Shown here piece by piece: positions 1 to 64,000 of a DNA stretch of 64,000 bases. The first letter of the stretch is position 1; the number at the start of each line of letters is the position of its first letter. This DNA is from Microbacterium aurum (GTDB taxonomy: Bacteria; Actinomycetota; Actinomycetes; Actinomycetales; Microbacteriaceae): NCBI RefSeq assembly GCF_016907815.1, contig NZ_JAFBCQ010000001.1, positions 2,170,001-2,234,000 on the forward strand, given 5' to 3'. Under the pieces are notes generated by a model. The model was not told the origin of the DNA, made no database searches, and saw only the letters and a list, made by a program, of their open reading frames with translations. Position numbers and translations under genes: made by a program.

Positions 1-1
1 G

Positions 2-613
2 ACGGACGACGTCTCGCTCGGAAACGACGCGGTTGATCTTGATGCTGTTGTGCTCTACGCGGATCTCAAGGATTCGACAGGCCTCGTTAAGGGATATAAG
101 GATTGGTTCGCGTCGGCTGTCTACAAGAACTATCTCTACACGGTGTCGAGAATCATCCGCGCACACGACGGTTCGATAACAGCGTTTGACGGCGACCGGG
201 TCATGGGCGTCTTCATCGGAGGATCGAAGAACAGCAACGCGGCGAAGGTCGCTCTCAAGATCAACTGGGCAGTCAAGAACATCCTTCAGCCCGCAATCGA
301 CGCCAAGTATCCGAAGAACACCTACCAGCTCCAGCAGAAGGTTGGGATCGCGGCTTCGAAGACGATGGTCTCGCGCACCGGAATCCGGGGGAGCAATGAC
401 CTCGTCTGGGTGGGGAACGCAGCCAACATTGCTGCCAAACTGGCCGCTCTTCACTCCAGCTACCCGACATACATCACCGCGGATGTCTACAACATGCTCT
501 CGGACGAGACAAAGTTCGGCGGAACGCCCAAGCGCGATATGTGGACAGATCTTGGTAGTGGCGATGGCTACGGGAAGATCTACGGGTCTACGTTCTGGTG
601 GTCCATGTCATGA
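2..613 (+). CDS. Class III nucleotide cyclase, Pycsar-like (5' end outside window)
   Basis: The reading frame is open to the window edge, so the GTG at 50 is internal and the true start lies upstream; 203 residues are visible. The motif LYADLKDST carries the first metal-binding Asp and FDGDRVMGVF the second, as in adenylate/guanylate cyclase catalytic domains. WVGNAANIAAKL matches the transition-state segment: the Asn is kept, but Lys sits where most class III cyclases have Arg. The usual purine-selecting Lys before the second metal site is not evident, which fits the pyrimidine cyclases (PycC) of Pycsar anti-phage systems. Its TGA overlaps the ATG of the AAA+ gene by 4 nt (ATGA), so the two are translationally coupled. 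The cyclase fold is well supported; the Pycsar assignment and the product (cCMP or cUMP) are inference. Confidence 0.75.
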   Translation, partial: TDDVSLGNDAVDLDAVVLYADLKDSTGLVKGYKDWFASAVYKNYLYTVSRIIRAHDGSITAFDGDRVMGVFIGGSKNSNAAKVALKINWAVKNILQPAIDAKYPKNTYQLQQKVGIAASKTMVSRTGIRGSNDLVWVGNAANIAAKLAALHSSYPTYITADVYNMLSDETKFGGTPKRDMWTDLGSGDGYGKIYGSTFWWSMS

Positions 614-1851
614 GTACTCCTGCGCCCATCGGCATCGTCGGCACGCTCGTGCGCGTCGTCCGTACCGACCCTGACAACCAGACACTTCACTTCCGTCTAC
701 CCGACGGCCGCGTGGGACGAGCCTCTGGACTGCTCAATGTCGACACGATCGATGCGGGTGACACGATTGTCGTAAGCGACAACGGGTGGGAGCAGGTACC
801 GAACGATATCTGGTCAGATCAGAACTCGATTGCGGTCGTCCGTCGCGTTCTCGATGACGGGTCAATCCTCATCGACAGCGGTGTCACCATCCGACCAATC
901 CACAACCCGTTGGGCATCGAGATCGAAACGGGCAATACCGTCGAGTACAACGACGCCGACGGTATTCTTCGCATCATCTCTGAGACACCGATTCGCAGCG
1001 GAAGCTTTGGTCAGGACGTCGATATCGACGGCGTGCGTCGTGAGTATCTCTGGGACACCGCCAACCTTGGTGCAGGCTTCAGCGACTTCGGTGGCTATCC
1101 CGAGGTTAAGGAGCGTGCGCGTGAGCTGATCGAGACTCAGCTCGAGCGCCGAAAGAAGCTCGACAAGATCAAGGCTCGCCCGGTGAAGGGCGTCCTATTC
1201 ACAGGTCCTCCCGGAACCGGCAAGACCCATCTAGCGCGGATCATCGCCCGGGAGTCCAAGGCGGAGTTCTTCCTAGTCAGCGGTCCCTCGGTTGTGAGCA
1301 AGTGGGTCGGTGACACAGAAGACACGCTGCGCAAGATCTTCGAGGCAGCTACGGCCAGTCCTTCGGGCCGCGCGATCATCTTCTTCGACGAGATCGACAG
1401 CATCGCTGAGCGACGTGGAGGCGACTCTCATGAGGCTTCACGTCGCCTGGTTGCGCAGCTCCTGACCTTGATGGACGGATTTGACGACGAAGGCAAGAGC
1501 GTCATCGTCATTGCTGCGACCAACCGTGTTGAGGCTCTCGACCCGGCACTCACCCGTCCTGGCCGCTTTGACTGGGAGATTGAGTTCGGCATGCCGACTC
1601 TCCAAGATCGATTCGAAATCCTCCAGGTGCGCGCTAACCACTTGACTACGAGTGGGGAGCTTCCGCTTGAGGACCTTGCGGCCCTCACTGAGGGATGGTC
1701 AGCCGCCGACTTGACGGCGATCTGGACCGAGGCTGCTCTGGTAGCGGCCGGTGATGATCGCGCGGCCATCTCTGCCGAAGACCTTGCAGCAGCGCTCGAA
1801 CGAGTGGCGAGCAAGCCTCGACGGTCTAACGCACAGGAGGCAACGCGATGA
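610..1851 (+). CDS. AAA+ ATPase, CDC48/PAN-like, with N-terminal beta-rich domain
   Basis: This protein of 413 aa is the second gene of the operon. ATG 610 is chosen because it overlaps the cyclase stop; upstream in-frame codons would only add four residues. Residues 1-150 are rich in short beta-strand-like segments, resembling the OB/barrel domains in front of PAN and Mpa ATPases. A p97-like linker (FSDFGGYPEV, about 157) precedes Walker A GPPGTGKT (199-206), pore-loop KWVG (231-234), Walker B IIFFDE (256-261) and the second region of homology ATNR...RPGRF with arginine fingers. All ATPase residues look intact, so it should be an active hexameric unfoldase or remodeller. No protease domain or membrane segment is seen. 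In this operon it could remodel the cyclase or the DUF6414 protein, loosely as TRIP13 does in CBASS; that is inference. Confidence 0.85.
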   Translation: MSTPAPIGIVGTLVRVVRTDPDNQTLHFRLPDGRVGRASGLLNVDTIDAGDTIVVSDNGWEQVPNDIWSDQNSIAVVRRVLDDGSILIDSGVTIRPIHNPLGIEIETGNTVEYNDADGILRIISETPIRSGSFGQDVDIDGVRREYLWDTANLGAGFSDFGGYPEVKERARELIETQLERRKKLDKIKARPVKGVLFTGPPGTGKTHLARIIARESKAEFFLVSGPSVVSKWVGDTEDTLRKIFEAATASPSGRAIIFFDEIDSIAERRGGDSHEASRRLVAQLLTLMDGFDDEGKSVIVIAATNRVEALDPALTRPGRFDWEIEFGMPTLQDRFEILQVRANHLTTSGELPLEDLAALTEGWSAADLTAIWTEAALVAAGDDRAAISAEDLAAALERVASKPRRSNAQEATR

Positions 1852-3218
1852 GTCTGCGAGACAGGTGGCGTCGTTGGCGCAATCGACCGAAACGAAAGAA
1901 GGTCGCCGAGTCCCGGCCGGAGCCAACCAAGGAAGATCTGCGAGAGTTCGTCTATCTCGATGAGGTCAGCCTGCGAAGCCTGCTCTCATCGCTCCGCGGC
2001 GATCTGCGCGACGGCTTGTCCGAGCAGACGGCGGACGAAATTCAGGTTGAAGCTGCGACGAATCTTGAAGCGACAAACGCACTGGTCGGCACGGCCGGCG
2101 TATCTTCGCGTTTTCAGACGACCAACAGTAGCACCATCCAAACTTCGCGCAAGGCGACCGTTCAGTCATGGTTCCGAGACTTTCGAGCCATCAAGGGGCT
2201 TCGTCTCATCGAGGTTGCTGAAGCGCAGAGCCCCGCCGCGGATCTCGACGCCCTGTTGACGACGACAGACAAGTCGCTCCTCGCTGCGGACGAGGACCTT
2301 CGACGAGGAGAACTGGTCGAGTTCCGGGTGAGGCTCTCGGCAGATCCGGTGTACCGGCTCAGCACGATGGTGACCGAGTTCACTGGAATGGCTGACGACT
2401 TCCCGGACATGTTCGCCGCCGGCAACGCTCACGAGACGCTCAAACAGGTCCAGCCCGTGAACAAGATCCTCGAACGACTTCTTGCCGGGCTCATCCCCAT
2501 CCGAGCGACGGCAGTTGACTACTCAGTCATCACGGTCAAGGGAAACAAGTACGTCGTTCACGACGATCTCATTCGCGACCTAAAGGTGAAGCGCGAACCT
2601 CTTCAGATCGTTGGACTCACCGAGCATCTGGCGTACTGGAAGGACCTGCGACGTGTTCTCTTCTCAGACGCCGAGTTCACCCTGATCGGGCGGGTCTCGC
2701 GACCTGGGCTGCACTCTTCGTGGACTCCGGTGAAGCTCGCGGATATGTTCCAGGAGCTCGTGCCCGATCTTGTGGGGCAGATCAATGCTGCTGGACGTAT
2801 CCCACTCTCGGCCGCCGAGCCAGTCACAACCGAAAACCCGAACAGCGCGAAGCTCAGCAAGGCACTCGAACTCTATGTGGAGGCTTTCCTGGTTGCTACC
2901 GACAAGACGCTCACCGAATCAGAGCAGTCCGCACTCGCTCGCGAGATCACGACGCTGAGCAATCGCTCGGGGTCTGCCTCGGATCAACGAAGCGCCTTCG
3001 CAATGACGAATGGACGTTTGCAGGAGATCACCGGAGCGAAGGTGAAGTCGAAGCGCGATCTTGAACTTCGCGAGCAGGCACGAACCGCAAGCGGACTTCC
3101 GCTATTTCCGATGATGGGCTCGAACGCGCTCGTGCCGACCGCGCCGCCGACCACCATTTCGACAGATGCAGAAGTTGAGTACCTTATCGACACAGAGATC
3201 ATCGCGATCTATTGGTAG
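1848..3218 (+). CDS. DUF6414-like protein, third gene of the cyclase operon
   Basis: This 456-aa protein starts at ATG 1848, overlapping the AAA+ stop by 4 nt, with GGAGG at 1836-1840. The N-terminus is basic (about 25 residues with many Arg/Lys). The stretch EFVYLDEVSLRSLLSSL and, about 70 residues on, SRKATVQSWFRDF resemble DUF6414 family proteins as I remember them; a profile search was not possible. No clear transmembrane helix, nuclease motif or TIR motif is visible. The middle holds possible dimerisation or coiled segments (RDLKVKREPLQIVGLTEHL). It ends just before a convergent HTH remnant. As the last gene of a cyclase operon it is the natural candidate for effector or sensor, but no function is established. 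Confidence 0.6.
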   Translation: MSLRDRWRRWRNRPKRKKVAESRPEPTKEDLREFVYLDEVSLRSLLSSLRGDLRDGLSEQTADEIQVEAATNLEATNALVGTAGVSSRFQTTNSSTIQTSRKATVQSWFRDFRAIKGLRLIEVAEAQSPAADLDALLTTTDKSLLAADEDLRRGELVEFRVRLSADPVYRLSTMVTEFTGMADDFPDMFAAGNAHETLKQVQPVNKILERLLAGLIPIRATAVDYSVITVKGNKYVVHDDLIRDLKVKREPLQIVGLTEHLAYWKDLRRVLFSDAEFTLIGRVSRPGLHSSWTPVKLADMFQELVPDLVGQINAAGRIPLSAAEPVTTENPNSAKLSKALELYVEAFLVATDKTLTESEQSALAREITTLSNRSGSASDQRSAFAMTNGRLQEITGAKVKSKRDLELREQARTASGLPLFPMMGSNALVPTAPPTTISTDAEVEYLIDTEIIAIYW

Positions 3219-3230
3219 CCCCGCACCCCC

Positions 3231-3686
3231 CTAGTGCCTCCGTCGCGGAGCCCTTGCGCGTGTTTCGACACCAGACCGGTGCAGGGATCGAAGTACTGCT
3301 CCGTGTGAGAGCCCATACTCCTTCTCTAGTTCCGACATGGTGCGGCCAGCCTCGTAATCACGTGCCATCGCCGCAGCCTCCTCGTCACTCACCTTCCGCT
3401 TCGAGATCTGAACCCCCTGCTCGCGGAGCATCCGGGTGAGCGCGGAGTTCGCGACACCCAGCTCGCGAGCGAGGGACCGCACGCTCTCACCTGTCTTGGC
3501 GCGCTGGACGAGCTCCGCGACCTTGACGCTGCCGAGGCGCTTCGACAGCTCGTGGCTTCGGTACGCATCCGGGGTGCTCAAACCCTCCTCCCCATCGCCA
3601 GGAACCGCGAGATTCCGCAGTTCTACAGGGGTGAACGGCAGATCCCAATGGTTAGAACAGAGGTCGTTTAGGTCAGCAAGACGCAA
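3231..3686 (-). pseudogene. Helix-turn-helix protein, probable recombinase-type remnant
   Basis: This reading frame of 151 codons contains two HTH-like segments: one around GESVRSLARELGVANSALTR and one around GRTMSELEKEYGLSHGAVLR, followed by a basic tail. Such paired HTHs occur at the C-termini of resolvases and in small phage or island regulators. The only available start is a TTG inside the terminator hairpin at 3685-3709, and no downstream ATG/GTG start is convincing. The gene is therefore probably truncated at its 5' end. It converges on the DUF6414 gene with a 12-nt gap. It may be the scar of an integration module at the island edge. Confidence 0.4.
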
Positions 3687-3709
3687 ACCCCCGGAGAACC
3701 GGGGGTTTT
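3685..3709. terminator. Bidirectional hairpin terminator
   Basis: AAACCCCCGG and CCGGGGGTTT flank a 4-nt loop, with A-rich and T-rich outer arms, so it can stop transcription in either direction. It lies directly downstream of the minus-strand DUF262 gene. Confidence 0.7.
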
Positions 3710-3729
3710 GTCGTTGGCGCGGTGATGCG

Positions 3730-5775
3730 TCAGCGCATCGCGTCGCCGATGTAGGAGTACTTGACGAACACCTCGCTCGCCCAGCCGGCCTCCTCGAGAA
3801 CGCCCTGGACGGCCGAGAGCATGTAGCGCGAGTCCCAGCCCATGTAGAGGAACGGGCTGTCCTCGTCGGCGGACAGGCGGTCCCACTGCCCGTTCCATGC
3901 CATCGCGGGATACACCGGGCCGCCGCGGCGCGCGCTGAAATCCATGACGCTCTGCCGCGACGCGGGGGACTCCGCCCACAGGCGCTGGAAGATCCGGTGG
4001 AACAGATACCGGATGTCCTTCACTTCCCAGTGCTCGCCCCGGAACTCGACGTAGTCGAACTCCCGCTCCCACCCGCGAGGCCAGCCACGGCGCTGCTTCG
4101 CGTCGAGGATCGGCGTGAGGTTGTCGTCGTCGATGCTGACCACCGCGGGGCGGCGCCACACCTGCAGGAAGCGCTCGGTCAGCTGCTCGGTGCGACGGGC
4201 GATCGCCGCGGTGCTCCACACCTCGGCATCCGCCACTTCGCGCGTCAACGCCAGCGCACTGTCGCCGTAGACGGCGCGCTTTGCCGGGTAGGCAGCATCG
4301 AACGCGCGCTCGAACAGCGACTCCTCCAGGAGCGCGAGGTTGCCGAGGGTCGGCGCGAGCGCGCGGAAGCTGTTCTGCTCGTCGTCGGAGAGCTCCGCCC
4401 AGCGACGGATGCCGTCGGGCGACCAATCGTCGCCGGGAGCCGTCGGCGCGATGTGCTCGATGTCCCACCCCGCTTCCGCGCCGACCCCCGACATCCGGCC
4501 GAGCACGTAGCGCGCGTGGGGGAGCGCGCTGTATTTCAGGCCCACCCGCGTGCGCTCATCGGACGGCGTGATGCGCGCGATCGCGTGCACGAGCTCGTCG
4601 CGCCCGAGCTGCGCCGCGCGACACAGCCGTGCCACGAGGCGATCGGTGGTGACCCCGACGATCGTGCGCCGCAGCAGCAGCGATTGCAGTTGCTCGAGAC
4701 TCGCGACGAGCTCGTCGTGCGCGAGCTCGCCGTGGATGTGGTCGCGGTACAGCCGGAGCACGAGCGGGTAGACGCCCCCGCCGAAGGTGCCGAGGGACGC
4801 GAACTGTGCGCCGATCGCGGCATCGGGCGTCTCGGCTGGCTCCAGCAGCAGCCGGTAGATCTCGGCGAACTCGCGCCACTGCGCCGCGCGCTGACGGAGC
4901 GTCGCGACGTCGAGGCGCGGGAACTCGTGCCGGAAAGCGTCGTAGACGCCGCGGCCACCGGTGACCGAGACCTCCCGCCCCGTCAGCATCACGAGGTAGT
5001 GCCGCCAGAACGAGCCGATCTGTTCCCCGGTGGCGTGCTCGATCGGCAGCCAATAGTCGCGCTCGATCTCGGTCTGCTCGGCGTGCGTGAGACCCATGAG
5101 GACGTAGTTGTGGATCAGTTCGTGATCGCGCAGCGGCTCGCCGGTGGAGTTGAGGCTCTCGAAGATCTGCTGCGCGTTGGCCTCGGCGCCGAGCGTGATC
5201 GACACGTGCTCGAGCTTCTGCAGACCCCGCCAGATGTCGGCCGCCTCATCGGGGCGGATCTGGCTGCGGAAGAAGGCGTAGTTGTCGTCGAACCGCGACA
5301 CCCGCCCCTCTTCGCCTTCGGCGCGTCGGTCGAGGACGACGCTCTCGAACACGTCGGCCCAGGCGCGGTGCGGGCGCAGCTTCGTGCGTGTCGGGTCGTC
5401 GGTGCGCACGAGCACCCGCTCCAGCTCCGCGGCGAGCCGCGGGTCGTCATCGCGCAGAGTGTGATGCAGCGCCGCGATCAGGAGCATCAGGGTCGTGATC
5501 CGCTGCTGACCGTCGATCAGCACGAGGTGCGCGTCCCCGGCATCCTCCCCGCCGGCCGTGGACAGGATGGAGCCGATGAAGTGCGTGTCCGCCGAATCGG
5601 CGCCGGCGACGGCGCGGATGTCGCCCAGAAGCTGCTCGCAGCCGCCGATGTCCCACCGGTACTGGCGCTGATACACCGGGACGACGATCGTGGTGTCGGA
5701 TGCCGAGAGCCACCCGATCGTGTTGACGGCGACGGCCGCGACGTTGGCGGCGGGGACGGTCGTGGCGTTGCTCAT
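3730..5775 (-). CDS. DUF262/DUF1524 protein, GmrSD-like restriction factor candidate
   Basis: The product is 681 aa from ATG 5775; a GTG at 5790 would add five residues, but its only Shine-Dalgarno candidate overlaps it. The DUF262 half carries VPVYQRQYRWD (32-42) and IDGQQR (87-92), the ParB-like NTPase signatures of GmrS. The DUF1524 part carries DIEHIAP with H441 and P444, the His-Me-type nuclease motif of GmrD. A C-terminal segment from about 560 to 681, rich in Trp, Phe and Tyr, is not part of either domain; I do not recognise it. GmrSD proteins are type IV restriction enzymes acting on modified phage DNA. It ends at the bidirectional terminator, beside the cyclase operon. GGATGCC occurs several times in it, so it looks resident rather than recently acquired. 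Family assignment is solid; the target is unknown. Confidence 0.85.
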   Translation of the reverse strand: MSNATTVPAANVAAVAVNTIGWLSASDTTIVVPVYQRQYRWDIGGCEQLLGDIRAVAGADSADTHFIGSILSTAGGEDAGDAHLVLIDGQQRITTLMLLIAALHHTLRDDDPRLAAELERVLVRTDDPTRTKLRPHRAWADVFESVVLDRRAEGEEGRVSRFDDNYAFFRSQIRPDEAADIWRGLQKLEHVSITLGAEANAQQIFESLNSTGEPLRDHELIHNYVLMGLTHAEQTEIERDYWLPIEHATGEQIGSFWRHYLVMLTGREVSVTGGRGVYDAFRHEFPRLDVATLRQRAAQWREFAEIYRLLLEPAETPDAAIGAQFASLGTFGGGVYPLVLRLYRDHIHGELAHDELVASLEQLQSLLLRRTIVGVTTDRLVARLCRAAQLGRDELVHAIARITPSDERTRVGLKYSALPHARYVLGRMSGVGAEAGWDIEHIAPTAPGDDWSPDGIRRWAELSDDEQNSFRALAPTLGNLALLEESLFERAFDAAYPAKRAVYGDSALALTREVADAEVWSTAAIARRTEQLTERFLQVWRRPAVVSIDDDNLTPILDAKQRRGWPRGWEREFDYVEFRGEHWEVKDIRYLFHRIFQRLWAESPASRQSVMDFSARRGGPVYPAMAWNGQWDRLSADEDSPFLYMGWDSRYMLSAVQGVLEEAGWASEVFVKYSYIGDAMR

Positions 5776-5833
5776 TTTGGTGCGAATCACTCCTCGGAAA
5801 CCCCGATCGAGTCTACTGGCGCACCCGCCGCGG

Positions 5834-5852
5834 CTAGGTAGGCTTGCCTAAG
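5834..5852. promoter_or_regulatory. Candidate DtxR/IdeR iron box
   Basis: CTAGGTAGGCTTGCCTAAG contains the perfect dyad TAGGC-NN-GCCTA (5839-5850). Read on the minus strand it matches the actinobacterial iron-box consensus TTAGGTTAGCCTAACCTAA, apart from two substitutions and one missing base. It lies 50 nt upstream of the gene at 5902 and 59 nt upstream of the divergent DUF262 gene. Confidence 0.5.
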
Positions 5853-5901
5853 TCGGGCCTGTAAAAACTTCGCTTGTCCGACAGAAAGGGCATGATCCGT
5901 C

Positions 5902-6675
5902 ATGGCATACATCAAGAGCGCCGCACTCGAGGAGACCGGCTACGTCGTCCTCGATCCGTACGGCAAGGAGATCGATCCCAAGGAATGGCTCGAGGTCGAG
6001 TACGTCGACTGGAAGAGCTCCGGCGACACCCGCTTCGCACCGCTGGCGTCGGCCAAGGGTGAGATCGAGTGCAACGGCTTCTGGAACCACAAGCCGCCGC
6101 GCACCGACAAGGACGGCGTCTGGATCGACTCGCAGACCGCGATCGCGCCGACGCTCACCGAGCGCGCGAAGGAGCCGGGCGCCAACGTCGGTCGCTGCCG
6201 CATCATCGAGCTGCAGCCGAACACCTACGCGGACTGCCTCTACAACCTCCACCAGGACGACAACAACCGCCTGAACCCCGACGGCACCGGCTGGGTCGTG
6301 CGCGGGTTCTTCAACCTGACCGACGACAAGACGAGCTACTTCGTGCTGCGTGAGAACCGCACCGACCCGAGCCAGGAGACGCGGATCGCGCTTCCCGCCG
6401 GCGCTCAGCTGATCGTCGACACGCAGCGCCTGTGGCACGCGGCCGCCCACTACGGCACGGAGCCGCGCTACTGCCTCATCACGTCGTGGGAGTCGGGCCC
6501 CGAGCTCGACGCCTACATCGCCAAGTACAACGGCGTGAACAAGGTCGAGAGCTACCCCGTCGACCAGGAGACCCTGGATGCCGGGCAGATCGAGCAGGAG
6601 CGCCGCATCGCCGCGCGTGCGGCAGCCCTCGCCGCCCGCGGCCAGCAGGAAGTGAACGTGATGAGCGAGGCGTAA
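5902..6675 (+). CDS. Hypothetical protein with 2-oxoglutarate/Fe(II) oxygenase-like motif
   Basis: The product is 257 aa and ATG 5902 follows an AAGGG box. I do not recognise a named family. An HxD pair (H117, D119 in LHQDD), a later His (H179 or H183 in RLWHAAAHYG) and an Arg (R189) are spaced as in cupin-fold 2-oxoglutarate/Fe(II) dioxygenases such as phytanoyl-CoA and aspartyl hydroxylases. Strands around GWVVRGFFNL and ARIALPAGAQLIV fit the beta-helix. The gene stands alone, with a possible iron box upstream and a strong terminator downstream. An iron-dependent enzyme, or one made under iron limitation, is a reasonable inference. The Ala/Glu-rich C-terminus (about 30 residues) looks unstructured. 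Confidence 0.7.
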   Translation: MAYIKSAALEETGYVVLDPYGKEIDPKEWLEVEYVDWKSSGDTRFAPLASAKGEIECNGFWNHKPPRTDKDGVWIDSQTAIAPTLTERAKEPGANVGRCRIIELQPNTYADCLYNLHQDDNNRLNPDGTGWVVRGFFNLTDDKTSYFVLRENRTDPSQETRIALPAGAQLIVDTQRLWHAAAHYGTEPRYCLITSWESGPELDAYIAKYNGVNKVESYPVDQETLDAGQIEQERRIAARAAALAARGQQEVNVMSEA

Positions 6676-6690
6676 GCCTCCGGTACACGT

Positions 6691-6721
6691 GAGGGTCCCC
6701 GCCATCGCGGCGGGGACCCTC
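6691..6721 (+). terminator. Rho-independent terminator
   Basis: GAGGGTCCCCGCC pairs perfectly with GGCGGGGACCCTC across a 5-nt loop, followed by TTCT. It ends transcription of the 5902 gene. Confidence 0.8.
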
Positions 6722-6738
6722 TTCTGTGTGTGAGTCGC

Positions 6739-7346
6739 TTACGCGAGCGCCAGCTCACGCTCCCGGGTGCGGTGGACGAGGCGGTGCGCCACCCACGCGG
6801 CGATCGCGATCAGGCCGGCGATCGCAGCCACGGCATCAGCGTCGGAGCAAGTCCCGACGTGCCGGTCGCGAGCTGACCGGTGCCGTCGGCGATCCGGGCG
6901 TTCCCGTCGGCGAGACTCGTGGCCCCGGCCGAGAGCGCGCCCGAGCCTTCGGTCAGCCTCACCGAGCCGTCGAAGAGGGTGGTCGCGCCCGCCGAGAGGT
7001 CGTTCAATCCGGTGGCGAGCGAACCCGCGCCCTGGGAGAGGCGCTGCGTGCCATCGGCGAGCGACGTCGCCCCCGCCGACAGGTTGCCCGCCCCGGTGGC
7101 GAGGCCCGGCGCGGCCTTGGCGTGCGCGGACATCGCCCCGACCTCCTGCTGGAGTCCCGTCGTCAGCGCCGAGATCGTCGCCCAGTCCGCCGACGCGGGA
7201 TCGGCCTGGGCGGCCGTGAGGAGCGCGGCGAGAGTCGCCAGGTGCGAGGTCGCGCTGTCGGCGTTGCCGCTCAGGTGGAGGCCTGGGCTGCGCCGGCATC
7301 CACCTGCGCGGCACCGTCGGACAGTTTCGCCGCCGTCGGTGTGTCG
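6739..7346 (-). pseudogene. Decayed YhgE/Pip-like membrane protein (C-terminal part)
   Basis: The minus strand encodes degenerate repeats of the type LSAGATSLADGTQRLSQGAG, typical of the extracellular coiled segment of YhgE/Pip and related export proteins. They are followed by a single hydrophobic helix (AVAAIAGLIAIAAWVA) and a basic end at 6739. The pieces lie in different frames: the repeats (6810 to about 7275) must shift frame near 6835 to reach the membrane helix, and shift again near 7275 to reach an upstream ...LSDGAAQVDAGAAQ segment. The N-terminal membrane region is absent. At least two frameshifts plus truncation make this a dead gene. Confidence 0.7.
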
Positions 7347-7550
7347 TCAGAGCGTGATGACCGTAACAGCGCGCGTTCGTCGTCGGGGGAAAGACCGGCG
7401 GAGATTCCGGGTGACACCAAGTCTCATCCGGCGTGACGCTGAGTCTCTTGTAGATGCTCCCCAAAATGGTCCGCCCCGGAGCCGTAACGGCGGCCGAGTC
7501 TTGTTTAGTCTGTGTGTGTGTTGTACCGTGTGGTTATTCGAGGAGGAGAC

Positions 7551-8333
7551 ATGTACGCGACGGAGCGGCAGCAGCTGATCGAGCACCTGGTGGCGACCGA
7601 GGGTCGTGTCGTCGTCGTCGACCTCGCCCGACGCTTCGGCGTGACCACCGAAACCGTCCGTCGGGACCTCGACCACCTCGAAGCGGGGGGTCACATCCGC
7701 CGTGTGCACGGTGGTGCGGTGGCTCGCACGAAGGTCAGCACCGCGGAGACGTCGCTGGCCGAGCGCACGCAGCAGCGCGGCGACGTCAAGCTCGCCATCG
7801 CCGCCCGCGCTCTCGACGCGGTCGGTGCCGACGACGGCGGGTCGATCTACATCGACGCCGGAACGACGACCGCCGCCTTGGCGCACCTGCTGGTGCAGCG
7901 CTCGACCGGCATCCGTCCCCTCGAGGTCGTCACCCACTCGATGACCATCGCGCACCTGCTCGCGGGTGCGCCGGGCCTCGGCCTCACGGCGATCGGCGGG
8001 CGCGTGCGCGGCCTGACGGCGGCCGCGGTCGGCGCCCAGACCGTCGACGCCATCTCGCGTCTCCGTCCCGATCTCGCCTTCATCGGCACCAACGGACTGT
8101 CCGCGACGTTCGGTCTCAGCACTCCCGATCCCGACGAGGCCGCCGTCAAGCGTGCCATCATCTCGGCGGCGCGGCGTGTGGTCGTGCTGGCTGACGCTGA
8201 CAAGTTCGACGCCGAACTCCTGATCTCCTTCGCCCGTCTCGACGATCTCGACATCCTCGCGACCGACGCCGCGCCGGGCGGCGAGCTCGCCGAACGCCTC
8301 GAAGCGGCCGACGTGGAGGTGTGGGTCGCATGA
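7551..8333 (+). CDS. fruR: DeoR-family regulator of the fructose operon
   Basis: The product is 260 aa. ATG 7551 is chosen because AGGAGGAG (7541-7548) immediately precedes it; a longer frame to 7512 has no such signal. The N-terminal winged HTH (DLARRFGVTTETVRRDLDHL) is the DeoR signature. The C-terminal DeoRC domain, with IYIDAGTTT and IGTNGLS, is the sugar-phosphate sensor fold. It heads fruK-fruA-ptsH and overlaps fruK by 4 nt, so it is probably autoregulatory and responds to fructose 1-phosphate, as FruR does in corynebacteria. The role is inferred from family and context. Confidence 0.9.
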   Translation: MYATERQQLIEHLVATEGRVVVVDLARRFGVTTETVRRDLDHLEAGGHIRRVHGGAVARTKVSTAETSLAERTQQRGDVKLAIAARALDAVGADDGGSIYIDAGTTTAALAHLLVQRSTGIRPLEVVTHSMTIAHLLAGAPGLGLTAIGGRVRGLTAAAVGAQTVDAISRLRPDLAFIGTNGLSATFGLSTPDPDEAAVKRAIISAARRVVVLADADKFDAELLISFARLDDLDILATDAAPGGELAERLEAADVEVWVA

Positions 8334-9274
8334 TCGTCACCCTCACGGCCAACCCTTCGCTCGATCGCACCGTGACACTGTCGACGCCGCTGCGCGTCGG
8401 CGAGGTGCAGTCGGCTCTCTCGGTCCGAGAGGATCCCGGGGGGAAAGGCATCAACGTCACGCGTGTCGTCGTCGGCGCCGGGATGCGCAGCGCCGCCGTC
8501 CTGCCCCTCGACGCCGACGACCCGTTCGCGGGCGTGCTGCGCTCGGCCGCCGTCCCGGTCGTGCCGGTGCCGCTGCCCGGCGCGGCGCGCGCCAACCTCA
8601 CGATCGTCGACGGGGGAGGCGTGACGACGAAGGTGAACCTGCCGGGCGTGACGCGCACGCAGGCGGATGCCGAGGCGCTCGTGGCCGCGACGGTCCAGGC
8701 CGCGCGCGGCGCGCGCTGGCTGGTGCTGGCCGGTTCGCTGCCGCCCGGCGTCACGGACGGCTTCTACGTCGACGTGATCCGCGCGGTGCGTGCGGCCGGC
8801 GACCCGCCGCGGATCGCGGTGGACACCTCGGGCGCGGCGCTCCACGCCGTCGTGGCGGACGGCGCCCCCGATCTGATCAAGCCGAACGACGACGAGCTCG
8901 CCGAACTGACCGGTGTCGCGCTCGACGCGGGCCGCGACCTTGCCGACGCGGTGCGCGTCGCCGCGGCCGATCTCGTCCCGGCGCGGGTCGGCGCGGCCTT
9001 CGTCACGCTGGGTGCCGCCGGTGCCGTGCTCGTCACGGCATCCGGCGCCTGGCACGGCACCCCGCCGCCGACGCGGGTGCGCAGCACCGTGGGCGCCGGT
9101 GACAGCTCCCTCGCCGGCTTCCTGCTCGCAGAGTCCGCAGGCGCATCGCCCGAGGAATGCCTGCGCAGCGGCATCCGGTACGGATCGGCGGCGGCCGCCC
9201 TGCCCGGCACGCAGGCCCCCACACCCGCCGACCTGCTGCCCGGCGACGTGCCGGTCCGCGCCCTCGCCCCCTGA
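8330..9274 (+). CDS. fruK: 1-phosphofructokinase
   Basis: The product is 314 aa and its ATG overlaps the fruR stop (ATGA). It is a PfkB/ribokinase-family sugar kinase that phosphorylates fructose 1-phosphate to fructose 1,6-bisphosphate using ATP. The N-terminal TANPSLDRTV, the glycine-rich DPGGKGINV substrate loop and the C-terminal GAGDSSLAGF (catalytic Asp and anion hole) are all present. It lies between the regulator and the fructose PTS permease, which fixes the substrate assignment. Confidence 0.95.
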   Translation: MIVTLTANPSLDRTVTLSTPLRVGEVQSALSVREDPGGKGINVTRVVVGAGMRSAAVLPLDADDPFAGVLRSAAVPVVPVPLPGAARANLTIVDGGGVTTKVNLPGVTRTQADAEALVAATVQAARGARWLVLAGSLPPGVTDGFYVDVIRAVRAAGDPPRIAVDTSGAALHAVVADGAPDLIKPNDDELAELTGVALDAGRDLADAVRVAAADLVPARVGAAFVTLGAAGAVLVTASGAWHGTPPPTRVRSTVGAGDSSLAGFLLAESAGASPEECLRSGIRYGSAAAALPGTQAPTPADLLPGDVPVRALAP

Positions 9275-9319
9275 AGCCCTCCCACCGAACCACCCGAGAC
9301 AGAAACACTGGAGGTCACT

Positions 9320-11377
9320 GTGTCAGAGATCATCACGCCGGCACTCGTCAGTCTCGACGAGCCGATCGGCACCGACAAGCGAGCCGTCATCGACGCGCTC
9401 GCGGCGCGCGTCGCGGCGACCGGGCGCGCGACCGACGCGGCCGCTCTCGCCGCCGACGCCTGGAAGCGCGAGCAGACCGACGAGACGGGCCTGCCCGGCG
9501 GCATCGCCATCCCGCACGCCAAGAGCCGCGCCGTGACCGAGGCGACGCTCGCCTTCGCCCGACTCAAGCCCGGCGTCGACTTCGGGGCTGAGGACGGCCC
9601 GGCCGATCTCGTCTTCCTGATCGCGGCGCCCGACACCGCCGCGGAGGAGCATCTCGCTGTGCTCTCGCGCCTGGCGCGCGCCTTCATGCGCGAGGACTTC
9701 ACCGCCGGGCTGCGCGGCGCCACGACTCCGGAGGACGTCGTCGCGCTCGTGCAGCACGCCGTCAGCGACGCGCCCGCTCCCGCCGCGAAGCCCGCGGCCG
9801 CGCCGGTCGCTGCGCCCACAGCCGCGGCCGCCCCGGGACTGACCGTCGACGGGCGCCCCGCACGCATCGTCGCCGTCACGGCCTGTGCAACAGGGATCGC
9901 GCACACCTTCATGGCCGCCGACGCCCTCACCGCCGCCGGTCAGAAAGCGGGCGTCGACCTCGCCGTCGAGCCGCAGGGATCGTCGGGCTACAAGGCGCTG
10001 CCGCAGCAGGTCATCGATGATGCGGATGCCGTGATCTTCGCCGTCGACGTGGACGTCCGCGGCGAGCAGCGCTTCGCCGGCAAGCCGGTCGTGCGGGTAC
10101 CCGTCAAGAAGGGCATCGAAGAGCCGTCGCACCTGATCGCCGAAGCGGTCGCCGCCGTGGGCAACCCGAAGGCAGCGCGGGTCAGCGCGTCGGCGGGCGA
10201 GGCCTCGACCTCACAGGCGGCACCGACGTCGCTCGGCGGCAACGTCAAGCGGGCGTTGCTGACCGGTGTCAGCTACATGATCCCGTTCGTCGCCGGCGGT
10301 GGTCTGCTGATCGCCCTCGGGTTCCTGCTCGGCGGCTACAACGTCACCGACAACGCGGGCGATGTCGTCCTGAATAACGCCCTGTGGAACCTGCCCACGA
10401 CCGACATCACCTCACCGCTCGGCCCGCTCGGCCAATACCTCGGTTCGGTCGCGTTCATCATCGGAAACACGTCGATGGGCTTCCTGATCCCCGCCCTCGC
10501 CGGCTACATCGCGTTCGGCATCGCCGATCGCCCCGGCATCGCCCCCGGTTTCGTCGCCGGTGCCGTCGCCGGTCTCATGGGCGCGGGCTTCATCGGCGGC
10601 ATCGTCGGGGGTCTGCTCGCCGGTCTCGCCGCGTGGTGGCTGAATCAGCTGAACGTGGCGCGGTGGCTGCGCGGCCTGATGCCGGTCGTGATCATTCCGC
10701 TGCTGGCATCCATCTTCGCCTCCGGCCTGATGCTGCTCGTCCTGGGCGGCCCGATCGCGTGGCTCATGACTGCGCTGAGCGACTGGCTGGGCGGCCTCAC
10801 CGGCGCCGGGGTCGTGATCCTCGGTGTCATCCTCGGCCTCATGATGTGCTTCGACCTCGGTGGCCCGATCAACAAGGTCGCCTACGGCTTCGCGACCGCG
10901 GGTCTGTCGGCGGGGCTCGCCGGCGACGACCGCTACCTGCAGATCATGGCGGCGGTCATGGCGGCGGGCATGGTGCCGCCGCTCGCGATGGCGCTGGCAT
11001 CCACCGTCCTCGCGCGTGGCCTGTTCACCGAGCCCGAGCGCGAGAACGGCAAGGCGGCGTGGCTGCTCGGTGCCGCGTTCATCTCGGAGGGCGCGATTCC
11101 GTTCGCAGCCGCCGACGTGTTCCGCGTCATCCCCGCGACGATGCTCGGCGGCGCCGTGACCGGAGGTCTGTCGATGGCGTTCGCGGTGACCGCGAAGGCT
11201 CCGCACGGTGGCGTGTTCGTGTTCTTCGCGATCGACAACTTCTGGTTGTGGCTCGTCGCGATCGCCGCAGGAACGGTCGTCTCGGCGTTCTCGGTCGTCG
11301 CGCTCAAGCGCTTCGCGCACCGCCGCGGGGTTTCTCCCGTCGATGAGACGGTTCCCGCAGCCGCCCTCACCGCATAG
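9320..11377 (+). CDS. fruA: Fructose-specific PTS enzyme IIABC
   Basis: This 685-aa fused permease starts at GTG 9320 after GGAGG. The EIIA domain (about 1-150) has phosphoacceptor H66 in IPHAKSR. An Ala/Pro linker (about 150-175) leads to EIIB (about 180-280), whose active Cys189 lies in VTACATGIAHT. The EIIC domain (about 300-670) has about ten membrane helices and the conserved GGPINK region. It imports fructose and releases fructose 1-phosphate for FruK. It sits between fruK and ptsH in one operon. Confidence 0.95.
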   Translation: MSEIITPALVSLDEPIGTDKRAVIDALAARVAATGRATDAAALAADAWKREQTDETGLPGGIAIPHAKSRAVTEATLAFARLKPGVDFGAEDGPADLVFLIAAPDTAAEEHLAVLSRLARAFMREDFTAGLRGATTPEDVVALVQHAVSDAPAPAAKPAAAPVAAPTAAAAPGLTVDGRPARIVAVTACATGIAHTFMAADALTAAGQKAGVDLAVEPQGSSGYKALPQQVIDDADAVIFAVDVDVRGEQRFAGKPVVRVPVKKGIEEPSHLIAEAVAAVGNPKAARVSASAGEASTSQAAPTSLGGNVKRALLTGVSYMIPFVAGGGLLIALGFLLGGYNVTDNAGDVVLNNALWNLPTTDITSPLGPLGQYLGSVAFIIGNTSMGFLIPALAGYIAFGIADRPGIAPGFVAGAVAGLMGAGFIGGIVGGLLAGLAAWWLNQLNVARWLRGLMPVVIIPLLASIFASGLMLLVLGGPIAWLMTALSDWLGGLTGAGVVILGVILGLMMCFDLGGPINKVAYGFATAGLSAGLAGDDRYLQIMAAVMAAGMVPPLAMALASTVLARGLFTEPERENGKAAWLLGAAFISEGAIPFAAADVFRVIPATMLGGAVTGGLSMAFAVTAKAPHGGVFVFFAIDNFWLWLVAIAAGTVVSAFSVVALKRFAHRRGVSPVDETVPAAALTA

Positions 11378-11418
11378 TCTCGAAGCAACGACCGTTCGTC
11401 TTTCACCAGGAGGATCCC

Positions 11419-11691
11419 ATGGCAGAACGCCAGGCCACCGTCGCCAGCAGCTCCGGACTGCACGCCCGCCCCGCGAAGCTGTTCGTGCAGGCCGTGCAGC
11501 AGACCGGAATCCCCGTGACGATCGCGGTGGAGGGCGGCCCCGACCTCAACGCCGGCAGCATCCTGACGCTGATGGGTCTCGGTGCCACGCAGGGCACCGT
11601 CGTGACCCTCAAGGCCGACGGCGACGGGGCGGACGCGGCGCTCGACTCGCTCGTGCAGTTCCTCGAGACGGACCACGACGCCGAAGGCTGA
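11419..11691 (+). CDS. ptsH: Phosphocarrier protein HPr
   Basis: The product is 90 aa, with AGGAGG just upstream. Active-site H15 lies in SGLHARPAK. Ser47 lies in AGSILTLMGLGA, corresponding to the regulatory Ser46 region. HPr carries phosphate from enzyme I to the EIIA domain of FruA. As in other actinobacteria, ptsH closes the fructose operon; ptsI is not in the window. A long hairpin follows. Confidence 0.95.
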   Translation: MAERQATVASSSGLHARPAKLFVQAVQQTGIPVTIAVEGGPDLNAGSILTLMGLGATQGTVVTLKADGDGADAALDSLVQFLETDHDAEG

Positions 11692-11700
11692 GAACGATAG

Positions 11701-11741
11701 ACGACGGATGCCGCGACCACCACGGTCGCGGCATCCGTCGT
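11701..11741. terminator. Perfect 18-bp hairpin terminator
   Basis: ACGACGGATGCCGCGACC and its exact complement flank a 5-nt loop between convergent ptsH and the metallo-hydrolase gene. It probably serves both. Confidence 0.8.
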
Positions 11742-11796
11742 CTGAGCGGCCTCGCGTGGCTGTCGGCCCCGCATGCCTCGGCGGGTGGCGATCCGG

Positions 11797-12435
11797 CTAC
11801 AGGTCGACGGACTCGCCGGGCTCGAGGGCGACGAACTCGCCGCCGTTCTGCTCGGTCGCCCACGCGAGACGTGCCCGGTGCATCTCCAGGCCGGAGCGCG
11901 ACAGCGTCATGTCGTGCGTGCCGAACGCCCGGCGGGGCGCTACGGCCAGGACGAAGTCCATGGCCTCGCCGATCTTCAGCCACGGCGCGCCGATCGGCGC
12001 CGCGAGCAGCGCGACGTCGGCGTGCGACGGGACCGCGTAGGAGTCGCCGGGGTAGTAGAACTGGTCGTTGACGAGCACGCCCACGTTGTCGACCACGGGG
12101 ATCGACTCGTGGATGACGCTGTGCCGCCCGCCGTGGAAGGTGAGGGTGAAGGGCCCGGCGGTCACGGTGTCGCCGGGGGAGACGGTGATGGCACCGAACT
12201 CCGCCGCCGCCGTCGCGGCACCGGCGGGGGCGTAGATCGGCACATCGCGCGCATAGTCGCGGAGCCGGCGCAGATGCTCCGGCGTCCAGTGATCGGGGTG
12301 CTCGTGCGTGAGCACGACGGCGACGAGACCGTGCAGATTCTCGAGGGGCAGCGTGAACGACCCCGGATCGATGATCAGCTGGTGCCCCTCGGCCTCGAGG
12401 CGGAGACAGGCGTGTTCGTGTTTCGTGACGCGCAT
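11797..12435 (-). CDS. Metallo-beta-lactamase-fold metal-dependent hydrolase
   Basis: The product is 212 aa from ATG 12435; the opening MRVTKHEHACL is how this family normally begins, so the longer frame to 12507 is rejected. The zinc motif THEHPDH (H44, H46, D48, H49) and later His and Asp residues (GGRHSVIHE, YPGDSYAVP) are present. It belongs to the UlaG-like/YtkL group of small soluble hydrolases of unknown substrate. It stands alone, convergent with ptsH and upstream of tRNA-Glu on the other strand. Confidence 0.85.
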   Translation of the reverse strand: MRVTKHEHACLRLEAEGHQLIIDPGSFTLPLENLHGLVAVVLTHEHPDHWTPEHLRRLRDYARDVPIYAPAGAATAAAEFGAITVSPGDTVTAGPFTLTFHGGRHSVIHESIPVVDNVGVLVNDQFYYPGDSYAVPSHADVALLAAPIGAPWLKIGEAMDFVLAVAPRRAFGTHDMTLSRSGLEMHRARLAWATEQNGGEFVALEPGESVDL

Positions 12436-12496
12436 GCGCTCAGTCAACGCTTCCACACCCGCACCCGCAAGGCGCGACACGACGGGCGGGCTCGAT

Positions 12497-12526
12497 TTGG
12501 CCGACACCGGGCGACCATGGCATAAT
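12497..12526 (+). promoter_or_regulatory. Promoter of tRNA-Glu
   Basis: TTGGCC (12497-12502) and CATAAT (12521-12526) are separated by 18 nt and stand 31 nt before the tRNA, a good sigma-70-type match. Confidence 0.6.
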
Positions 12527-12557
12527 CGAACGGTTGCTTACGCAGCGAAAAGTGCAA

Positions 12558-12633
12558 GGCCCCATCGTATAGCGGCCTAGTACGCCGCCCTCTCACGGCG
12601 GTAACGCGGGTTCGAATCCCGCTGGGGTCACCA
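12558..12633 (+). tRNA. tRNA-Glu (anticodon CTC)
   Basis: The acceptor arms GGCCCCA and TGGGGTC pair with one G-U. The anticodon stem CCGCC/GGCGG encloses loop CTCTCAC, giving anticodon CTC for GAG. The T arm GCGGG-TTCGAAT-CCCGC is canonical. The 3' CCA is encoded at 12631-12633. Confidence 0.97.
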
Positions 12634-12636
12634 CCA

Positions 12637-12667
12637 CGAAACGCCCGGCCATCGGCCGGGCGTTTCG
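12637..12667 (+). terminator. tRNA-Glu terminator
   Basis: The 14-bp perfect stem CGAAACGCCCGGCC with a 3-nt loop directly follows the tRNA. Confidence 0.75.
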
Positions 12668-12702
12668 CTTTCCCCGGGGAAAGCCGAGCGGCACGGGGGC
12701 GC

Positions 12703-13803
12703 TCACGCCTCCGGCGCGTCACCCCCGGCATCCGTGCCCCGCGCTGCGCGCCGCCGGCGGACGGCCCCGCGCACCGCCCACACGACGAGACCGGCGATCG
12801 CCAGCACGCCGAGCCAGGGGAGGAGGAACCCGATCGCGATCACGACTCCGTTGAGCGTCGCGACGAGCCCGTTCCACCCCGCGGCGACGCCGTCGCCGAA
12901 GCCGGCGGGATCGGCATGGACGGTCGGCGCGGGCTCGGTGAGGGTGACGGTGACGCTCGACATGTCGACCTGGCCTTCGAGCCAGGTCAGCTGCTGACGC
13001 AGCGAGTCCAGCTCGGACTGACGCTCCGACAGCGCCGACTCGGCGGCGATGAGGTCGGCGGTCGACGTGCTCTGGGCGAGCAGTTCGGTGAGTCGGGCGA
13101 CGGAGGTCTCCAGCGCCGCGACGCGGGCACGCAGGTCGACGGCCTCGGTGGTGACGTCGCGCCGGTCGATCTGGGACGACGTGACGGTCCCGGCCTCTGA
13201 CAGCCCGGCGAGCGTCGCCGTCAGCTGGTCGGCGGGCACGCGCACGGTGATCCAGGAGCCGGACGGTCGCCAGGGCATGACCTCGCCGCCGCCTGCGGCG
13301 GGGTCGACGGCGACCTCACCGGCCTGGCCGACGCTCATGGTCTCGACATAGCCGCCCGCGGCCACGGCCGCCTTTCCGATGGCATCGACGGCGGCGGCGG
13401 CATCGTCCACCTCGACCGTCGCCGACGCGGACGCGGCGATCTCTCGGGCGTCGCCGCCGACCTCACCGCTGGCCGTGCTCCCCGCCGCTGATTCGGCTCC
13501 TCCGGCAGAGTCCGTCACAGCACCATCGGTCAGCGACCAGCCGGATGCCGGTGCCACCGCCGCGCTCTCTGTCGTCCCGATGACGCTCGGCAGCACCTGC
13601 GGGGCGATGACGGCGGCGACCGCGACGACGGCCGCAGCCGCGGCGCCGCCCATCCACATCCGGCCGCGGTGCACGGCGCGCAGCCGTGCCCGCTCGGCGA
13701 TCTGCAGGCGCTCGTCGCGCTCATCGGCGATCTGGGCGAACAGCGCCCGCTCCATCTCCTCGATGCGCCCGTCGGACAGCGCGGGCAGTGCGGTGTCGTT
13801 CAT
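12703..13803 (-). CDS. DUF4349 membrane protein, likely sigma-factor partner
   Basis: The product is 366 aa from ATG 13803, preceded by GGAGGGG and overlapping the sigma-factor stop by 4 nt. A cytoplasmic Glu/Arg-rich N-terminus (about 1-50) precedes a first membrane helix (about 52-72). An extracellular domain with a coiled coil follows (VDLRARVAALETSVARLTEL), then a second hydrophobic segment near the C-terminus (VVIAIGFLLPWLGVLAIAGL) and a basic tail. This is the DUF4349 layout. No zinc-binding HxxxCxxC anti-sigma motif is seen, but coupling to the ECF gene suggests it controls that sigma factor. Confidence 0.8.
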   Translation of the reverse strand: MNDTALPALSDGRIEEMERALFAQIADERDERLQIAERARLRAVHRGRMWMGGAAAAAVVAVAAVIAPQVLPSVIGTTESAAVAPASGWSLTDGAVTDSAGGAESAAGSTASGEVGGDAREIAASASATVEVDDAAAAVDAIGKAAVAAGGYVETMSVGQAGEVAVDPAAGGGEVMPWRPSGSWITVRVPADQLTATLAGLSEAGTVTSSQIDRRDVTTEAVDLRARVAALETSVARLTELLAQSTSTADLIAAESALSERQSELDSLRQQLTWLEGQVDMSSVTVTLTEPAPTVHADPAGFGDGVAAGWNGLVATLNGVVIAIGFLLPWLGVLAIAGLVVWAVRGAVRRRRAARGTDAGGDAPEA

Positions 13804-14360
13804 GTCCCCTCCGGTTCGATCGTGCTCCGCAGTCGGGTGCGGATGCGGGCGAGACGGTTGCGGACCACCCCGTGCGACACGCCCAGCCGGTCGGCGGCGG
13901 CCTGGTACCCGTACCCCTCGGCTGCGCACAGCCGGAAGATGCCCTGGTCGAGCTCACCGAGCGTGCGCACCTCGCGGAGGATCTGTTCCACGAGATGCGC
14001 GTCGACGACCTGGCGTTCGACATCCACGGTGGCGGGCAGCGTGTCGTCGGCGGATGCCGCGAGGTGTGCGCGTTCGCGCTGCTGACGCCGGACGCGATTC
14101 GCCGCCTGAAACCGGCAGATCGTCACGAGCCACGGCAGCAGCGAGTCACCCGCGAGGTCGAGACCGGGAAGCTTCCGCCACGCCGCGAGGAAGGTGTCCT
14201 GCGCGACATCCTCGGCATCCGCCCGCGTGCCCACGAGGGCGTGCGCGACCCAGAACACGGGGCGGATATAGGCGCGATACAGCGCGCGAAAGGCCGCCTG
14301 ACTGCCCGCGGCTGCCGCCGCGACCAGTTCGGCGTCGGTCCGGATGCCGGTGTCGCTCAT
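13800..14360 (-). CDS. ECF-type RNA polymerase sigma factor
   Basis: The product is 186 aa, with GAGGGG before the ATG. Region 2 (about 25-90) contains ALVGTRADAEDVAQDTFLAAW for core binding and -10 recognition. Region 4 (about 125-180) contains the HTH YGYQAAADRLGVSHGVVRNRLARIRTRLR for -35 recognition. The gene is translationally coupled to the DUF4349 membrane protein. An inverted repeat (14374-14398) lies upstream in the promoter zone. The stimulus is unknown. Confidence 0.9.
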   Translation of the reverse strand: MSDTGIRTDAELVAAAAAGSQAAFRALYRAYIRPVFWVAHALVGTRADAEDVAQDTFLAAWRKLPGLDLAGDSLLPWLVTICRFQAANRVRRQQRERAHLAASADDTLPATVDVERQVVDAHLVEQILREVRTLGELDQGIFRLCAAEGYGYQAAADRLGVSHGVVRNRLARIRTRLRSTIEPEGT

Positions 14361-14373
14361 GGTCCCCTCATCG

Positions 14374-14398
14374 TCTCGGAAGAAGGTGCCTTCCGAGA
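14374..14398. repeat. Inverted repeat upstream of the sigma-factor gene
   Basis: TCTCGGAAG and CTTCCGAGA are perfect 9-bp arms around a 7-nt spacer, 14 nt upstream of the ECF start and within the divergent spacer to terC. It could be an operator or a short hairpin. Confidence 0.45.
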
Positions 14399-14454
14399 AG
14401 AGAGTGTCGGGCGCGTCACGACCGTCTCAGAACTCGTCTATTCTTGTGCGAGCG

Positions 14455-14576
14455 AGAGGGAGTATCCCGTTTCGCGTGACCCGTCAGTACGGGCCCCGTC
14501 GTCGGGGTTCCGGGCACGCGCCGCCCCGGTGATCCGGGAGCGGGGGAGAGACTTTCGACGTTTCGTCTTCCCTCCG
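14455..14576 (+). ncRNA. yybP-ykoY-like Mn2+ riboswitch upstream of terC
   Basis: GAGGGAG (14456-14462) can pair with TTCCCTC (14568-14574) as closing stem. Inside lie GGGAGTATCCC at the 5' side, CCGTCAGTAC (14481-14490) and GAGAGACTTT (14546-14555), which I recognise as conserved elements of the yybP-ykoY motif. That riboswitch binds Mn2+ and commonly precedes terC and Mn exporters. The ribosome site GAAAGG (14576-14581) follows the closing stem. The assignment rests on memory of the consensus, not a covariance search. Confidence 0.65.
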
Positions 14577-14586
14577 AAAGGCCCGC

Positions 14587-15654
14587 ATGGAGCTTCCCGT
14601 CTGGTTCGAAGTCGGCTCGCTCGTCGTCCTGGTGCTCATCCTCGTCGCCGACCTGCTGCTCGTCCTCAAGCGCCCCCACATCCCCTCCACCCGGGAGTCG
14701 ACCCTCTGGGTCGTCTTCTACGTCACGCTCGCCCTCATCTTCGCGGGGATGCTGTGGCTGTTCGCCGGCCACGAGTTCGCCGGCCAGTTCATCGCCGGCT
14801 GGCTCACGGAGTACAGCCTGTCGATCGACAACCTGTTCGTGTTCGTGCTGATCATGGGGCAGTTCGCTGTCCCGCGGCGCTACCAGCAGGAAGTCCTCAT
14901 GGTGGGGATCATCATCGCCCTCATCCTGCGCGGTCTGTTCATCCTCGCGGGGGCGGCGATCATCGAGCAGTTCAGCTGGGTGTTCTACATCTTCGGGGCG
15001 TTCCTCATCTGGACCGCATGGCGACAGGCATTCCCCGGCGGAGACCACGACGACGACATCAAGCAGGAGCCGTTCATCGTGCGCACCCTGCGTCGCATGG
15101 TCGACATCAGCGATCACTACGACGGCGCCAAGATGCGCACGGTCGTCGCCGGCAAGAAGATCTTCACGCCGATGATCATCGTGTTCGCCGCGATCGGCAT
15201 GACCGACCTGCTCTTCGCGATCGACTCGATCCCGGCGATCTTCGGCATCACCCAGAACCCGTTCATCGTCTTCACCGCGAACCTGTTCGCGCTGATGGGG
15301 CTGCGTCAGCTCTACTTCCTCCTCGGCGATCTGCTCGACCGCCTGAAGTACCTGCACTATGGCATCGCGTTCATCCTCGCCTTCATCGGCGTGAAGCTGT
15401 TCTTCCACGCCATGCACGTCAACGAGCTGCCGTTCATCAACGGCGGCGAGCACATCGACTGGGCTCCGGAGATCTCGACGTGGATGTCGCTCGGCGTCAT
15501 CATCCTCTCGATGGTCGTCGCGACTGCCGCGAGCCTCATCGCGTCCCGTCGGGAGCGTCTGGCGGCGCCCGCCGCTCCCGCGCAGACACCGGTCGAAGCC
15601 GCCGAACGGGTGGCCGACGAGAAGGGCACGCCCCCGACCGTCGACGGCCCCTGA
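14587..15654 (+). CDS. TerC family membrane protein, probable Mn2+ exporter
   Basis: The product is 355 aa with about nine membrane helices and short loops. Family-typical acidic motifs occur inside helices (SLSIDNLFVF, GMTDLLFAIDSIPA). A cytoplasmic loop (about 150-200) is rich in Asp, Glu and Lys. TerC/Alx proteins export Mn2+ or metallate secreted proteins. The candidate Mn riboswitch in the 5' leader supports a manganese role. The C-terminal 40 residues (Ala/Pro/Glu) look disordered. Confidence 0.88.
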   Translation: MELPVWFEVGSLVVLVLILVADLLLVLKRPHIPSTRESTLWVVFYVTLALIFAGMLWLFAGHEFAGQFIAGWLTEYSLSIDNLFVFVLIMGQFAVPRRYQQEVLMVGIIIALILRGLFILAGAAIIEQFSWVFYIFGAFLIWTAWRQAFPGGDHDDDIKQEPFIVRTLRRMVDISDHYDGAKMRTVVAGKKIFTPMIIVFAAIGMTDLLFAIDSIPAIFGITQNPFIVFTANLFALMGLRQLYFLLGDLLDRLKYLHYGIAFILAFIGVKLFFHAMHVNELPFINGGEHIDWAPEISTWMSLGVIILSMVVATAASLIASRRERLAAPAAPAQTPVEAAERVADEKGTPPTVDGP

Positions 15655-15690
15655 CGGCAGGCGCCGCGCAGACGGCGATCCGCACGGTGG

Positions 15691-15696
15691 TAGTCT
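15691..15696 (+). promoter_or_regulatory. -10 box for a leaderless leuL transcript
   Basis: TAGTCT stands exactly 6 nt before the GTG at 15703, so transcription should start at or next to that codon. Confidence 0.5.
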
Positions 15697-15702
15697 GACC
15701 CC

Positions 15703-15753
15703 GTGCGGATCGCTCGTCTTCTCCTTAGCGGCCGCGGCGAGACCTCGTTCTGA
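15703..15753 (+). CDS. leuL: Leucine leader peptide of leuCD
   Basis: A 16-codon ORF opens with GTG and reads VRIARLLLSGRGETSF before TGA. It contains three consecutive Leu codons, CTT CTC CTT; CTT is little used in the GC-rich genes here. It lies 60 nt before leuC and immediately after a -10 box. Leader peptides rich in codons for the pathway product are the sensing part of attenuators, including Leu elements reported in actinobacteria. Ribosome stalling on scarce Leu-tRNA would expose leuC. I could draw only weak competing stems (CCGCGGCGA near 15731 with TCGTCGCGG near 15762). Confidence 0.6.
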   Translation: MRIARLLLSGRGETSF

Positions 15754-15813
15754 GCCCTCCCTCGTCGCGGAGTCCGTCGCGGGCTTGATCCCACTCAGGA
15801 GAACGAGACAGAC

Positions 15814-17259
15814 ATGAGCACAACCATCCCCGACCGCCCGCGCACCCTCGCCGAGAAGGTGTGGGACGACCACCTCGTCGTCAAGGGCGAAGACGGCCAG
15901 CCCGACCTCATCTACATCGACCTGCACCTCGTGCATGAGGTCACGAGCCCGCAGGCCTTCGACGGGCTGCGCGCGGAGGGCCGGCCGGTGCGGCGTCTCG
16001 ACCTCACGATCGCGACGGAGGACCACAACACCCCGACGCTCGAGATCGACAAGCCCATCGCCGACCTCACCAGCCGCACGCAGATCGAGACGCTGCGTCG
16101 CAACGCGGCGGAGTTCGGCGTCCGGCTGCACTCGCTGGGCGACAAGGAGCAGGGCATCGTCCACGTCGTCGGCCCGCAGCTGGGACTGACGATGCCCGGC
16201 ATCACCGTCGTCTGCGGCGACAGTCACACCTCCACTCACGGCGCGTTCGGGGCGATGGCGTTCGGCATCGGCACGAGCGAGGTCGAGCACGTCCTGGCCA
16301 CCCAGACCCTGCCGCTCAAGCCCTTCAAGACGATGGCGATCACGGTCGAGGGTGAGCTGAAGCCCGGCGTCACGGCGAAGGACATCATCCTCGCGATCAT
16401 CGCGAAGATCGGCGCCAACGGCGGCCAGGGCTACGTCCTGGAGTTCCGCGGCAGCGCCATCCGGTCGCTGTCGATGGAGGGCCGGATGACGATGTGCAAC
16501 ATGTCGATCGAGGCCGGCGCACGCGCCGGCATGATCGCCCCGGACGAGACCACCTTCGCGTACGTGAAGGACAAGCCGCACGCCCCGCAGGGGCAGGACT
16601 GGGAGGACGCGGTCGCCTACTGGCGAACGCTCCCGAGCGACGAGGGCGCCGTGTACGACGCCGAGGTCTTCCTCGATGCGGCAGAGCTCGAGCCGTTCGT
16701 CACCTGGGGCACGAACCCCGGCCAGGGCGTCTCGCTGAGCGACGTCGTGCCCGACCCGGCATCCTTCACCGACCCCAACGAGCGTGCCGCCGCCGAGCGG
16801 GCGCTGCAGTACATGGATCTGCAGGCGGGAACCCCGCTGAAGGACGTGACGGTGGATGCCGTGTTCATGGGCTCGTGCACGAACAGCCGCATCGAGGACC
16901 TCCGCGCGTTCGCCTCGGTCATCGAGGGCCGCCGCAAGGCCGAGGGCGTGCGCGTCATGGTCGTCCCGGGCTCGGCGCGGGTGCGCCTGGAGGCCGAAGC
17001 CGAGGGCCTCGACAAGGTGTTCACCGACTTCGGCGCTGAGTGGCGCTTCGCGGGGTGCTCGATGTGCCTCGGCATGAACCCCGATCAGCTCGCACCGGGG
17101 GAGCGCTGCGCGTCCACGAGCAACCGCAACTTCGAGGGCCGGCAGGGCAAGGGTGGTCGCACGCACCTGGTCTCGCCGCTCGTGGCGGCCGCGACCGCCG
17201 TGATGGGCAGACTCGCGAGTCCGTCCGACCTGCCCGCCGTCCTGAAGGTCGAGGCCTGA
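15814..17259 (+). CDS. leuC: 3-isopropylmalate dehydratase large subunit
   Basis: The product is 481 aa, with AGGAG before ATG 15814. It is an aconitase-family enzyme isomerising 2-isopropylmalate to 3-isopropylmalate in leucine synthesis. The three Cys ligands of the 4Fe-4S cluster are present in GSCTNSR (about 350) and CSMCLGMN (about 410). [14 protein letters not shown] and [10 protein letters not shown] are also conserved. The leuD start follows its stop after 1 nt, and the candidate leader peptide lies upstream. Confidence 0.97.
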
Positions 17260-17260
17260 C

Positions 17261-17881
17261 ATGGAGAAGTTCACGACGCACACCGGTGTGGCCGCGCCCC
17301 TGAAGCGCTCGGCGGTCGACACCGACCAGATCATCCCCGCGGTCTACCTCAAGCGGGTCACGAAGACCGGCTTCGACGACGCCCTCTTCGCCAACTGGCG
17401 TCAGGACCCCGGGTTCATCCTCAACCAGCCCGCGTTCGCGTCGGCATCCATCCTCGTCGCCGGTCCGGACTTCGGCACCGGGTCCAGCCGCGAGCACGCC
17501 GTCTGGGCGCTGCGGGACTACGGCTTCAAAGCCGTGCTCAGTCCCAAGTTCGCCGACATCTTCCGCGGCAACGCGGGCAAGCAGGGCCTGGTGACGGGCG
17601 TGATCTCCGAGGACGACCTCGAAGCGGTGTGGGCGGCCATCGACGCGGCCCCGGGCATCGAGATGACGGTAGACCTCGCCGAGCGCACCGCCGTGATCGG
17701 CGACCCTTCGACAGGCTCAGGACACCGCCTCCGGGTCCCCTTCGACATCGACGATTACACTAGATGGCGGCTCCTCGAAGGGCTCGACGACATCGGGCTG
17801 ACGCTGCGCAACGAAGACAGGATCGCGCAGTTCGAGGCGCGCCGGGAGGCGTGGCGGCCGCGGACGCTCCCCGTCCGCTGA
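17261..17881 (+). CDS. leuD: 3-isopropylmalate dehydratase small subunit
   Basis: The product is 206 aa and contains the swivelling domain of the LeuCD heterodimer. The N-terminal [12 protein letters not shown] and [13 protein letters not shown] motifs bind substrate. Around residues 147-155 the sequence reads [11 protein letters not shown] before the conserved [16 protein letters not shown]. The extra PSTGSGH is encoded by a widespread bacterial palindromic repeat core (17704-17722) and appears to be an in-frame insertion. The frame is intact, so the enzyme is probably functional. Confidence 0.95.
17704..17722. repeat. CCTTCGACAGGCTCAGG-type repeat inside leuD
   Basis: CCTTCGACAGGCTCAGGAC is the core of a short repeat common in intergenic DNA of many high-GC bacteria (often read as CCTGAGCCTGTCGAAGG). 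Here it sits within the leuD reading frame and adds residues PSTGSG. No second copy was found in the window. Confidence 0.65.
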
Positions 17882-17957
17882 GGCGATGCCCCCATCAGGG
17901 GCTCCGTCTGAAACGTCCTCGGCGCACATCGCCGACACACCGAATGAGGTCCGATCG

Positions 17958-19316
17958 ATGAACACCCTGCTCAGCGCCTCGGCGTCCACACCCCCCGGCG
18001 GAGCGGGCTCAGTCCTCGAGTTCCGCGGCGGCCGACCCCTGCGCGGACGCGTCGAGGTCAAGGGCGCGAAGAATCTCGCGACGAAGGCGATGGTGGCCTC
18101 CCTCCTCGGCGGGACCGAGAGCGTGCTCCGGGACGTGCCCGACATCAGCGACGTGCAGGTCGTGCGGTCGCTGCTCGAGGTCCACGGCGTGACGATCACC
18201 GACGACGGCGAGGGTGTGCTGCGGCTCGACCCGCGCGGCGCGGTGTCGGCCCATATCGAGGAGATCGACGCGCACGCCGGCGCCTCCCGCATCCCGATCC
18301 TCTTCTGCGGCCCGCTGGTGCACCTGCTCGGCCAGGCGTTCATCCCCGACCTCGGCGGATGCCGGATCGGCGACCGTCCGATCGACTTCCATCTCGACGC
18401 GCTGCGCGCCTTCGGCGCGACCGTCGACAAGCTGCCGAGCGGCATCCGCCTGTCGGCGCCCAACGGCCTGCACGGGGCGAACATCCAGCTGCCGTACCCC
18501 AGTGTCGGAGCCACCGAGCAGGTGCTCCTCACCGCCGTGCGCGCCAAGGGGACGACCGAGCTGCGGGGCGCCGCGATCGAGCCCGAGATCATGGATCTCA
18601 TCGCGGTGCTGCAGAAGATGGGCGCGATCATCTCCTACGAGCCCAACCGCGTCATCTTCATCGAGGGTGTCGAGTCGCTGCGCGGCTACGACCACCGGTC
18701 GATCTTCGACCGCAACGAGGCGGCGTCGTGGGCGTGCGCGGCCCTCGCCACCGACGGCGACATCCTCGTGGCGGGCGCGAAGCAGCAGGAGATGCTGACG
18801 TTCCTCAATGTCTTCCGCAAGGCAGGCGGCGACTTCGACATCACCGAGGAGGGGATCCGGTTCCGTCGCGGCGGCCCCCTCAAGCCCGTCATGGTCGAGA
18901 CCGACGTGCACCCCGGCTTCATGACCGATTGGCAGCAGCCGCTCATCGTGGCGCTGACCCAGGCCGACGGCGTGTCGACGGTCCACGAGACCGTCTATGA
19001 GAACCGTCTGGGGTTCACGCAGGCGCTCAACAAGATGGGTGCCGACATCGTCGTGCACCCCGAGGGTCTCGCCAGTCCCGACCGCCGCGTCGCGCGTCGC
19101 GCACTCGAGCAGGCCGCCGTCATCACGGGTCCGACCCCGCTGCACGGCGCCGACGTCGTCGTCCCCGACCTCCGCGGCGGGTACAGCTACGTCATCGCCG
19201 CGCTGGCGGCGCAGGGCACCTCTACGGTGCGCGGCGTCGACATCATCCGGCGCGGCTACGAGAAGTTCCTCGACAAGCTCACGGCGCTCGGCGCCGACTT
19301 CGACGTCGTCGCATGA
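17958..19316 (+). CDS. murA: UDP-N-acetylglucosamine 1-carboxyvinyltransferase
   Basis: The product is 452 aa. ATG 17958 has GAGG 8 nt upstream; the longer frame to 17886 lacks a signal. It transfers enolpyruvate from PEP to UDP-GlcNAc, the first committed step of peptidoglycan synthesis. Catalytic Cys135 lies in DLGGCRIGDRP. The usual KNxxLP motif is replaced by KGAKNLATKAMVAS, a variant seen in Microbacteriaceae as I recall. It follows leuCD and overlaps plsC by 4 nt. Confidence 0.93.
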   Translation: MNTLLSASASTPPGGAGSVLEFRGGRPLRGRVEVKGAKNLATKAMVASLLGGTESVLRDVPDISDVQVVRSLLEVHGVTITDDGEGVLRLDPRGAVSAHIEEIDAHAGASRIPILFCGPLVHLLGQAFIPDLGGCRIGDRPIDFHLDALRAFGATVDKLPSGIRLSAPNGLHGANIQLPYPSVGATEQVLLTAVRAKGTTELRGAAIEPEIMDLIAVLQKMGAIISYEPNRVIFIEGVESLRGYDHRSIFDRNEAASWACAALATDGDILVAGAKQQEMLTFLNVFRKAGGDFDITEEGIRFRRGGPLKPVMVETDVHPGFMTDWQQPLIVALTQADGVSTVHETVYENRLGFTQALNKMGADIVVHPEGLASPDRRVARRALEQAAVITGPTPLHGADVVVPDLRGGYSYVIAALAAQGTSTVRGVDIIRRGYEKFLDKLTALGADFDVVA

Positions 19317-20086
19317 GCACGGCGCCCCGTCCCGCGCGGCGCGCCGCGTCGCCCGAGAAGACCCGGCCGAGCGTCTTCTGGCCGCTGGCGGCCGTCGTCA
19401 TCCCCGCGGTGGGCTGGTTCGCGCGGATCGAGATCAGCGGCGCCGAGCACCTGCCCGCCGAGGGTCCCTACGTCCTCGCCCCCAACCACTACAGCGAGTT
19501 CGACCCGCTGATCATCGCCGTCGCGACCTGGCGCATGGGCCGCGCTCCCCGGTTCATGGCGAAGGAGAGCCTGTTCCGGGTGCCCGTCCTGGGCGCGGCG
19601 CTCCGCGCGACCGGCATGGTGCCCGTCGCCCGCTCCTCCTCGTCGGCGGCCGCGAAGGTGACGCTCGAGCAGTCCGAGGCGCTCGTCGAGCACGACCGCG
19701 GCGTCATCGTGTACCCCGAAGGCTCACTCACCCGTGACCCCGACATGTGGCCGATGCGCGGCAAGACCGGGGCGGTCCGGCTCGCCCTCGCCGGCGACAT
19801 TCCCGTCATCCCGGTGGCCACGTGGGGCGTGCAGCGCATCCTGCCCCGCTACGGCAAGCTCAGCTTCTGGCCGCCGCGCAAGCGCGTGCAGGTCAGGCTC
19901 GGCCCGCCCACCGACCTCGCCCCGTACCGCCGCCCCTCCGGTGGCGCCGCCCTGATCGCGGCGACCGACGCCGTCATGGCGGACATCTCGGGCCTGCTGG
20001 GCGAACTGCGCGGCGAGGACCCGCCCGCGGAGCGCTGGAACCCGGCGGCGCACGGGCAGAACGAAACGGGGCGCCTTGAACCCTAG
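19313..20086 (+). CDS. plsC: 1-acyl-sn-glycerol-3-phosphate acyltransferase
   Basis: The product is 257 aa and its start overlaps the murA stop (ATGA). The acyltransferase signature NHYSEFD (HX4D), the phosphate-binding YPEGSLTRD and a PVIPV block identify the PlsC family, which makes phosphatidic acid. A hydrophobic N-terminal segment (FWPLAAVVIPAVGWF) would anchor it in the membrane. It precedes gpsA, which supplies glycerol 3-phosphate to the same pathway. Confidence 0.9.
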   Translation: MSTAPRPARRAASPEKTRPSVFWPLAAVVIPAVGWFARIEISGAEHLPAEGPYVLAPNHYSEFDPLIIAVATWRMGRAPRFMAKESLFRVPVLGAALRATGMVPVARSSSSAAAKVTLEQSEALVEHDRGVIVYPEGSLTRDPDMWPMRGKTGAVRLALAGDIPVIPVATWGVQRILPRYGKLSFWPPRKRVQVRLGPPTDLAPYRRPSGGAALIAATDAVMADISGLLGELRGEDPPAERWNPAAHGQNETGRLEP

Positions 20087-21221
20087 ATCGTCTGCGCGTC
20101 AGTCCGATTCCGCATTGCCCCGCGTCGCCGTGATCGGTGCGGGCAGCTGGGGCACGACCTTCGGCAAGGTGCTCGCCGACGGCGGCGCCCATGTCGTCAT
20201 GTGGGCGCGGCGCGCCGAGCTCGCCCAGGAGATCCAGGAGGGGCACCGCAACAGCGAATACCTCCCCGGCATCAACCTGCCGCGGTCGATGTCGGCGACC
20301 CATCATCTGTCCGAGGCGCTCGAGGGCGCATCGCAGGTGTACCTCGCGATCTCCAGCCAGGCGCTCCGGCAGAACCTCAAGGCCGTCCGGCCGCTCGTGT
20401 CAGCCACCGACGCTCCGATCGTCTCGCTGATGAAGGGGGTCGAGAAGCGCACCGGCCTGCGGATGAGTCAGGTCATCGAGCAGGAGCTGCACTGCGACCC
20501 AGCGCGCATCGCCGTGGCATCCGGCCCCAACCTCGCGCTCGAGATCGCCCGCGAGCAGCCGACGGCCGCCGTCATCTCCTCGACGAGCCGGGAGACCGCC
20601 GAAGCCGTCGCGCTGCGCGCCCGGAACGCGTACTTCCGCACCTTCGTGAACACCGACGTCATCGGCACCGAGTTCGGCGGCGTGCTGAAGAACCTCATCG
20701 CCGTCGCCATCGGCATCGTCGACGGCGTCGGCTACGGCGAGAACACCAAAGCCTCCATCATCACGCGCGGCCTCGTCGAGATGACCGACTTCGCGGTGGC
20801 TCAGGGCGCCCAGCACGAGACGCTGCAGGGCCTCGCGGGCCTCGGCGACCTCATCGCGACCTGCCAGTCGCCCCTCAGCCGCAACAACACCGCCGGCCGC
20901 CTGCTCGGGCAGGGATACAGCTTCCAGGACGTCGTGAAGCAGATGAACCAGACGGCGGAGGGACTGGCCTCGGTGGCGCCCGTGCTGCAGCTGGCGCGTG
21001 AGTCCGGCGTCGCGATGCCCATCGTCGAGCAGGTCAAGCGCGTGCTCGACGGCACGATGAACCCGCGCGACATCGCGCCCCACCTCACGACGGACGACGA
21101 CAAGCCCACGGGCGAGAGGACCCAGAATGGACAGGACGGCGGTGGCGGTGCTTTTCGGCGGTCGCTCCAGCGAGCACTCGATCAGTTCCGCAACGGCCGG
21201 GGGCGTGCTGCGGGCGATTGA
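20076..21221 (+). CDS. gpsA: NAD(P)H-dependent glycerol-3-phosphate dehydrogenase
   Basis: The 381-aa reading starts at TTG 20076, 11 nt inside plsC; a second TTG at 20113 directly before PRVAVIGAG is possible. The Rossmann motif GAGSWGTTF, the SLMKGVEK loop, catalytic Lys in GGVLKNLIA and GLAGLGDL/SRNN are present. It reduces dihydroxyacetone phosphate to glycerol 3-phosphate. Family members usually end near residue 345. Here the frame runs on about 35 residues and overlaps ddlA by 95 nt, which suggests a lost stop codon. Confidence 0.92.
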   Translation: MNPRSSARQSDSALPRVAVIGAGSWGTTFGKVLADGGAHVVMWARRAELAQEIQEGHRNSEYLPGINLPRSMSATHHLSEALEGASQVYLAISSQALRQNLKAVRPLVSATDAPIVSLMKGVEKRTGLRMSQVIEQELHCDPARIAVASGPNLALEIAREQPTAAVISSTSRETAEAVALRARNAYFRTFVNTDVIGTEFGGVLKNLIAVAIGIVDGVGYGENTKASIITRGLVEMTDFAVAQGAQHETLQGLAGLGDLIATCQSPLSRNNTAGRLLGQGYSFQDVVKQMNQTAEGLASVAPVLQLARESGVAMPIVEQVKRVLDGTMNPRDIAPHLTTDDDKPTGERTQNGQDGGGGAFRRSLQRALDQFRNGRGRAAGD

Positions 21222-22209
21222 CCGCGACCGCTTCGACGTCATCCCCATCGGCATCACGCGCGACGGGGCGTTCATCCTCGAAGACGACGACCCGGACAAG
21301 TTCGCGCTCGACCCCGGGCACCTGCCCGAAGTGGTCGACAACGGCACCCGCATCCTCTGGCCCGATTCGGCGCGATCGCGCGAGCTGCGCGTGACGGATG
21401 CCGACGGCATCCGCTCCCTCGGCGAGGTCGACGTGGTCTTCCCGATCCTCCACGGCCGCTTCGGCGAGGACGGGACGATTCAGGGCTTCCTGGAGCTTCT
21501 CGACCTGCCGTACGTCGGGGCGGGCCTGCTGATGTCGGCGATCGGCATGGACAAGCACACCACCAAGAGCGTTCTGAAGGCCGCCGGTGTCCCCGTCGTG
21601 CCGTGGGTCACCGTCACCCGGCGCGACCTCGACCGCGACCGCACGCTGTGGGAGCGCCGGATCCGCGCCCTGGGGCTGCCCGCCTTCGTCAAGCCCGCTC
21701 GGGCTGGATCGAGCGTCGGCGTGTCGAAGGTGTCGGACTGGTCCGAGCTCGATGCGGCGCTGGACATCGCGTTCGCGGAGGATCCGGCGGTGCTCGTGGA
21801 GCAGGCGGTCGTCGGCCGCGAAGTCGAGTGCGGCGTCCTGGCCGGTCGCGACGGCGAGGGCCCGCGAGTGAGCGTCGCGGGGGAGATCGTCATCAGCGGG
21901 CGGGAGTTCTACGACTTCGACGCGAAGTACCTCGACGCTCCCGGCATCGACCTCGTCTGCCCCGCCGACCTGGCGCCGGGAGAGCTCGCCGAGATGCAGC
22001 GGATCGCCGTGCGCGCCTTCGAGGCCGTCGGCGGCGAGGGGCTCGCGCGCGTGGACTTCTTCTTCACCGGAACGGAGTTCTTCGTCAACGAGGTGAACAC
22101 GATGCCGGGGTTCACGCCGATCTCGATGTTCCCGAAGTGCTGGATCGCCACCGGGATGAGCTACCCCGAACTGATCGGCGAGCTGATCGATCTCGCCCGC
22201 GTACGCTGA
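21127..22209 (+). CDS. ddlA: D-alanine--D-alanine ligase
   Basis: The product is 360 aa, starting MDRTAVAVLFGGRSSEHSIS. It is an ATP-grasp enzyme joining two D-Ala for peptidoglycan. HGRFGEDGTIQG, KPARAGSSVGVSKV and NEVNTMPGFT carry the nucleotide, substrate and Mg2+ sites. The omega-loop residues EFYDF are typical of D-Ala-D-Ala rather than D-Ala-D-Lac ligases. It lies in a murA-plsC-gpsA-ddlA envelope cluster. Confidence 0.95.
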   Translation: MDRTAVAVLFGGRSSEHSISSATAGGVLRAIDRDRFDVIPIGITRDGAFILEDDDPDKFALDPGHLPEVVDNGTRILWPDSARSRELRVTDADGIRSLGEVDVVFPILHGRFGEDGTIQGFLELLDLPYVGAGLLMSAIGMDKHTTKSVLKAAGVPVVPWVTVTRRDLDRDRTLWERRIRALGLPAFVKPARAGSSVGVSKVSDWSELDAALDIAFAEDPAVLVEQAVVGREVECGVLAGRDGEGPRVSVAGEIVISGREFYDFDAKYLDAPGIDLVCPADLAPGELAEMQRIAVRAFEAVGGEGLARVDFFFTGTEFFVNEVNTMPGFTPISMFPKCWIATGMSYPELIGELIDLARVR

Positions 22210-22218
22210 ACCGTCGCG

Positions 22219-22686
22219 TCAGGTGGTGGGACGCTCGGTGCACGAGCGGCCGTCGGTCGGCAGCGTCTTCACCGCGGTCGCGAGGGCGTTCAGCACGTCG
22301 CGGCCGCTGACCGCGTCGTAGTCGAGGTACACCTCGACGGCGGGCGTGCGCCCGAACGTGGTGAATCGGTAGTGCGGCGCCTCGCTGCCATCGATGAGCC
22401 AGTCGACGTTGTCCACGGTCTGGCAGTCGAGGGTCGAGGGGCCGGGCGCCGCCAGCCCGCACGTCAGAAGGACCGTCGCGGGGCTTCCCCATGCCCCGGT
22501 CGCCTGCGCGTCGGTCCAGCGGCGCTCCTGACCGTCGACGGTGTCGGGAAGGCGCACGCTGACCTCGGCGCAGGCGGGGTCGTTCGCGCCTTTCGCCGGG
22601 GTCATCGAGACCGTCGAACTGCAGGCCGCACCGCCGAACATCACCGCGACGGCCAGGGGCAGGGCGAGCAGGCGGAGGCGGGGCAC
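22219..22686 (-). CDS. DUF3515 lipoprotein
   Basis: The product is 155 aa from a GTG start. A signal peptide with lipobox-like GGAAC gives Cys22 as lipidation site. The mature part has further Cys residues (PACAEV, LTCGL, LDCQT, RSCTE) and WLIDGSEAPHYRFTTFGR, matching DUF3515, an actinobacterial family of unknown function commonly next to ddl and thiL. Its -10 box TAGCCT stands 6 nt before the start, overlapping the thiL -10 on the other strand. Confidence 0.85.
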   Translation of the reverse strand: MPRLRLLALPLAVAVMFGGAACSSTVSMTPAKGANDPACAEVSVRLPDTVDGQERRWTDAQATGAWGSPATVLLTCGLAAPGPSTLDCQTVDNVDWLIDGSEAPHYRFTTFGRTPAVEVYLDYDAVSGRDVLNALATAVKTLPTDGRSCTERPTT

Positions 22687-22692
22687 CCCTCC

Positions 22693-22702
22693 AGGCTACC
22701 GT
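22693..22702. promoter_or_regulatory. Overlapping divergent -10 boxes (DUF3515 lipoprotein / thiL)
   Basis: Minus-strand TAGCCT (22698-22693) lies 6 nt before GTG 22686, and plus-strand TACCGT (22697-22702) lies 6 nt before ATG 22709. They share two base pairs. Both transcripts would be leaderless, and the two promoters cannot be melted independently. Confidence 0.55.
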
Positions 22703-22708
22703 GGAGGG

Positions 22709-23695
22709 ATGACGGACCCCCGCGCGCAGACGGTCGGCGACCTGGGCGAGCGGGCGCTGCTCGCCCGCATCCTGGCCGTGCTCGGCGACGCGTCGCGGGC
22801 GGAGGTGGGGCCGGGGGATGACGCCGCCGTGCTGTCGGCGCCGGGCGGTCGCATCGTCGTGACCACCGACACGCTCGTGCACGGACCGGATTTCCGCCTC
22901 GCCTGGTCGGGTGGGTTCGACCTCGGGTTCAAGTCCGCGGCGGTGAATCTCGCCGACGTCGCGGCGATGGGTGCGCGTCCGACGGCGCTGTTCGTCGCGC
23001 TCGCGTTGCCCGACGAGACGACCCTCGGTTTCGTCGAGGATCTCGCGCGGGGGCTCCGCGGGGCCTGTGCCGATCTCGCCCCCGGATGCGCCGTCGAGGG
23101 CGGTGACCTCACGGCATCCGACACCCTGACGATCGCGGTGACGGCGATCGGCGTGCTCGACGGGAGGCCGCCGGTGCTTCGCTCCGGTGCCCGACCGGCC
23201 GATGTCGTGGCGGTGGCGGGCGAGCTCGGCGCGGCTGCGCGCGGCCTTGCGCTGCTGTTCGATCGTTTCCGCGACGCGGAGGGGCGACCGGTGCCGGTGG
23301 ATGCCGGGGCGCTGACCGCGGCGGAGCGCGACGACCTGGCGGCCCAGCTGCGGCCCCGGCCTCCGATCGCGCTGGGGCCGGTGGCGGCCGATGCCGGCGC
23401 TACGGCGATGATGGACGTCTCGGACGGCCTGCTGGTGGACGCGACGCGCCTGGCCGAGGCATCGCGCGTGTCGATCGACCTCGATGCGGGTATGGATGCC
23501 GACGACCTCCGCGGCGGCGAAGGTCACGCCCTGCTGGCGTGCTTCCCGCCCGAGGTGCACCTGCCGGCGGGCTTCCGCGCCGTGGGGCGCGTCGCCCCGC
23601 GCGAGGGGTCGTCGGCCGTCACCGTCGGCGGCGCACCCGTCACAGGGCACCTCGGCTGGGATCCGCACCGCGACTGGGACGCCGGCCGCGGCTGA
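22709..23695 (+). CDS. thiL: Thiamine-monophosphate kinase
   Basis: The product is 328 aa, starting at ATG 22709 after a TACCGT -10; the longer frame to 22541 is antisense to the lipoprotein gene. It phosphorylates thiamine monophosphate to the diphosphate cofactor. GPGDDAAVL, TTDTLVHGPDF, VNLADVAAMGA and MDVSDGLLVDATRL are the Mg-ATP and substrate motifs of the AIR-synthase-like fold. No other thiamine gene lies nearby; the association with ddl/rsmD/recG is usual for actinobacteria. Confidence 0.92.
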   Translation: MTDPRAQTVGDLGERALLARILAVLGDASRAEVGPGDDAAVLSAPGGRIVVTTDTLVHGPDFRLAWSGGFDLGFKSAAVNLADVAAMGARPTALFVALALPDETTLGFVEDLARGLRGACADLAPGCAVEGGDLTASDTLTIAVTAIGVLDGRPPVLRSGARPADVVAVAGELGAAARGLALLFDRFRDAEGRPVPVDAGALTAAERDDLAAQLRPRPPIALGPVAADAGATAMMDVSDGLLVDATRLAEASRVSIDLDAGMDADDLRGGEGHALLACFPPEVHLPAGFRAVGRVAPREGSSAVTVGGAPVTGHLGWDPHRDWDAGRG

Positions 23696-23728
23696 GCCCC
23701 CGGCATCGGCCCGAAACGCCCCGCCGGG

Positions 23729-24286
23729 TCAGGCGCGGAGCGCCCACCACAGGGTCGTGTCGCCGTATTTTTTCGCGCGGTCGTGGGTGAGGCCGGCCGG
23801 CAGCGAAGGCTCCGCGGAGCGCGAGGCGCGCTCGATCACGACGGTGGCCCCCGCGGCGAGGCGCGGCACGAGCAGTGACAGCGTCGAGGACAGCTCGGTC
23901 TCGCCGACGTCATAGGGCGGGTCGAGGAACACCAGGTCGAAGACGCCGTTCGCCGACCGCAGATACGCGTCGGCGCTCGCGCGGTGCACGCGAACGGACG
24001 CCCCCGGAACGGCCCGGCCGATCGCGCGGGCGTTCCGCGCGGCCACCGACGCGGCCCGGGGCGCCTTCTCCACGAGGTCCGCCGAGGCCGCCCCGCGGCT
24101 GACGGCCTCGAGCCCCAGTGCCCCCGAACCGGCGTAGAGGTCGAGGACCGCGGCCTCCGCGATGAGATCGGCCGACTCCAGCGCACTGAACAGCGACTCG
24201 CGCACGCGATCGCTCGTGGGTCGCGTGCCGGCATCGGGCACGGCGAGGGTCAGCGATCCGGCGGCTCCGGCGATGATGCGGGTCAC
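23729..24286 (-). CDS. rsmD: 16S rRNA (guanine966-N2)-methyltransferase
   Basis: The product is 185 aa, starting at GTG 24286, which stands exactly 6 nt after minus-strand TAGGGT and so is probably leaderless. RIIAG at the N-terminus, the SAM-binding LDLYAGSGALGLEAVSRGA and the catalytic FLDPPYD are diagnostic. It methylates G966 of 16S rRNA in the 30S subunit. In many genomes rsmD precedes coaD; here recG and an acyltransferase lie between. Confidence 0.95.
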   Translation of the reverse strand: MTRIIAGAAGSLTLAVPDAGTRPTSDRVRESLFSALESADLIAEAAVLDLYAGSGALGLEAVSRGAASADLVEKAPRAASVAARNARAIGRAVPGASVRVHRASADAYLRSANGVFDLVFLDPPYDVGETELSSTLSLLVPRLAAGATVVIERASRSAEPSLPAGLTHDRAKKYGDTTLWWALRA

Positions 24287-24304
24287 AGCCTCACCCTAAC
24301 CGCG

Positions 24305-24886
24305 TCAGACCGGCGGCTCCGCGCCCTCGCTGCTCAGGCGCGGCTCGGTGCGGCGCTCCCGGCGCAGCCCGGCCTTGTCGGCGTAGAACGCGCGGATGCG
24401 GTCCATGTCGGCGGCGACGTCGCCGGAGAGCTCGATCGTCGGCCCGAGCCCCGTCGTCATCGTGGTGCGGTCGACGTAGCCGAGCGTGACCGGCATCCCC
24501 GTCTCTCTCGCGATCCGGTAGAACCCGCTCTTCCAGTACGCGTTGCCGCCGCGAGTGCCGTCGGGGGTCACGACGAGGCTGAACACCTCGCCGGCGTTGA
24601 CGCGGGCGACGATCTCGGCGACGACCCGGGCCGCGTCGGCCCGATCCACGGCGATGCCGCCCAGCGCCCGCATGACGGGGCCGCGCCAGCCGGCGAACAG
24701 GCTCGCCTTGCCGAGCCAACGGATGTGGATGCCGAGGCGCCAGGCGATGGCCAGCATGAGGACGAAGTCCCAGTTCGAGGTGTGGGGAGCGCCCACGAGC
24801 ACGGTCGGCCGCGTCGGCGCCGGCTCCGTGCGCAGGCGCCAGCGGCTGCACAGCCAGAACAGGCGGGCGACAAGGCGGCGGATCAC
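24305..24886 (-). CDS. 1-acylglycerol-3-phosphate acyltransferase-like protein
   Basis: The product is 193 aa. GTG 24886 is preceded by TACAGT plus 6 nt on the minus strand, which decides the start; the frame continues open far upstream only as recG antisense. HTSNWD (HX4D) and the TPDGTRGG block are acyltransferase motifs. The opening RRLVARLFWLCSRWRL is a hydrophobic-basic anchor. It resembles small PlsC-like proteins and probably acylates a lysophospholipid or glycolipid; the substrate is not known. Its promoter and that of recG are divergent. Confidence 0.85.
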   Translation of the reverse strand: MIRRLVARLFWLCSRWRLRTEPAPTRPTVLVGAPHTSNWDFVLMLAIAWRLGIHIRWLGKASLFAGWRGPVMRALGGIAVDRADAARVVAEIVARVNAGEVFSLVVTPDGTRGGNAYWKSGFYRIARETGMPVTLGYVDRTTMTTGLGPTIELSGDVAADMDRIRAFYADKAGLRRERRTEPRLSSEGAEPPV

Positions 24887-24928
24887 CCTGTCACTGTACG
24901 GCGCGGACGGGGTGTCGCCGCACCTGCA

Positions 24929-24934
24929 TAGACT
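24929..24934 (+). promoter_or_regulatory. -10 box of leaderless recG
   Basis: TAGACT is followed by exactly 6 nt (CGACGC) and ATG 24941. Confidence 0.5.
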
Positions 24935-24940
24935 CGACGC

Positions 24941-27106
24941 ATGCCCGTGCTGACGCTCGAGACGCGCCTCGTCGATGCGCTCGGCGCCGCGACGGCGAAG
25001 CTGTTCGAGCGCGCGTTCGGCATGGACACCGTCGCCGACCTGCTGACGCATTACCCGCGCCGCTACGCGCGACGTGGGGAGCTCACGCCGATCGATTCCC
25101 TGCCGCTGGGGGAGCAGGTCACCATCGTCGCCGAGGTGCGCTCGGTGTCGTCGCGCTCGATGAAGCAGCGACGCGGGTCGATCCTCGAGGTCGTGATCAG
25201 CGACGGCGCCGGGGCGCTCGTGCTGACGTTCTTCAACCAGTCGTGGCGGCAGAACGACCTGCAGGTGGGACGTCAGGGCATCTTCTCCGGCAAGGTCGGT
25301 GTCTTCAAGGGGCATCAGCAGCTGGCCCACCCCGATTACCAGCTGTTCGAGGACGTGGACCTCGCCCGGCTGACGGCCGAGGCGAACCAGAACACCCCCA
25401 TCCCGATCTATCCCGCCACCAGCACCGTGGCCACGTGGCAGGTGCAGAAGGCGGTCGCCGATGTGCTGGGCAAGCTCGGCGACGTCGCCGACCCGCTGCC
25501 GGAGGAGTTCCGGCTCGCGCAGGGCCTCCTCGACATGCGCACGGCGCTGCAACGCATCCACGCGCCGGATTTCATCGATCAGGTCGACGCCGCGCGACGC
25601 ACCCTGCGCATGCACGAGGCGTTCGTGCTGCAGACGGCGCTGCTGCAGCAGCGGCAGTTCGTGCGTGCCATGTCGGCCACCGCGCGCCGCCCGGGCGCCC
25701 TGCTGGCCGCCTTCGACGAGAGCCTGCCGTTCGCGCGGACGCCCGATCAGATCGCCGTCGGCGACCGGATCAGCGCGGACCTCGCCGGCGACTGGCCGAT
25801 GAACCGTCTCGTGCAGGGCGAGGTCGGCTCTGGGAAGACGCTCGTCGCGTTGCGTGCCATGCTGCAGGTCGCCGAGTCCGGCGGCCAGTCCGCGCTCATC
25901 GCCCCGACCGAGGTGCTCGCCGCGCAGCACGTGCGCTCCATCGCACGGATGCTGGGGCCGCAGCTCGCCCCCGAGCTCATGCCGACGCTTCTCACCGGGC
26001 AGCTGCCGGCGGCGGAGCGTCGCAAGGCGGCGCTGCGTGCGGCATCCGGTCAGGCACGGATCGTCGTCGGCACCCATGCGCTGCTGAGCGCGTCCACGAC
26101 GTTCGCCGACCTCGGCCTCGTCGTCGTGGACGAGCAGCACCGCTTCGGTGTCGAACAGCGTGAGACGTTGCGCGCGAAGGGCACGGCCCCGCACGTGCTC
26201 GTGCTGACCGCGACCCCAATCCCGCGCACCGTCGCGATGACGGTCTTCGGCGACCTCGACGTCTCCACGATCCGCACCATGCCGGCCGGCCGTGCCGGCA
26301 TCGCCACCCACGTCGCGCCGCTGGCCGAGAAGCCCGCCTGGTTCGCCCGGGTGTGGGAGCGGGTGGTCGAGGAGGTCGCCGCGGGCCACCAGGTATTCGT
26401 CGTCTGCGCCGCGATCGACGCCGAGGCGACGGGGAAGGATGCGAAGGATGCCGCCGACGAGGCGCCGGTGCTCGAGGGCGAGCAGCCGCGCACCCGCTGG
26501 GGCGTCGTCCAGGTGCGGGAGATGCTCGCGCAGCTTCCGGCATACGACGCGCTGCGCGTCGAGACGCTGCACGGACGCATGCCGGGGGAGCAGAAGGATG
26601 CCGTGATGCAGGCGTTCGCGCGCGGCGAGATCGACGTGCTCGTCGCTACGACGGTCGTCGAGGTCGGTGTGGACGTCCCCAACGCGTCGACCATGGTGAT
26701 CCTGGAGGCCGATCGGTTCGGCGTGTCCCAGCTGCACCAGCTGCGCGGCCGCGTCGGTCGCGGCGCCGTTCCCGGGCTCTGCCTGCTCGTCACCGAGGCG
26801 CCCGCCGGCAGCCCCGCCCGCTCCCGCGTGGACGCCGTCGCGGCCACGACCGACGGCTTCGCGCTCGCGGAGGTCGACCTCGAACTGCGCGGTGAGGGCG
26901 ACGTACTGGGCGACGCCCAGTCGGGCGCGCGCACGTCGCTGCGCCTGCTGCGGGTGGTCGCCGACGCGGACCTCATCGCGCTCGCGCGTGCGGCGGCGGA
27001 GCAGGTGCTCGACGAGGACCCGGCGCTGCTGCGGCATCCCGGCCTCGCCGCGGCCATCGAGCGGCGGGTGGGCCAGCAGGAGCGCGCCGCACTCGCGAAG
27101 AACTGA
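24941..27106 (+). CDS. recG: ATP-dependent DNA helicase RecG
   Basis: This 721-aa superfamily 2 helicase regresses stalled forks and migrates Holliday junctions. The N-terminal wedge domain (about 1-250) includes an OB-like part with FFNQSWRQNDLQVGRQG. Walker A GEVGSGKT (about 290), the DEQH box (VVDEQHRFGVEQR) and helicase motifs HGRMPGEQK, TTVVEVGVDVPNAS and QLRGRVGRG complete the motor. Residues about 500-520 are an Asp/Lys/Ala-rich insert. The start is fixed by the leaderless promoter. Confidence 0.96.
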   Translation: MPVLTLETRLVDALGAATAKLFERAFGMDTVADLLTHYPRRYARRGELTPIDSLPLGEQVTIVAEVRSVSSRSMKQRRGSILEVVISDGAGALVLTFFNQSWRQNDLQVGRQGIFSGKVGVFKGHQQLAHPDYQLFEDVDLARLTAEANQNTPIPIYPATSTVATWQVQKAVADVLGKLGDVADPLPEEFRLAQGLLDMRTALQRIHAPDFIDQVDAARRTLRMHEAFVLQTALLQQRQFVRAMSATARRPGALLAAFDESLPFARTPDQIAVGDRISADLAGDWPMNRLVQGEVGSGKTLVALRAMLQVAESGGQSALIAPTEVLAAQHVRSIARMLGPQLAPELMPTLLTGQLPAAERRKAALRAASGQARIVVGTHALLSASTTFADLGLVVVDEQHRFGVEQRETLRAKGTAPHVLVLTATPIPRTVAMTVFGDLDVSTIRTMPAGRAGIATHVAPLAEKPAWFARVWERVVEEVAAGHQVFVVCAAIDAEATGKDAKDAADEAPVLEGEQPRTRWGVVQVREMLAQLPAYDALRVETLHGRMPGEQKDAVMQAFARGEIDVLVATTVVEVGVDVPNASTMVILEADRFGVSQLHQLRGRVGRGAVPGLCLLVTEAPAGSPARSRVDAVAATTDGFALAEVDLELRGEGDVLGDAQSGARTSLRLLRVVADADLIALARAAAEQVLDEDPALLRHPGLAAAIERRVGQQERAALAKN

Positions 27107-27166
27107 CGCGGCGCGGCACATGGCTGATCGATCGCAACGCGTCGAAATCCCACCCCGCCGCGCCGT

Positions 27167-27172
27167 TAGGCT
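27167..27172 (+). promoter_or_regulatory. -10 box of leaderless coaD
   Basis: TAGGCT is followed by 6 nt (GAACGC) and ATG 27179. Confidence 0.5.
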
Positions 27173-27178
27173 GAACGC

Positions 27179-27676
27179 ATGAACAACCGCATCGCGGTCG
27201 TCCCTGGATCCTTCGACCCGCCGACCCTCGGACACCTCGACGTCATCCGCCGCGCGGCCGCGCTGTACGACGAGCTGCACGTGCTCGTCGTGCACAACCC
27301 CGGCAAGGAGGCGATGCTCCCGATCGCGCAGCGTCTGACGCTCCTGGAGCAGTCCATCGCCGAGCAGGAGATCGAGGGCAACGTCATCGTCGCGTCGTGG
27401 AGCATGGGTCTGCTCGTCGACTACGCCGAGGACGTCGACGCGGGCGTGCTCGTCAAGGGCATCCGCTCACAGGTCGACGTCGCCTACGAGACGCCGATGG
27501 CGGTCGTGAACCGTCACCTCGCCGCGATCGAGACCGTCTTCCTGCTGCCCGACCCTGCACACGCGATGGTCTCCAGTTCGCTCGTGCGCCAGGTCGCTGC
27601 TCTCGGCGGCGACGTCGCACCGTTCGTGCCCGGACCCGTGGCCCGCTTCCTCGACACCGGCGCGCGCGAGGGCTGA
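27179..27676 (+). CDS. coaD: Phosphopantetheine adenylyltransferase
   Basis: The product is 165 aa. [14 protein letters not shown] has the (T/H)xGH nucleotidyltransferase signature with a Leu variant, and the C-terminal [17 protein letters not shown] is typical. The enzyme adenylates 4'-phosphopantetheine, the penultimate step of coenzyme A synthesis. It opens the coaD-yceD-rpmF-rnc-mutM run. Confidence 0.96.
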
Positions 27677-27701
27677 CGGCCCCCGCGGTGCCGCCGGCGG
27701 A

Positions 27702-27707
27702 TAGCAT
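27702..27707 (+). promoter_or_regulatory. -10 box of leaderless yceD gene
   Basis: TAGCAT is followed by 6 nt (TGCTGG) and GTG 27714, which favours that codon over GTG 27729. Confidence 0.45.
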
Positions 27708-27713
27708 TGCTGG

Positions 27714-28277
27714 GTGGTCAGAAAGCATGTGAGCGGTCCGTTCGTCTTCCCGGTGCGTGACATCGCGCACCGCGCCGGAGAGATGCGGGAGTTCGACGTC
27801 GAGGTGCCCGCCCCGGCGAAGTGGGGCGAGGGGCTCGTGTACGTGGCACAGGGCGAACCTGTGCAGCTGCGGGTGCGACTCGAGTCCGTGCACGAGGGCA
27901 TCCTCGTCACGACAGAGGTGGACACGACGTACCGCGGGGTGTGCGGGCGCTGTCTCGAGGACATCGACCGGCCTGTCGAAGTCGAGTTTCAGGAGCTCTT
28001 CGGGTATCCTGGGACGGAAGCGACCGACTTCGAGGTTCAAGACGACCACGTGGATCTTGAAACTCCGGTCAGGGATTCGATCGTCCTGTCGCTTCCGTTC
28101 CAGCCGGTGTGCCAGCCGGACTGCCCCGGCCTTGATCCGGTCACGGGCGAGAAGCTGGCCGCAGGAACCGTGCCGGAAACCCCGATCGACGAGCGCTGGG
28201 CCGCGCTGAAGGCCCTCACCCCAGACCAGGACGATGTGGCCGCGCGCCGCCTCGCCTCAGATACAGAGAAGAGCTAG
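27714..28277 (+). CDS. DUF177 (YceD) family protein
   Basis: The product is 187 aa, starting at GTG 27714. YceD proteins are nearly always encoded just before rpmF and act in large-subunit rRNA accumulation (established for some bacteria and plastids). CGRCLED and CQPDCPG supply four Cys, probably for a zinc site. It ends 2 nt before rpmF, with an AGAAGAGC stretch that may serve the rpmF ribosome site. Confidence 0.9.
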   Translation: MVRKHVSGPFVFPVRDIAHRAGEMREFDVEVPAPAKWGEGLVYVAQGEPVQLRVRLESVHEGILVTTEVDTTYRGVCGRCLEDIDRPVEVEFQELFGYPGTEATDFEVQDDHVDLETPVRDSIVLSLPFQPVCQPDCPGLDPVTGEKLAAGTVPETPIDERWAALKALTPDQDDVAARRLASDTEKS

Positions 28278-28279
28278 CC

Positions 28280-28489
28280 ATGGCAGGTAACCCCCCGAAG
28301 CGGAAGGTCTCCCGCTCCAACACCCGTTCGCGTCGCGCGCAGTGGAAGGCCGAGGCGCCCGCCCTCGTCAAGACCGTCGAGAACGGCAAGGTCGTCTACA
28401 GCCGCCCGCACCAGGCGAAGGTCGTCACCGACTCGCAGGGCACCGAGCTGTTCCTCGAGTACAAGGGCCGCAAGGTCGCCGACATCTGA
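28280..28489 (+). CDS. rpmF: 50S ribosomal protein L32
   Basis: This 69-aa highly basic protein has the diagnostic PPKRKVSRSNTRSRRAQWKA N-terminus. The C-terminal zinc-ribbon cysteines of many L32 proteins are absent, so this is the zinc-free form. It is coupled to yceD and followed by rnc after 16 nt. Confidence 0.97.
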   Translation: MAGNPPKRKVSRSNTRSRRAQWKAEAPALVKTVENGKVVYSRPHQAKVVTDSQGTELFLEYKGRKVADI

Positions 28490-28505
28490 TCGCGGCAGCT
28501 TCCCG

Positions 28506-29198
28506 ATGACGGATGCTGTGACGGAGCACGCGGTGCTCACCGACAAGCTCGGGGTCGACATCGACCCCGAGCTTCTGTCGCTGGCGCTCACGCACCGCTC
28601 CTTCGCGTATGAGAAGGGCGGGACGCCGCACAACGAGCGGCTGGAGTTCCTCGGCGACTCGATCCTCGGCCAGGCCGTGACGGTCCACCTGTTCACGACC
28701 CACCCCGAACTCGATGAGGGCGCGCTGGCCAAGCGACGCGCGAGTGTCGTCTCCACCGTCGCGCTGGCCGAAGTCGCCCGCAGCATCGGGCTCGGCGCGC
28801 ATCTGCGCCTGGGCCGCGGCGAGAATCAGACGGGCGGCCGCGACAAGGACTCGATCCTCGCCGACACCATGGAAGCCGTCATCGGTGCCGCCTACCTGTC
28901 GGCGGGTCCTGATGCCGCAACCGGCCTCGTGCTTCGGCTCGTGCAGCCGCTCATGGCCGACCCCGAGCGATACGGCGCGGCCATGGACCCGAAGACCAGC
29001 CTGCAGGAGCTCGCGGCGCGGCTCGATCTCGCCCCGCCGGCGTACGTCGTGGAGGCCGAAGGCCCCGACCACCACCGCGTCTTCACCGCGACCGTCGCTG
29101 TCGGCGATGTCGCCCGCAGCGGTACCGGGTCGAGCAAGAAGCAGGCGGAGATGGCCGCGGCCCTCGCCGTCTGGCACGCGCTGAGCGACCGTGCCTGA
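28506..29198 (+). CDS. rnc: Ribonuclease III
   Basis: The product is 230 aa. The RNase III signature NERLEFLGDSILG (about 39-51) holds the metal-binding acidic residues, with DTMEAVIGA as the second acidic site. A C-terminal double-stranded RNA-binding domain (about 157-228; DPKTSLQELAARL to SSKKQAEMAAA) follows. It processes rRNA precursors and structured mRNAs. Its stop overlaps mutM by 8 nt. Confidence 0.95.
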   Translation: MTDAVTEHAVLTDKLGVDIDPELLSLALTHRSFAYEKGGTPHNERLEFLGDSILGQAVTVHLFTTHPELDEGALAKRRASVVSTVALAEVARSIGLGAHLRLGRGENQTGGRDKDSILADTMEAVIGAAYLSAGPDAATGLVLRLVQPLMADPERYGAAMDPKTSLQELAARLDLAPPAYVVEAEGPDHHRVFTATVAVGDVARSGTGSSKKQAEMAAALAVWHALSDRA

Positions 29199-30108
29199 AC
29201 TCCCCGAGGTCGAGGTCGTCAGGGCGGGACTGGAGCCGGCCGTCGTCGGCGCGCGCATCGTCGCGGTCGATGCTCGCGACCCGCGGGCACTGACCCGCCA
29301 CTCCGGAGATTCCGCGTCGTTCGAACGCGCCCTCACCGGTCGCACCATCACGGCGGCGGCGCGGCGGGGCAAGTTCCTGTGGCTGCCACTGTCCGCATCG
29401 GCGGAGGCCGGCGCCCGAGGACCGCGGGAGGCCGTCGTGGCCCACCTCGGCATGAGCGGCCAGCTGCTGCTGCGGGCCCCAGGCGCCCCCGACGAGCGTC
29501 ACGAGCGCGTGCGCCTGCACATCCAGCATCCGTCGCACGGCGAGATCGACGTCGTCTTCAGCGACCAGCGCACGTTCGGATCACTCGCCGTCGACACCCT
29601 GGTCCCGACCCCCGACGGCGCCGCGGGCGGATGGGGGACGGATGCCGCGGCCACCCCGTCGCAAGTGGCGCACATCGCCCGCGACGCGCTGGACCCCGCC
29701 GTCGACGACCGCGCCGTGATCGCTGCGGTCCGCGCGAAGCGCTCCGCGATCAAACGCGTGCTGCTGGATCAGACGGTGCTCAGCGGAATCGGCAACATCT
29801 ACGCCGACGAGGCCCTCTGGGCGGCGCGCATCCACCCCGAGACGCCCGCCGCCGCGCTGTCGGCGCGGGCGGCGGGGCGCCTGCTCGCCGATGTGCGCGC
29901 GGTGCTGCAGAAGGCGCTGGCCGAGGGCGGCACGAGCTTCGACGCGCAGTACGTGAATGTCAATGGTCAGGCCGGCTACTTCGCGCACTCGTTAAACGCA
30001 TACGGGCGGACGTCGCAGCCGTGCCCTCGCTGCGGCACGCCGGTCGTCCGCGTGTCGTTCACCAACCGCTCGAGTCACTTCTGCCCGCGCTGTCAGCGGC
30101 GCCGGTGA
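29191..30108 (+). CDS. mutM: Formamidopyrimidine-DNA glycosylase
   Basis: The product is 305 aa from GTG 29191. The catalytic N-terminal Pro follows the initiator (MPELPEVE), as needed for base excision of 8-oxoguanine. A H2TH region (LLDQTVLSGIGNIYADEALW) and a C-terminal zinc finger (CPRCG...CPRC) complete the fold. The N-terminal domain carries an Ala/Gly insert. It is the last gene of the coaD-mutM run. Confidence 0.95.
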   Translation: MPELPEVEVVRAGLEPAVVGARIVAVDARDPRALTRHSGDSASFERALTGRTITAAARRGKFLWLPLSASAEAGARGPREAVVAHLGMSGQLLLRAPGAPDERHERVRLHIQHPSHGEIDVVFSDQRTFGSLAVDTLVPTPDGAAGGWGTDAAATPSQVAHIARDALDPAVDDRAVIAAVRAKRSAIKRVLLDQTVLSGIGNIYADEALWAARIHPETPAAALSARAAGRLLADVRAVLQKALAEGGTSFDAQYVNVNGQAGYFAHSLNAYGRTSQPCPRCGTPVVRVSFTNRSSHFCPRCQRRR

Positions 30109-30117
30109 CCGTTCACC

Positions 30118-31200
30118 TCACGACAGCACCTTCTTCCACGCGCCCTCGTACACGACGGGGACGAAGCCGATCGCCTCGTTGATGTCGAGCATCGGACGGT
30201 TCTCCTCCGCGTTGTAGGTGATCACCTTCGGCGAGGCTGGGGCCTCGGTCGCGCGCCACCGGGTCAGGCCCGCGCACTTGACGAGCTGTCCCAGCCTGTG
30301 GCCACGGTGCTCGCGCAGGACGAGGGTGTCCTCCTGGTGGCTGGCCGCGTCGGGGTCGCCGCCGCGCACCAGCTCGTTGAAAGCGACGAGCCCGCCCGTG
30401 GCTTCGTGCACAGCGGCGGTCACGAGAACCGTCTGGCCTGCGGCGATGTACTTCGCATCATGACGGGCGACCCGGTCGGCATCCCACACTTCCTCGTCGA
30501 CCTCGAGATCGGCGTTGGGGGCGTCGGTCGACATGCGTGACTTCATCCACGCGTAGCCGTCGACGTACTCGGGAGGCGTCGGGAGGAGCCACTGCACGAT
30601 GCGGTAGCCCTGCGCCGCGCGCATCGCCTCGGCGAACAGCGCCGCCACCGTGTCGTCCGCGGTGGTGAGATCGAGCGCGCTCTGCCGGTTGATCTGCTCG
30701 AGCGTGTATCCGTGCCGTAGGAAGAAGCGGGCGGCGTGGTCCGTCGGGATCGAGCCGAAGCCGGTCGGCGCCTCCAGGCGCGGACCCGGGGCATCGCGGT
30801 GCTCGGCCCACGACTGCAGCACGGTCCGGCCGTGCGTCCGCGCCGTCTGCTCGATGAGCTCGTACGCGGCGGAGCCGATGCCCCGCCCGTGGTGGCTCGC
30901 GAGCAATTCGATCAGCCAGTAGGCGGTGCGCGAGCCCTCCTCCAGCGGGATGTCGACGCCGGCGCGGCCGATGAAAACGCCGTCGGCGACGACCGCCCAC
31001 GCGTGGCGGATCTCGTCGACATCGCTCTGGTAGTGCGGCAGCAGTTCTGCCGGCGTCTTGGCGTCGTCATCGTTGCCGGACATCTCGCGGTACACGAGGT
31101 TGCGTACGCGGGTGAACTCGCGGAAGTCGGCGGCATCGGTGTCGTCGACGGATGCCGGGATGGTGAGGGGTCGGAACTCGACCCCGGGGATGTGGCTCAT
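30118..31200 (-). CDS. Double GNAT-domain acetyltransferase
   Basis: The product is 360 aa from ATG 31200, which has AGGAC upstream; the longer frame is unsupported. The first GNAT domain (about 10-190) contains LLASHHGRGIGSAAYELIEQ, the acetyl-CoA loop. The second (about 200-360) contains LVLREHRGHRLGQLVKCAGL. Such tandem GNAT proteins are common in actinobacteria; substrates vary (aminoglycosides, mycothiol precursors, small amines) and cannot be told here. It converges on mutM with a 9-nt gap. Confidence 0.85.
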   Translation of the reverse strand: MSHIPGVEFRPLTIPASVDDTDAADFREFTRVRNLVYREMSGNDDDAKTPAELLPHYQSDVDEIRHAWAVVADGVFIGRAGVDIPLEEGSRTAYWLIELLASHHGRGIGSAAYELIEQTARTHGRTVLQSWAEHRDAPGPRLEAPTGFGSIPTDHAARFFLRHGYTLEQINRQSALDLTTADDTVAALFAEAMRAAQGYRIVQWLLPTPPEYVDGYAWMKSRMSTDAPNADLEVDEEVWDADRVARHDAKYIAAGQTVLVTAAVHEATGGLVAFNELVRGGDPDAASHQEDTLVLREHRGHRLGQLVKCAGLTRWRATEAPASPKVITYNAEENRPMLDINEAIGFVPVVYEGAWKKVLS

Positions 31201-31250
31201 GGGATGTCCTGGGTGGTGTCGGTGTCGGTGTCGGGGATCGTCTGCCGGCT

Positions 31251-31287
31251 CTTCGGCCGGGGCGTCGTGATGACGCCCCGGCCGAAG
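31251..31287. repeat. Perfect 16-bp hairpin between small ORF and GNAT gene
   Basis: CTTCGGCCGGGGCGTC and its exact complement flank GTGAT. No T-run follows on either strand, so termination is possible but not certain. It lies between the 43-aa ORF and the GNAT gene. Confidence 0.6.
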
Positions 31288-31297
31288 GGGAGCGGCG

Positions 31298-31429
31298 TCA
31301 CAGGAACGGGCGGATCTGCAGGAGACGCTGCCAGTCGTGCTCCCGCTGCAGCCGATCGCGCTGAGCGAGCCGGAGGCGGCGGTTCTCATATGAGGTGGCG
31401 TCGAGCGATGACGCGGTGAAGGGATGCAT
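31298..31429 (-). CDS. Small basic protein of unknown function (43 aa)
   Basis: Starting at ATG 31429 (with GAAAG upstream) the frame encodes 43 residues. The last 26 form a probable charged amphipathic helix (RRLRLAQRDRLQREHDWQRL). I do not recognise it. It lies downstream of a 31-codon ORF on the same strand and ends before a strong hairpin. The longer frame to 31660 has low-complexity Pro/Ala/Arg sequence and is rejected. Confidence 0.5.
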   Translation of the reverse strand: MHPFTASSLDATSYENRRLRLAQRDRLQREHDWQRLLQIRPFL

Positions 31430-31577
31430 GATGTGCGGTTCTTTCGTGAGGGAGCGAGCGCTCCGAAGGCGGTGCCGGGCTGCGGCAGCGGCGCGTGGTC
31501 GCGGAGGCGACGAAGGCGCGAGAAGGGCGTGCGGGACGCTCAGGTCCGTACCCGGGCGGAGTTCTCCCGTGCGACGG

Positions 31578-31673
31578 TCAGCCGGCCGTGCGGCGGAATG
31601 CGCCGAAGGAGCCGGTCCCGGTGAACGCAACGACGGGAGCGAACGCTCCGGCGGTGTCAATGTGCATCATCAT
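31578..31673 (-). CDS. 31-aa small ORF with strong ribosome site
   Basis: The frame starts at ATG 31673, with GGAGG (31687-31683) 9 nt upstream on the minus strand. It reads MMMHIDTAGAFAPVVAFTGT, then ten more residues (GSF, GAF, RRT, ending AG), and stops at 31578. The Gly/Ala/Phe-rich composition is unlike a random antisense product. It may be a leader peptide or small secreted or membrane peptide coupled to the 43-aa ORF 148 nt downstream. The function is unknown, and its reality rests on the ribosome site only. Confidence 0.4.
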   Translation of the reverse strand: MMMHIDTAGAFAPVVAFTGTGSFGAFRRTAG

Positions 31674-31803
31674 TTCTGGGACCTCCTCTCGACTTCAGAC
31701 GCGATCTGTCACGTTAGACCCTCCGCATGCGCCGCGTCAAGACGGGATTGCGGATCGGTTCCGCTAGCGTGGTCCGCACACCCTGCCCGCGGAGGACGCC
31801 CGA

Positions 31804-34800
31804 ATGCATTTGAAGAGCCTGACGCTCAAGGGCTTCAAGTCGTTCGCCCAGCCGACGACCTTCGCGCTCGAACCCGGCGTGACCTGCATCGTCGGACCCA
31901 ACGGGTCGGGCAAATCGAACGTCGTCGACGCCCTCGCCTGGGTGATGGGCGAGCAGGGCGCCAAGACGCTGCGCGGCGGCAAGATGGAGGACGTCATCTT
32001 CGCCGGGACGTCCACGCGCGGCCCGCTCGGCCGTGCCGAGGTGCAGCTCACGATCGACAACGCCGACGGTGCGTTGCCGATCGAGTACTCCGAGGTCACG
32101 ATCAGCCGGACGCTGTTCCGCAACGGCACCAGCGAGTACGCGATCAACGGCGACAGCTGCCGCTTGCTGGACGTGCAGGAGCTGCTGAGCGACTCCGGCC
32201 TCGGCCGCGAGATGCACGTCATCGTGGGTCAAGGGCGCCTGGACAGCGTGCTGCAGGCGAGCCCCGAGGACCGCCGCGGCTTCATCGAGGAGGCCGCCGG
32301 CATTCTCAAGCACCGTCGCCGCAAGGAGAAGACGCTCCGCAAGCTCGAGGCGATGGAGGCGAACCTCACGCGGCTCAGCGACCTCGCGGGGGAGTTGCGT
32401 CGACAGTTGAAGCCGCTCGGCAAGCAGGCGGAGATCGCGCGGGAGGCCGCCACGATCGCGGCTGTCGTGCGTGACGCCAAGGCCCGGCTGTTCGCCGACG
32501 ACCTCGTGGGGCTTCGGGCACAGCTGGCCGACCATGCGCGCAACGAGCAGGAGCGACACGCCGAGCGTCTGGTGCTGCAGGACCAGGCCGAGCAGCTGAA
32601 GCTGCGCATCGACGCGCTGGAGGCTCAGCAGCGTTCTGAGGCCGTCGACGCCGCCCGGAGCACCGCCTTCGCGCTGGAGCGTGTGCAGGAGCGACTGCGC
32701 GGGCTCTACTCGTTGGCGGGGCAGCGGCTCGCGCTGCTGGAGGACGACGGACAGCTCGCGATCGAGGTGACGACCGTCAGCCAGGGCGCGATCGACGAGG
32801 CGCGCGCCGAAGTCGACGAGATCGCCGCGGGTCTCGGCGGTGCGCAGGATGCCGCCGCCACCGCCGGCCGCGACGTCATCCGGGCGCGCGCCGAGCTCGA
32901 CGCCCTCGACGCCGACATCGCGGCGCAGAGCGCGCTCGTCTCCGAGCACGATATGCGGCTGACGAAGTTGCGCGGCGCCGCCGATGCCGCGGGATCCCGC
33001 CTGGACGCGGTGCGCGCGGCGGTGGAGCGCCAGCAGCGCGCCCTCGAGGCGGCCCAGCAGCGACGCGCCGAGGCCGAGGAGGTGCTCGCCGGCGTCGATC
33101 CCGACCTCGTCCCGGAGGGATCCTCTGCGGAGCACGCGGCGGCGTACGAACGTGCCCAGCGTGACGCCGCCGACGCCGAGGTCCAGGTGTCGGCGCTGCG
33201 GGAACGCCTGCACGCGGCCGAACGCGAGGTCGAGTCGCTCACCGCGCAGTCCGCGGCGCTGAGCCGCGCCCTCGATGTGCGCAACGCGGCCGCTGCCCTC
33301 ATCGAGCGCGGTGGCCGTGGCATCCGAGGGCTGGTCGGTGACGCCGTGAAGGTGAAGCCGGGGTTCGAGGCCGCCGTCGCCGCCGCACTCGGCGCGCTGT
33401 CGGAGGGCGTGCTCGTCGACGACATCGCCGCCGCCCTCGACGTGGCGCGCACGGCGCGCGAGGACGACCTCGGCCGCGTGGACATCCTGCTGGCGTCGGC
33501 GTCGGCCCCCGCACCGGATCTCACCGGCGTCGAAGGGGCGACGCCGGCGGCCGATGTCGTGACCGGGCCGGAGGGCGTGCGGGGTCTGCTCGCCTACGTC
33601 GCGATCGTCGACGACCTCGCGGCCGCACACGACGCCGCACGCACGCTCACGACGGCGACGGCGGGGGCGCCGGTGACCATCGTGACCCGAGCGGGCGAGG
33701 TCGTCACGCCCTTCACCGTGCGTGCAGGTTCCGGCGGCGGCCGATCTCGCCTGGAGCTCGCGGCGGAGCGGGACGGCGCCGAGGAGCGGCTGGCCGAGAT
33801 CCGCGTCGTCGCCGATTCGCTGCGGGAGGCGCTGGCCGAGGCGCAGGCGGCGTGGGAGTCGGCACGGCGCCACACGAAGGACGCACTGCAGAGCCTCCGC
33901 GAGCACGATGCCGCCCTCGCCGCGCACACCGAGCAGGTCAACCGCGCGACCGTGCGGCACGAGGCTGCCGTCGCGGAGTGCGAGCGCCTCGAGGCTGGTC
34001 TCGCCCAGGCGCAGGCGGCGGTCGCCGACGCCGAGAAGACCGCGCGTGCCGCGGACGACGCCCTGCAGACGGCACAGCAGGCCCCGCGCCCCATCCTCGA
34101 CGCGTCGGCGCGGGACGGCCTGCTCGAGGCGTTGGAGACGGCCCGTGACCGTGAGATGCGCGCGCGACTCGAGGTCGAGACCCTCAAAGAGCGGGTCCGC
34201 GCCGGCGAGGCACGCGTGGACCAGCTCGTCCGCCAGCGCGAGCGCGAACGCGTCGCGGCCGAGGAAGCCGCCCGGCGCGCGGTCATCCGCCGTGCGCAGC
34301 GGGAGCTGGCCGCCGAGGTCGCCGAGACGCTGCCGCCGGTGCTCGACTCGGTCGACCGTTCGGTCACGCAGGCGCGTGTCGAGCTCCAGCTGGCCGAGCA
34401 GGCTCGCAGCGCGCTGACGAGCGAGCTCACCGCGCTGCGCGCGGAGGATGCCGCCGTCCGCGAGCGGCTGAGCCGGCTCACCGAAAGCGTCCACGGGCTC
34501 GAGCTGCAGATGCACGAGAAGCGTCTGCACGTGACGAGCCTGCTCGAACGCGTCGCGTCTGAGCTCAGCCTCGACGAGAATATTCTTGTTTCGGAATATG
34601 GACCTGATCAGCCGGTCCTCGCTGACGATGGCGATGGGGAGCCGACGCCGTTCGATCGTGCGGCTCAGCGGCGGCGGCTGCAGGAGGCTGAGCGCAAGCT
34701 CGGGCAGCTCGGCCGCGTCAATCCGCTCGCGCTCGAGGAGTACGCGGCGCTGGAGCAGCGTCACGCGTTCCTCACCGAGCAGCTCGCCGACCTGGTCCAG

Positions 34801-35316
34801 ACCCGCACCGACTTGCAGACGATCATCGCCGACCTCGATGAGCGGATGCAGACGATCTTCCTCGCGGCGTTCGAAGACACCAAGACGGCGTTCGGCGAGG
34901 TGTTCCCGATCCTCTTCCCGGGAGGGTCGGGCAGCATCTCGCTGACCGATCCCGACAACCCGCTCACGACGGGCATCGAGGTGTCGGTGCGTCCGGTGGG
35001 CAAGAAGATCGAGCGCCTGTCACTGCTGTCCGGCGGTGAGCGGTCGCTCGCCGCGGTCGCGCTCCTGACGGCGATCTTCAAGGCGCGGCCGAGCCCGTTC
35101 TACATCCTCGACGAGGTCGAGGCCGCGCTCGACGATGCGAACCTTGGGCGACTGCTCGGGGTGTTCGAGCAGCTGCGTGCGTCGAGCCAGCTCATCGTCA
35201 TCACTCATCAGAAGCGCACCATGGAGATCGCCGACGCGCTCTACGGCGTCTCGATGCGGCAGGACGGCGTCTCGGCCGTCGTCGGGCAGCGCGTGCGCGA
35301 GCGCGAAGCCGTCTGA
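31804..35316 (+). CDS. smc: Chromosome segregation protein SMC
   Basis: The product is 1170 aa. Walker A GPNGSGKS is at 31-38, and the C-terminal signature LSGGERSLAAVALL and Walker B FYILDEVEAALDD complete the ABC head. Two long coiled coils (about 160-490 and 680-1000) flank a hinge with GIRGLVGDAVKVKPGFEAAVAAALGA. It condenses and aligns chromosome arms together with ScpAB. A TAGCGT -10 (31764) and GGAGG before the ATG are visible. In many actinobacteria ftsY follows directly; here 2 kb of decayed genes intervene. Confidence 0.97.
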   Translation: MHLKSLTLKGFKSFAQPTTFALEPGVTCIVGPNGSGKSNVVDALAWVMGEQGAKTLRGGKMEDVIFAGTSTRGPLGRAEVQLTIDNADGALPIEYSEVTISRTLFRNGTSEYAINGDSCRLLDVQELLSDSGLGREMHVIVGQGRLDSVLQASPEDRRGFIEEAAGILKHRRRKEKTLRKLEAMEANLTRLSDLAGELRRQLKPLGKQAEIAREAATIAAVVRDAKARLFADDLVGLRAQLADHARNEQERHAERLVLQDQAEQLKLRIDALEAQQRSEAVDAARSTAFALERVQERLRGLYSLAGQRLALLEDDGQLAIEVTTVSQGAIDEARAEVDEIAAGLGGAQDAAATAGRDVIRARAELDALDADIAAQSALVSEHDMRLTKLRGAADAAGSRLDAVRAAVERQQRALEAAQQRRAEAEEVLAGVDPDLVPEGSSAEHAAAYERAQRDAADAEVQVSALRERLHAAEREVESLTAQSAALSRALDVRNAAAALIERGGRGIRGLVGDAVKVKPGFEAAVAAALGALSEGVLVDDIAAALDVARTAREDDLGRVDILLASASAPAPDLTGVEGATPAADVVTGPEGVRGLLAYVAIVDDLAAAHDAARTLTTATAGAPVTIVTRAGEVVTPFTVRAGSGGGRSRLELAAERDGAEERLAEIRVVADSLREALAEAQAAWESARRHTKDALQSLREHDAALAAHTEQVNRATVRHEAAVAECERLEAGLAQAQAAVADAEKTARAADDALQTAQQAPRPILDASARDGLLEALETARDREMRARLEVETLKERVRAGEARVDQLVRQRERERVAAEEAARRAVIRRAQRELAAEVAETLPPVLDSVDRSVTQARVELQLAEQARSALTSELTALRAEDAAVRERLSRLTESVHGLELQMHEKRLHVTSLLERVASELSLDENILVSEYGPDQPVLADDGDGEPTPFDRAAQRRRLQEAERKLGQLGRVNPLALEEYAALEQRHAFLTEQLADLVQTRTDLQTIIADLDERMQTIFLAAFEDTKTAFGEVFPILFPGGSGSISLTDPDNPLTTGIEVSVRPVGKKIERLSLLSGGERSLAAVALLTAIFKARPSPFYILDEVEAALDDANLGRLLGVFEQLRASSQLIVITHQKRTMEIADALYGVSMRQDGVSAVVGQRVREREAV

Positions 35317-35352
35317 GCGGCCGCAGTTTCCCGGCATTCACCCCCTTCGACG

Positions 35353-35434
35353 TCACGGACACAGGAGAAGTCACCGACACAGGACGTGGCGGCGATCACA
35401 CGTCCTGTCACCGTGACATCTCCTGTCTCGGTGA
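35353..35434. repeat. Imperfect 36-bp palindrome after smc
   Basis: The left arm (35353-35388) and the complement of the right arm (35399-35434) match at 30 of 36 positions around a 10-nt spacer. Each arm is itself a tandem of two related units, GTCAC-N-GACACAGGA. It lies between convergent smc and a hydrolase remnant and may terminate both or be a mobile repeat. Confidence 0.65.
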
Positions 35435-35463
35435 TGCGATGGGTGCCGCGTCGTGGACGTGGC

Positions 35464-35960
35464 CTACTGGAGGCTTCGCAGAAAGCGCTGCACGAGCCCG
35501 GCGAATGCGGGGTCGTCCTGCGGGCGATGGTCTCGCGTGGGGATCACGCGGTGATCGACGCCCGCCTCCGCGAGGGAGGCGGCAATCCGTTCATACTCGG
35601 CGTTCCAGCGGCCGGTGATCACGAGCGCCGGGATGCCCGACAGCACATCGGTGCGGATGCCGTGGCCCCACGGAACGTTGCCCTGTGCGAACCTCGCGGC
35701 AGCGGTTCGACGAGGACCATGGCCAGGAGGGCCGGGCAGCCGTCTGCCGCGATCATGGCAGGCACTGCCCCGATCGAATCGGCGAACAACACCGTCGGCC
35801 CGCGCAGCGAGTGTCTCAACCGCACGGCCTGGTCCTGGATCGACTCGCTCCACGAGAAGGCGAACGACACAGACTCGGGGCCAGCGGTCACGCGCGGCCA
35901 CGCGTCGCGAATCGTGCGTCGGTCACTGTGGATGAAGACCTCTGCGAGATGACGCGGCAC
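35464..35960 (-). pseudogene. Alpha/beta hydrolase-like gene with frameshift
   Basis: The N-terminal part (35960 to about 35695, GTG start) contains VLFADSIGAVPAMIAA, a nucleophile-elbow-like G-x-S-x-G variant (A-D-S-I-G). The C-terminal part, in another frame, contains IPALVITGRWNAEYERIAASL and HRVIPTRDHRPQDDPAF, with the catalytic Asp and His regions. The frames join near 35690, so one frameshift separates them. At about 165 residues the combined protein is also shorter than usual hydrolases. A sequencing error could mimic the shift. Confidence 0.6.
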
Positions 35961-36036
35961 GGATCGAGGGTACCCGCGCAGCGCATCCCGGCATCCGCCG
36001 CCTCGAGATCGCGGATGCAGGACGGCGAGTCGGTGG

Positions 36037-36609
36037 TCAGGGCGCGTCGCGCCAGTCGACGACTTCTGCTGCCGCGAGCGGAACCGCTGTGGGGTCGAGC
36101 ACGTGCGGGATGCCCTGGAACCAGGCGCCGCTGTGCCCGGACGCGGCGAGCTGCTCGAGCCAGGCGCGGTTCGCCGACGTCGTAGCGGTCATCGTCTGAT
36201 ACCTCGCCCGGTCGAACGGGCTCACCTCGCGCGGATCGATGCTCTCGCCCGTCTGCGTGAGCGTCCGATCCAGCCAGACGGAACCGGACGGCAACACGTT
36301 CGCCTTGATCGCCCAGAACTCCCACGTCGCGCGTTCGCGTCCGGTGATCTCCCGCCACGCGCGCCAGATCGCGTGCGGGTGGACCGGGCTCAGAAACACG
36401 ACCTCGGTCCAGAGCGGGTCAACGAGAGGGATGCGGGTGTTTCGGAGGCGACGTCGCTCCGGGGTGTCGTCGTACTTCGCGATCGCGACCGCATGCGCGA
36501 CCGGGTCAACGGTGGCGAGGTCGCTCAGTGGCAGCAGCGCGGCCGTGCCGTCGACGAGCGGGGTGCGGACGTGGAAGAGGGTCTGCGGCGCGGTTCGAAG
36601 CGTACCTGT
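36037..36609 (-). pseudogene. Hypothetical protein lacking a usable start
   Basis: About 190 codons encode a coherent globular-looking protein (PQTLFHVRTPLVDG, LWTEVVFLSPVHPHAIWR, TWEFWAIKANVLPSG). I do not recognise the family. No ATG, GTG or TTG lies in frame near the expected N-terminus, and upstream the frame is only antisense to the lipoprotein gene. The 5' end is therefore lost or shifted. Its promoter region would overlap that of the divergent lipoprotein remnant. Confidence 0.5.
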
Positions 36610-36654
36610 GAGTGGTTCGAACGGCGGTTGAACGAGTCTCGATACGCTGCGCGC

Positions 36655-37319
36655 ATGAGAAATCCTCGGCTTGGCATTCTTCTGCTCCTGCCGGCGCTGG
36701 CTCTGGCGGCGTGCGCGTCCCCGTTCGTGACCGTGCACACGTCGACGCCGGCAACAACTGACACGTCCACACAGCCGTCCCCCGAGGCGTCGACGCCGAC
36801 GTCCGAGCCGGTCACCGACCTGGACTTCGATCCTGATCCTCGGCTGGATTCCACGTGGCTCGCCGAATGGAGCGACGGGATGATGGCCGATGACGGGTAC
36901 ACGCTCACCGCCCCGGACGACGGCAACGGCAGCTGGACCTACCGGCACGAGGCCTCGCAGTGCGGGTTGAAGTTCTGGCAGGGCTCGCTCACGGGATTCG
37001 ACACGTCCAAGGGTGACCAGTCGCTGTCCGATCAGGTCCTCGCGAACGTCTTCGGCGCCGCGGAGGCCGACGTCACCCCGCACGCGCAGACCGTTGCGCT
37101 ACCCACTCTCGGCGGCGGCGGCGGCACGGCGTCGGCACGTGCGGTGCCCGGGTCGGGGAGCGACGGTGCGGTGTACCTGGTGGTGGCGCGGGGGTTCGGT
37201 GCGATGTCATCGGGCCTGACGCTCACCATCGACTGCCCGGCGAGGTCGACCCGACGGTGGTGTACGACGAGGTCAGCGAGCGCGGCTTCTCCCTCTTCGT
37301 GCACCCGCTCTTCGACTGA
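36655..37319 (+). pseudogene. Lipoprotein with C-terminal frameshift
   Basis: ATG 36655 opens a signal peptide with a perfect lipobox LAAC (Cys20), then a Thr/Ser/Pro linker and a domain of about 150 residues (STWLAEWSDGM, WTYRHEASQCGLKFWQGSLTG). Near 37240 the reading must slip one base: the alternative frame continues EVDPTVVYDEVSERGFSLFV and stops at 37319, whereas the first frame runs on into ftsY antisense-like sequence. The gene is probably a recent pseudogene, or the site is a sequencing error. Its function is unknown. Confidence 0.6.
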
Positions 37320-37364
37320 GGTCGCGGACCCACCGACGCGCGCCGAACGGACTGCACCGCCCCA

Positions 37365-37370
37365 TAGGCT
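37365..37370 (+). promoter_or_regulatory. -10 box 6 nt before ftsY
   Basis: TAGGCT is followed by GGAGGC and ATG 37377. The spacer could act as leaderless spacing or, for longer transcripts, as a ribosome site. Confidence 0.45.
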
Positions 37371-37376
37371 GGAGGC

Positions 37377-38249
37377 ATGGCGGAGAGCTCCTGGTCACTC
37401 GGTCGCGCGCTGCGCGGCATGTTCGTCAAGCCCACGATCGACGAGAACACGTGGGAGGACCTCGAGACGGCGCTCCTCACGGCGGATTTCGGCCCCGACA
37501 TCACCGAGCGGATCGTGGAGGAGTTGCGGGAAAAGGTCGAGCGCTTCCGCACGACCGATCCGCGTGACCTGCAGCGGATGCTGAAGGAGACCCTCGAGGA
37601 GCACTTCGCCAAGTTCGACACCACGCTGCGACTCACCGAGCGTCCGGCCGTCGTGCTGGTGGTCGGGGTGAACGGCGTCGGCAAGACGACGACGATCGGC
37701 AAGTTCGCGAAGTTCCTGCAGCGCTACGGTCGCTCCGTCGTGGTCGGGGCGGCCGACACCTTCCGCGCCGCCGCCGTCGACCAGCTCGCGACATGGGCCG
37801 AGCGCGGGGGAGCGACGATCGTGCGGCCGCAGCACGAGGGTCAGGACCCGGCATCCGTCGCCTATCAGACCATCGACTACGCAAAGCAGCACGGCACCGA
37901 GATCGTCCTCGTCGACACGGCGGGACGACTGCACACCAAGAACGGGCTCATGGACGAGCTGACGAAGATCCGCCGCGTCATCGAGAAGCAGGCGCCGATC
38001 AGCGAGGTGCTGCTCGTGCTCGATGCGACGACGGGTCAGAACGGCGTCATGCAGGCCGAGGCCTTCCTCGAGCATGCCGGAGTGACCGGGCTCGTCCTGA
38101 CGAAGCTCGACGGGTCGGCCCGGGGCGGGTTCGTGCTCGCCGTGCAGGAGCGCACCGGCATCCCGGTCAAGCTTCTCGGCCAGGGTGAGGGCATCGGCGA
38201 CCTCACCGGCTTCACGCCGCACGTCTTCGCCGCGGCGCTGGTGGACTGA
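37377..38249 (+). CDS. ftsY: Signal recognition particle receptor FtsY
   Basis: The product is 290 aa. It has the NG domain only: four-helix N domain (1-90), G1 GVNGVGKTT (97-105), then DTAGR and TKLDGSARGG. The acidic A domain of E. coli FtsY is missing, as usual in actinobacteria. It docks SRP-ribosome complexes (Ffh is encoded at 41962) at the Sec translocon. Confidence 0.96.
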   Translation: MAESSWSLGRALRGMFVKPTIDENTWEDLETALLTADFGPDITERIVEELREKVERFRTTDPRDLQRMLKETLEEHFAKFDTTLRLTERPAVVLVVGVNGVGKTTTIGKFAKFLQRYGRSVVVGAADTFRAAAVDQLATWAERGGATIVRPQHEGQDPASVAYQTIDYAKQHGTEIVLVDTAGRLHTKNGLMDELTKIRRVIEKQAPISEVLLVLDATTGQNGVMQAEAFLEHAGVTGLVLTKLDGSARGGFVLAVQERTGIPVKLLGQGEGIGDLTGFTPHVFAAALVD

Positions 38250-38276
38250 GGCGCCGGAGGGTGGTTGCATAGGGCC

Positions 38277-38777
38277 ATGGCGATCGAGCACGACTACTTC
38301 GGACTGCTGGAATCGGGACCCGACGGATCGATCTTCTGGTCGGAGGTGGTCGACTTCGCCGATCAGCGGGTGACGGTCGACCTCACCGCTCCCGACCAGG
38401 ACGACGTGTCCCAGGCCGCCCTCGACGTCGCCGCCGCGATGATCTCCTCGCTCGAGCAGATCGACCTCGCGTCGCGGAACGCCATGGTCGCCGAGCTCGA
38501 CGACCGCACGAGTGAGGTCACAGAGTACCTGCTGCAGCAGCAGGAGAGCCTCGGGGAAGACCTCGACGATGTGCTGGTGGACATCTCCGGCGACGTCCAC
38601 ATCGACATCATCCGCTCGCTGCAGCTGGTGAGCATGACGATCCTCGCCGACGAGCACGGCGGCTCCGACCCGTTCGCGGTGCTGGAGTATGCGCTCGATC
38701 CCGACGCCACCGACGAGGTTCTCCTCGTGAACCTCACGAGCGACGGCGACGTGCAGTCGGTGACGAGCGCCGACTGA
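38277..38777 (+). CDS. DUF2004 domain protein
   Basis: The product is 166 aa from ATG 38277; the TTG at 38265 would add four residues without a signal. It is acidic and starts MAIEHDYFGLLE, with an IDLASRNAMVAEL helix and repeated Asp/Glu clusters, matching DUF2004 proteins of unknown function that often follow ftsY in Microbacteriaceae as I recall. No catalytic motif is visible. It converges on lipA with a 1-nt gap. Confidence 0.75.
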   Translation: MAIEHDYFGLLESGPDGSIFWSEVVDFADQRVTVDLTAPDQDDVSQAALDVAAAMISSLEQIDLASRNAMVAELDDRTSEVTEYLLQQQESLGEDLDDVLVDISGDVHIDIIRSLQLVSMTILADEHGGSDPFAVLEYALDPDATDEVLLVNLTSDGDVQSVTSAD

Positions 38778-38778
38778 C

Positions 38779-39804
38779 TCAGACGGCCTGGGCGAACCCC
38801 AGGTCGGCGTCTGCCAGGTGCGCGAGGTCCGCGGGCAATGCGCGCCCCTTCGCCGCCATCGACTGCGCCCAGAGGCGCCCCGCGCGATAGGACGAGCGCA
38901 CGAGGGGGCCGGCGAGGACCCCGAGGAAGCCGATCCGTTCGGCCTCCTCCTTGAACTCGACGAACTCCTGCGGCTTCACCCAGCGTGCGACCGGCAGGTG
39001 GCGTGGCGTCGGACGCAGGTACTGCGTGATCGTCACGATGTCGGTGCCGGCGTCGTAGAGGTCGTGCAGCGCCTGGACCACTTCCTCGGGCTCTTCGCCC
39101 ATGCCGAGGATGAGATTCGACTTCGTGATGAGCCCGGCGTTCCGCGCCTGCGTCAGCACGTCGAGGGAGCGCTCGTACCGGAACGCGGGTCGGATGCGCT
39201 TGAAGATACGCGGGACCGTCTCGACGTTGTGGGCGAAGACCTCGGGCCGCGCATCGAACACCTCGCTGAGCAGCGCCGGCTCGCCGTTGAAGTCGGTGGC
39301 GAGCAGCTCGACGCCCGTTCCCGGGTTGACGGCGTGGATCTGACGGATCGTCTCGGCGTTGAGCCACGCCCCGCCGTCGGGCAGGTCGTCGCGTGCGACG
39401 CACGTGACAGTCGCGTAGCGCAGCTGCATCCGGCGGACGCTGTCCGCGACGCGACGCGGCTCGTCGGTGTCGTAGGCGGCGGGCTTGCCGGTGTCGATCT
39501 GGCAGAAGTCGCAGCGGCGCGTGCACTGCGAGCCGCCGATGAGGAACGTCGCCTCGCGGTCCTCCCAGCACTCGTAGATGTTGGGACACCCGGCCTCCTG
39601 GCAGACCGTGTGCAGCTCCTCGCCCTTCACGAGCGCCTGCAGCGCCTGGTACTCCGGCCCCATCTTGGCCTTGGTCTTGATCCACTCCGGCTTGCGCTCG
39701 ATGGGGGTCTGCGCGTTGCGCACCTCGAGACGCAGTAGCTTGCGCCCCTCCGGTGCGTTCGCGGGACCCGCCTCGCCGGTCGGAGTCACACCGCAGCCGC
39801 TCAT
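38779..39804 (-). CDS. lipA: Lipoyl synthase
   Basis: The product is 341 aa from ATG 39804, overlapping the lipB stop (ATGA). This radical-SAM enzyme has the CxxxxCxxxxxC auxiliary cluster site ([12 protein letters not shown]) and the CTRRCDFC cluster that cleaves SAM. It inserts two sulfurs into protein-bound octanoyl chains, completing lipoate made by LipB. The two genes form one operon. Confidence 0.96.
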
Positions 39805-40457
39805 GCCGCGACCTCGGATCCGGACACGGGGGCGGCGAAGGATGCCTGGAAGGCGGCGCTCACGGCATCCACCACGTCGACGGGGCGGATGTCGCGACCG
39901 AGCATTTCGGAGAGGGTCGTGACCCCGGCATCCGAGATTCCGCACGGGACGATCTGCGAGAACGGCAGCAGGGAGTTGTCGCAGTTGAGCGCGAAGCCGT
40001 GCATCGTGACGCCCCGCTGCACGCGCACGCCGATCGCGGCGATCTTGTCCTCGGACAGGGGCCGGCGCACCCAGACACCGCTGCGCCCTACGACGCGATA
40101 GCCGTCGACGCCGAGGCCCGCGAGCACGTCGATGAGGATCCCTTCGAGTCGCCGCACGTGCGCGACGACGTCGACGGGCTCGTGCAGCCGCACGATCGGG
40201 TACCCGACGAGCTGACCCGGACCGTGCCACGTGATCTTGCCGCCGCGGTCGACGTCCACGACCGGCGTTCCATCCGTCGGCCGTTCGTGCCGAGCCGTAC
40301 GGGCGCCGGCAGTGAACACCGGCTCGTGCTCGACGAGCAGCAGGGTGTCCGGACGCGTCCCGGCGACGACGTCGGCGTGGATCTCGCGTTGCAGGGCCCA
40401 GCCCTCGGTGTAGGGGACGAGGTCGGGCGCGAGCCCCACCGTGCGGATGTCGAGCAT
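39801..40457 (-). CDS. lipB: Octanoyl-[ACP]-protein N-octanoyltransferase
   Basis: The product is 218 aa; ATG 40457 is chosen because AGGAGA lies just upstream, whereas the ATG at 40481 has no site. The catalytic Cys lies in [14 protein letters not shown] and the Lys in [23 protein letters not shown] is the octanoyl-binding motif. It moves octanoyl from acyl carrier protein to lipoyl domains. It is coupled to lipA. Confidence 0.94.
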
Positions 40458-40538
40458 CGTCTCTCCTGACTGGTCTGCCATCGCGTTTGTTGGACGCAGA
40501 CCAACAATACGTCACGGCGGCGCCGCGAGCGCTCGCGT

Positions 40539-40544
40539 TAGGGT
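40539..40544 (+). promoter_or_regulatory. -10 box of leaderless kinase-like gene
   Basis: TAGGGT is followed by 6 nt (GAGCGC) and ATG 40551. Confidence 0.5.
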
Positions 40545-40550
40545 GAGCGC

Positions 40551-41249
40551 ATGCACCTCGACCCGCTCCGCGTCGAACTGAGGCCCGCGCCGGGGGAGCC
40601 CGCGGTCGGCGCGTGGCAGCGCACTCCGGTCAGCCAGTTGACCGCGCACCTCACCTCGGTCGCCGAACGGCCGGGGCTGGCGGAGCGGACCCGGATCATC
40701 GCGGTCGACGGGCGCAGTGGCGGCGGCAAGTCGACCCTGGCGGCGCGTCTCGTCGATCACCTGCCCGGCGCCGTGCACATCGGCACGGATGACTTCGCGT
40801 GGAACGCCCCCATGTTCGCGTGGAGTTCGCTCGTGCTCGAAGGGCTGGTCGCGCCGCTCGCGGCGGGGCGCGAGGTGCACTATCGCCCGCCCGCGTGGGA
40901 TGCCCACGAGCGCGCCGGTGCGATCGACGTGCCGGCGGCCACGACCTTCGTCGTGCTCGAGGGCGTGGGTGCTGCGTGCCGCGAGCTCGCCGACGTCGTC
41001 GATGCCGTCGTCTGGGTGCAGTCCGACGTCGCCGAGGCCGAGCGCCGCGGCATCGCCCGCGATATCGCACACGGAGGGAACGGCGACGAGGCGGCATCCA
41101 TCGCCTTCTGGCACGACTGGATGGCCGCCGAGCTCGCGTATCAGGATGCGCAGCGCCCGTGGACCCGCGCCGACGTCATCGTCGCGGGCACCCGTCCGGA
41201 CGGCGATGTCGACGGCGACGTCTTGTGGATGTCGGGACCGTTGCGATGA
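40551..41249 (+). CDS. Uridine kinase-like P-loop protein
   Basis: The product is 232 aa. Walker [11 protein letters not shown] (about 54-63), a DDF motif ([10 protein letters not shown]) and a VVLEGVGAA strand resemble uridine/pantothenate kinase-type P-loop kinases. The true substrate is unknown. It overlaps a TetR regulator by 4 nt, suggesting joint control. Confidence 0.8.
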
Positions 41250-41809
41250 GCGCCGGCGCCGACGCGCGCGGACGGCCCCGGGCGACATCGCGCGACACGA
41301 TCGCCGAGGCGGCCTGTGAGTTGTTTCTCGAGCGCGGCTACGCGGACACGACCGTCGCGGAGATCACCCGCCGCGCGGGCGTGAGCCGGTCGAGCTTCTT
41401 CAACTACTTCGGATCGAAGGCCGACGTCCTCTGGGGCGGGTTCGATGAGCGGATGGATGCCGCGGTGGCGGCACTGACCACGGGCGCGCCGGTGCGGGAA
41501 GCACTGCACAGGCTCGTGGACGGCTTCGCCCCCGACGCGCTCGCGCTCGCGATCACGAACGCCGACGCGATGGGCATCGCCGGCGACCTCGACGACGAGC
41601 GGGCGCTGCGCACCGGTCGGCTCGCCCGTGCCGTGTCGGACCGGCTGGCCGGCGACGGCGCACCGCGGCTCATCGCAGACGTCCGGGCGGGGGTGGCTGC
41701 CGCGGCCGTTCTCGCCGCTGTGTGGGCGTGGGCGTCCGCCGGCACCGCGCGCGGCGACCTCGGCGGCCTTCTCGACGAGGCCCTCGCCGCGGCATCCGTC
41801 CCTCTCTGA
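41246..41809 (+). CDS. TetR family transcriptional regulator
   Basis: The product is 187 aa. The N-terminal HTH (TTVAEITRRAGVSRSSFFNYFGSKADVLW) is the TetR_N signature. The C-terminal ligand domain is Ala-rich and helical, with no recognisable specificity. It is coupled to the kinase-like gene by ATGA overlap and probably represses its own operon. Confidence 0.9.
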   Translation: MSAGADARGRPRATSRDTIAEAACELFLERGYADTTVAEITRRAGVSRSSFFNYFGSKADVLWGGFDERMDAAVAALTTGAPVREALHRLVDGFAPDALALAITNADAMGIAGDLDDERALRTGRLARAVSDRLAGDGAPRLIADVRAGVAAAAVLAAVWAWASAGTARGDLGGLLDEALAAASVPL

Positions 41810-41837
41810 CTCGGGGCGCAGGCGAGTCCACGACACC

Positions 41838-41913
41838 AACTGCAAGGGATGCTGCGCGACACGCCGCGATTGCGCCCGCGCCTGCGGCGTGTCGCGGCAA
41901 CGACCTTGCAGTT
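41838..41913. repeat. Two-tier palindrome between tetR and ffh
   Basis: Outer arms AACTGCAAGG/CCTTGCAGTT (41838-41847, 41904-41913) and inner arms GCGACACGCCGC/GCGGCGTGTCGC (41856-41867, 41884-41895) are both perfect. They can form a long cruciform with small internal loops, resembling a REP/BIME-type element. It has no T-run. Confidence 0.7.
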
Positions 41914-41946
41914 AGCTTGCGCGCCGGGCGCGGAAGACGCGGCCGG

Positions 41947-41952
41947 TAGAAT
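41947..41952 (+). promoter_or_regulatory. -10 box of ffh
   Basis: TAGAAT stands 9 nt before the ATG at 41962, implying a 5' leader of only about 2-3 nt. Confidence 0.45.
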
Positions 41953-41961
41953 CGAGCCATC

Positions 41962-43518
41962 ATGGCGACTTTCGGCACCCTCAGCGACCGGCTGACAGAG
42001 ACGTTCCGCAACCTCCGCACCAAGGGCAAGCTCACGCCCGCCGACGTCGACGGCACCGTCCGCGAGATCCGTCGCGCGCTGCTGGATGCCGACGTGGCAC
42101 TGCCGGTCGTCAAGGACTTCACGGCGAAGGTGCGCGAGCGCGCGCTCGGCGACGAGGTCAACAAGGCCCTGAACCCCGCGCAGCAGGTCGTGCAGATCGT
42201 CAACGAGGAGCTCATCGCGATTCTCGGCGGCCAGCAGCGTCGCCTGCAGTTCGCGAAGACCGCCCCGACCGTCATCATGCTCGCGGGCCTGCAGGGTTCC
42301 GGTAAGACGACCTTCGCGGGCAAGCTCGCCAAGCAGCTCGAGAAGGACGGCCACACGCCGCTGCTCGTCGCCTGTGACCTCCAGCGCCCCAACGCCGTCA
42401 ACCAGCTGCAGGTCGTCGCCCAGCAGGCCGGCGCCGCCATCTACGCCCCCGAGCCGGGCAACGGCGTCGGCAACCCCGTGAAGGTCGCCAAGGACGGCGT
42501 GGATTACGCCCGGCAGAAGCAGCACGACGTCGTCATCATCGACACCGCCGGCCGCCTCGGCGTCGACGCCGAGCTCATGAAGCAGGCCTCCGACATCCGC
42601 AAGGCCACCGACCCCGACGAGGTCCTGTTCGTCATCGACGCGATGATCGGTCAGGATGCCGTGAACACCGCCAAGGCGTTCCAGGACGGCGTCGACTTCA
42701 CCGGTGTCGTGCTCTCCAAGCTCGACGGCGACGCGCGCGGCGGTGCGGCGCTGTCGGTGGCATCCGTCACGGGCCGACCCATCATCTTCGCGTCGACGGG
42801 GGAGGGCCTCGACGACCTCGAGGCGTTCCACCCCGACCGCATGGCGAGCCGCATCCTCGACCTCGGTGACATCCTCACGCTCATCGAGCAGGCCCAGCAG
42901 GCCTTCGACGAGGAAGAGGCCCGCAAGGTCGCCGAGAAGCTCGCGACCGAGCAGTTCACGCTCGAGGACTTCCTCGAGCAGCTGCAGCAGATGAAGAAGA
43001 TGGGCTCCATGAAGAAGATGCTCGGGATGCTCCCGGGCATGGGCCAGATGAAGCAGCAGCTGGAGAACTTCGACGATCGCGAGATCGACCGCACCGAGGC
43101 GATCATCCGGTCGATGACGCCGGGGGAGCGCCGCAACCCCAAGGTGCTGAACGGCTCGCGCCGGCTGCGCATCGCGCGCGGGTCGGGGATGACCGTGACG
43201 GACGTGAACCAGCTGGTGCAGCGGTTCGACCAGGCCGCGAAGATGATGAAGACCGTCGCGCGCGGCGGGGTTCCCTCGATCCCGGGCATGGGATCGCTCG
43301 GCGGCAAGCCCGGGGCGTCCGCGAAGCGCGGCAACAAGCAGAAGAAGGGCGGCGGCTCACGGTCGGGCAACCCTGCCAAGCGCGCGGCGGAGAACGCCGG
43401 CCTCGCGGCGGCGACGCAGAACGCGCCGACCGGGTCGGGGTTCGGTCTCGGCGCCGGAGCGCCGCAGCCGAGCGAGGCCGATCTGGCGGAGATCCAGAAG
43501 CTCTTCGGCAAGGCCTGA
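41962..43518 (+). CDS. ffh: Signal recognition particle protein Ffh
   Basis: The product is 518 aa. The N domain (1-95), GTPase with GLQGSGKTT (109-117), DTAGR and TKLDG-like SKLDGDARGG, then a Met-rich M domain (about 300-440; MKKMGSMKKMLGMLPGMGQ) bind SRP RNA and signal sequences. A basic/Gly tail follows (about 440-518). It pairs with FtsY at 37377. Confidence 0.97.
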   Translation: MATFGTLSDRLTETFRNLRTKGKLTPADVDGTVREIRRALLDADVALPVVKDFTAKVRERALGDEVNKALNPAQQVVQIVNEELIAILGGQQRRLQFAKTAPTVIMLAGLQGSGKTTFAGKLAKQLEKDGHTPLLVACDLQRPNAVNQLQVVAQQAGAAIYAPEPGNGVGNPVKVAKDGVDYARQKQHDVVIIDTAGRLGVDAELMKQASDIRKATDPDEVLFVIDAMIGQDAVNTAKAFQDGVDFTGVVLSKLDGDARGGAALSVASVTGRPIIFASTGEGLDDLEAFHPDRMASRILDLGDILTLIEQAQQAFDEEEARKVAEKLATEQFTLEDFLEQLQQMKKMGSMKKMLGMLPGMGQMKQQLENFDDREIDRTEAIIRSMTPGERRNPKVLNGSRRLRIARGSGMTVTDVNQLVQRFDQAAKMMKTVARGGVPSIPGMGSLGGKPGASAKRGNKQKKGGGSRSGNPAKRAAENAGLAAATQNAPTGSGFGLGAGAPQPSEADLAEIQKLFGKA

Positions 43519-43656
43519 CGCCCATCGCCCCGAGGGCAGCGCAGTGGAAGCGCACGCCCCGGGCGCACGTCGGGCCGGCGCGCGCACCCACTAGTCTGAT
43601 TGAAACGCTGTCGGGCCCGTGTCGGCGCCCACGGGAGAGGGCGCGGGTATATTGCG

Positions 43657-44811
43657 GTGACACAGACGACACTCTTCGACCGTGATACGCCGCTCTACAT
43701 CGAGAGCGCGTCGGGCGTGTTGCCGAAGTTCCCCGCTCGCCGGAGGGAGCGATGGTTGCTCCGATTCGGATTCTTCCTCATCTTCGCCGCTGTCGCGGTG
43801 TGGTTCGAGATCGCCTCCGACGGACAGCAGACCGCGACGGCCAACGCGGAGCTGGCAGCGCGCATCGCCGATCTCCGACTCGGGGCGGGCATCGAGCCCA
43901 TCGAGGCGCTCCATCCGCTGATCACCGGCATCCTTGCATCCGTCATCCCCGGCGGTGCGTTCGGACTGTCGATCGCAGGCTGTGTCGTCGGGGCATTCCT
44001 CGTGCAGCTGATCGTCCAGTCGCTGGAGCGCAAGGCGGTTCCTCGCCCGCTCGCGGTGGCGCTCGTCGTGGCGCTCAGCCTGACGCCGATGTTCTTCTAC
44101 ATCGTCACGACGAACTTCCAGGCCGTGCTGAGCCTGACATTCTTCGGGTTCGCGATGATCGCACTCCTGCGCTTCACCACGTTCGCCAACACGCAAGCGG
44201 GATTCCGTGCGGGCTTGCTGCTGGCACTAGCTGCGTTCTCGGACACGACCGCGGCGTTCGCCGTGCTCGTCGTCGCGGCGGCCGGCCTGGTCCTGGTGCA
44301 ATCCCGGCAACGTGCCCGCCTCGCCAATGCGCTCGTGATCGCCTATCCCACCGTCGCGTTCTACGCGGCGTTCGCGGCGCTCGGAGTCGCCTTCCGCGTG
44401 GGGCCGTTCGCCATGCTCGGGGGTGCCCCTGCGTGGAGTCAGTCGAACGCCGACACGCTGCTCAGCGCTCTGGCCACCCCGGCCGGTGCGCTCTACTACT
44501 CGCCCACGGTCGTGATCGCTCTCGCCGCGGGCGTGCTGGGATACCTGTGGCTCGGGCTTGTCGGGGTGCTCCTGACCGTCAGCACCACGCTCGCGTACCT
44601 CCTCGGCTACGCGCCCCCGGGCACCGCGGGCAACAGCTTCGTCATGTCGCTGCTTTTCGCCATCGCCCTCATCCAACGGCCGCGTACGCGCCCGCACGCA
44701 TGGATCCTTGGGGGGACGGCTCTCCTGCTCCTGTGCATCGGCTGGGTGAGCGCATTCGGACGTCCCACCATCCTCACCTGGATGTCCACTCTCACGGGAG
44801 GCGCGCTATGA
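43657..44811 (+). CDS. Multi-spanning membrane protein of unknown function
   Basis: The frame from GTG 43657 gives 384 aa. After a charged N-terminus (about 30 residues) come about nine or ten membrane helices separated by short loops; the first external loop (about 55-90) is the longest. The layout recalls polytopic glycan-assembly or GT-C-like proteins, but no DD or other catalytic motif is clear. It overlaps the glycosyltransferase gene by 4 nt, so a shared exopolysaccharide role is likely. The start is uncertain: TATATT lies only 3 nt upstream. Confidence 0.75.
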   Translation: MTQTTLFDRDTPLYIESASGVLPKFPARRRERWLLRFGFFLIFAAVAVWFEIASDGQQTATANAELAARIADLRLGAGIEPIEALHPLITGILASVIPGGAFGLSIAGCVVGAFLVQLIVQSLERKAVPRPLAVALVVALSLTPMFFYIVTTNFQAVLSLTFFGFAMIALLRFTTFANTQAGFRAGLLLALAAFSDTTAAFAVLVVAAAGLVLVQSRQRARLANALVIAYPTVAFYAAFAALGVAFRVGPFAMLGGAPAWSQSNADTLLSALATPAGALYYSPTVVIALAAGVLGYLWLGLVGVLLTVSTTLAYLLGYAPPGTAGNSFVMSLLFAIALIQRPRTRPHAWILGGTALLLLCIGWVSAFGRPTILTWMSTLTGGAL

Positions 44812-46490
44812 CCGGACCGGATGTCGCCTCCGCACTGCTCGAGCGCGAGCTCCGTCACGAATACGTCCGGAATGGGTGGCTCCCCCTGCGTCGCGAGGGC
44901 GACGTCGTGGTCGTCGGGGCGGCGCAGCCGCTCGGGCGCTCCCAACGGGCTCGGGTCGAGAAGCTGATCGGCTCGCCGATAACCGTCGAGCCGATGCTGC
45001 AGTCGCGGATCGTCGGCGCTGTCATGGCGCAGTTCGGGGCGGACTTCGCTTTTGAGGCGTCGGAGGGGCTGGCGCAGCGCGACCAGGAGCTGTCGGCCAA
45101 GACGGTCCTCTCCCGCACGCAGCAGGTGTGCTTGGCCGTCGTCCTGATCCTTCTCGTCGCAGCGGGGATCCTCTGGCCTCTGCAGACGCTGATCACCGTG
45201 ATCGGCGCCGCGAGCGTCGTCTTTCTCGCCTCGACCGTGTTCAAGTTCAGCATCGCGCTGTTCGGCTCGCGCTTCGATCTCGCCGAGCGCATCGCCGCCG
45301 ACGATCTGAGGGCGCTGGAGGACGACGAGCTCCCGATCTACACCGTGCTGGTGCCCGTGTTCCGCGAGGCGCGCATCGTGGGCAGGCTCGTGGAGAACCT
45401 CGGCCGCTTGGACTACCCCGCCGAGCGCCTCGAGGTTCTCATCCTGGTCGAGGAGGAGGACGACGAGACCCGGGATGCGATCGCCCTGTCGAACCCGCCC
45501 GACAACTTCGTCGTCGTCACGATTCCGAAGGGGACCCCGCAGACCAAGCCGCGCGCCTGCAACGTCGGGCTGCAGGTGGCTCGCGGGGAGTTCCTGGTCA
45601 TCTACGACGCGGAGGACGCGCCGGAGCCGGACCAGCTCAAGAAGACCGTGGTCGCCTTCCACCGAAGCGCCCCCGAGACCGTCGTCATGCAGGCGGCGCT
45701 CAATTACTTCAACGCGCGGGAGAACGTGCTCACCCGCATGTTCGCCCTCGAGTACAGCTACTGGTTCGACTACATGCTGCCCGGGCTCGACGTGCGCGAC
45801 CTCCCGATCCCGCTCGGCGGCACGTCCAACCACTTCCGCACCGCGGCGCTGCGGGAGCTCGGCGGCTGGGACCCCTACAACGTGACCGAGGACGCCGACC
45901 TCGGGATCCGCGCGAGTGCCCTGGGATACCGCGTCGGCGTCGTCGACTCCACCACGATGGAGGAGGCGACCTCCCGGATCGGCATCTTCATCGGTCAGCG
46001 CAGCCGCTGGATCAAGGGGTACATGCAGACCGCCCTCGTGCATGCCCGCCGCCCCGTGCGCCTGCTGCGCAACATCGGGTGGCGTCGATTCGGGGCGTTC
46101 GCCCTGCTCATCGGTGGAACGCCCATCACCTTCCTCGGTGTCATCCCGTTCACGGTGATCCTCATCGCGTCGTTCCTGGTTCCGCTCGCCGAGTTGAGCG
46201 CGGTATTTCCGCCGCTGGTGCTGTGGCTCTGTCTTCTCAACTTCGTCGCCGGCAACGCGCTGATGGTCTACCTGAACATGATGGGACCGTACAAGCGCGG
46301 GGCGTTCCGGCTCGTCGCGTGGGCGCTGCTGAACCCCATCTACTGGTTGTTGCACTCCATTGCGTCCTACAAGGCGCTGTGGCAACTCATCACGAAGCCG
46401 CACTACTGGCAGAAGACCGAGCACGGATTATCGGAATGGGTCCCCGAAGCGGATGCCGAGGGGATGGCCCGGACCGGTAGCGCGCCGTAG
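44808..46490 (+). CDS. Glycosyltransferase family 2 with T2SSE_N/MshEN-like N-terminus
   Basis: The product is 560 aa. Residues 1-75 (YVRNGWLPLRREGDVVVVGA, then an IGSPITVEPML segment) resemble the T2SSE_N/MshEN domain seen in XagB and NfrB-type glycosyltransferases, some of which bind c-di-GMP; the full c-di-GMP motif is not evident. Two helices (about 105-150) precede the GT-A domain with VPVFREARI, YDAEDAPEP (DxD region), TEDADLG and QRSRWIKGY (QxxRW). C-terminal helices form the glycan channel. It is a processive polysaccharide synthase candidate, partnered with the upstream membrane protein. Confidence 0.85.
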   Translation: MTGPDVASALLERELRHEYVRNGWLPLRREGDVVVVGAAQPLGRSQRARVEKLIGSPITVEPMLQSRIVGAVMAQFGADFAFEASEGLAQRDQELSAKTVLSRTQQVCLAVVLILLVAAGILWPLQTLITVIGAASVVFLASTVFKFSIALFGSRFDLAERIAADDLRALEDDELPIYTVLVPVFREARIVGRLVENLGRLDYPAERLEVLILVEEEDDETRDAIALSNPPDNFVVVTIPKGTPQTKPRACNVGLQVARGEFLVIYDAEDAPEPDQLKKTVVAFHRSAPETVVMQAALNYFNARENVLTRMFALEYSYWFDYMLPGLDVRDLPIPLGGTSNHFRTAALRELGGWDPYNVTEDADLGIRASALGYRVGVVDSTTMEEATSRIGIFIGQRSRWIKGYMQTALVHARRPVRLLRNIGWRRFGAFALLIGGTPITFLGVIPFTVILIASFLVPLAELSAVFPPLVLWLCLLNFVAGNALMVYLNMMGPYKRGAFRLVAWALLNPIYWLLHSIASYKALWQLITKPHYWQKTEHGLSEWVPEADAEGMARTGSAP

Positions 46491-46493
46491 CGC

Positions 46494-47654
46494 TCAGGCG
46501 TGCTCCGCGAGGTGCTCGCGCAAGCTCGGGCCCTGCCGGAACTCGCGCAGCAGATGCTGGACGACGGCGCGCAGGTCGCCCTCGGCGGCATCGGCGACGA
46601 CAAGCTGCCGCGCGTAGCTGGCGCCCTCGTCGAGGATCGTCTCCAGCCCGGCGAACTCGCGGGCGCAGTGCAGTTCCTGGGCGATCAGGGCGAGGTCGGC
46701 CATCGTCTCGCGCAGATGCTCCGCGACGAGACGCTGCGTCCCCGAGGGGTCGACGATGACCCGCGCCCCCAGCCCGTAACGTGCGGCGCGCCACTTGTTC
46801 TCCCGGACGAACCAAGGCTGCAGGCTCGGCAGAGTCTCGCCCTCGTCCAGCCGACGGGAGAAGTGCTCCACGAGCGTCTGCACGAGCGCCGCGACGGCGG
46901 CGAGCTCCGGCAGCGTCGACATGCCGTCGCAGGCCCGAACCTCGATCGTGCCCCAGCGCGGCGCCGGGCGAATGTCCCAGCGCACCTCGGTCGCATCCTG
47001 TATGACACCGGTGCCGACCATGTCGTCGAGGTAGTGCTCGAACTGCGCCCAGTCGGCCAGCGGCCATGGCAGGCCGGCGGTCGGTAGCTGCTGGAACACC
47101 AGCGAACGGTTCGAGGCGTAGCCGGTGCGCTCCCCGGCCCAGAAGGGGCTCGATGCGGACAGCGCTTGCAGGTGCGGCAGGTAGATCGACAGCGCCCCGA
47201 TGATCGGAAGGACCTTATTGACGTCTTCGACCCCGACGTGCACGTGGATGCCCCAGATCATCATGTTGCGCCCCCACCATTGGGTGCGCTCGATGAGCTT
47301 GTTGTAACGGGTCTTGTCGGTGACCTGCTGGTCGTACCACTGCGCGAACGGGTGGCTCCCGGCGCACATCAGGTCGATGCCGCGCGGGGTCGTGAGGCGG
47401 CGGACCTCCGCGATCGCGTCCGCGATGTCGTCGACCGCGGCGGCGACCGTGTCACCGATGCCGCTCGTGACCTCCACTGTGTTCGTCAGCAGCTCACCGG
47501 TGACGGTGTAGCGCTCCAGCTCCGTGCGCTCCTCGAGCTCCGGCACGAGTTCGGGTGCGCGAGACACGAGATCCCCGGTGTCGGGGTCGACCAGCATGAG
47601 TTCCCACTCGAGCCCGACGGTGGAGCGGGCGGAGGTCGCGAAGGGCACCGACAT
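46494..47654 (-). CDS. Carboxylate-amine ligase, YbdK/glutamate-cysteine ligase 2 family
   Basis: The product is 386 aa from ATG 47654, where the family motif STVGLEWELMLVD begins soon after; the upstream ATG at 47702 adds a doubtful leader. IHVHVGV and RPAPRWGTIEVRACD are active-site blocks of GCS2. In organisms that use mycothiol this may not be glutathione synthesis; the true substrates are unknown. It converges on the glycosyltransferase and is divergent from rpsP. Confidence 0.9.
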   Translation of the reverse strand: MSVPFATSARSTVGLEWELMLVDPDTGDLVSRAPELVPELEERTELERYTVTGELLTNTVEVTSGIGDTVAAAVDDIADAIAEVRRLTTPRGIDLMCAGSHPFAQWYDQQVTDKTRYNKLIERTQWWGRNMMIWGIHVHVGVEDVNKVLPIIGALSIYLPHLQALSASSPFWAGERTGYASNRSLVFQQLPTAGLPWPLADWAQFEHYLDDMVGTGVIQDATEVRWDIRPAPRWGTIEVRACDGMSTLPELAAVAALVQTLVEHFSRRLDEGETLPSLQPWFVRENKWRAARYGLGARVIVDPSGTQRLVAEHLRETMADLALIAQELHCAREFAGLETILDEGASYARQLVVADAAEGDLRAVVQHLLREFRQGPSLREHLAEHA

Positions 47655-47838
47655 GGGGTCAGTCTGACACGTCGTCGCGCGGTGGTTCGCGGCATCCGTC
47701 ATGATCTGGCAAAATAGGTCGCTGGACCGCTCGCTCGACCCTCTATCCGGCGAGAAGGCCCACCGCAGAGCTTCCGCCGGGTGTGCACCCCACAGCCCAG
47801 GCGTCGTTCATCACCTCACAACACCACTCAGGAGAATT

Positions 47839-48276
47839 GTGGCTGTCAAGATCCGTCTCAAGCGCCTCGGCAAGATCCGCGCGCCCTACTACCGCATCGT
47901 CGTCGCCGACTCGCGCACCAAGCGCGATGGTCGTGTCATCGAGGAGATCGGCAAGTACCACCCCACCGAGGAGCCGTCGTTCATCGAGGTCGACTCCGAG
48001 CGGGCGCAGTACTGGCTGTCCGTCGGCGCGCAGCCGACCGAGCAGGTCGCGGCGCTGCTGAAGCTGACCGGCGACTGGGGCAAGTTCAAGGGCGACGCGA
48101 ACGCGGTCTCGACCGTGCGCACCGCCGGGGCGAAAGAGGAGTTCCAGCTGGACTCCGCCAAGAAGTCCGTCATCAAGCCGAAGGCCGAGAAGAAGGCTGA
48201 AGAGCCTGCTCCCGCCGCCGACGAGGCTGCCGAGGTCGAGGCTGGCGCCGAGGCCGAGCAGACCGACGCCGAGTAA
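47839..48276 (+). CDS. rpsP: 30S ribosomal protein S16
   Basis: The product is 145 aa from GTG 47839 after AGGAGA. The conserved [20 protein letters not shown] is diagnostic. The conserved core ends near residue 85; the last 60 residues are a Lys/Ala/Glu-rich tail typical of actinobacterial S16. It opens the rpsP-khpA-rimM-trmD operon. Confidence 0.97.
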
Positions 48277-48281
48277 GTCCG

Positions 48282-48512
48282 TTGCTCTCCGCCGCGCTCG
48301 AGCACATCGTCAAGGGGATCGTCGATCACCCGGACGATGTCACCATCCGTTCCTCGTCGTCGCCCCGCGGCGACGTCCTCGAGGTGCGCGTGCACCCCGA
48401 TGACCGGGGCCGGGTGATCGGGCGCGGCGGGCGCACGGCGAAGGCGCTGCGCACTCTCGTGTCGGCTCTCGCCGACGGTGCGCGCGTCCGTGTCGACGTC
48501 GCGGACGACTGA
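48282..48512 (+). CDS. khpA: KH-domain RNA-binding protein KhpA
   Basis: The product is 76 aa from TTG 48282, 5 nt after rpsP. The GxxG loop IGRGGRTAKALR marks a KH domain. KhpA binds RNA broadly with KhpB and affects cell division and translation in Gram-positives. The position between rpsP and rimM is standard. Confidence 0.92.
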   Translation: MLSAALEHIVKGIVDHPDDVTIRSSSSPRGDVLEVRVHPDDRGRVIGRGGRTAKALRTLVSALADGARVRVDVADD

Positions 48513-48513
48513 C

Positions 48514-49140
48514 ATGGCCGCTGCAGGACCCGCGCGCACACAGCTGCGCGTCGGGCGACTCGTCAAGGCCCACGGCCTGAAGGGCGCCCTCAAGCTCGAG
48601 CTGTACACCGACGACCCGGACGGACGATTCGTCCCCGGTGCCGTCTTCACACTGCAGGTGCCGGAGTCCTCACCGTGGCACGGCAAGACGGTGACCGTCC
48701 GCGAGTTCCGCTGGATGAACTCGCACCCCGTGGTCTTCTTCGACGAGGTCGAGGACCGCACCGCCGCGGAGAGCATCGTCCGCGCCATCCTGTGGATCGA
48801 CCAGGACGAGTCGGCTCCCGCTGAGGACGACGCCTGGTACGACCACCAGCTCACCGGACTCGACGTCTTCCGGGACGGCGCGAGCGTAGGCCGCGTGATC
48901 CGCGTCGACCATCTGCCCGCGCAGGATCTGCTCGTGGTCCGGCCGACCGGGACCGATGACGAGATCCTCGTGCCGTTCGTGGCCGCGATCGTCCCCCAGG
49001 TCGACATCGCCGCCGGACGCGTCATCGTGACGCCGCCCGCCGGCCTGTTCGAGGACCTTCCCGGCGACGACGAGACGGATGCCGGTGCGGACGCGATCGA
49101 CGCGACCCCGGCATCCGACGACTCCGACGTCGAGCGCTGA
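48514..49140 (+). CDS. rimM: Ribosome maturation factor RimM
   Basis: The product is 208 aa, starting 1 nt after khpA. The N-terminal barrel has [16 protein letters not shown] and the PRC-barrel half [12 protein letters not shown] to [14 protein letters not shown]. It assists assembly of the 30S head around S19. An Asp/Ala-rich tail of about 25 residues is added. It is followed by trmD after 1 nt. Confidence 0.94.
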
Positions 49141-49141
49141 C

Positions 49142-49834
49142 GTGCGCATCGACGTCGTCACGATCTTCCCGGCGTTCTTCGACGTCCTCGAGGTGTCGCT
49201 GCTCGGGAAGGCGCGCGGCGCCGGCATCCTGGATGTCCGCGTGCACGACCTGCGGGAGTTCACCCACGACCGCCACCGCACCGTCGACGACACGCCCTAC
49301 GGCGGCGGCGCCGGAATGGTCATGAAGCCTGAGCCGTGGGGCGAGGCGCTCGACGCGATCGTGGCGGATGCCGGCGACGCGCGCCCGACTTTTCTCTTCC
49401 CCTCCCCGGCGGGCGAGCGGTTCACGCAGGCGATGGCGCGCGAGCTGTCCGCGGCACCGCACCTCGTCTTCGGCTGCGGGCGTTACGAGGGCATCGACGA
49501 GCGGGTGTTCGCCTATGCGGCGACCCTCGGCGAGGTGCGGCTGGTCAGCCTCGGCGACTACGTCCTCAACGGAGGAGAGGTCGCCGCGATGGCGATGATC
49601 GAGGCGGTCGGGCGGCTCGTCCCGGGCGTCGTGGGCAACCCGGACAGTCTCGTCGAGGAGTCCCACGAGGACGGCCTGCTGGAGTATCCGTCCTACACCA
49701 AGCCCGCGTCGTGGCGGGGGTACGACGTCCCCGACGTGCTGCTGAGCGGTCACCACGGTCGCGTCGCGCAGTGGCGCCGCGACCAGCAGGTCCAGCGCAC
49801 CCGCGAGCGCCGGCCGGACCTCCTGCCCGACTGA
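49142..49834 (+). CDS. trmD: tRNA (guanine37-N1)-methyltransferase
   Basis: The product is 230 aa from GTG 49142. The SPOUT trefoil-knot motifs are present: [28 protein letters not shown] and [11 protein letters not shown]. It methylates G37 of tRNAs reading CNN codons, preventing frameshifts. It ends the rpsP operon as usual, but rplS is displaced by 2.2 kb. Confidence 0.96.
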
Positions 49835-49881
49835 ATCCGAAGATTCCGTGAACTCGTCCGCCTGAATCGCGCAATACGGAT

Positions 49882-50398
49882 GTGAGCACAGACTCCGAGG
49901 TGATCGGACGTTCCGGCGATGAGCCGGGGGCGTTCGCGGTTCTCTTCGACCGTCATGCGCCGGCGATCTATCGCTACGCCGCGCAGCGGATGGGAGACCA
50001 CCGGGCCGAGGACATCATGTCGGAGACCTTCCTCGTCGCCTTCGAAAAGCCTGCGTCGTGCCGGCCGACCTGCGTGCCGCGATGTATCAGGCCGCCGCGA
50101 TGATCCCGGTGTCGAGTTCGTCGACGGCCAGGCGACGCTCGACGGGCGGACCGGTGTCGCGATCGGCCGGGTGGAGGGTGCCTGGGGCACGCGGATGGAG
50201 ATCATCATCGACCCGGCGACGGGGGAGTTCATCGGCGAACGTGAGGTCGCGGTGCGCGATCTGGCGGATCAGGGGCTGCCTGCGGGCACGATCATCTCGT
50301 GGACGGCTGTCGTGATCGACGTCGTGGACAACGCCCCGGCGGGTGGGACGCCCTACGGCAAGATGGACCCGTGCGACGACGGAGCGAGCGGATGCTGA
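49882..50398 (+). pseudogene. Fused remnant: ECF sigma factor N-terminus and CU044_5270-type protein C-terminus
   Basis: From GTG 49882 about 55 residues match region 2 of an ECF sigma factor (EPGAFAVLFDRHAPAIYRYA, EDIMSETFLVAF). The frame then passes straight into LPADLRAAMYQAA, a C-terminal piece of the CU044_5270 family that normally follows such sigma genes. A one-base loss near 50111 moves it to another frame (GVEFVDGQATLDGRTGVAIG to 50398). A deletion of roughly 1 kb joining the two genes is the simplest history. Nothing here should be functional. Confidence 0.7.
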
Positions 50399-50499
50399 CC
50401 GGAACCGGCCCCGCCGACATCGTGCTGCCGCCGACCGAACCGATCCTGGTCTGGGCAGAACCGGACACCGAACCCACCGCGTAGGTTGCCGAGGAGATG

Positions 50500-50531
50500 G
50501 CGGATGCCGAGGAGAAATCCCCGGCATCCGC
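50500..50531. terminator. Hairpin between the sigma remnant and map
   Basis: GCGGATGCCG and CGGCATCCGC are perfect 10-bp arms around a 12-nt loop, downstream of minus-strand map. Confidence 0.45.
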
Positions 50532-50590
50532 TCCTCGTTATCGTGCATTCTCCTCGGGAACTGCCCCGCACCCCCGCGGCGCGCGCGGGC

Positions 50591-51367
50591 TCAGCCGAGG
50601 TGCGACCGGTCGGTGAGCACGATCGGGCCGTCGTCGGTGATGGCGATCGTGTGCTCGGAGTGCGCTCCGCGCGAGCCGTCCACACTGCGCAGGGTCCAGC
50701 CGTCGGGATCGGTCACCAGTTCGTCGGTCGTCTGCAGGAACCAAGGCTCCAGGGCCAGCACGAGGCCGGCGCGCAGCGGATATCCGCGGCCGGGCTTGCC
50801 GTCGTTGGGCACGTGCGGGTCGCCGTGCATCACACGGCCGACGCCGTGGCCGCCGAAGTCGGTGTTGATGGCGTAACCGTCGGCATGCGCGATCTCCGCG
50901 ATCGCGTGCGAGATGTCGCCGATGCGGTTGCCGACCGTCGCGGCCGCGATCGCGGCATCCAGCGCGCGCTCGGTCGTGTCGATGAGGGCGAGGTCCTCGT
51001 CGCGCGGCGTGCCGACGACGAACGAGACCGCCGAGTCCGCGACCCAGCCGTCGACCGAGACCGCGAAGTCGAGCGAGACCAGGTCGCCGTCGCGCAGCGC
51101 GTAGTCGTGCGGCAGGCCGTGCAGCACCGCGTCGTTCACCGAGGTGCAGATGACCTTGCCGAACGGGCTCGCCCCGAACGAGGGGTGGTAGTCGATGTAG
51201 CACGACTCGGCGCCGGCCTGCCGGATCAGCTCGTGCGCGCGCCGGTCGATCGCCAGGAGGTTCGTGCCCACCGTCGTCTCGGCCCGGAGCGTCGCGAGGG
51301 TCTCGGCGACGAACCGTCCCGCGGGACGCATCGCCTCGATCTCGGCGGGGGTGCGCAGCTCGATCAT
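50591..51367 (-). CDS. map: Methionine aminopeptidase, type I
   Basis: The product is 258 aa. ATG 51367 has GAAAGGA upstream, and IELRTPAEIEAMRPAG is the usual opening. The five metal ligands are in VSLDFAVSVDGWVADSA, GGHGVGRVMHGDP, LALEPWF and GAHSEHTIAI. It removes initiator Met from nascent chains. The gene lies between trmD and rplS and is divergent from a small membrane protein. Confidence 0.95.
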   Translation of the reverse strand: MIELRTPAEIEAMRPAGRFVAETLATLRAETTVGTNLLAIDRRAHELIRQAGAESCYIDYHPSFGASPFGKVICTSVNDAVLHGLPHDYALRDGDLVSLDFAVSVDGWVADSAVSFVVGTPRDEDLALIDTTERALDAAIAAATVGNRIGDISHAIAEIAHADGYAINTDFGGHGVGRVMHGDPHVPNDGKPGRGYPLRAGLVLALEPWFLQTTDELVTDPDGWTLRSVDGSRGAHSEHTIAITDDGPIVLTDRSHLG

Positions 51368-51406
51368 CGTGATCCTTTCGTCAGCATCCATTGTGGCTGA
51401 CCGGCG

Positions 51407-51412
51407 TAGCAT
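51407..51412 (+). promoter_or_regulatory. -10 box of leaderless membrane-protein gene
   Basis: TAGCAT is followed by 7 nt and ATG 51420, while the map start lies 52 nt away on the other strand. Confidence 0.45.
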
Positions 51413-51419
51413 CGAAGGC

Positions 51420-51911
51420 ATGTGGTTGCGTCAAGCGTTCTTCCGGTGGCTGATCCCGGCAGCGTTCCTGCTGCCGTTGTGGCTGCTCATCGGCTGGATC
51501 GTCTTCGGCGCGAACCCGTGGGCGCTGCTGTGGGTCATCGTCTCCGCCCCGATCGTGCTCGTGTGGCAGGTCATCCTGACTCTCCTCATCCGCGCCCGGG
51601 GGACAGTGCGCGCGGGGCGCGCGGTCTCCTGGACCGACCTCGGTGTGGTCGGCGCCTGGCACGTGCTCGTCATCGCGCTCGGCGTCTTCGACGGACGCTG
51701 GTGGTGGCCGGTGTTCGCCCTGACGATCGCCGTGGGTATCGCGGCCATGTGGACATCGCTGTCGCAGCTGTGGCGTGAGGCGAAGCCGGCGCCGGTGCTG
51801 CTGCGCACGCCCGACGGCGTCGGGTACGTGCCCGCCCCTCGCCCGGAGGCGCCGCGAGTGGTCGACGAGGAGATCGTCATCATCCGCGAGAAGACCCCGC
51901 CGCCCGCTTGA
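51420..51911 (+). CDS. Small membrane protein of unknown function
   Basis: The product is 163 aa from ATG 51420. Four hydrophobic segments are seen (about 8-30, 33-58, 73-92 and 98-116), rich in Trp. The C-terminal 45 residues are cytoplasmic and charged, ending near EEIVIIREKTPPPA. I do not recognise a family. The next gene is rplS, 164 nt downstream. Confidence 0.7.
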   Translation: MWLRQAFFRWLIPAAFLLPLWLLIGWIVFGANPWALLWVIVSAPIVLVWQVILTLLIRARGTVRAGRAVSWTDLGVVGAWHVLVIALGVFDGRWWWPVFALTIAVGIAAMWTSLSQLWREAKPAPVLLRTPDGVGYVPAPRPEAPRVVDEEIVIIREKTPPPA

Positions 51912-51953
51912 GTGCGTTTTGGTGGGGTGCGCCATCCATGGCAGAATGGATGC

Positions 51954-52017
51954 TTGTGCCCTGAACAGGCTCTGCCTCAGGGGAGCACGGATCCGGTGAC
52001 GGATGCCGGGGGCACAA
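51954..52017 (+). ncRNA. Candidate structured leader of rplS
   Basis: TTGTGCCC (51954-51961) is complementary to GGGCACAA (52010-52017), closing a 48-nt loop. Inside, CCCTGA (51959-51964) can pair with TCAGGG (51978-51983), competing with the outer stem. A CAGAAT -10-like box lies at 51942-51947. Mutually exclusive stems before a ribosomal-protein gene suggest autoregulation by L19, but no known motif was matched. Confidence 0.35.
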
Positions 52018-52075
52018 ACCCATCCTTTCCAGAACTCTCGCGGTCGACCTGTGGCGGCTGCAGGAAGTGAAGATC

Positions 52076-52423
52076 ATGCAGATCCTCGACGCCGTCGACG
52101 CAGCATCGCTGCGCAGCGACATCCCCGCTTTCGGTCCCGGTGACACCGTCAAGGTGCACGTCAACATCACCGAGGGCAACCGCTCCCGCATCCAGGTCTT
52201 CCAGGGCGTCGTCATCGGCCGCTCCGGCGACGGTGTGCGCGAGACCTTCACGGTCCGCAAGATCAGCTTCCAGGTGGGCGTGGAGCGCACCTTCCCGGTG
52301 CACAGCCCCGTGATCGACCACATCGAGGTCGTCACCCGTGGCGACGTGCGCCGCGCCAAGCTGTACTACCTGCGCAACCTCCGCGGCAAGAAGGCGAAGA
52401 TCAAGGAGAAGCGCGAGCACTGA
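52076..52423 (+). CDS. rplS: 50S ribosomal protein L19
   Basis: The product is 115 aa. ATG 52076 ([13 protein letters not shown]) is preferred over GTG 52067 because AGGAAG lies at a suitable distance. [14 protein letters not shown], the [14 protein letters not shown] core and [14 protein letters not shown] are diagnostic. L19 sits at the 30S-50S interface. A strong terminator follows. Confidence 0.97.
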
Positions 52424-52436
52424 GCTCGGCCTCTTG

Positions 52437-52465
52437 GATGCCCCGGACCGTTGGTCCGGGGCATC
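52437..52465 (+). terminator. rplS terminator
   Basis: GATGCCCCGGACC pairs perfectly with GGTCCGGGGCATC across a GTT loop. Confidence 0.75.
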
Positions 52466-52578
52466 CGTCGTTCCCGGGCGCGGATCGCGGTCGTGGCGCG
52501 ACGTGGATCGCGCCCGGGATGTGCGACCCTTGGGGGGCGGCAACCGACCCACGGGCACGCCGACGAGAAAGACGCTGC

Positions 52579-53334
52579 ATGACCTCCGATCACCCGACCG
52601 ACGCCGCACCCCTGGTCCCGCCGGTCTCCCGTCGCCGCGGCTTCTGGTCGCTCGTGCGCGACATCCTCGTCATCGTCGTGATCGCCATCGTGGTGTCGCT
52701 GGTGATCAAGACGTTCCTCGTGCGCTCGTTCTACATCCCGTCGGGGTCGATGGAGCAGACGCTGCTGGTGAAGGACCGGATCCTCGTCGACGAGCTGACC
52801 CCCCGCTTCACCGGGTACGAGCGCGGCGATGTCGTGGTCTTCCGCGATCCCGGCGGCTGGCTGCCGGTCTCGCCCGCACCCGCCGACCAGTCACCGCTCG
52901 TGCAGGCCGGTGACTGGCTGCTGTCTCTCCTGGGGATCACGGCGTCGGACAGCGACGAGCACCTCATCAAGCGCCTCATCGGACTGCCCGGCGATCACGT
53001 GGTGTGCTGCAACGCGATCGGCCAGATCACCGTCAACGGCACGCCCATCGACGAGACGCCGTACCTCGATCTCGCACCCGGGCAGAGTGCGCCGGAGGTG
53101 GTGCCGTTCGACGTGACCGTCCCGGACGGGTCGCTGTGGGTCCTCGGCGACAATCGCGACCACTCCCGCGACTCGCGGTACAACATGGACCAGCCCTCGC
53201 ACGGTTTCGTCCCGATCGACAACGTCGTCGGCCGGGCCTTCCTCATCACCTGGCCGCTGAACCGGTTCGGCACGATCGACGGGCACCACGAGGTGTTCTC
53301 GGGGGTTCCCGCCGCCGCCGCCGCGGGACGATGA
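52579..53334 (+). CDS. lepB: Signal peptidase I
   Basis: The product is 251 aa from ATG 52579. One N-terminal membrane helix (about 26-46) precedes catalytic Ser57 in YIPSGSMEQTL and Lys131 in IKRLIGLPGD. LGDNRDHSRDSR is box E. It cleaves signal peptides of secreted proteins at the outer membrane face. Its stop overlaps rnhB (ATGA). Confidence 0.95.
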   Translation: MTSDHPTDAAPLVPPVSRRRGFWSLVRDILVIVVIAIVVSLVIKTFLVRSFYIPSGSMEQTLLVKDRILVDELTPRFTGYERGDVVVFRDPGGWLPVSPAPADQSPLVQAGDWLLSLLGITASDSDEHLIKRLIGLPGDHVVCCNAIGQITVNGTPIDETPYLDLAPGQSAPEVVPFDVTVPDGSLWVLGDNRDHSRDSRYNMDQPSHGFVPIDNVVGRAFLITWPLNRFGTIDGHHEVFSGVPAAAAAGR

Positions 53335-53990
53335 CCGTCGCCGTGCCGCGGTTGACCGTCGAGCGACGGCTGCTGCGCGAGCACGCGCTCGTCATCGCCT
53401 GCGACGAGGTCGGCCGCGGCGCCTTGGCCGGTCCGGTCGCCGTCGGCGCCGCGGTCATCGACGCCGCCCGGGCGCGCCGCCGCATCCCGGAGGGACTCCG
53501 CGACTCCAAGCTCGTCGCCGAGCACCACCGGCACGCCGTCGCCGAGCGCGCTGCCGGGTGGGTCGGGGCCGCGTCGGTGGGATGGGCGACGGCGGACGAG
53601 ATCGACCGCGTCGGCATCATCCGCGCCCTGGGGCTGGCGGCGCTCCGCGCCATCGCCGACCTGCGCGCCCAGGGCATCGTCCCCGAAGAGGCGATCGTGA
53701 TCCTCGACGGCAACCACGACTACATCACGCCGGCGGGCGGCGGCGGACTTCGGGTGCAGCCCATCGTGAAGGCCGACCGCGACTGCGCCTCCGCCGCGGC
53801 GGCGTCGGTGCTGGCGAAAGTGGCGCGCGACGACCTCATGACGCGGTTGCACGAGGAGCATCCGGTCTACCGCTGGGAGCGCAACAAGGGCTACGCGAGC
53901 GCGGAGCACCGCGACGCCATCCGGTCCCACGGGCTGAGTGCGCATCATCGCGCCTCGTGGGCGATCGCCGACGCGCCCACGCTGTTCTGA
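53331..53990 (+). CDS. rnhB: Ribonuclease HII
   Basis: The product is 219 aa. Catalytic D25 and E26 lie in ACDEVGRGALAGPV, with later acidic residues in ILDGNHDYI and VKADRDCASAAAAS. It removes misincorporated ribonucleotides and RNA primers from DNA. It is coupled to lepB, as in many actinobacteria. Confidence 0.95.
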   Translation: MTVAVPRLTVERRLLREHALVIACDEVGRGALAGPVAVGAAVIDAARARRRIPEGLRDSKLVAEHHRHAVAERAAGWVGAASVGWATADEIDRVGIIRALGLAALRAIADLRAQGIVPEEAIVILDGNHDYITPAGGGGLRVQPIVKADRDCASAAAASVLAKVARDDLMTRLHEEHPVYRWERNKGYASAEHRDAIRSHGLSAHHRASWAIADAPTLF

Positions 53991-54063
53991 CCCGCTGTCG
54001 CGGCGCGCACGCGGCCCCGATCTGGCGCCGGGTCGCACCCCCGCCGCATAGGATGGGAGCACC

Positions 54064-54387
54064 ATGGACGACGAGGGCTTTGACGACTACGACCGCGAAC
54101 TCGAGTTGGCGCTGTACAAGGAGTACCGGGACGTCGTCTCGCAGTTCGCGTATGTCATCGAGACCGAGCGCCGGTTCTATCTCGCCAACGACGTGAACGT
54201 CGTGCGCCGCGACACGGAGCACGATTTCTACTTCGAGATCTCGATGACCGACGTCTGGGTCTGGGACATCTATCGCGCCGACCGCTTCGTGAAGTCGGTG
54301 CGCGTGCTGACGTTCAAGGACGTCAACGTCGAGGAGCTGCAGCGTCGCGACTTCCAGCTGCCCGAGGAACTCTCGCTGGATTCCTGA
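54064..54387 (+). CDS. DUF2469 family protein
   Basis: This 107-aa acidic protein begins MDDEGFDDYDRELELALYKE and ends with a helix before ELSLDS. It is highly conserved in actinobacteria between rnhB and yraN, but its function is unknown. TAGGAT lies 9 nt before the start, and GGGAG is a possible ribosome site. Confidence 0.92.
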   Translation: MDDEGFDDYDRELELALYKEYRDVVSQFAYVIETERRFYLANDVNVVRRDTEHDFYFEISMTDVWVWDIYRADRFVKSVRVLTFKDVNVEELQRRDFQLPEELSLDS

Positions 54388-54485
54388 GCTCATCGCCCTC
54401 TCCCCAACCGGGTGATCGGGGGAGTTGTCCACGGATGCCGTGATCACCGCCACCACGAGGGTGTGCGGCACGGCACCATGCCGTC

Positions 54486-54848
54486 ATGGCAGACAAAGAT
54501 GTGCGCGGACGCGCCGGCGAGGAACGCGCCGCGCGCTACCTCGCCGACAACGGTTTCACGGTGCTCGACCGCAACTGGCGCTGTCGTGCCGGTGAGCTCG
54601 ACATCGTCGCCGCCCGCGGCGGCGACCTGGTGGTCGTCGAGGTCAAAACACGCCGCACGGACGGGTTCGGGCATCCGTTCGAGGCGGTCGATGCCCGCAA
54701 GCGTGACCGGCTGTGGCGGGTGGCGTGCGCGTGGATCGCCGCGCACCCCGACCTCGCCGCTCGACGCCGGTTGCGCCTGGACGTCATCGGCGTCACCGGC
54801 GAGGATCCGGCGTCGGCCGCGATCGAACATCTCGTGGACCTGCGATGA
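54486..54848 (+). CDS. UPF0102/YraN endonuclease-like protein
   Basis: The product is 120 aa. GEERAARYLADNGFTVLDRN, GELDIVA and VVVEVKTRR contain the acidic and Lys residues of the PD-(D/E)xK fold. YraN proteins accompany comM and dprA, suggesting a DNA-processing role that is not proven. It overlaps comM by 4 nt. Confidence 0.92.
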   Translation: MADKDVRGRAGEERAARYLADNGFTVLDRNWRCRAGELDIVAARGGDLVVVEVKTRRTDGFGHPFEAVDARKRDRLWRVACAWIAAHPDLAARRRLRLDVIGVTGEDPASAAIEHLVDLR

Positions 54849-56374
54849 CCGTCGGCCGCACGTGGGGCGTCGTGCTCACGGGGCTTCAGGGCGATCTCGT
54901 CGAGGTCGAGGCCGACCTGTCGAACCAGACGCCCGCCTTCTGCATCATCGGGCTCGCCGACCGCGCGGTGGGCGAAGCGCACCAGCGGGTGCACAACGCC
55001 TGCGCCAACAGCGACCTGGCGTTGCCGCGGCGGCGACTGACCGCGAACCTGTCGCCGGCGAACCTGCCGAAGCAGGGCACGGGGCTCGATGTCGCGATCG
55101 CCATCGCCTCGCTCGCGACCGAGCGCGCCATCGACGCCGCCTCACTGGCCGAGACCGTCCACATCGGCGAGCTGGGACTGGATGGGCGGCTGCGTCCGGT
55201 GCCGGGCGTGCTTCCCGCCGTCGCGGCCGCGGCCCGCGCCGGCATGCGCCGCGTCGTGGTGCCGTACGCCAACCGCGCCGAGGCGGAACTGGTCCCCGGC
55301 GTCGAGGTCTTCGGGGCGGTGAGCCTGCGCGACGTGGCGCGCCGTCACGGGCTCGACGTGGACGAGGTCGACCTCGAGCCGGTTCCGGCGCCTGTCGCGG
55401 CCGAACCGGTCGGAGATACGGAGCTCGACCTCGCGGATGTGATCGGTCAGGCCGACGCCGTGGACGCGCTGATCGTCGCCGCCGCCGGCGGTCACCACCT
55501 CCTCATGAGCGGGCCGCCCGGCGCCGGCAAGACGATGCTGGCGCGACGACTGCCCGGCATCCTGCCCGATCTCGACGATGCCGCCGCCATCCAGGCCGCC
55601 TCGCTGCGGTCGCTGTCGGGGATGCCGGTGGCCGAACTGCGGCGCACGCCGCCCTTCGAGGCGCCACACCACAGTGCGAGCGTCGCGGCGCTCGTCGGTG
55701 GCGGCAGCCGGACCGTCCGGCCGGGCGCGATCGCCCGCGCGAGCGGGGGAGTGCTGTTCCTGGATGAAGCCGGCGAGTACGGGGGACGTGCCCTGGATGC
55801 CCTGCGTCAGCCCCTCGAGTCGGGCAGCATCGAGATCCATCGCGCGGGGTTCCGGGCCACGTTCCCGGCGCGGTTCCAGCTCGTGCTCGCGACGAACCCC
55901 TGCCCCTGCGGCAACTACGGCGTGCCGGGGGCGGAGTGCACCTGCCCGTCGCTCGCGATCCGGCGCTACCTCGGCAAACTGTCCGGCCCGCTGCTGGATC
56001 GCATCGACATCGAGCTGTCGCTGCAGCGCGTCTCGGTCGCCCGGCTGCGCGACCGCAGCGGCGGCGCCGGCTCGGCCGCCGCGCGGGAACGCGTGCGCGC
56101 CGCGCGCGATCGTGCCGCCCATCGACTCCGCGACACACCGTGGCGGACGAACGCGGAGGTGTCCGGCGCGTGGCTGCGCGACGGACCGCTCGCGCCTGAG
56201 CCGGCGATCCGCCGGCCGCTCGACGCCGCGCTGCACCGCGGGTCGCTCACCCTCCGCGGCTACGACCGGGTTCTGAGGGTCGCCTGGTCGGTCGCCGATC
56301 TCGCCGGGCGTGACCGGCTGGAGGTCGCCGACATCGGCCGGGCGCTGTATCTGAAGAAGGGGGTGCGGGGATGA
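54845..56374 (+). CDS. comM: ComM/YifB family Mg-chelatase-like AAA+ helicase
   Basis: The product is 509 aa. An N-terminal Lon-like domain (about 1-180) precedes Walker A GPPGAGKT (223-230), Walker B VLFLDEAGE, the sensor-1 region ATNPCPCGNYG with its Cys ligands, and a C-terminal domain. ComM promotes branch migration of incoming DNA in transformation. It lies between yraN and dprA. Confidence 0.94.
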   Translation: MTVGRTWGVVLTGLQGDLVEVEADLSNQTPAFCIIGLADRAVGEAHQRVHNACANSDLALPRRRLTANLSPANLPKQGTGLDVAIAIASLATERAIDAASLAETVHIGELGLDGRLRPVPGVLPAVAAAARAGMRRVVVPYANRAEAELVPGVEVFGAVSLRDVARRHGLDVDEVDLEPVPAPVAAEPVGDTELDLADVIGQADAVDALIVAAAGGHHLLMSGPPGAGKTMLARRLPGILPDLDDAAAIQAASLRSLSGMPVAELRRTPPFEAPHHSASVAALVGGGSRTVRPGAIARASGGVLFLDEAGEYGGRALDALRQPLESGSIEIHRAGFRATFPARFQLVLATNPCPCGNYGVPGAECTCPSLAIRRYLGKLSGPLLDRIDIELSLQRVSVARLRDRSGGAGSAAARERVRAARDRAAHRLRDTPWRTNAEVSGAWLRDGPLAPEPAIRRPLDAALHRGSLTLRGYDRVLRVAWSVADLAGRDRLEVADIGRALYLKKGVRG

Positions 56375-57591
56375 ACGTCCTCGAATCGACACCGGAGCAC
56401 GCGCGCCGGGAGCTCGCCGGCATCGCGGATGCGCTGAGCGAAGACGATGATCTCGTCGTGGCCTACGCGCGCGCGGTCTGGTCCTGCCTGGTCGAACCCG
56501 GCGACCGCGTCGCCGGGGCACTGATCGCGACGTGCGGGCCGGTGCGGGCACTCGAGATCGCCATCGCCACCACGGGCGGCGCAGAGGTCGCCCACGCCGC
56601 CGGGATCGAGCTCGGCGAGCTCGACAAAGCGCGCACCCGGTGGCATCCACGCCGCGGCGACGTCGCCGAGCGCATCGCGGCGGCACGACGCGCGGGCGCC
56701 CGTCTGGTCACCCCGGAGGATCACGCGTGGCCCGAGCGCGTCGCGGACCTCGGGCCGTTCGCGCCGGTGTGCCTGTGGGTGCTCGGCGACGTCGACGCGC
56801 TCGGGGCGTCGTGTCCCGCCGTGGCGGTGGTCGGTGCGCGGGCGGCGAGCGGTTACGGCGACATGCTGGCGGACGATCTCGCCGCGGGGGCCGCCGCGGC
56901 CGGGGTCGCCGTGATCTCCGGCGCGGCGTACGGCATCGACGGCTCGGCGCATCGCGGTGCGCTGGCGGCGGGCGGCGCGACCACGGCGCTGCTGGCCGGC
57001 GGGGTGGACCGCCCGTACCCGGCGGGGCACCGCGACCTGCTGGAGCGCATCGCCGCGGAGGGGACCGTGGCCGCCGAGGTGCCGTGCGGATCGTCACCGA
57101 CGAAGTGGCGCTTCCTCGCGCGCAACAGGCTGATCGCGGCCATGAGCGACGCAACCGTCGTCGTGGAGGCCGGATGGCGCAGCGGCTCGCTCAACACGGC
57201 GCATCATGCGGCGGCGCTCGGTCGGCCGCTCGGTGCCGTTCCCGGGCCGGTCACGAGCGCCTCATCCGCCGGCTGCCACCGATTGCTGCGTGAGGCGCAG
57301 GCCGAGTGCATCACCTCCGTCGCCGACATGATGGAGCTGCTGGGTCTGGACGCTCAGGCGCCCGGCGCGGTGGCGCCGGGCGCGGATCAGGGTGCGGGCG
57401 ACCTCACCCGTATCCTCGACGCGCTCAGCGACCGCAGCGCGCGGAGCGGTTACGACATCGCGCGCCGTGCAGGCTTCGGAGCGGAGGAGGCGACCGCGCT
57501 CCTCGGTCTCCTGGAGTTGGAGGGCACAGTGGAACGGCGCCCGGGCGGATGGGTCCGGGCGCGGCACCGCGCGGCGGCGACGCTGTGGTGA
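56371..57591 (+). CDS. dprA: DNA processing protein DprA
   Basis: The product is 406 aa, overlapping comM by 4 nt. The Rossmann-like core contains VGARAASGYGDMLA, ISGAAYGIDGSAHRGAL, LLAGGVDRPYPAGHR and EVPCGSSPTKWRFLARNR. A C-terminal winged-helix-like region (about 345-400) is present. DprA loads RecA onto single-stranded DNA taken up by transformation. No other competence genes are in the window. Confidence 0.93.
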   Translation: MNVLESTPEHARRELAGIADALSEDDDLVVAYARAVWSCLVEPGDRVAGALIATCGPVRALEIAIATTGGAEVAHAAGIELGELDKARTRWHPRRGDVAERIAAARRAGARLVTPEDHAWPERVADLGPFAPVCLWVLGDVDALGASCPAVAVVGARAASGYGDMLADDLAAGAAAAGVAVISGAAYGIDGSAHRGALAAGGATTALLAGGVDRPYPAGHRDLLERIAAEGTVAAEVPCGSSPTKWRFLARNRLIAAMSDATVVVEAGWRSGSLNTAHHAAALGRPLGAVPGPVTSASSAGCHRLLREAQAECITSVADMMELLGLDAQAPGAVAPGADQGAGDLTRILDALSDRSARSGYDIARRAGFGAEEATALLGLLELEGTVERRPGGWVRARHRAAATLW

Positions 57592-57658
57592 GATCGCCTC
57601 GCGCGTCGGTGCGGTGCGCCGTCGCCGCCGTCGGGGAACGGGCAGGCATGCTGGAGGC

Positions 57659-58558
57659 ATGAGACTCGCGGCGGCGACGGCGGCCTACGCCGACGACCTC
57701 GCGCACGTGCGCCGGCTCTCCCCGGCGACGGTTCGCGCCTACGCCGCGGACCTTCGCGATCTGCAGAACGCGGCGGGCGACGTCGAGCTCGCCGAGATCG
57801 ACCTCGAGAGCCTGCACGAGTGGCGGTGGCGGGCGACGCAGCGCGGTGACGCGCGCGCCACGATCGCCCGTCGCACGGCGTCGGTGCGGGGGTTCTTCGC
57901 CTGGGCGCAGGAGCACGGGATCATCGCGGTCGATCCGAGCCTGCGTCTGGTCGCCCCCAAGCGTGCGCGCACCCTGCCGAAAGTCGCGACCGCGCCGGCG
58001 ATGACCGCCGTCCTCGACGCAGCGGCCGCGCGCGCCGGGGAGGGCGACGCCATCGCGCTGCGCGACGCCGCCATCCTGGAGCTGCTGTACGCATCCGCGC
58101 TGCGCGTCGCCGAGCTGTGCGGGATGGACGTGGACGACATCGACGCTCACCGTCGCACCGTCCGGGTCATCGGCAAGGGATCCAAGGAGCGCATCGTGCC
58201 GTTCGGGGGACCGGCGGCATCCGCCCTCGACGCCTATCTCGTGCGCGGCCGCCCGGTCCTCGCCGCACGCGGTCAGGGGAGCCGGGCCGTGTTCCTGGGA
58301 GCCCGCGGCGGGCGGCTCGGGACCCGCGCGGCGTACGACGTCGTCTCCCGTGCTGTCGCCCCCGCTCTCGGCACGGAGACCACCGGGCCCCACACACTCC
58401 GCCACTCCGCGGCCACGCACCTGCTCGACGGGGGCGCGGATCTGCGCACCGTGCAGGAGATGCTCGGTCACGCGAGCCTGGGGACGACGCAGATCTACAC
58501 CCACGTCTCCGCGGAGAAGCTTGCCGCCGCCTACCGGCTCGCGCACCCGCGCGCCTGA
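57659..58558 (+). CDS. xerC: Tyrosine recombinase XerC
   Basis: The product is 299 aa from ATG 57659. A SAM-like core-binding domain (1-95) precedes the catalytic domain with Arg in ASALRVAEL, Lys in GKGSKERIVP, HTLRHSAATH, LGHASLGTT and the nucleophile Tyr in QIYTHV. With XerD it resolves chromosome dimers at dif. The position after dprA is that of the chromosomal XerC, so it is not a mobile-element integrase. Confidence 0.92.
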   Translation: MRLAAATAAYADDLAHVRRLSPATVRAYAADLRDLQNAAGDVELAEIDLESLHEWRWRATQRGDARATIARRTASVRGFFAWAQEHGIIAVDPSLRLVAPKRARTLPKVATAPAMTAVLDAAAARAGEGDAIALRDAAILELLYASALRVAELCGMDVDDIDAHRRTVRVIGKGSKERIVPFGGPAASALDAYLVRGRPVLAARGQGSRAVFLGARGGRLGTRAAYDVVSRAVAPALGTETTGPHTLRHSAATHLLDGGADLRTVQEMLGHASLGTTQIYTHVSAEKLAAAYRLAHPRA

Positions 58559-58568
58559 GAGCGCGCCG

Positions 58569-59156
58569 TCAGCAACAGGGCAGCAGGACGGCGCGCGGCA
58601 CCGTCCCCAGCAGCAGCAGCAGCGGGTTCATGTACTGGCCTGCTTCGCGCACCCCGAAGTGCACCGCGCCGGGTGCCGTGTGACCTCCGGCCGCGACGGT
58701 TCCTACGACGTCGCCCGCGGCGACCCGCGCGCCGATCGCGACGGCGGGGAGGACAGGCTCGAGTGTCGTGACGTGCCCCTCGCCGTGGTCGATCGTCAGC
58801 AGGGGCCGATCCACCACCGTCCCCGCGAACGCGATCATCCCGTCCGCCGGAGCGACGACCGGCGAGCCCGGTTCCGCCTGGAGATCGATGCCCCGGTGCC
58901 CGGCGGCGTAGGCGTGGGCGGGGGCACGATACGGCGCCACGACCACGGCGGGACTGACGGGCCACCGCCACCCCGCTGCGACCGGATCCGCGTCGCGCGC
59001 GGCGCCGGGCGCGACCACGGCGGCCGCTCCAGCGACGACACCGGGCGGGGCCGCCGCGCCGACGACATCGATGCGCCCCGTAGCCGGCCAGGGGCACGCC
59101 AGCACGACGCACACGGCCAGCGCGACGGCGGCGATCCAGCGAGCGAGTGAAGACAT
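58569..59156 (-). CDS. M23/LytM-type peptidase, secreted
   Basis: The product is 195 aa with a signal segment (about 5-21, ending LAC, possibly lipidated). The LytM domain (about 65-175) has the zinc ligands H87 and D91 in GHRGIDLQ, and H166 in VHFGVR. It should cleave peptidoglycan peptides or regulate amidases outside the membrane. The Ala/Val-rich segment at 33-60 is a linker. It is divergent from rpsB. Confidence 0.88.
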   Translation of the reverse strand: MSSLARWIAAVALAVCVVLACPWPATGRIDVVGAAAPPGVVAGAAAVVAPGAARDADPVAAGWRWPVSPAVVVAPYRAPAHAYAAGHRGIDLQAEPGSPVVAPADGMIAFAGTVVDRPLLTIDHGEGHVTTLEPVLPAVAIGARVAAGDVVGTVAAGGHTAPGAVHFGVREAGQYMNPLLLLLGTVPRAVLLPCC

Positions 59157-59257
59157 GCCCCCACCGTGCTCCTGCGCGGCGCACCGCGGCGGCGAAGATG
59201 CCCGATCTGTGGACAGATCCGCGCACTCGCCGGCGGGGGAGAGAGCGATGCGGCTGA

Positions 59258-59263
59258 TACACT
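59258..59263 (+). promoter_or_regulatory. Likely -10 box of rpsB
   Basis: TACACT lies 185 nt before the rpsB start, giving a long GC-rich leader (59270-59447) in which no known element was recognised. The rest of the 291-nt M23-rpsB spacer shows nothing else. Confidence 0.4.
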
Positions 59264-59447
59264 GTCAGACGCACCCCGCGCGTCGGGGTGACTCCGCGTG
59301 CCCACAGCGACGACCTGTCTCAGACGGGGACTCGCGGCATCCACACCCAGAGGTCTCACCGTGCGAACGGGAGCGGGTGCGTGCCGGGCACCAGGCGCAC
59401 GGGCCGACCGGTCCACGCGATCAACCCAGAAACAAAGGAGAACGGCC

Positions 59448-60356
59448 ATGGCCGTCGTCACCATTCGCCAGCTGCTCGACAGCGGCGTTCACTTCGGACA
59501 CCAGACCCGCCGGTGGAACCCGAAGGTCAAGCGCTTCATCCTGACGGAGCGCTCCGGCATCCACATCATCGACCTGCAGCAGTCGCTGTCGTACATCGAC
59601 AAGGCGTACGAGTACGTCCGCGAGACGGTCGCCCACGGCGGCACCGTCCTGTTCGTCGGCACCAAGAAGCAGGCCCAGGAGGTCATCGCCGAGCAGGCGA
59701 CGCGCGTCGGCCAGCCCTACGTCAACCAGCGCTGGCTGGGTGGGCTCCTCACCAACTTCCAGACCGTCGGCAAGCGGCTGGCGCGCATGAAGGAGCTCGA
59801 GGAGCTCGACTTCGACAACCCCGCCGACAGCGGCTTCACGAAGAAGGAGCTCCTGCTCAAGAAGCGCGAGCTCGACAAGCTGCACAAGTCGCTCGGCGGC
59901 ATCCGCAACCTGCAGAAGACCCCGTCCGCGATCTGGGTCGTCGACGCCAAGCGTGAGCACCTCGCCATCGACGAGGCCAAGAAGCTCGGCATCCCGGTGA
60001 TCGGCATCCTCGACACCAACGCCGACCCCGACGAGTTCCAGTTCCCGATCCCGGGCAACGACGACGCGATCCGCTCGGTGGGCCTGCTCACCCGCATCAT
60101 CGCCGACGCCGCCGCCGAGGGCCTCATCCAGCGCCACCAGCCCACCGACGAGTCCGCCGAGGCGGAGCCCCTCGCCGATTGGGAGCGCGAGCTGCTCGAG
60201 CAGGGCGGCACCGCTGAGGCGCCCGCCGCCGAGGCCGAGACGCCGGTCGTCACCGACGTCGCCGAGGTCGAGACCATCGCGACGGAGTCGGCTGCCGACG
60301 CCGCCGGTGCCGAGGCCAAGGCCGAAGGCGACGCCGCGGCCGTCGCTGCCGAGTAA
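59448..60356 (+). CDS. rpsB: 30S ribosomal protein S2
   Basis: The product is 302 aa, with AAAGGAG before ATG 59448. The opening [20 protein letters not shown] and [12 protein letters not shown] are diagnostic. Residues after about 240 form an Ala/Glu/Asp-rich tail. It is followed by tsf across a hairpin that can reduce readthrough. Confidence 0.97.
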
Positions 60357-60367
60357 GACAGCTTCCC

Positions 60368-60409
60368 GCCGGTGCGGGATCGCCCCGATCGCGGCGATCC
60401 CGCACCGGC
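60368..60409 (+). terminator. rpsB-tsf intergenic hairpin
   Basis: GCCGGTGCGGGATCGCC and its perfect complement (17 bp) flank an 8-nt loop, without a T-run. It may attenuate tsf relative to rpsB or mark a processing site. Confidence 0.55.
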
Positions 60410-60459
60410 ATCCACGAGAACTCACCACGCAGAATTCACTAGTCAAGGAGCCACCACCC

Positions 60460-61287
60460 ATGGCCAACTTCACCATCGCCGACATCAAGGCCCTGCGCGA
60501 GCAGCTCGGCACGGGCATGGTCGACACCAAGAAGGCTCTCGAGGAGGCCGACGGCGACCTCGAGAAGGCCGTCGAGATCCTCCGCCTGAAGGGCGCGAAG
60601 GGCAACGCCAAGCGTGCCGACCGCTCCACCTCGGAGGGCCTCGTCGCCGCCACCGAGAAGGACGGCAAGGTCACGATCCTCGAGCTGAACACCGAGACCG
60701 ACTTCGTCGCGAAGAACGACCGCTTCCTGGCCCTCGCCGACAAGGTGCTGGCCGCCGCCGCCGCCGTCGGCGCCGACTCGGTGGAGGCGGCTCTGGCCGC
60801 GGATGCCGACGGCAAGCCCGTCGCCGACCTCATCTCCGACGAGGCCGCGATCATCGGCGAGAAGGTCGAACTGCGTCGCGTGCGCACCCTCTCGGGCGAC
60901 AAGTTCGAGATCTACCTGCACAAGACCAGCAAGGACCTGCCGCCCCAGGTCGGCGTCGTCCTCGCCTACACCGGCGACGACGCGGAGACCGCCCGCTCGA
61001 TCGCGCAGCACATCTCCTTCGCGAACCCCTCCTACCTCAGCCGCGACGAGGTCCCGGCCGCCGAGGTCGAGAAGGAGCGCGAGATCGTCACGGAGATCTC
61101 CCGCAACGAGGGCAAGCCCGAGGCCGCCCTGCCGAAGATCGTCGAGGGCCGTGTGAACGCGTTCTTCAAGCAGGTCGCCCTGCTCGACCAGGACTACGCG
61201 AAGGACAACAAGCTGTCCGTCGCCAAGGTCGCCGGCGACGCGGGGATCACGATCACCGACTTCGCCCGTTTCAAGGTCGGCGCGTAA
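60460..61287 (+). CDS. tsf: Elongation factor Ts
   Basis: The product is 275 aa, with AAGGAG upstream. The UBA-like N-terminus IKALREQLGTGMVDTKKALE, the TETDFVAKNDRF core and the C-terminal part match EF-Ts, the nucleotide exchange factor of EF-Tu. It is followed by a strong terminator. Confidence 0.97.
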   Translation: MANFTIADIKALREQLGTGMVDTKKALEEADGDLEKAVEILRLKGAKGNAKRADRSTSEGLVAATEKDGKVTILELNTETDFVAKNDRFLALADKVLAAAAAVGADSVEAALAADADGKPVADLISDEAAIIGEKVELRRVRTLSGDKFEIYLHKTSKDLPPQVGVVLAYTGDDAETARSIAQHISFANPSYLSRDEVPAAEVEKEREIVTEISRNEGKPEAALPKIVEGRVNAFFKQVALLDQDYAKDNKLSVAKVAGDAGITITDFARFKVGA

Positions 61288-61292
61288 GCCGC

Positions 61293-61330
61293 GAAAGGGG
61301 GCCCGCATTCACGGATGCGGGCCCCCTTTC
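61293..61330 (+). terminator. tsf terminator
   Basis: GAAAGGGGGCCCGCAT pairs exactly with ATGCGGGCCCCCTTTC across a 6-nt loop; the T-rich end is within the stem. Confidence 0.8.
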
Positions 61331-61375
61331 CCATGCCCGCTTCGATAGTCTGCATCCGACGAGAGGAACCCCTGC

Positions 61376-62095
61376 GTGATCGATGAGAACACCGGACGCC
61401 GCCGCGTCCTGCTGAAGCTGTCCGGCGAGGCGTTCGGGGGAGGGCAGCTCGGGGTCAACCCCGACGTCGTCGGCCAGATCGCCCGCGAGATCGCGGCGGC
61501 CGTCGACCGCGTCGAGGTGTCGATCGTCGTCGGCGGTGGCAACTTCTTCCGCGGCGCCGAGCTCAGCCAGCGCGGCATGGACCGCGGTCGTGCCGACTAC
61601 ATGGGCATGCTCGGCACCGTGATGAACGCCCTCGCCCTGCAGGACTTCCTGGAGCAGGCCGGAGCCGCCACCCGGGTGCAGTCGGCGATCTCGATGACCC
61701 AGGTCGCCGAGCCCTACATCCCGCGCCGCGCGGAGCGGCACATGGAGAAGGGTCGCGTCGTCATCTTCGGCGCCGGCGCCGGCTTGCCCTACTTCTCCAC
61801 CGACACCGTCGCCGCCCAGCGGGCGCTGGAGATCGGCGCCGACGAGGTGCTCGTCGCCAAGAACGGCGTGGACGGGGTGTACACGGCAGATCCGAAGAAG
61901 GATGCCACGGCCACCAAGATCGACCGCATCACCTACCAGGACGCCCTGCAGCGCGGCCTGAAGGTCGTTGACTCGACGGCGTTCAGCCTGTGCATGGACA
62001 ACGGCATCGACATGCGCGTGTTCGGCATGGAGCCGGCCGGCAACGTGACCCGCGCGCTCCTCGGGGAGTCGATCGGCACGCTCGTCACGGTCTGA
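61376..62095 (+). CDS. pyrH: UMP kinase
   Basis: The product is 239 aa from GTG 61376. [24 protein letters not shown] and [16 protein letters not shown] mark the amino-acid kinase fold. It makes UDP for RNA and envelope sugars and acts as a hexamer. TAGTCT (61345-61350) is a likely -10, with GAGAGGA before the start. frr follows after 57 nt. Confidence 0.96.
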
Positions 62096-62152
62096 GTCGC
62101 GGCATCCGCCCGCACTAGACTTTCCCCTGACGCATCGACGAATGGAGTGACC

Positions 62153-62707
62153 GTGATCGCCGAGATCCTGGCCGACACGACCGCCCGCATGGACCGTGCT
62201 GTGGAGGCGGCGAAGGACGACTTCGCCACCGTCCGCACGGGACGCGCGAACCCCCAGCTGTTCCAGAAGATCCTGGTCGACTACTACGGCTCGCCGACGC
62301 CGCTCGCGCAGCTGGCCTCGCTGAACACCCCCGAAGCGCGCACGCTCGTGGTGACCCCGTACGACAAGTCGGCGCTGAAGGCCATCGAGCAGGCGATCCG
62401 CGACATGCCGAACCTCGGCGCGAACCCGTCGAACGACGGCAACATCGTGCGCGTCACCATGCCCGAGCTCACCGCCGAGCGGCGCAAGGAGTACGTCAAG
62501 CTCGTGCGCAGCAAGGGCGAGGACGCGAAGGTGCACCTGCGCGGCATCCGTCGCAAGTCCAAGGACGAGCTGGATGCGCTCAAGAGCGAGGTCGGCGAGG
62601 ACGAGCTGGTGCGCGCGGAGAAGGAGCTCGACGCGATCACGCGTTCTCACGTCGACGAGATCGACGAGGCGCTCAAGCGCAAAGAGGCCGAACTCCTCGA
62701 GGTCTGA
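62153..62707 (+). CDS. frr: Ribosome recycling factor
   Basis: The product is 184 aa; GTG 62153 is chosen over GTG 62147 because GGAG (62144-62147) would overlap the latter. [20 protein letters not shown] and [15 protein letters not shown] are diagnostic. It splits post-termination ribosomes with EF-G. TAGACT (62115-62120) may provide its own promoter. Confidence 0.96.
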
Positions 62708-62716
62708 GGCGAAGGC

Positions 62717-63793
62717 ATGACCGATCCCTCCGGCGAACCTCCCGCGTTCCGCGATCCCGATGCCGGGGACGCGGCGGCGCCGGACGCGCCGCCGCTGACG
62801 CGTGCGGAGGCTCGACGGGCGATCGCCGACGCCGACGCCGACGCCGACGCCGGATCGAGCTTCCAGGCTCACGTGAGGGCGGCGCGCAGCGAGTTCGAGC
62901 AGCAGATCGACCGCGCCAAGGCCGACTTCGAGCAGGTCAATGACCGCATCAACGCCCGCACCGGCCGCAACCTGCTGCTGGCCACCCTCATCGGTCTCGC
63001 GATCGGCGCGGTGGTGCTCGGGTCGCTGCTGTTCGTGAAGTCGCTGTTCCTGATCTTCGCGATCCCGGTGTGCCTGCTGGGCGTGTTCGAATTCAGTCGC
63101 GCCCTCCAGACGGCGGGGCGGCGCATCGACATCGTGCCGCAGCTGGTGGTCGCCGCCATCATCACGCTATCCGGGTTCTTCCTGGGGCACTGGACCCACT
63201 GGGTCATCACGTTCGCGTGCGTGGCGGCGCTGATCGTCTGGCGTCTGCTCGCGCAGATGGCCGCCCACGACGGCCGCCGCTATGGCGACGTCCTCACCGA
63301 CGTGCTGGTGACCGGCTTCGTCGCCGTGTACGTCTCGTTCTTGGCGAGTCTGACTCTCGTGCTGCTGCGGCAGGAGCAGGGCGAGTACTGGCTGCTCGGC
63401 ATGATCGTCGCCGTCGTCGCGGCCGACACCGGCGCCTACGCCAGTGGGCTCGCCTTCGGCAAACACCCGATGGCGCCGCGCATCAGCCCCAAGAAGACCT
63501 GGGAGGGCTTCGCCGGTGGCGCCGTCGCCACGATGGCGATCGCCGGCGGCTACGGACTGCTGGTCCTCCATGTCCCCATCTGGGTCGGCATCGTCCTCGG
63601 CGTCGTCATCTTCGGCTGCGCCACCGTGGGCGACCTCGGCGAGTCGATGATCAAGCGCGACCTCGGCATCAAGGACATGAGTTCCTGGCTGCCCGGTCAC
63701 GGCGGTGTGCTCGACCGCCTCGATTCGATCCTTCCCTCCGCGGCGGCCGCCCTGGCGCTGTACTTCCTGTTCTTTCCGATGGTGAGCCCATGA
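62717..63793 (+). CDS. cdsA: Phosphatidate cytidylyltransferase
   Basis: The product is 358 aa. An N-terminal cytoplasmic part (1-90) with an ADADADAD run and a coiled segment precedes about eight membrane helices. The signature KRDLGIKDMSSWLPGHGGVLDRLDS near the C-terminus binds CTP and Mg2+. It makes CDP-diacylglycerol for all phospholipids. Its stop overlaps the next gene (ATGA). Confidence 0.94.
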   Translation: MTDPSGEPPAFRDPDAGDAAAPDAPPLTRAEARRAIADADADADAGSSFQAHVRAARSEFEQQIDRAKADFEQVNDRINARTGRNLLLATLIGLAIGAVVLGSLLFVKSLFLIFAIPVCLLGVFEFSRALQTAGRRIDIVPQLVVAAIITLSGFFLGHWTHWVITFACVAALIVWRLLAQMAAHDGRRYGDVLTDVLVTGFVAVYVSFLASLTLVLLRQEQGEYWLLGMIVAVVAADTGAYASGLAFGKHPMAPRISPKKTWEGFAGGAVATMAIAGGYGLLVLHVPIWVGIVLGVVIFGCATVGDLGESMIKRDLGIKDMSSWLPGHGGVLDRLDSILPSAAAALALYFLFFPMVSP

Positions 63794-64000
63794 CCGACAC
63801 TGTGATCGCTGATGCCCCCGCCGCCGCAGCCAGTCCCTTCCCCCGCACGACCGGACGCACACGTGGGTACCGGCCCGAGGACGTGGACGCGTTCCTCGCC
63901 CGCGCCCGCGCCGCATTCGAGGCGCCCGAGAGCTCCGACATCGACTCCTCGACGGTGCGCACGGTCGCGTTCCCGCTCGTCAAGCGCGGCTACCAGGTCG
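63790..64000 (+). CDS. DivIVA-domain protein (3' end outside window)
   Basis: ATG 63790 overlaps the cdsA stop. The 70 visible residues include FPRTTGRTRGYRPEDVDAFL, the DivIVA N-terminal membrane-targeting repeat, after an Ala/Pro-rich start. Then come SSTVRTVAFPLVKRGYQV, the start of a second repeat. Such short double-DivIVA proteins next to cdsA are found in actinobacteria. Its role is unknown. Confidence 0.75.
   Translation, partial: MTDTVIADAPAAAASPFPRTTGRTRGYRPEDVDAFLARARAAFEAPESSDIDSSTVRTVAFPLVKRGYQV

Follow-up and report, generated by a model that had tools for sequence, protein, structure and literature searches.

The window analysed here, a 64,000-nucleotide stretch of the Microbacterium aurum genome, begins within a cyclase gene, and the three ORFs confirmed at its start (the 3' part of the cyclase, an AAA+ ATPase and a DUF6414 protein; Table 1) are joined by two ATGA junctions, each a 4-nt overlap, as the first-pass annotation had described; Pfam and PADLOC assignments agree with its gene identities. 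That description was incomplete because of where the window begins: 29 cyclase residues, since recovered from the adjoining sequence, and the whole gene for a PycTM effector, from G000:C1:2169316 on, lie outside it to the left. In the closed genome the locus is an operon of four genes encoding PycTM, the pyrimidine cyclase PycC, a Cdc48/PAN-like AAA+ ATPase and DUF6414, with junction overlaps of 10, 4 and 4 nt in that order. A single promoter-like site was found in the 4.7 kb scanned, at 11 nt before the PycTM start, and is weak (shuffles average 1.1); the four overlapping genes probably share one transcript.

Table 1. Features of the locus; positions are those of the window unless a sequence handle is given.
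Feature	Position	Strand	Length	Remarks
PycTM effector gene, outside window	L005:9316-9924		202 aa	3 hydrophobic stretches; 10-nt overlap with PycC
PycC, full gene	L005:9915-10613 = G000:C1:2169915-2170613		232 aa	
PycC pyrimidine cyclase, 3' part	1..613	+		PADLOC PycC, PDB 7r65, aligned residues
Cdc48/PAN/Rpt-like AAA+ ATPase	610..1851	+	413 aa	partner 1 of conserved pair
DUF6414 protein, long form	1848..3218	+	456 aa	partner 2 of conserved pair; C-terminus IAIYW
Right edge (approximate) of tRNA-Gln-associated island carrying the operon	3717..3730	.		
GmrSD/DUF262 gene	3730..5790	-		PF03235 2.1e-29, PF07510 4.8e-13; chromosomal backbone

Genomic setting and the Pycsar half of the operon

The foreign composition first noted for the operon is borne out by a GC content of 59.1% over positions 1-3218 vs 70.5% over 3718-64000. 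Collinearity with the relative G805 stops at the right edge listed in Table 1, 66 nt from the tRNA-Gln of that relative; a full tRNA-Gln lies at G000:2093838-2093920 and a 35-nt copy of its 3' end at 2126829-2126863, and a type IV secretion system (T4SS) coupling protein is encoded on the island itself. The operon thus sits on a mobile-type island at tRNA-Gln. The GmrSD gene, which has a strong match in 8 of the 12 other same-genus genomes searched, belongs to the backbone outside both island and system, and no longer serves as the restriction-like neighbour once cited in support of defence.

The aspartates of PycC have metal-binding roles, and Y48, D50, D92, D94 and R95 of the window protein align with Y50, D52, D94, D96 and R97 of BcPycC, whose clade-B UTP-selecting residues are kept. 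BcPycC (7r65) is also the nearest PDB entry (5e-51), and the PADLOC PycC model is matched at 7.4e-80 by the part in the window and at 2e-89 by the full-length cyclase, which confirms its initial description as Pycsar-like. The roles of BcPycC Y50, D94 and R97 are described in PMC11224242. The adjoining PycTM is recognized by PADLOC (8e-30) and by PF18967 (7e-20; 71.8 bits vs a cut-off of 27.2). With a PycC-family cyclase, an adjoining PycTM and, by alignment, both metal-binding and UTP-selecting residues, the locus holds a complete, ordinary Pycsar system of PycTM and a clade-B-like PycC, whose predicted product, judged from these residues, is cUMP. Since PycTM stands directly upstream and the system is complete, DUF6414 is not required as the cyclase effector, the part for which it had originally been proposed. 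The locus differs from other Pycsar loci in its two extra overlapping genes, AAA+ and DUF6414, both missing from those examined (L034-L036, L163-L165).

The AAA+–DUF6414 pair

The AAA+ ATPase consists of a beta-rich N-terminal part and one AAA module (PF00004, 3.1e-43), and its motor motifs are complete: K205, D260, E261 (Walker B), N305, R316 and R319 are kept in all 33 aligned sequences, and the pore-loop residue, W232 in the window protein, is aromatic in 33 of 33. Foldseek matched its AF2 model (pLDDT 86.5) best to a 26S Rpt chain (9e8l, 2.9e-27) and also to p97 N-D1, so that the protein, rightly called intact and CDC48/PAN-like at the outset, is apparently an intact threading unfoldase. 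Its partner matches PF19952 at 1.2e-61 (209.4 bits vs a gathering cut-off of 25), and 17 residues plus Met1 are invariant across 48 DUF6414 sequences. The AF2 model of DUF6414 (pLDDT 82.8) matched no PDB fold at E<=0.001; residues 68-91, with pLDDT <50, form a flexible Gly/Ala/Ser-rich stretch between helices. No Pfam domain besides DUF6414 itself, no PADLOC 2023 family and no 19-residue mean hydropathy >1.35 were found; the Pfam, fold and hydropathy checks give no sign of a nuclease, a protease, a TIR domain, a pore or a membrane segment, and none of the papers searched names DUF6414.

Genome contigs were scanned with a single seed pattern, R[EQ]F[VI]YLD[ED][IV], which therefore misses divergent pair members; because the pattern is confined to DUF6414, pairing with AAA is not built into the scan. 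A search with the window's proteins placed a Cdc48-like AAA gene directly upstream of a long DUF6414 gene in 67 of 67 genome loci. DUF6414 was recovered by phmmer in 66 of these, L111 keeping only its first residues before the contig end, and the AAA gene is split in two at L049 and L083; an in-frame start permitting a 4-nt overlap occurs in 40 of 66 loci, and L011 encodes a DUF6414-AAA fusion protein. The partners co-diverge, their identities correlating with r = 0.90 across 63 pairs, that of the window among them; 500 shuffles reached at most 0.13. The pair forms a conserved module in its own right. It occurs in Actinomycetota, Pseudomonadota, Chloroflexota, further phyla and Halobacteria, and seven loci are on plasmids.

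PycC, by comparison, lies near the pair in none of the 67 genome loci, an absence that was tested in 63 of them since <200 nt precede the AAA gene in L052, L054, L056 and L072 (641-885 nt in L063, L074 and L098). Neither was it found at the seven plasmid loci or at seven order/genus loci; these 14 extra loci overlap the 67, two plasmid and one order/genus locus being already counted, and some loci carry two labels (L039 = L071, L044 = L106, L150 = L086, L025 = L087, L031 = L105). The 35 plasmid records that carry PycC and the 12 that carry DUF6414 have no member in common, and three PycC genomes lack the pair. The PycC-AAA-DUF6414 arrangement was seen once, and this rarity, named by the first-pass annotation itself as decisive against its three-gene system, leads us to abandon that claim. 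Since PycC of this type occurs in only 1 of 366 genomes searched in the genus, that of the window, the joining resembles a single event.

Neighbouring genes and known systems

Within one five-row clade (support 100/100), the pair follows Pycsar in the window, Gabija in L045 and type I restriction-modification (RM) in L048, the upstream neighbours in L046 and L103 having no assigned system. In L048, L061, L066 and L067 it overlaps the end of a type I RM operon, with a YgjP-like metallopeptidase between (Pfam on L048 and L066); elsewhere it stands after Gabija, CBASS, type III RM and MkoC-like genes, and in L050 it lies near the anti-restriction gene ArdA. Strong PADLOC matches were present among the upstream ORFs of at least 12 of 57 loci, a lower bound because the scan covered 92 of 118 ORFs, the others having been removed by hand; thresholds for these 12 are mixed (MkoC 3.1e-68, others mostly <=1e-90, type I RM partly 1e-10), and they partly rest on assigning tallied families to proteins via BLAST clusters. 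The scanned upstream ORFs of the other 45 loci included no strong known defence gene. Control ORFs (92 of 116 from 20 regions, Microbacteriaceae genomes only) gave one PADLOC family, mad3, in 2 of 92. Downstream, where 92 of 115 ORFs from 56 loci were scanned, 12 families matched with one member each, including up to five defence loci (Gabija-like near L054 and L099, CD-NTase, SspD, AbiEii), and defence genes were not significantly commoner upstream (12/57 vs up to 5/56, p = 0.11). These neighbours in other genomes, in place of the local restriction-like gene, are what now lend the suggested defence role its support, and the pair is a candidate unnamed defence module; the plasmid copies and the proximity of ArdA in L050 also fit a mobile-element housekeeping role.

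In IetAS, the partner of the ATPase is a subtilisin-like protease. The window pair resembles it in having two genes, one of them for an AAA+ ATPase that belongs broadly to the same clade (PADLOC IetA, 1.3e-38 over residues 166-403), but its ATPase falls far under the NCBIfam IteA cut-off (112 vs 510 bits) and its partner has no protease domain; as that partner matches only DUF6414 in Pfam and nothing in PADLOC, identity with IetAS was ruled out. Type III CBASS, composed of CD-NTase, HORMA and TRIP13, similarly joins a nucleotide cyclase operon to an AAA+ remodeller, but the window AAA is closer to Cdc48/PAN than to TRIP13, and the absence of any HORMA or CD-NTase match (Pfam, PADLOC) in the four genes ruled this system out. 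With PAN, Rpt and Cdc48 the ATPase shares the AAA fold, the beta-rich N-terminal part and the aromatic pore loop, though Cdc48 has two AAA modules; a proteasome-activating nucleotidase was excluded by a score of 218 bits (cut-off 500) and a C-terminus, QEATR, without an HbYX motif. A closer parallel in distribution is CapK/CapS, a gene pair that accompanies diverse immune operons (PMC13373217); CapK/CapS stand upstream and act as transcription regulators, whereas AAA+–DUF6414 is downstream where it abuts a defence operon and comprises an unfoldase and a partner without recognised fold.

Proposed function

The reading that we favour, and hold to be somewhat probable, is that a complete Pycsar system has been joined at its 3' end by an independent two-gene AAA+–DUF6414 module serving as a separate defence line or an accessory. 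As established for the family, phage infection would activate PycC, and cUMP would open PycTM, whereupon the membrane would fail. The AAA+ ring, using ATP and its aromatic pore loops, may unfold or pull apart a protein picked by DUF6414, which would act as a substrate-binding adaptor or might itself be the remodelled protein. The pair would require no cyclic nucleotide, and could form its own line of defence or be co-expressed with whichever system stands upstream. A broader version, in which the pair is a general immunity plug-in with a shared function on the 3' ends of Pycsar, Gabija, CBASS, type I/III restriction and Mokosh-like operons, is rather unlikely; if true, the pair might sense or reverse phage-protein inhibition of each system, or dismantle spent complexes.

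ClpXP removes HsdR, and by analogy the unfoldase might dismantle host or neighbouring restriction complexes, so that the pair would serve mobile elements as a device for alleviating restriction or countering defence. The overlaps with type I RM operons, ArdA in L050, the seven plasmid loci and the T4SS coupling protein on the island would suit such a device, which we consider unlikely, however, given the pair's other positions after Gabija, CBASS, type III RM and MkoC-like genes, the lack of an RM gene in most loci scanned and a profile search of viral contigs that found no relative. Pairing and co-divergence, the flexible stretch in DUF6414 and the fusion in L011 could point to a toxin-antitoxin-like pair with DUF6414 as a cytotoxic effector kept inactive or activated by AAA+, but the missing toxin-type signatures and strong fold match make this doubtful. 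Most improbable is one integrated four-gene Pycsar variant in which AAA+ and DUF6414 would regulate or reset PycC/PycTM, by analogy with TRIP13, which acts on HORMA in type III CBASS: the successive overlaps, the single promoter-like site and a weak score against TRIP13 models (9.6e-19, PADLOC) are consistent with it, but PycC is absent from the 67 genome loci of the pair, 63 of which hold sufficient upstream sequence, occurs on plasmids and in genomes without the pair, and seems to have been joined to it once.

The supposed new cyclase system is therefore a known one, Pycsar, and what stays unexplained is the unfoldase–DUF6414 pair, whose members were never apart in 67 loci. The different contexts within one close clade (Pycsar, Gabija and type I RM) make it directly testable whether the pair is a system of its own or an accessory.

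A standard Pycsar operon at the edge of a genomic island

The cyclase gene is cut by the start of the window (G000:C1:2170001-2234000), and since the assembly consists of one 3.41-Mb contig, the DNA just before the window (L005) could be read. This recovered the missing N-terminus of the cyclase, adding 29 residues, with AGGAG located seven bases 5′ of the ATG. The cyclase, AAA+ and DUF6414 genes of the first-pass annotation, with their ATGA overlaps, are real; the novel system proposed there around the cyclase is a standard Pycsar, in which the full-length cyclase matches PADLOC PycC (2e-89) and is preceded by PycTM (see table), a 202-aa protein with three hydrophobic stretches. The solved structure nearest to the cyclase is 7r65 (5e-51), that of the clade B enzyme BcPycC, which recognizes UTP through Y50, D94, and R97 (PMC11224242). 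These residues correspond by alignment to Y48, D92, and R95 of the cyclase described here. Similarly, D52 and D96 of BcPycC, which we take to be the class III metal aspartate positions, correspond to D50 and D94. Judged by gene content, the Pycsar system is complete. A scan of 4.7 kb gave a single promoter-like site, whose end lies 11 nt ahead of the PycTM start codon; it is weak, as shuffled sequences average 1.1 such sites.

Features of the operon and its surroundings (L005, DNA just before the window; G000, this genome)
Feature	Position	Strand	Description
tRNA-Gln	G000 2,093,838		full copy
tRNA-Gln 3′ end	G000 2,126,829		35-nt copy
Type I RM genes, then 912-aa helicase	L005:31-6685		upstream of the Pycsar operon
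Transposase genes	L005:6704-9162		HTH_Tnp_1 and rve integrase core; directly upstream of PycTM; IS3-like in our reading
PycTM	L005:9316-9924		overlaps cyclase by ten bases; PADLOC PycTM 8e-30; PF18967 'PycTM, Pycsar effector protein' 7e-20
PycC cyclase	start L005:9915		
AAA+ ATPase	start at window 610-613 (ATGA)		overlaps cyclase end; Cdc48/PAN/Rpt-like; PF00004 3.1e-43
DUF6414 protein	start at window 1848-1851 (ATGA)		overlaps AAA+ end; PF19952, 209 bits
HTH protein, 151 aa	window 3231-3686	minus	HTH_58; weak match to CRISPR-repeat-binding Cbp1; right edge of island
GmrSD region	from window 3717		

In the genome of a relative (G805), the GmrSD region begins 66 nt after tRNA-Gln. Here the full tRNA-Gln lies far away and a copy of its 3′ end lies in between, and therefore one or two islands, totaling about 80 kb (G000:C1:2093838-2173717), intervene between tRNA-Gln and the chromosomal neighbor; the arrangement looks like two islands in tandem. 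Their cargo includes a T4SS coupling protein, located in one of the two apparent tandem islands, genes for type I RM, the PDC-S53 protein (the 912-aa helicase; PADLOC E 0, 1273 bits), and an IS, and the Pycsar/pair operon lies at the extreme right end. The HsdR of L005, seen in part as its frame is open to the L005 start, carries a carboxypeptidase-regulatory-like insert, and HsdM has a specificity-like end. The GmrSD gene to the right of the operon, previously read as a restriction-like neighbor in support of a defense role, lies outside the island and occurs in 8 of 12 other genus genomes searched.

The AAA+–DUF6414 pair as a unit

A profile built from long DUF6414 proteins and run over genome contigs identified 67 loci, all with an AAA homolog directly upstream of DUF6414 on the same strand. 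DUF6414 was re-found by phmmer in 66 of these (the contig of L111 ends within its first residues), and an in-frame start yielding the 4-nt overlap is present in 40 of the 66. The AAA gene is split in two pieces in L049 and L083, while L052 and L072 start inside it; in L049 (2253-4890) some 1.5 kb separates the pieces, seemingly because of an insertion, with DUF6414 still open. AAA and DUF6414 identities are correlated (r = 0.90, 63 pairs, counting the window; at most 0.13 in 500 shuffles).

The cyclase does not share this association. None of the 67 pair loci yielded PycC; 63 of them offer more than 600 nt before AAA, and a single PycTM-like ORF lies about 5 kb from the pair in L079. The pair likewise occurs without PycC at seven loci on plasmids and at another seven that came from searching the genus and the order (3 of the 14 already among the 67), and neither pair gene stands beside PycC in the three plasmids and three genomes examined from the cyclase side. 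Among plasmid records, 35 contain PycC relatives and 12 contain DUF6414, with none in common. Across 366 genus genomes, PycC occurs in one and long DUF6414 has strong matches (E <= 7.5e-22) in five, this genome included, with five more marginal (E about 5e-4 to 9e-4). The three-gene cyclase–AAA+–DUF6414 system initially proposed is therefore an arrangement seen once, and the pair is a general unit.

Neighbors of the pair

In a DUF6414 tree built from the window and 66 loci (67 rows), five rows including the window form a fully supported clade (100/100), within which the upstream genes differ: Pycsar in the window, GajA/GajB of Gabija 178 nt upstream in L045, HsdR followed by a YgjP-like metallopeptidase overlapping the AAA start in L048, and no assignable system found upstream in L046 and L103. 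More distant from the window, the pair stands behind HsdR plus a metallopeptidase of this type in L061, L066, and L067; in all four such loci the metallopeptidase overlaps both neighbors (with the Pfam search covering L048 and L066). Also among the more distant loci, CBASS E1-E2 and Cap4-like endonuclease genes lie 196 nt upstream (L055, with what we read as an AbiE-like pair downstream as well), a MkoC-like protein 43 nt upstream (L057; MkoC is a component of Mokosh), and type III RM genes at 116 nt (L104) and about 0.7 kb (L096). A nearly identical 251-aa protein overlaps the AAA start in L025 (9144-9899, minus strand) and L086 (5985-6740), one copy being from a Pseudoclavibacter and the other from a Brevibacterium; it is helical-looking, has no Pfam match (tested on L086), and is a possible third gene of this branch.

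Whether such neighbors exceed chance was assessed with PADLOC. At 1e-10 the 92 upstream ORFs from 57 loci matched 309 families, a number that fell to 20 at 1e-90, with strong defense matches in 12 loci (L045, L048, L055, L057, L061, L066, L067, L075, L078, L096, L100, and L104). Nine are same-strand neighbors, L075 has an intervening transposase-like ORF, and L078 and L100 are on the opposite strand. As a control, 92 ORFs in 20 regions of related genomes matched one family, mad3, in two proteins; since mad3 also appears in three of the test set, it was taken as unspecific. With mad3 set aside, defense genes are upstream in 12/57 loci versus 0/20 control regions (p = 0.03, with controls drawn from a single bacterial family). 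The downstream set, 92 ORFs at 56 loci, matched 12 families at 1e-60, one protein each (Gabija-like genes, CD-NTase, SspD, and AbiEii), and these fall in five loci at most; the upstream–downstream difference is not significant (12/57 vs. 5/56, p = 0.11). Most loci have no strong known defense gene among the ORFs scanned, which counts against a defense reading. Taken together, these scans support residence of the pair in defense islands; a special attachment to the 3′ ends of defense operons is suggested only by individual tight junctions.

Predicted activities of the two proteins

The AAA+ ATPase matches TIGR01243 at 2.2e-67, yet far under that family's cut-off, and its predicted model (pLDDT 86.5) resembles proteasomal Rpt subunits and p97. 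All of the 33 AAA sequences aligned retain the lysine of Walker A, the aspartate and glutamate of Walker B, the sensor asparagine, and two arginines, and all have a pore-loop aromatic (26 W, 4 Y, and 3 F). In a separate alignment, the pore loop varies in three more distant sequences (L030, L031, and L042), with the aromatic absent in L030 and L042. We take the protein to be an active threading unfoldase; as it carries no HbYX tail, a proteasome partner is not indicated.

The DUF6414 model (pLDDT 82.8) has no significant fold match in PDB or viral models, with second-look structural matches that are weak only, many of them OB folds, and a sole PDB sequence match at E 0.06. Hydropathy gives no membrane segment. 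Because DUF6414 is never found without AAA, and because a 661-aa protein (L011:1468-3453) fuses a short-form DUF6414 to an AAA_2 domain different from the AAA of the pair, we infer that DUF6414 acts on or with the AAA+ ring, where it would most likely serve as an adaptor presenting substrate. The novelty here lies in the AAA+–DUF6414 pair attached to Pycsar.
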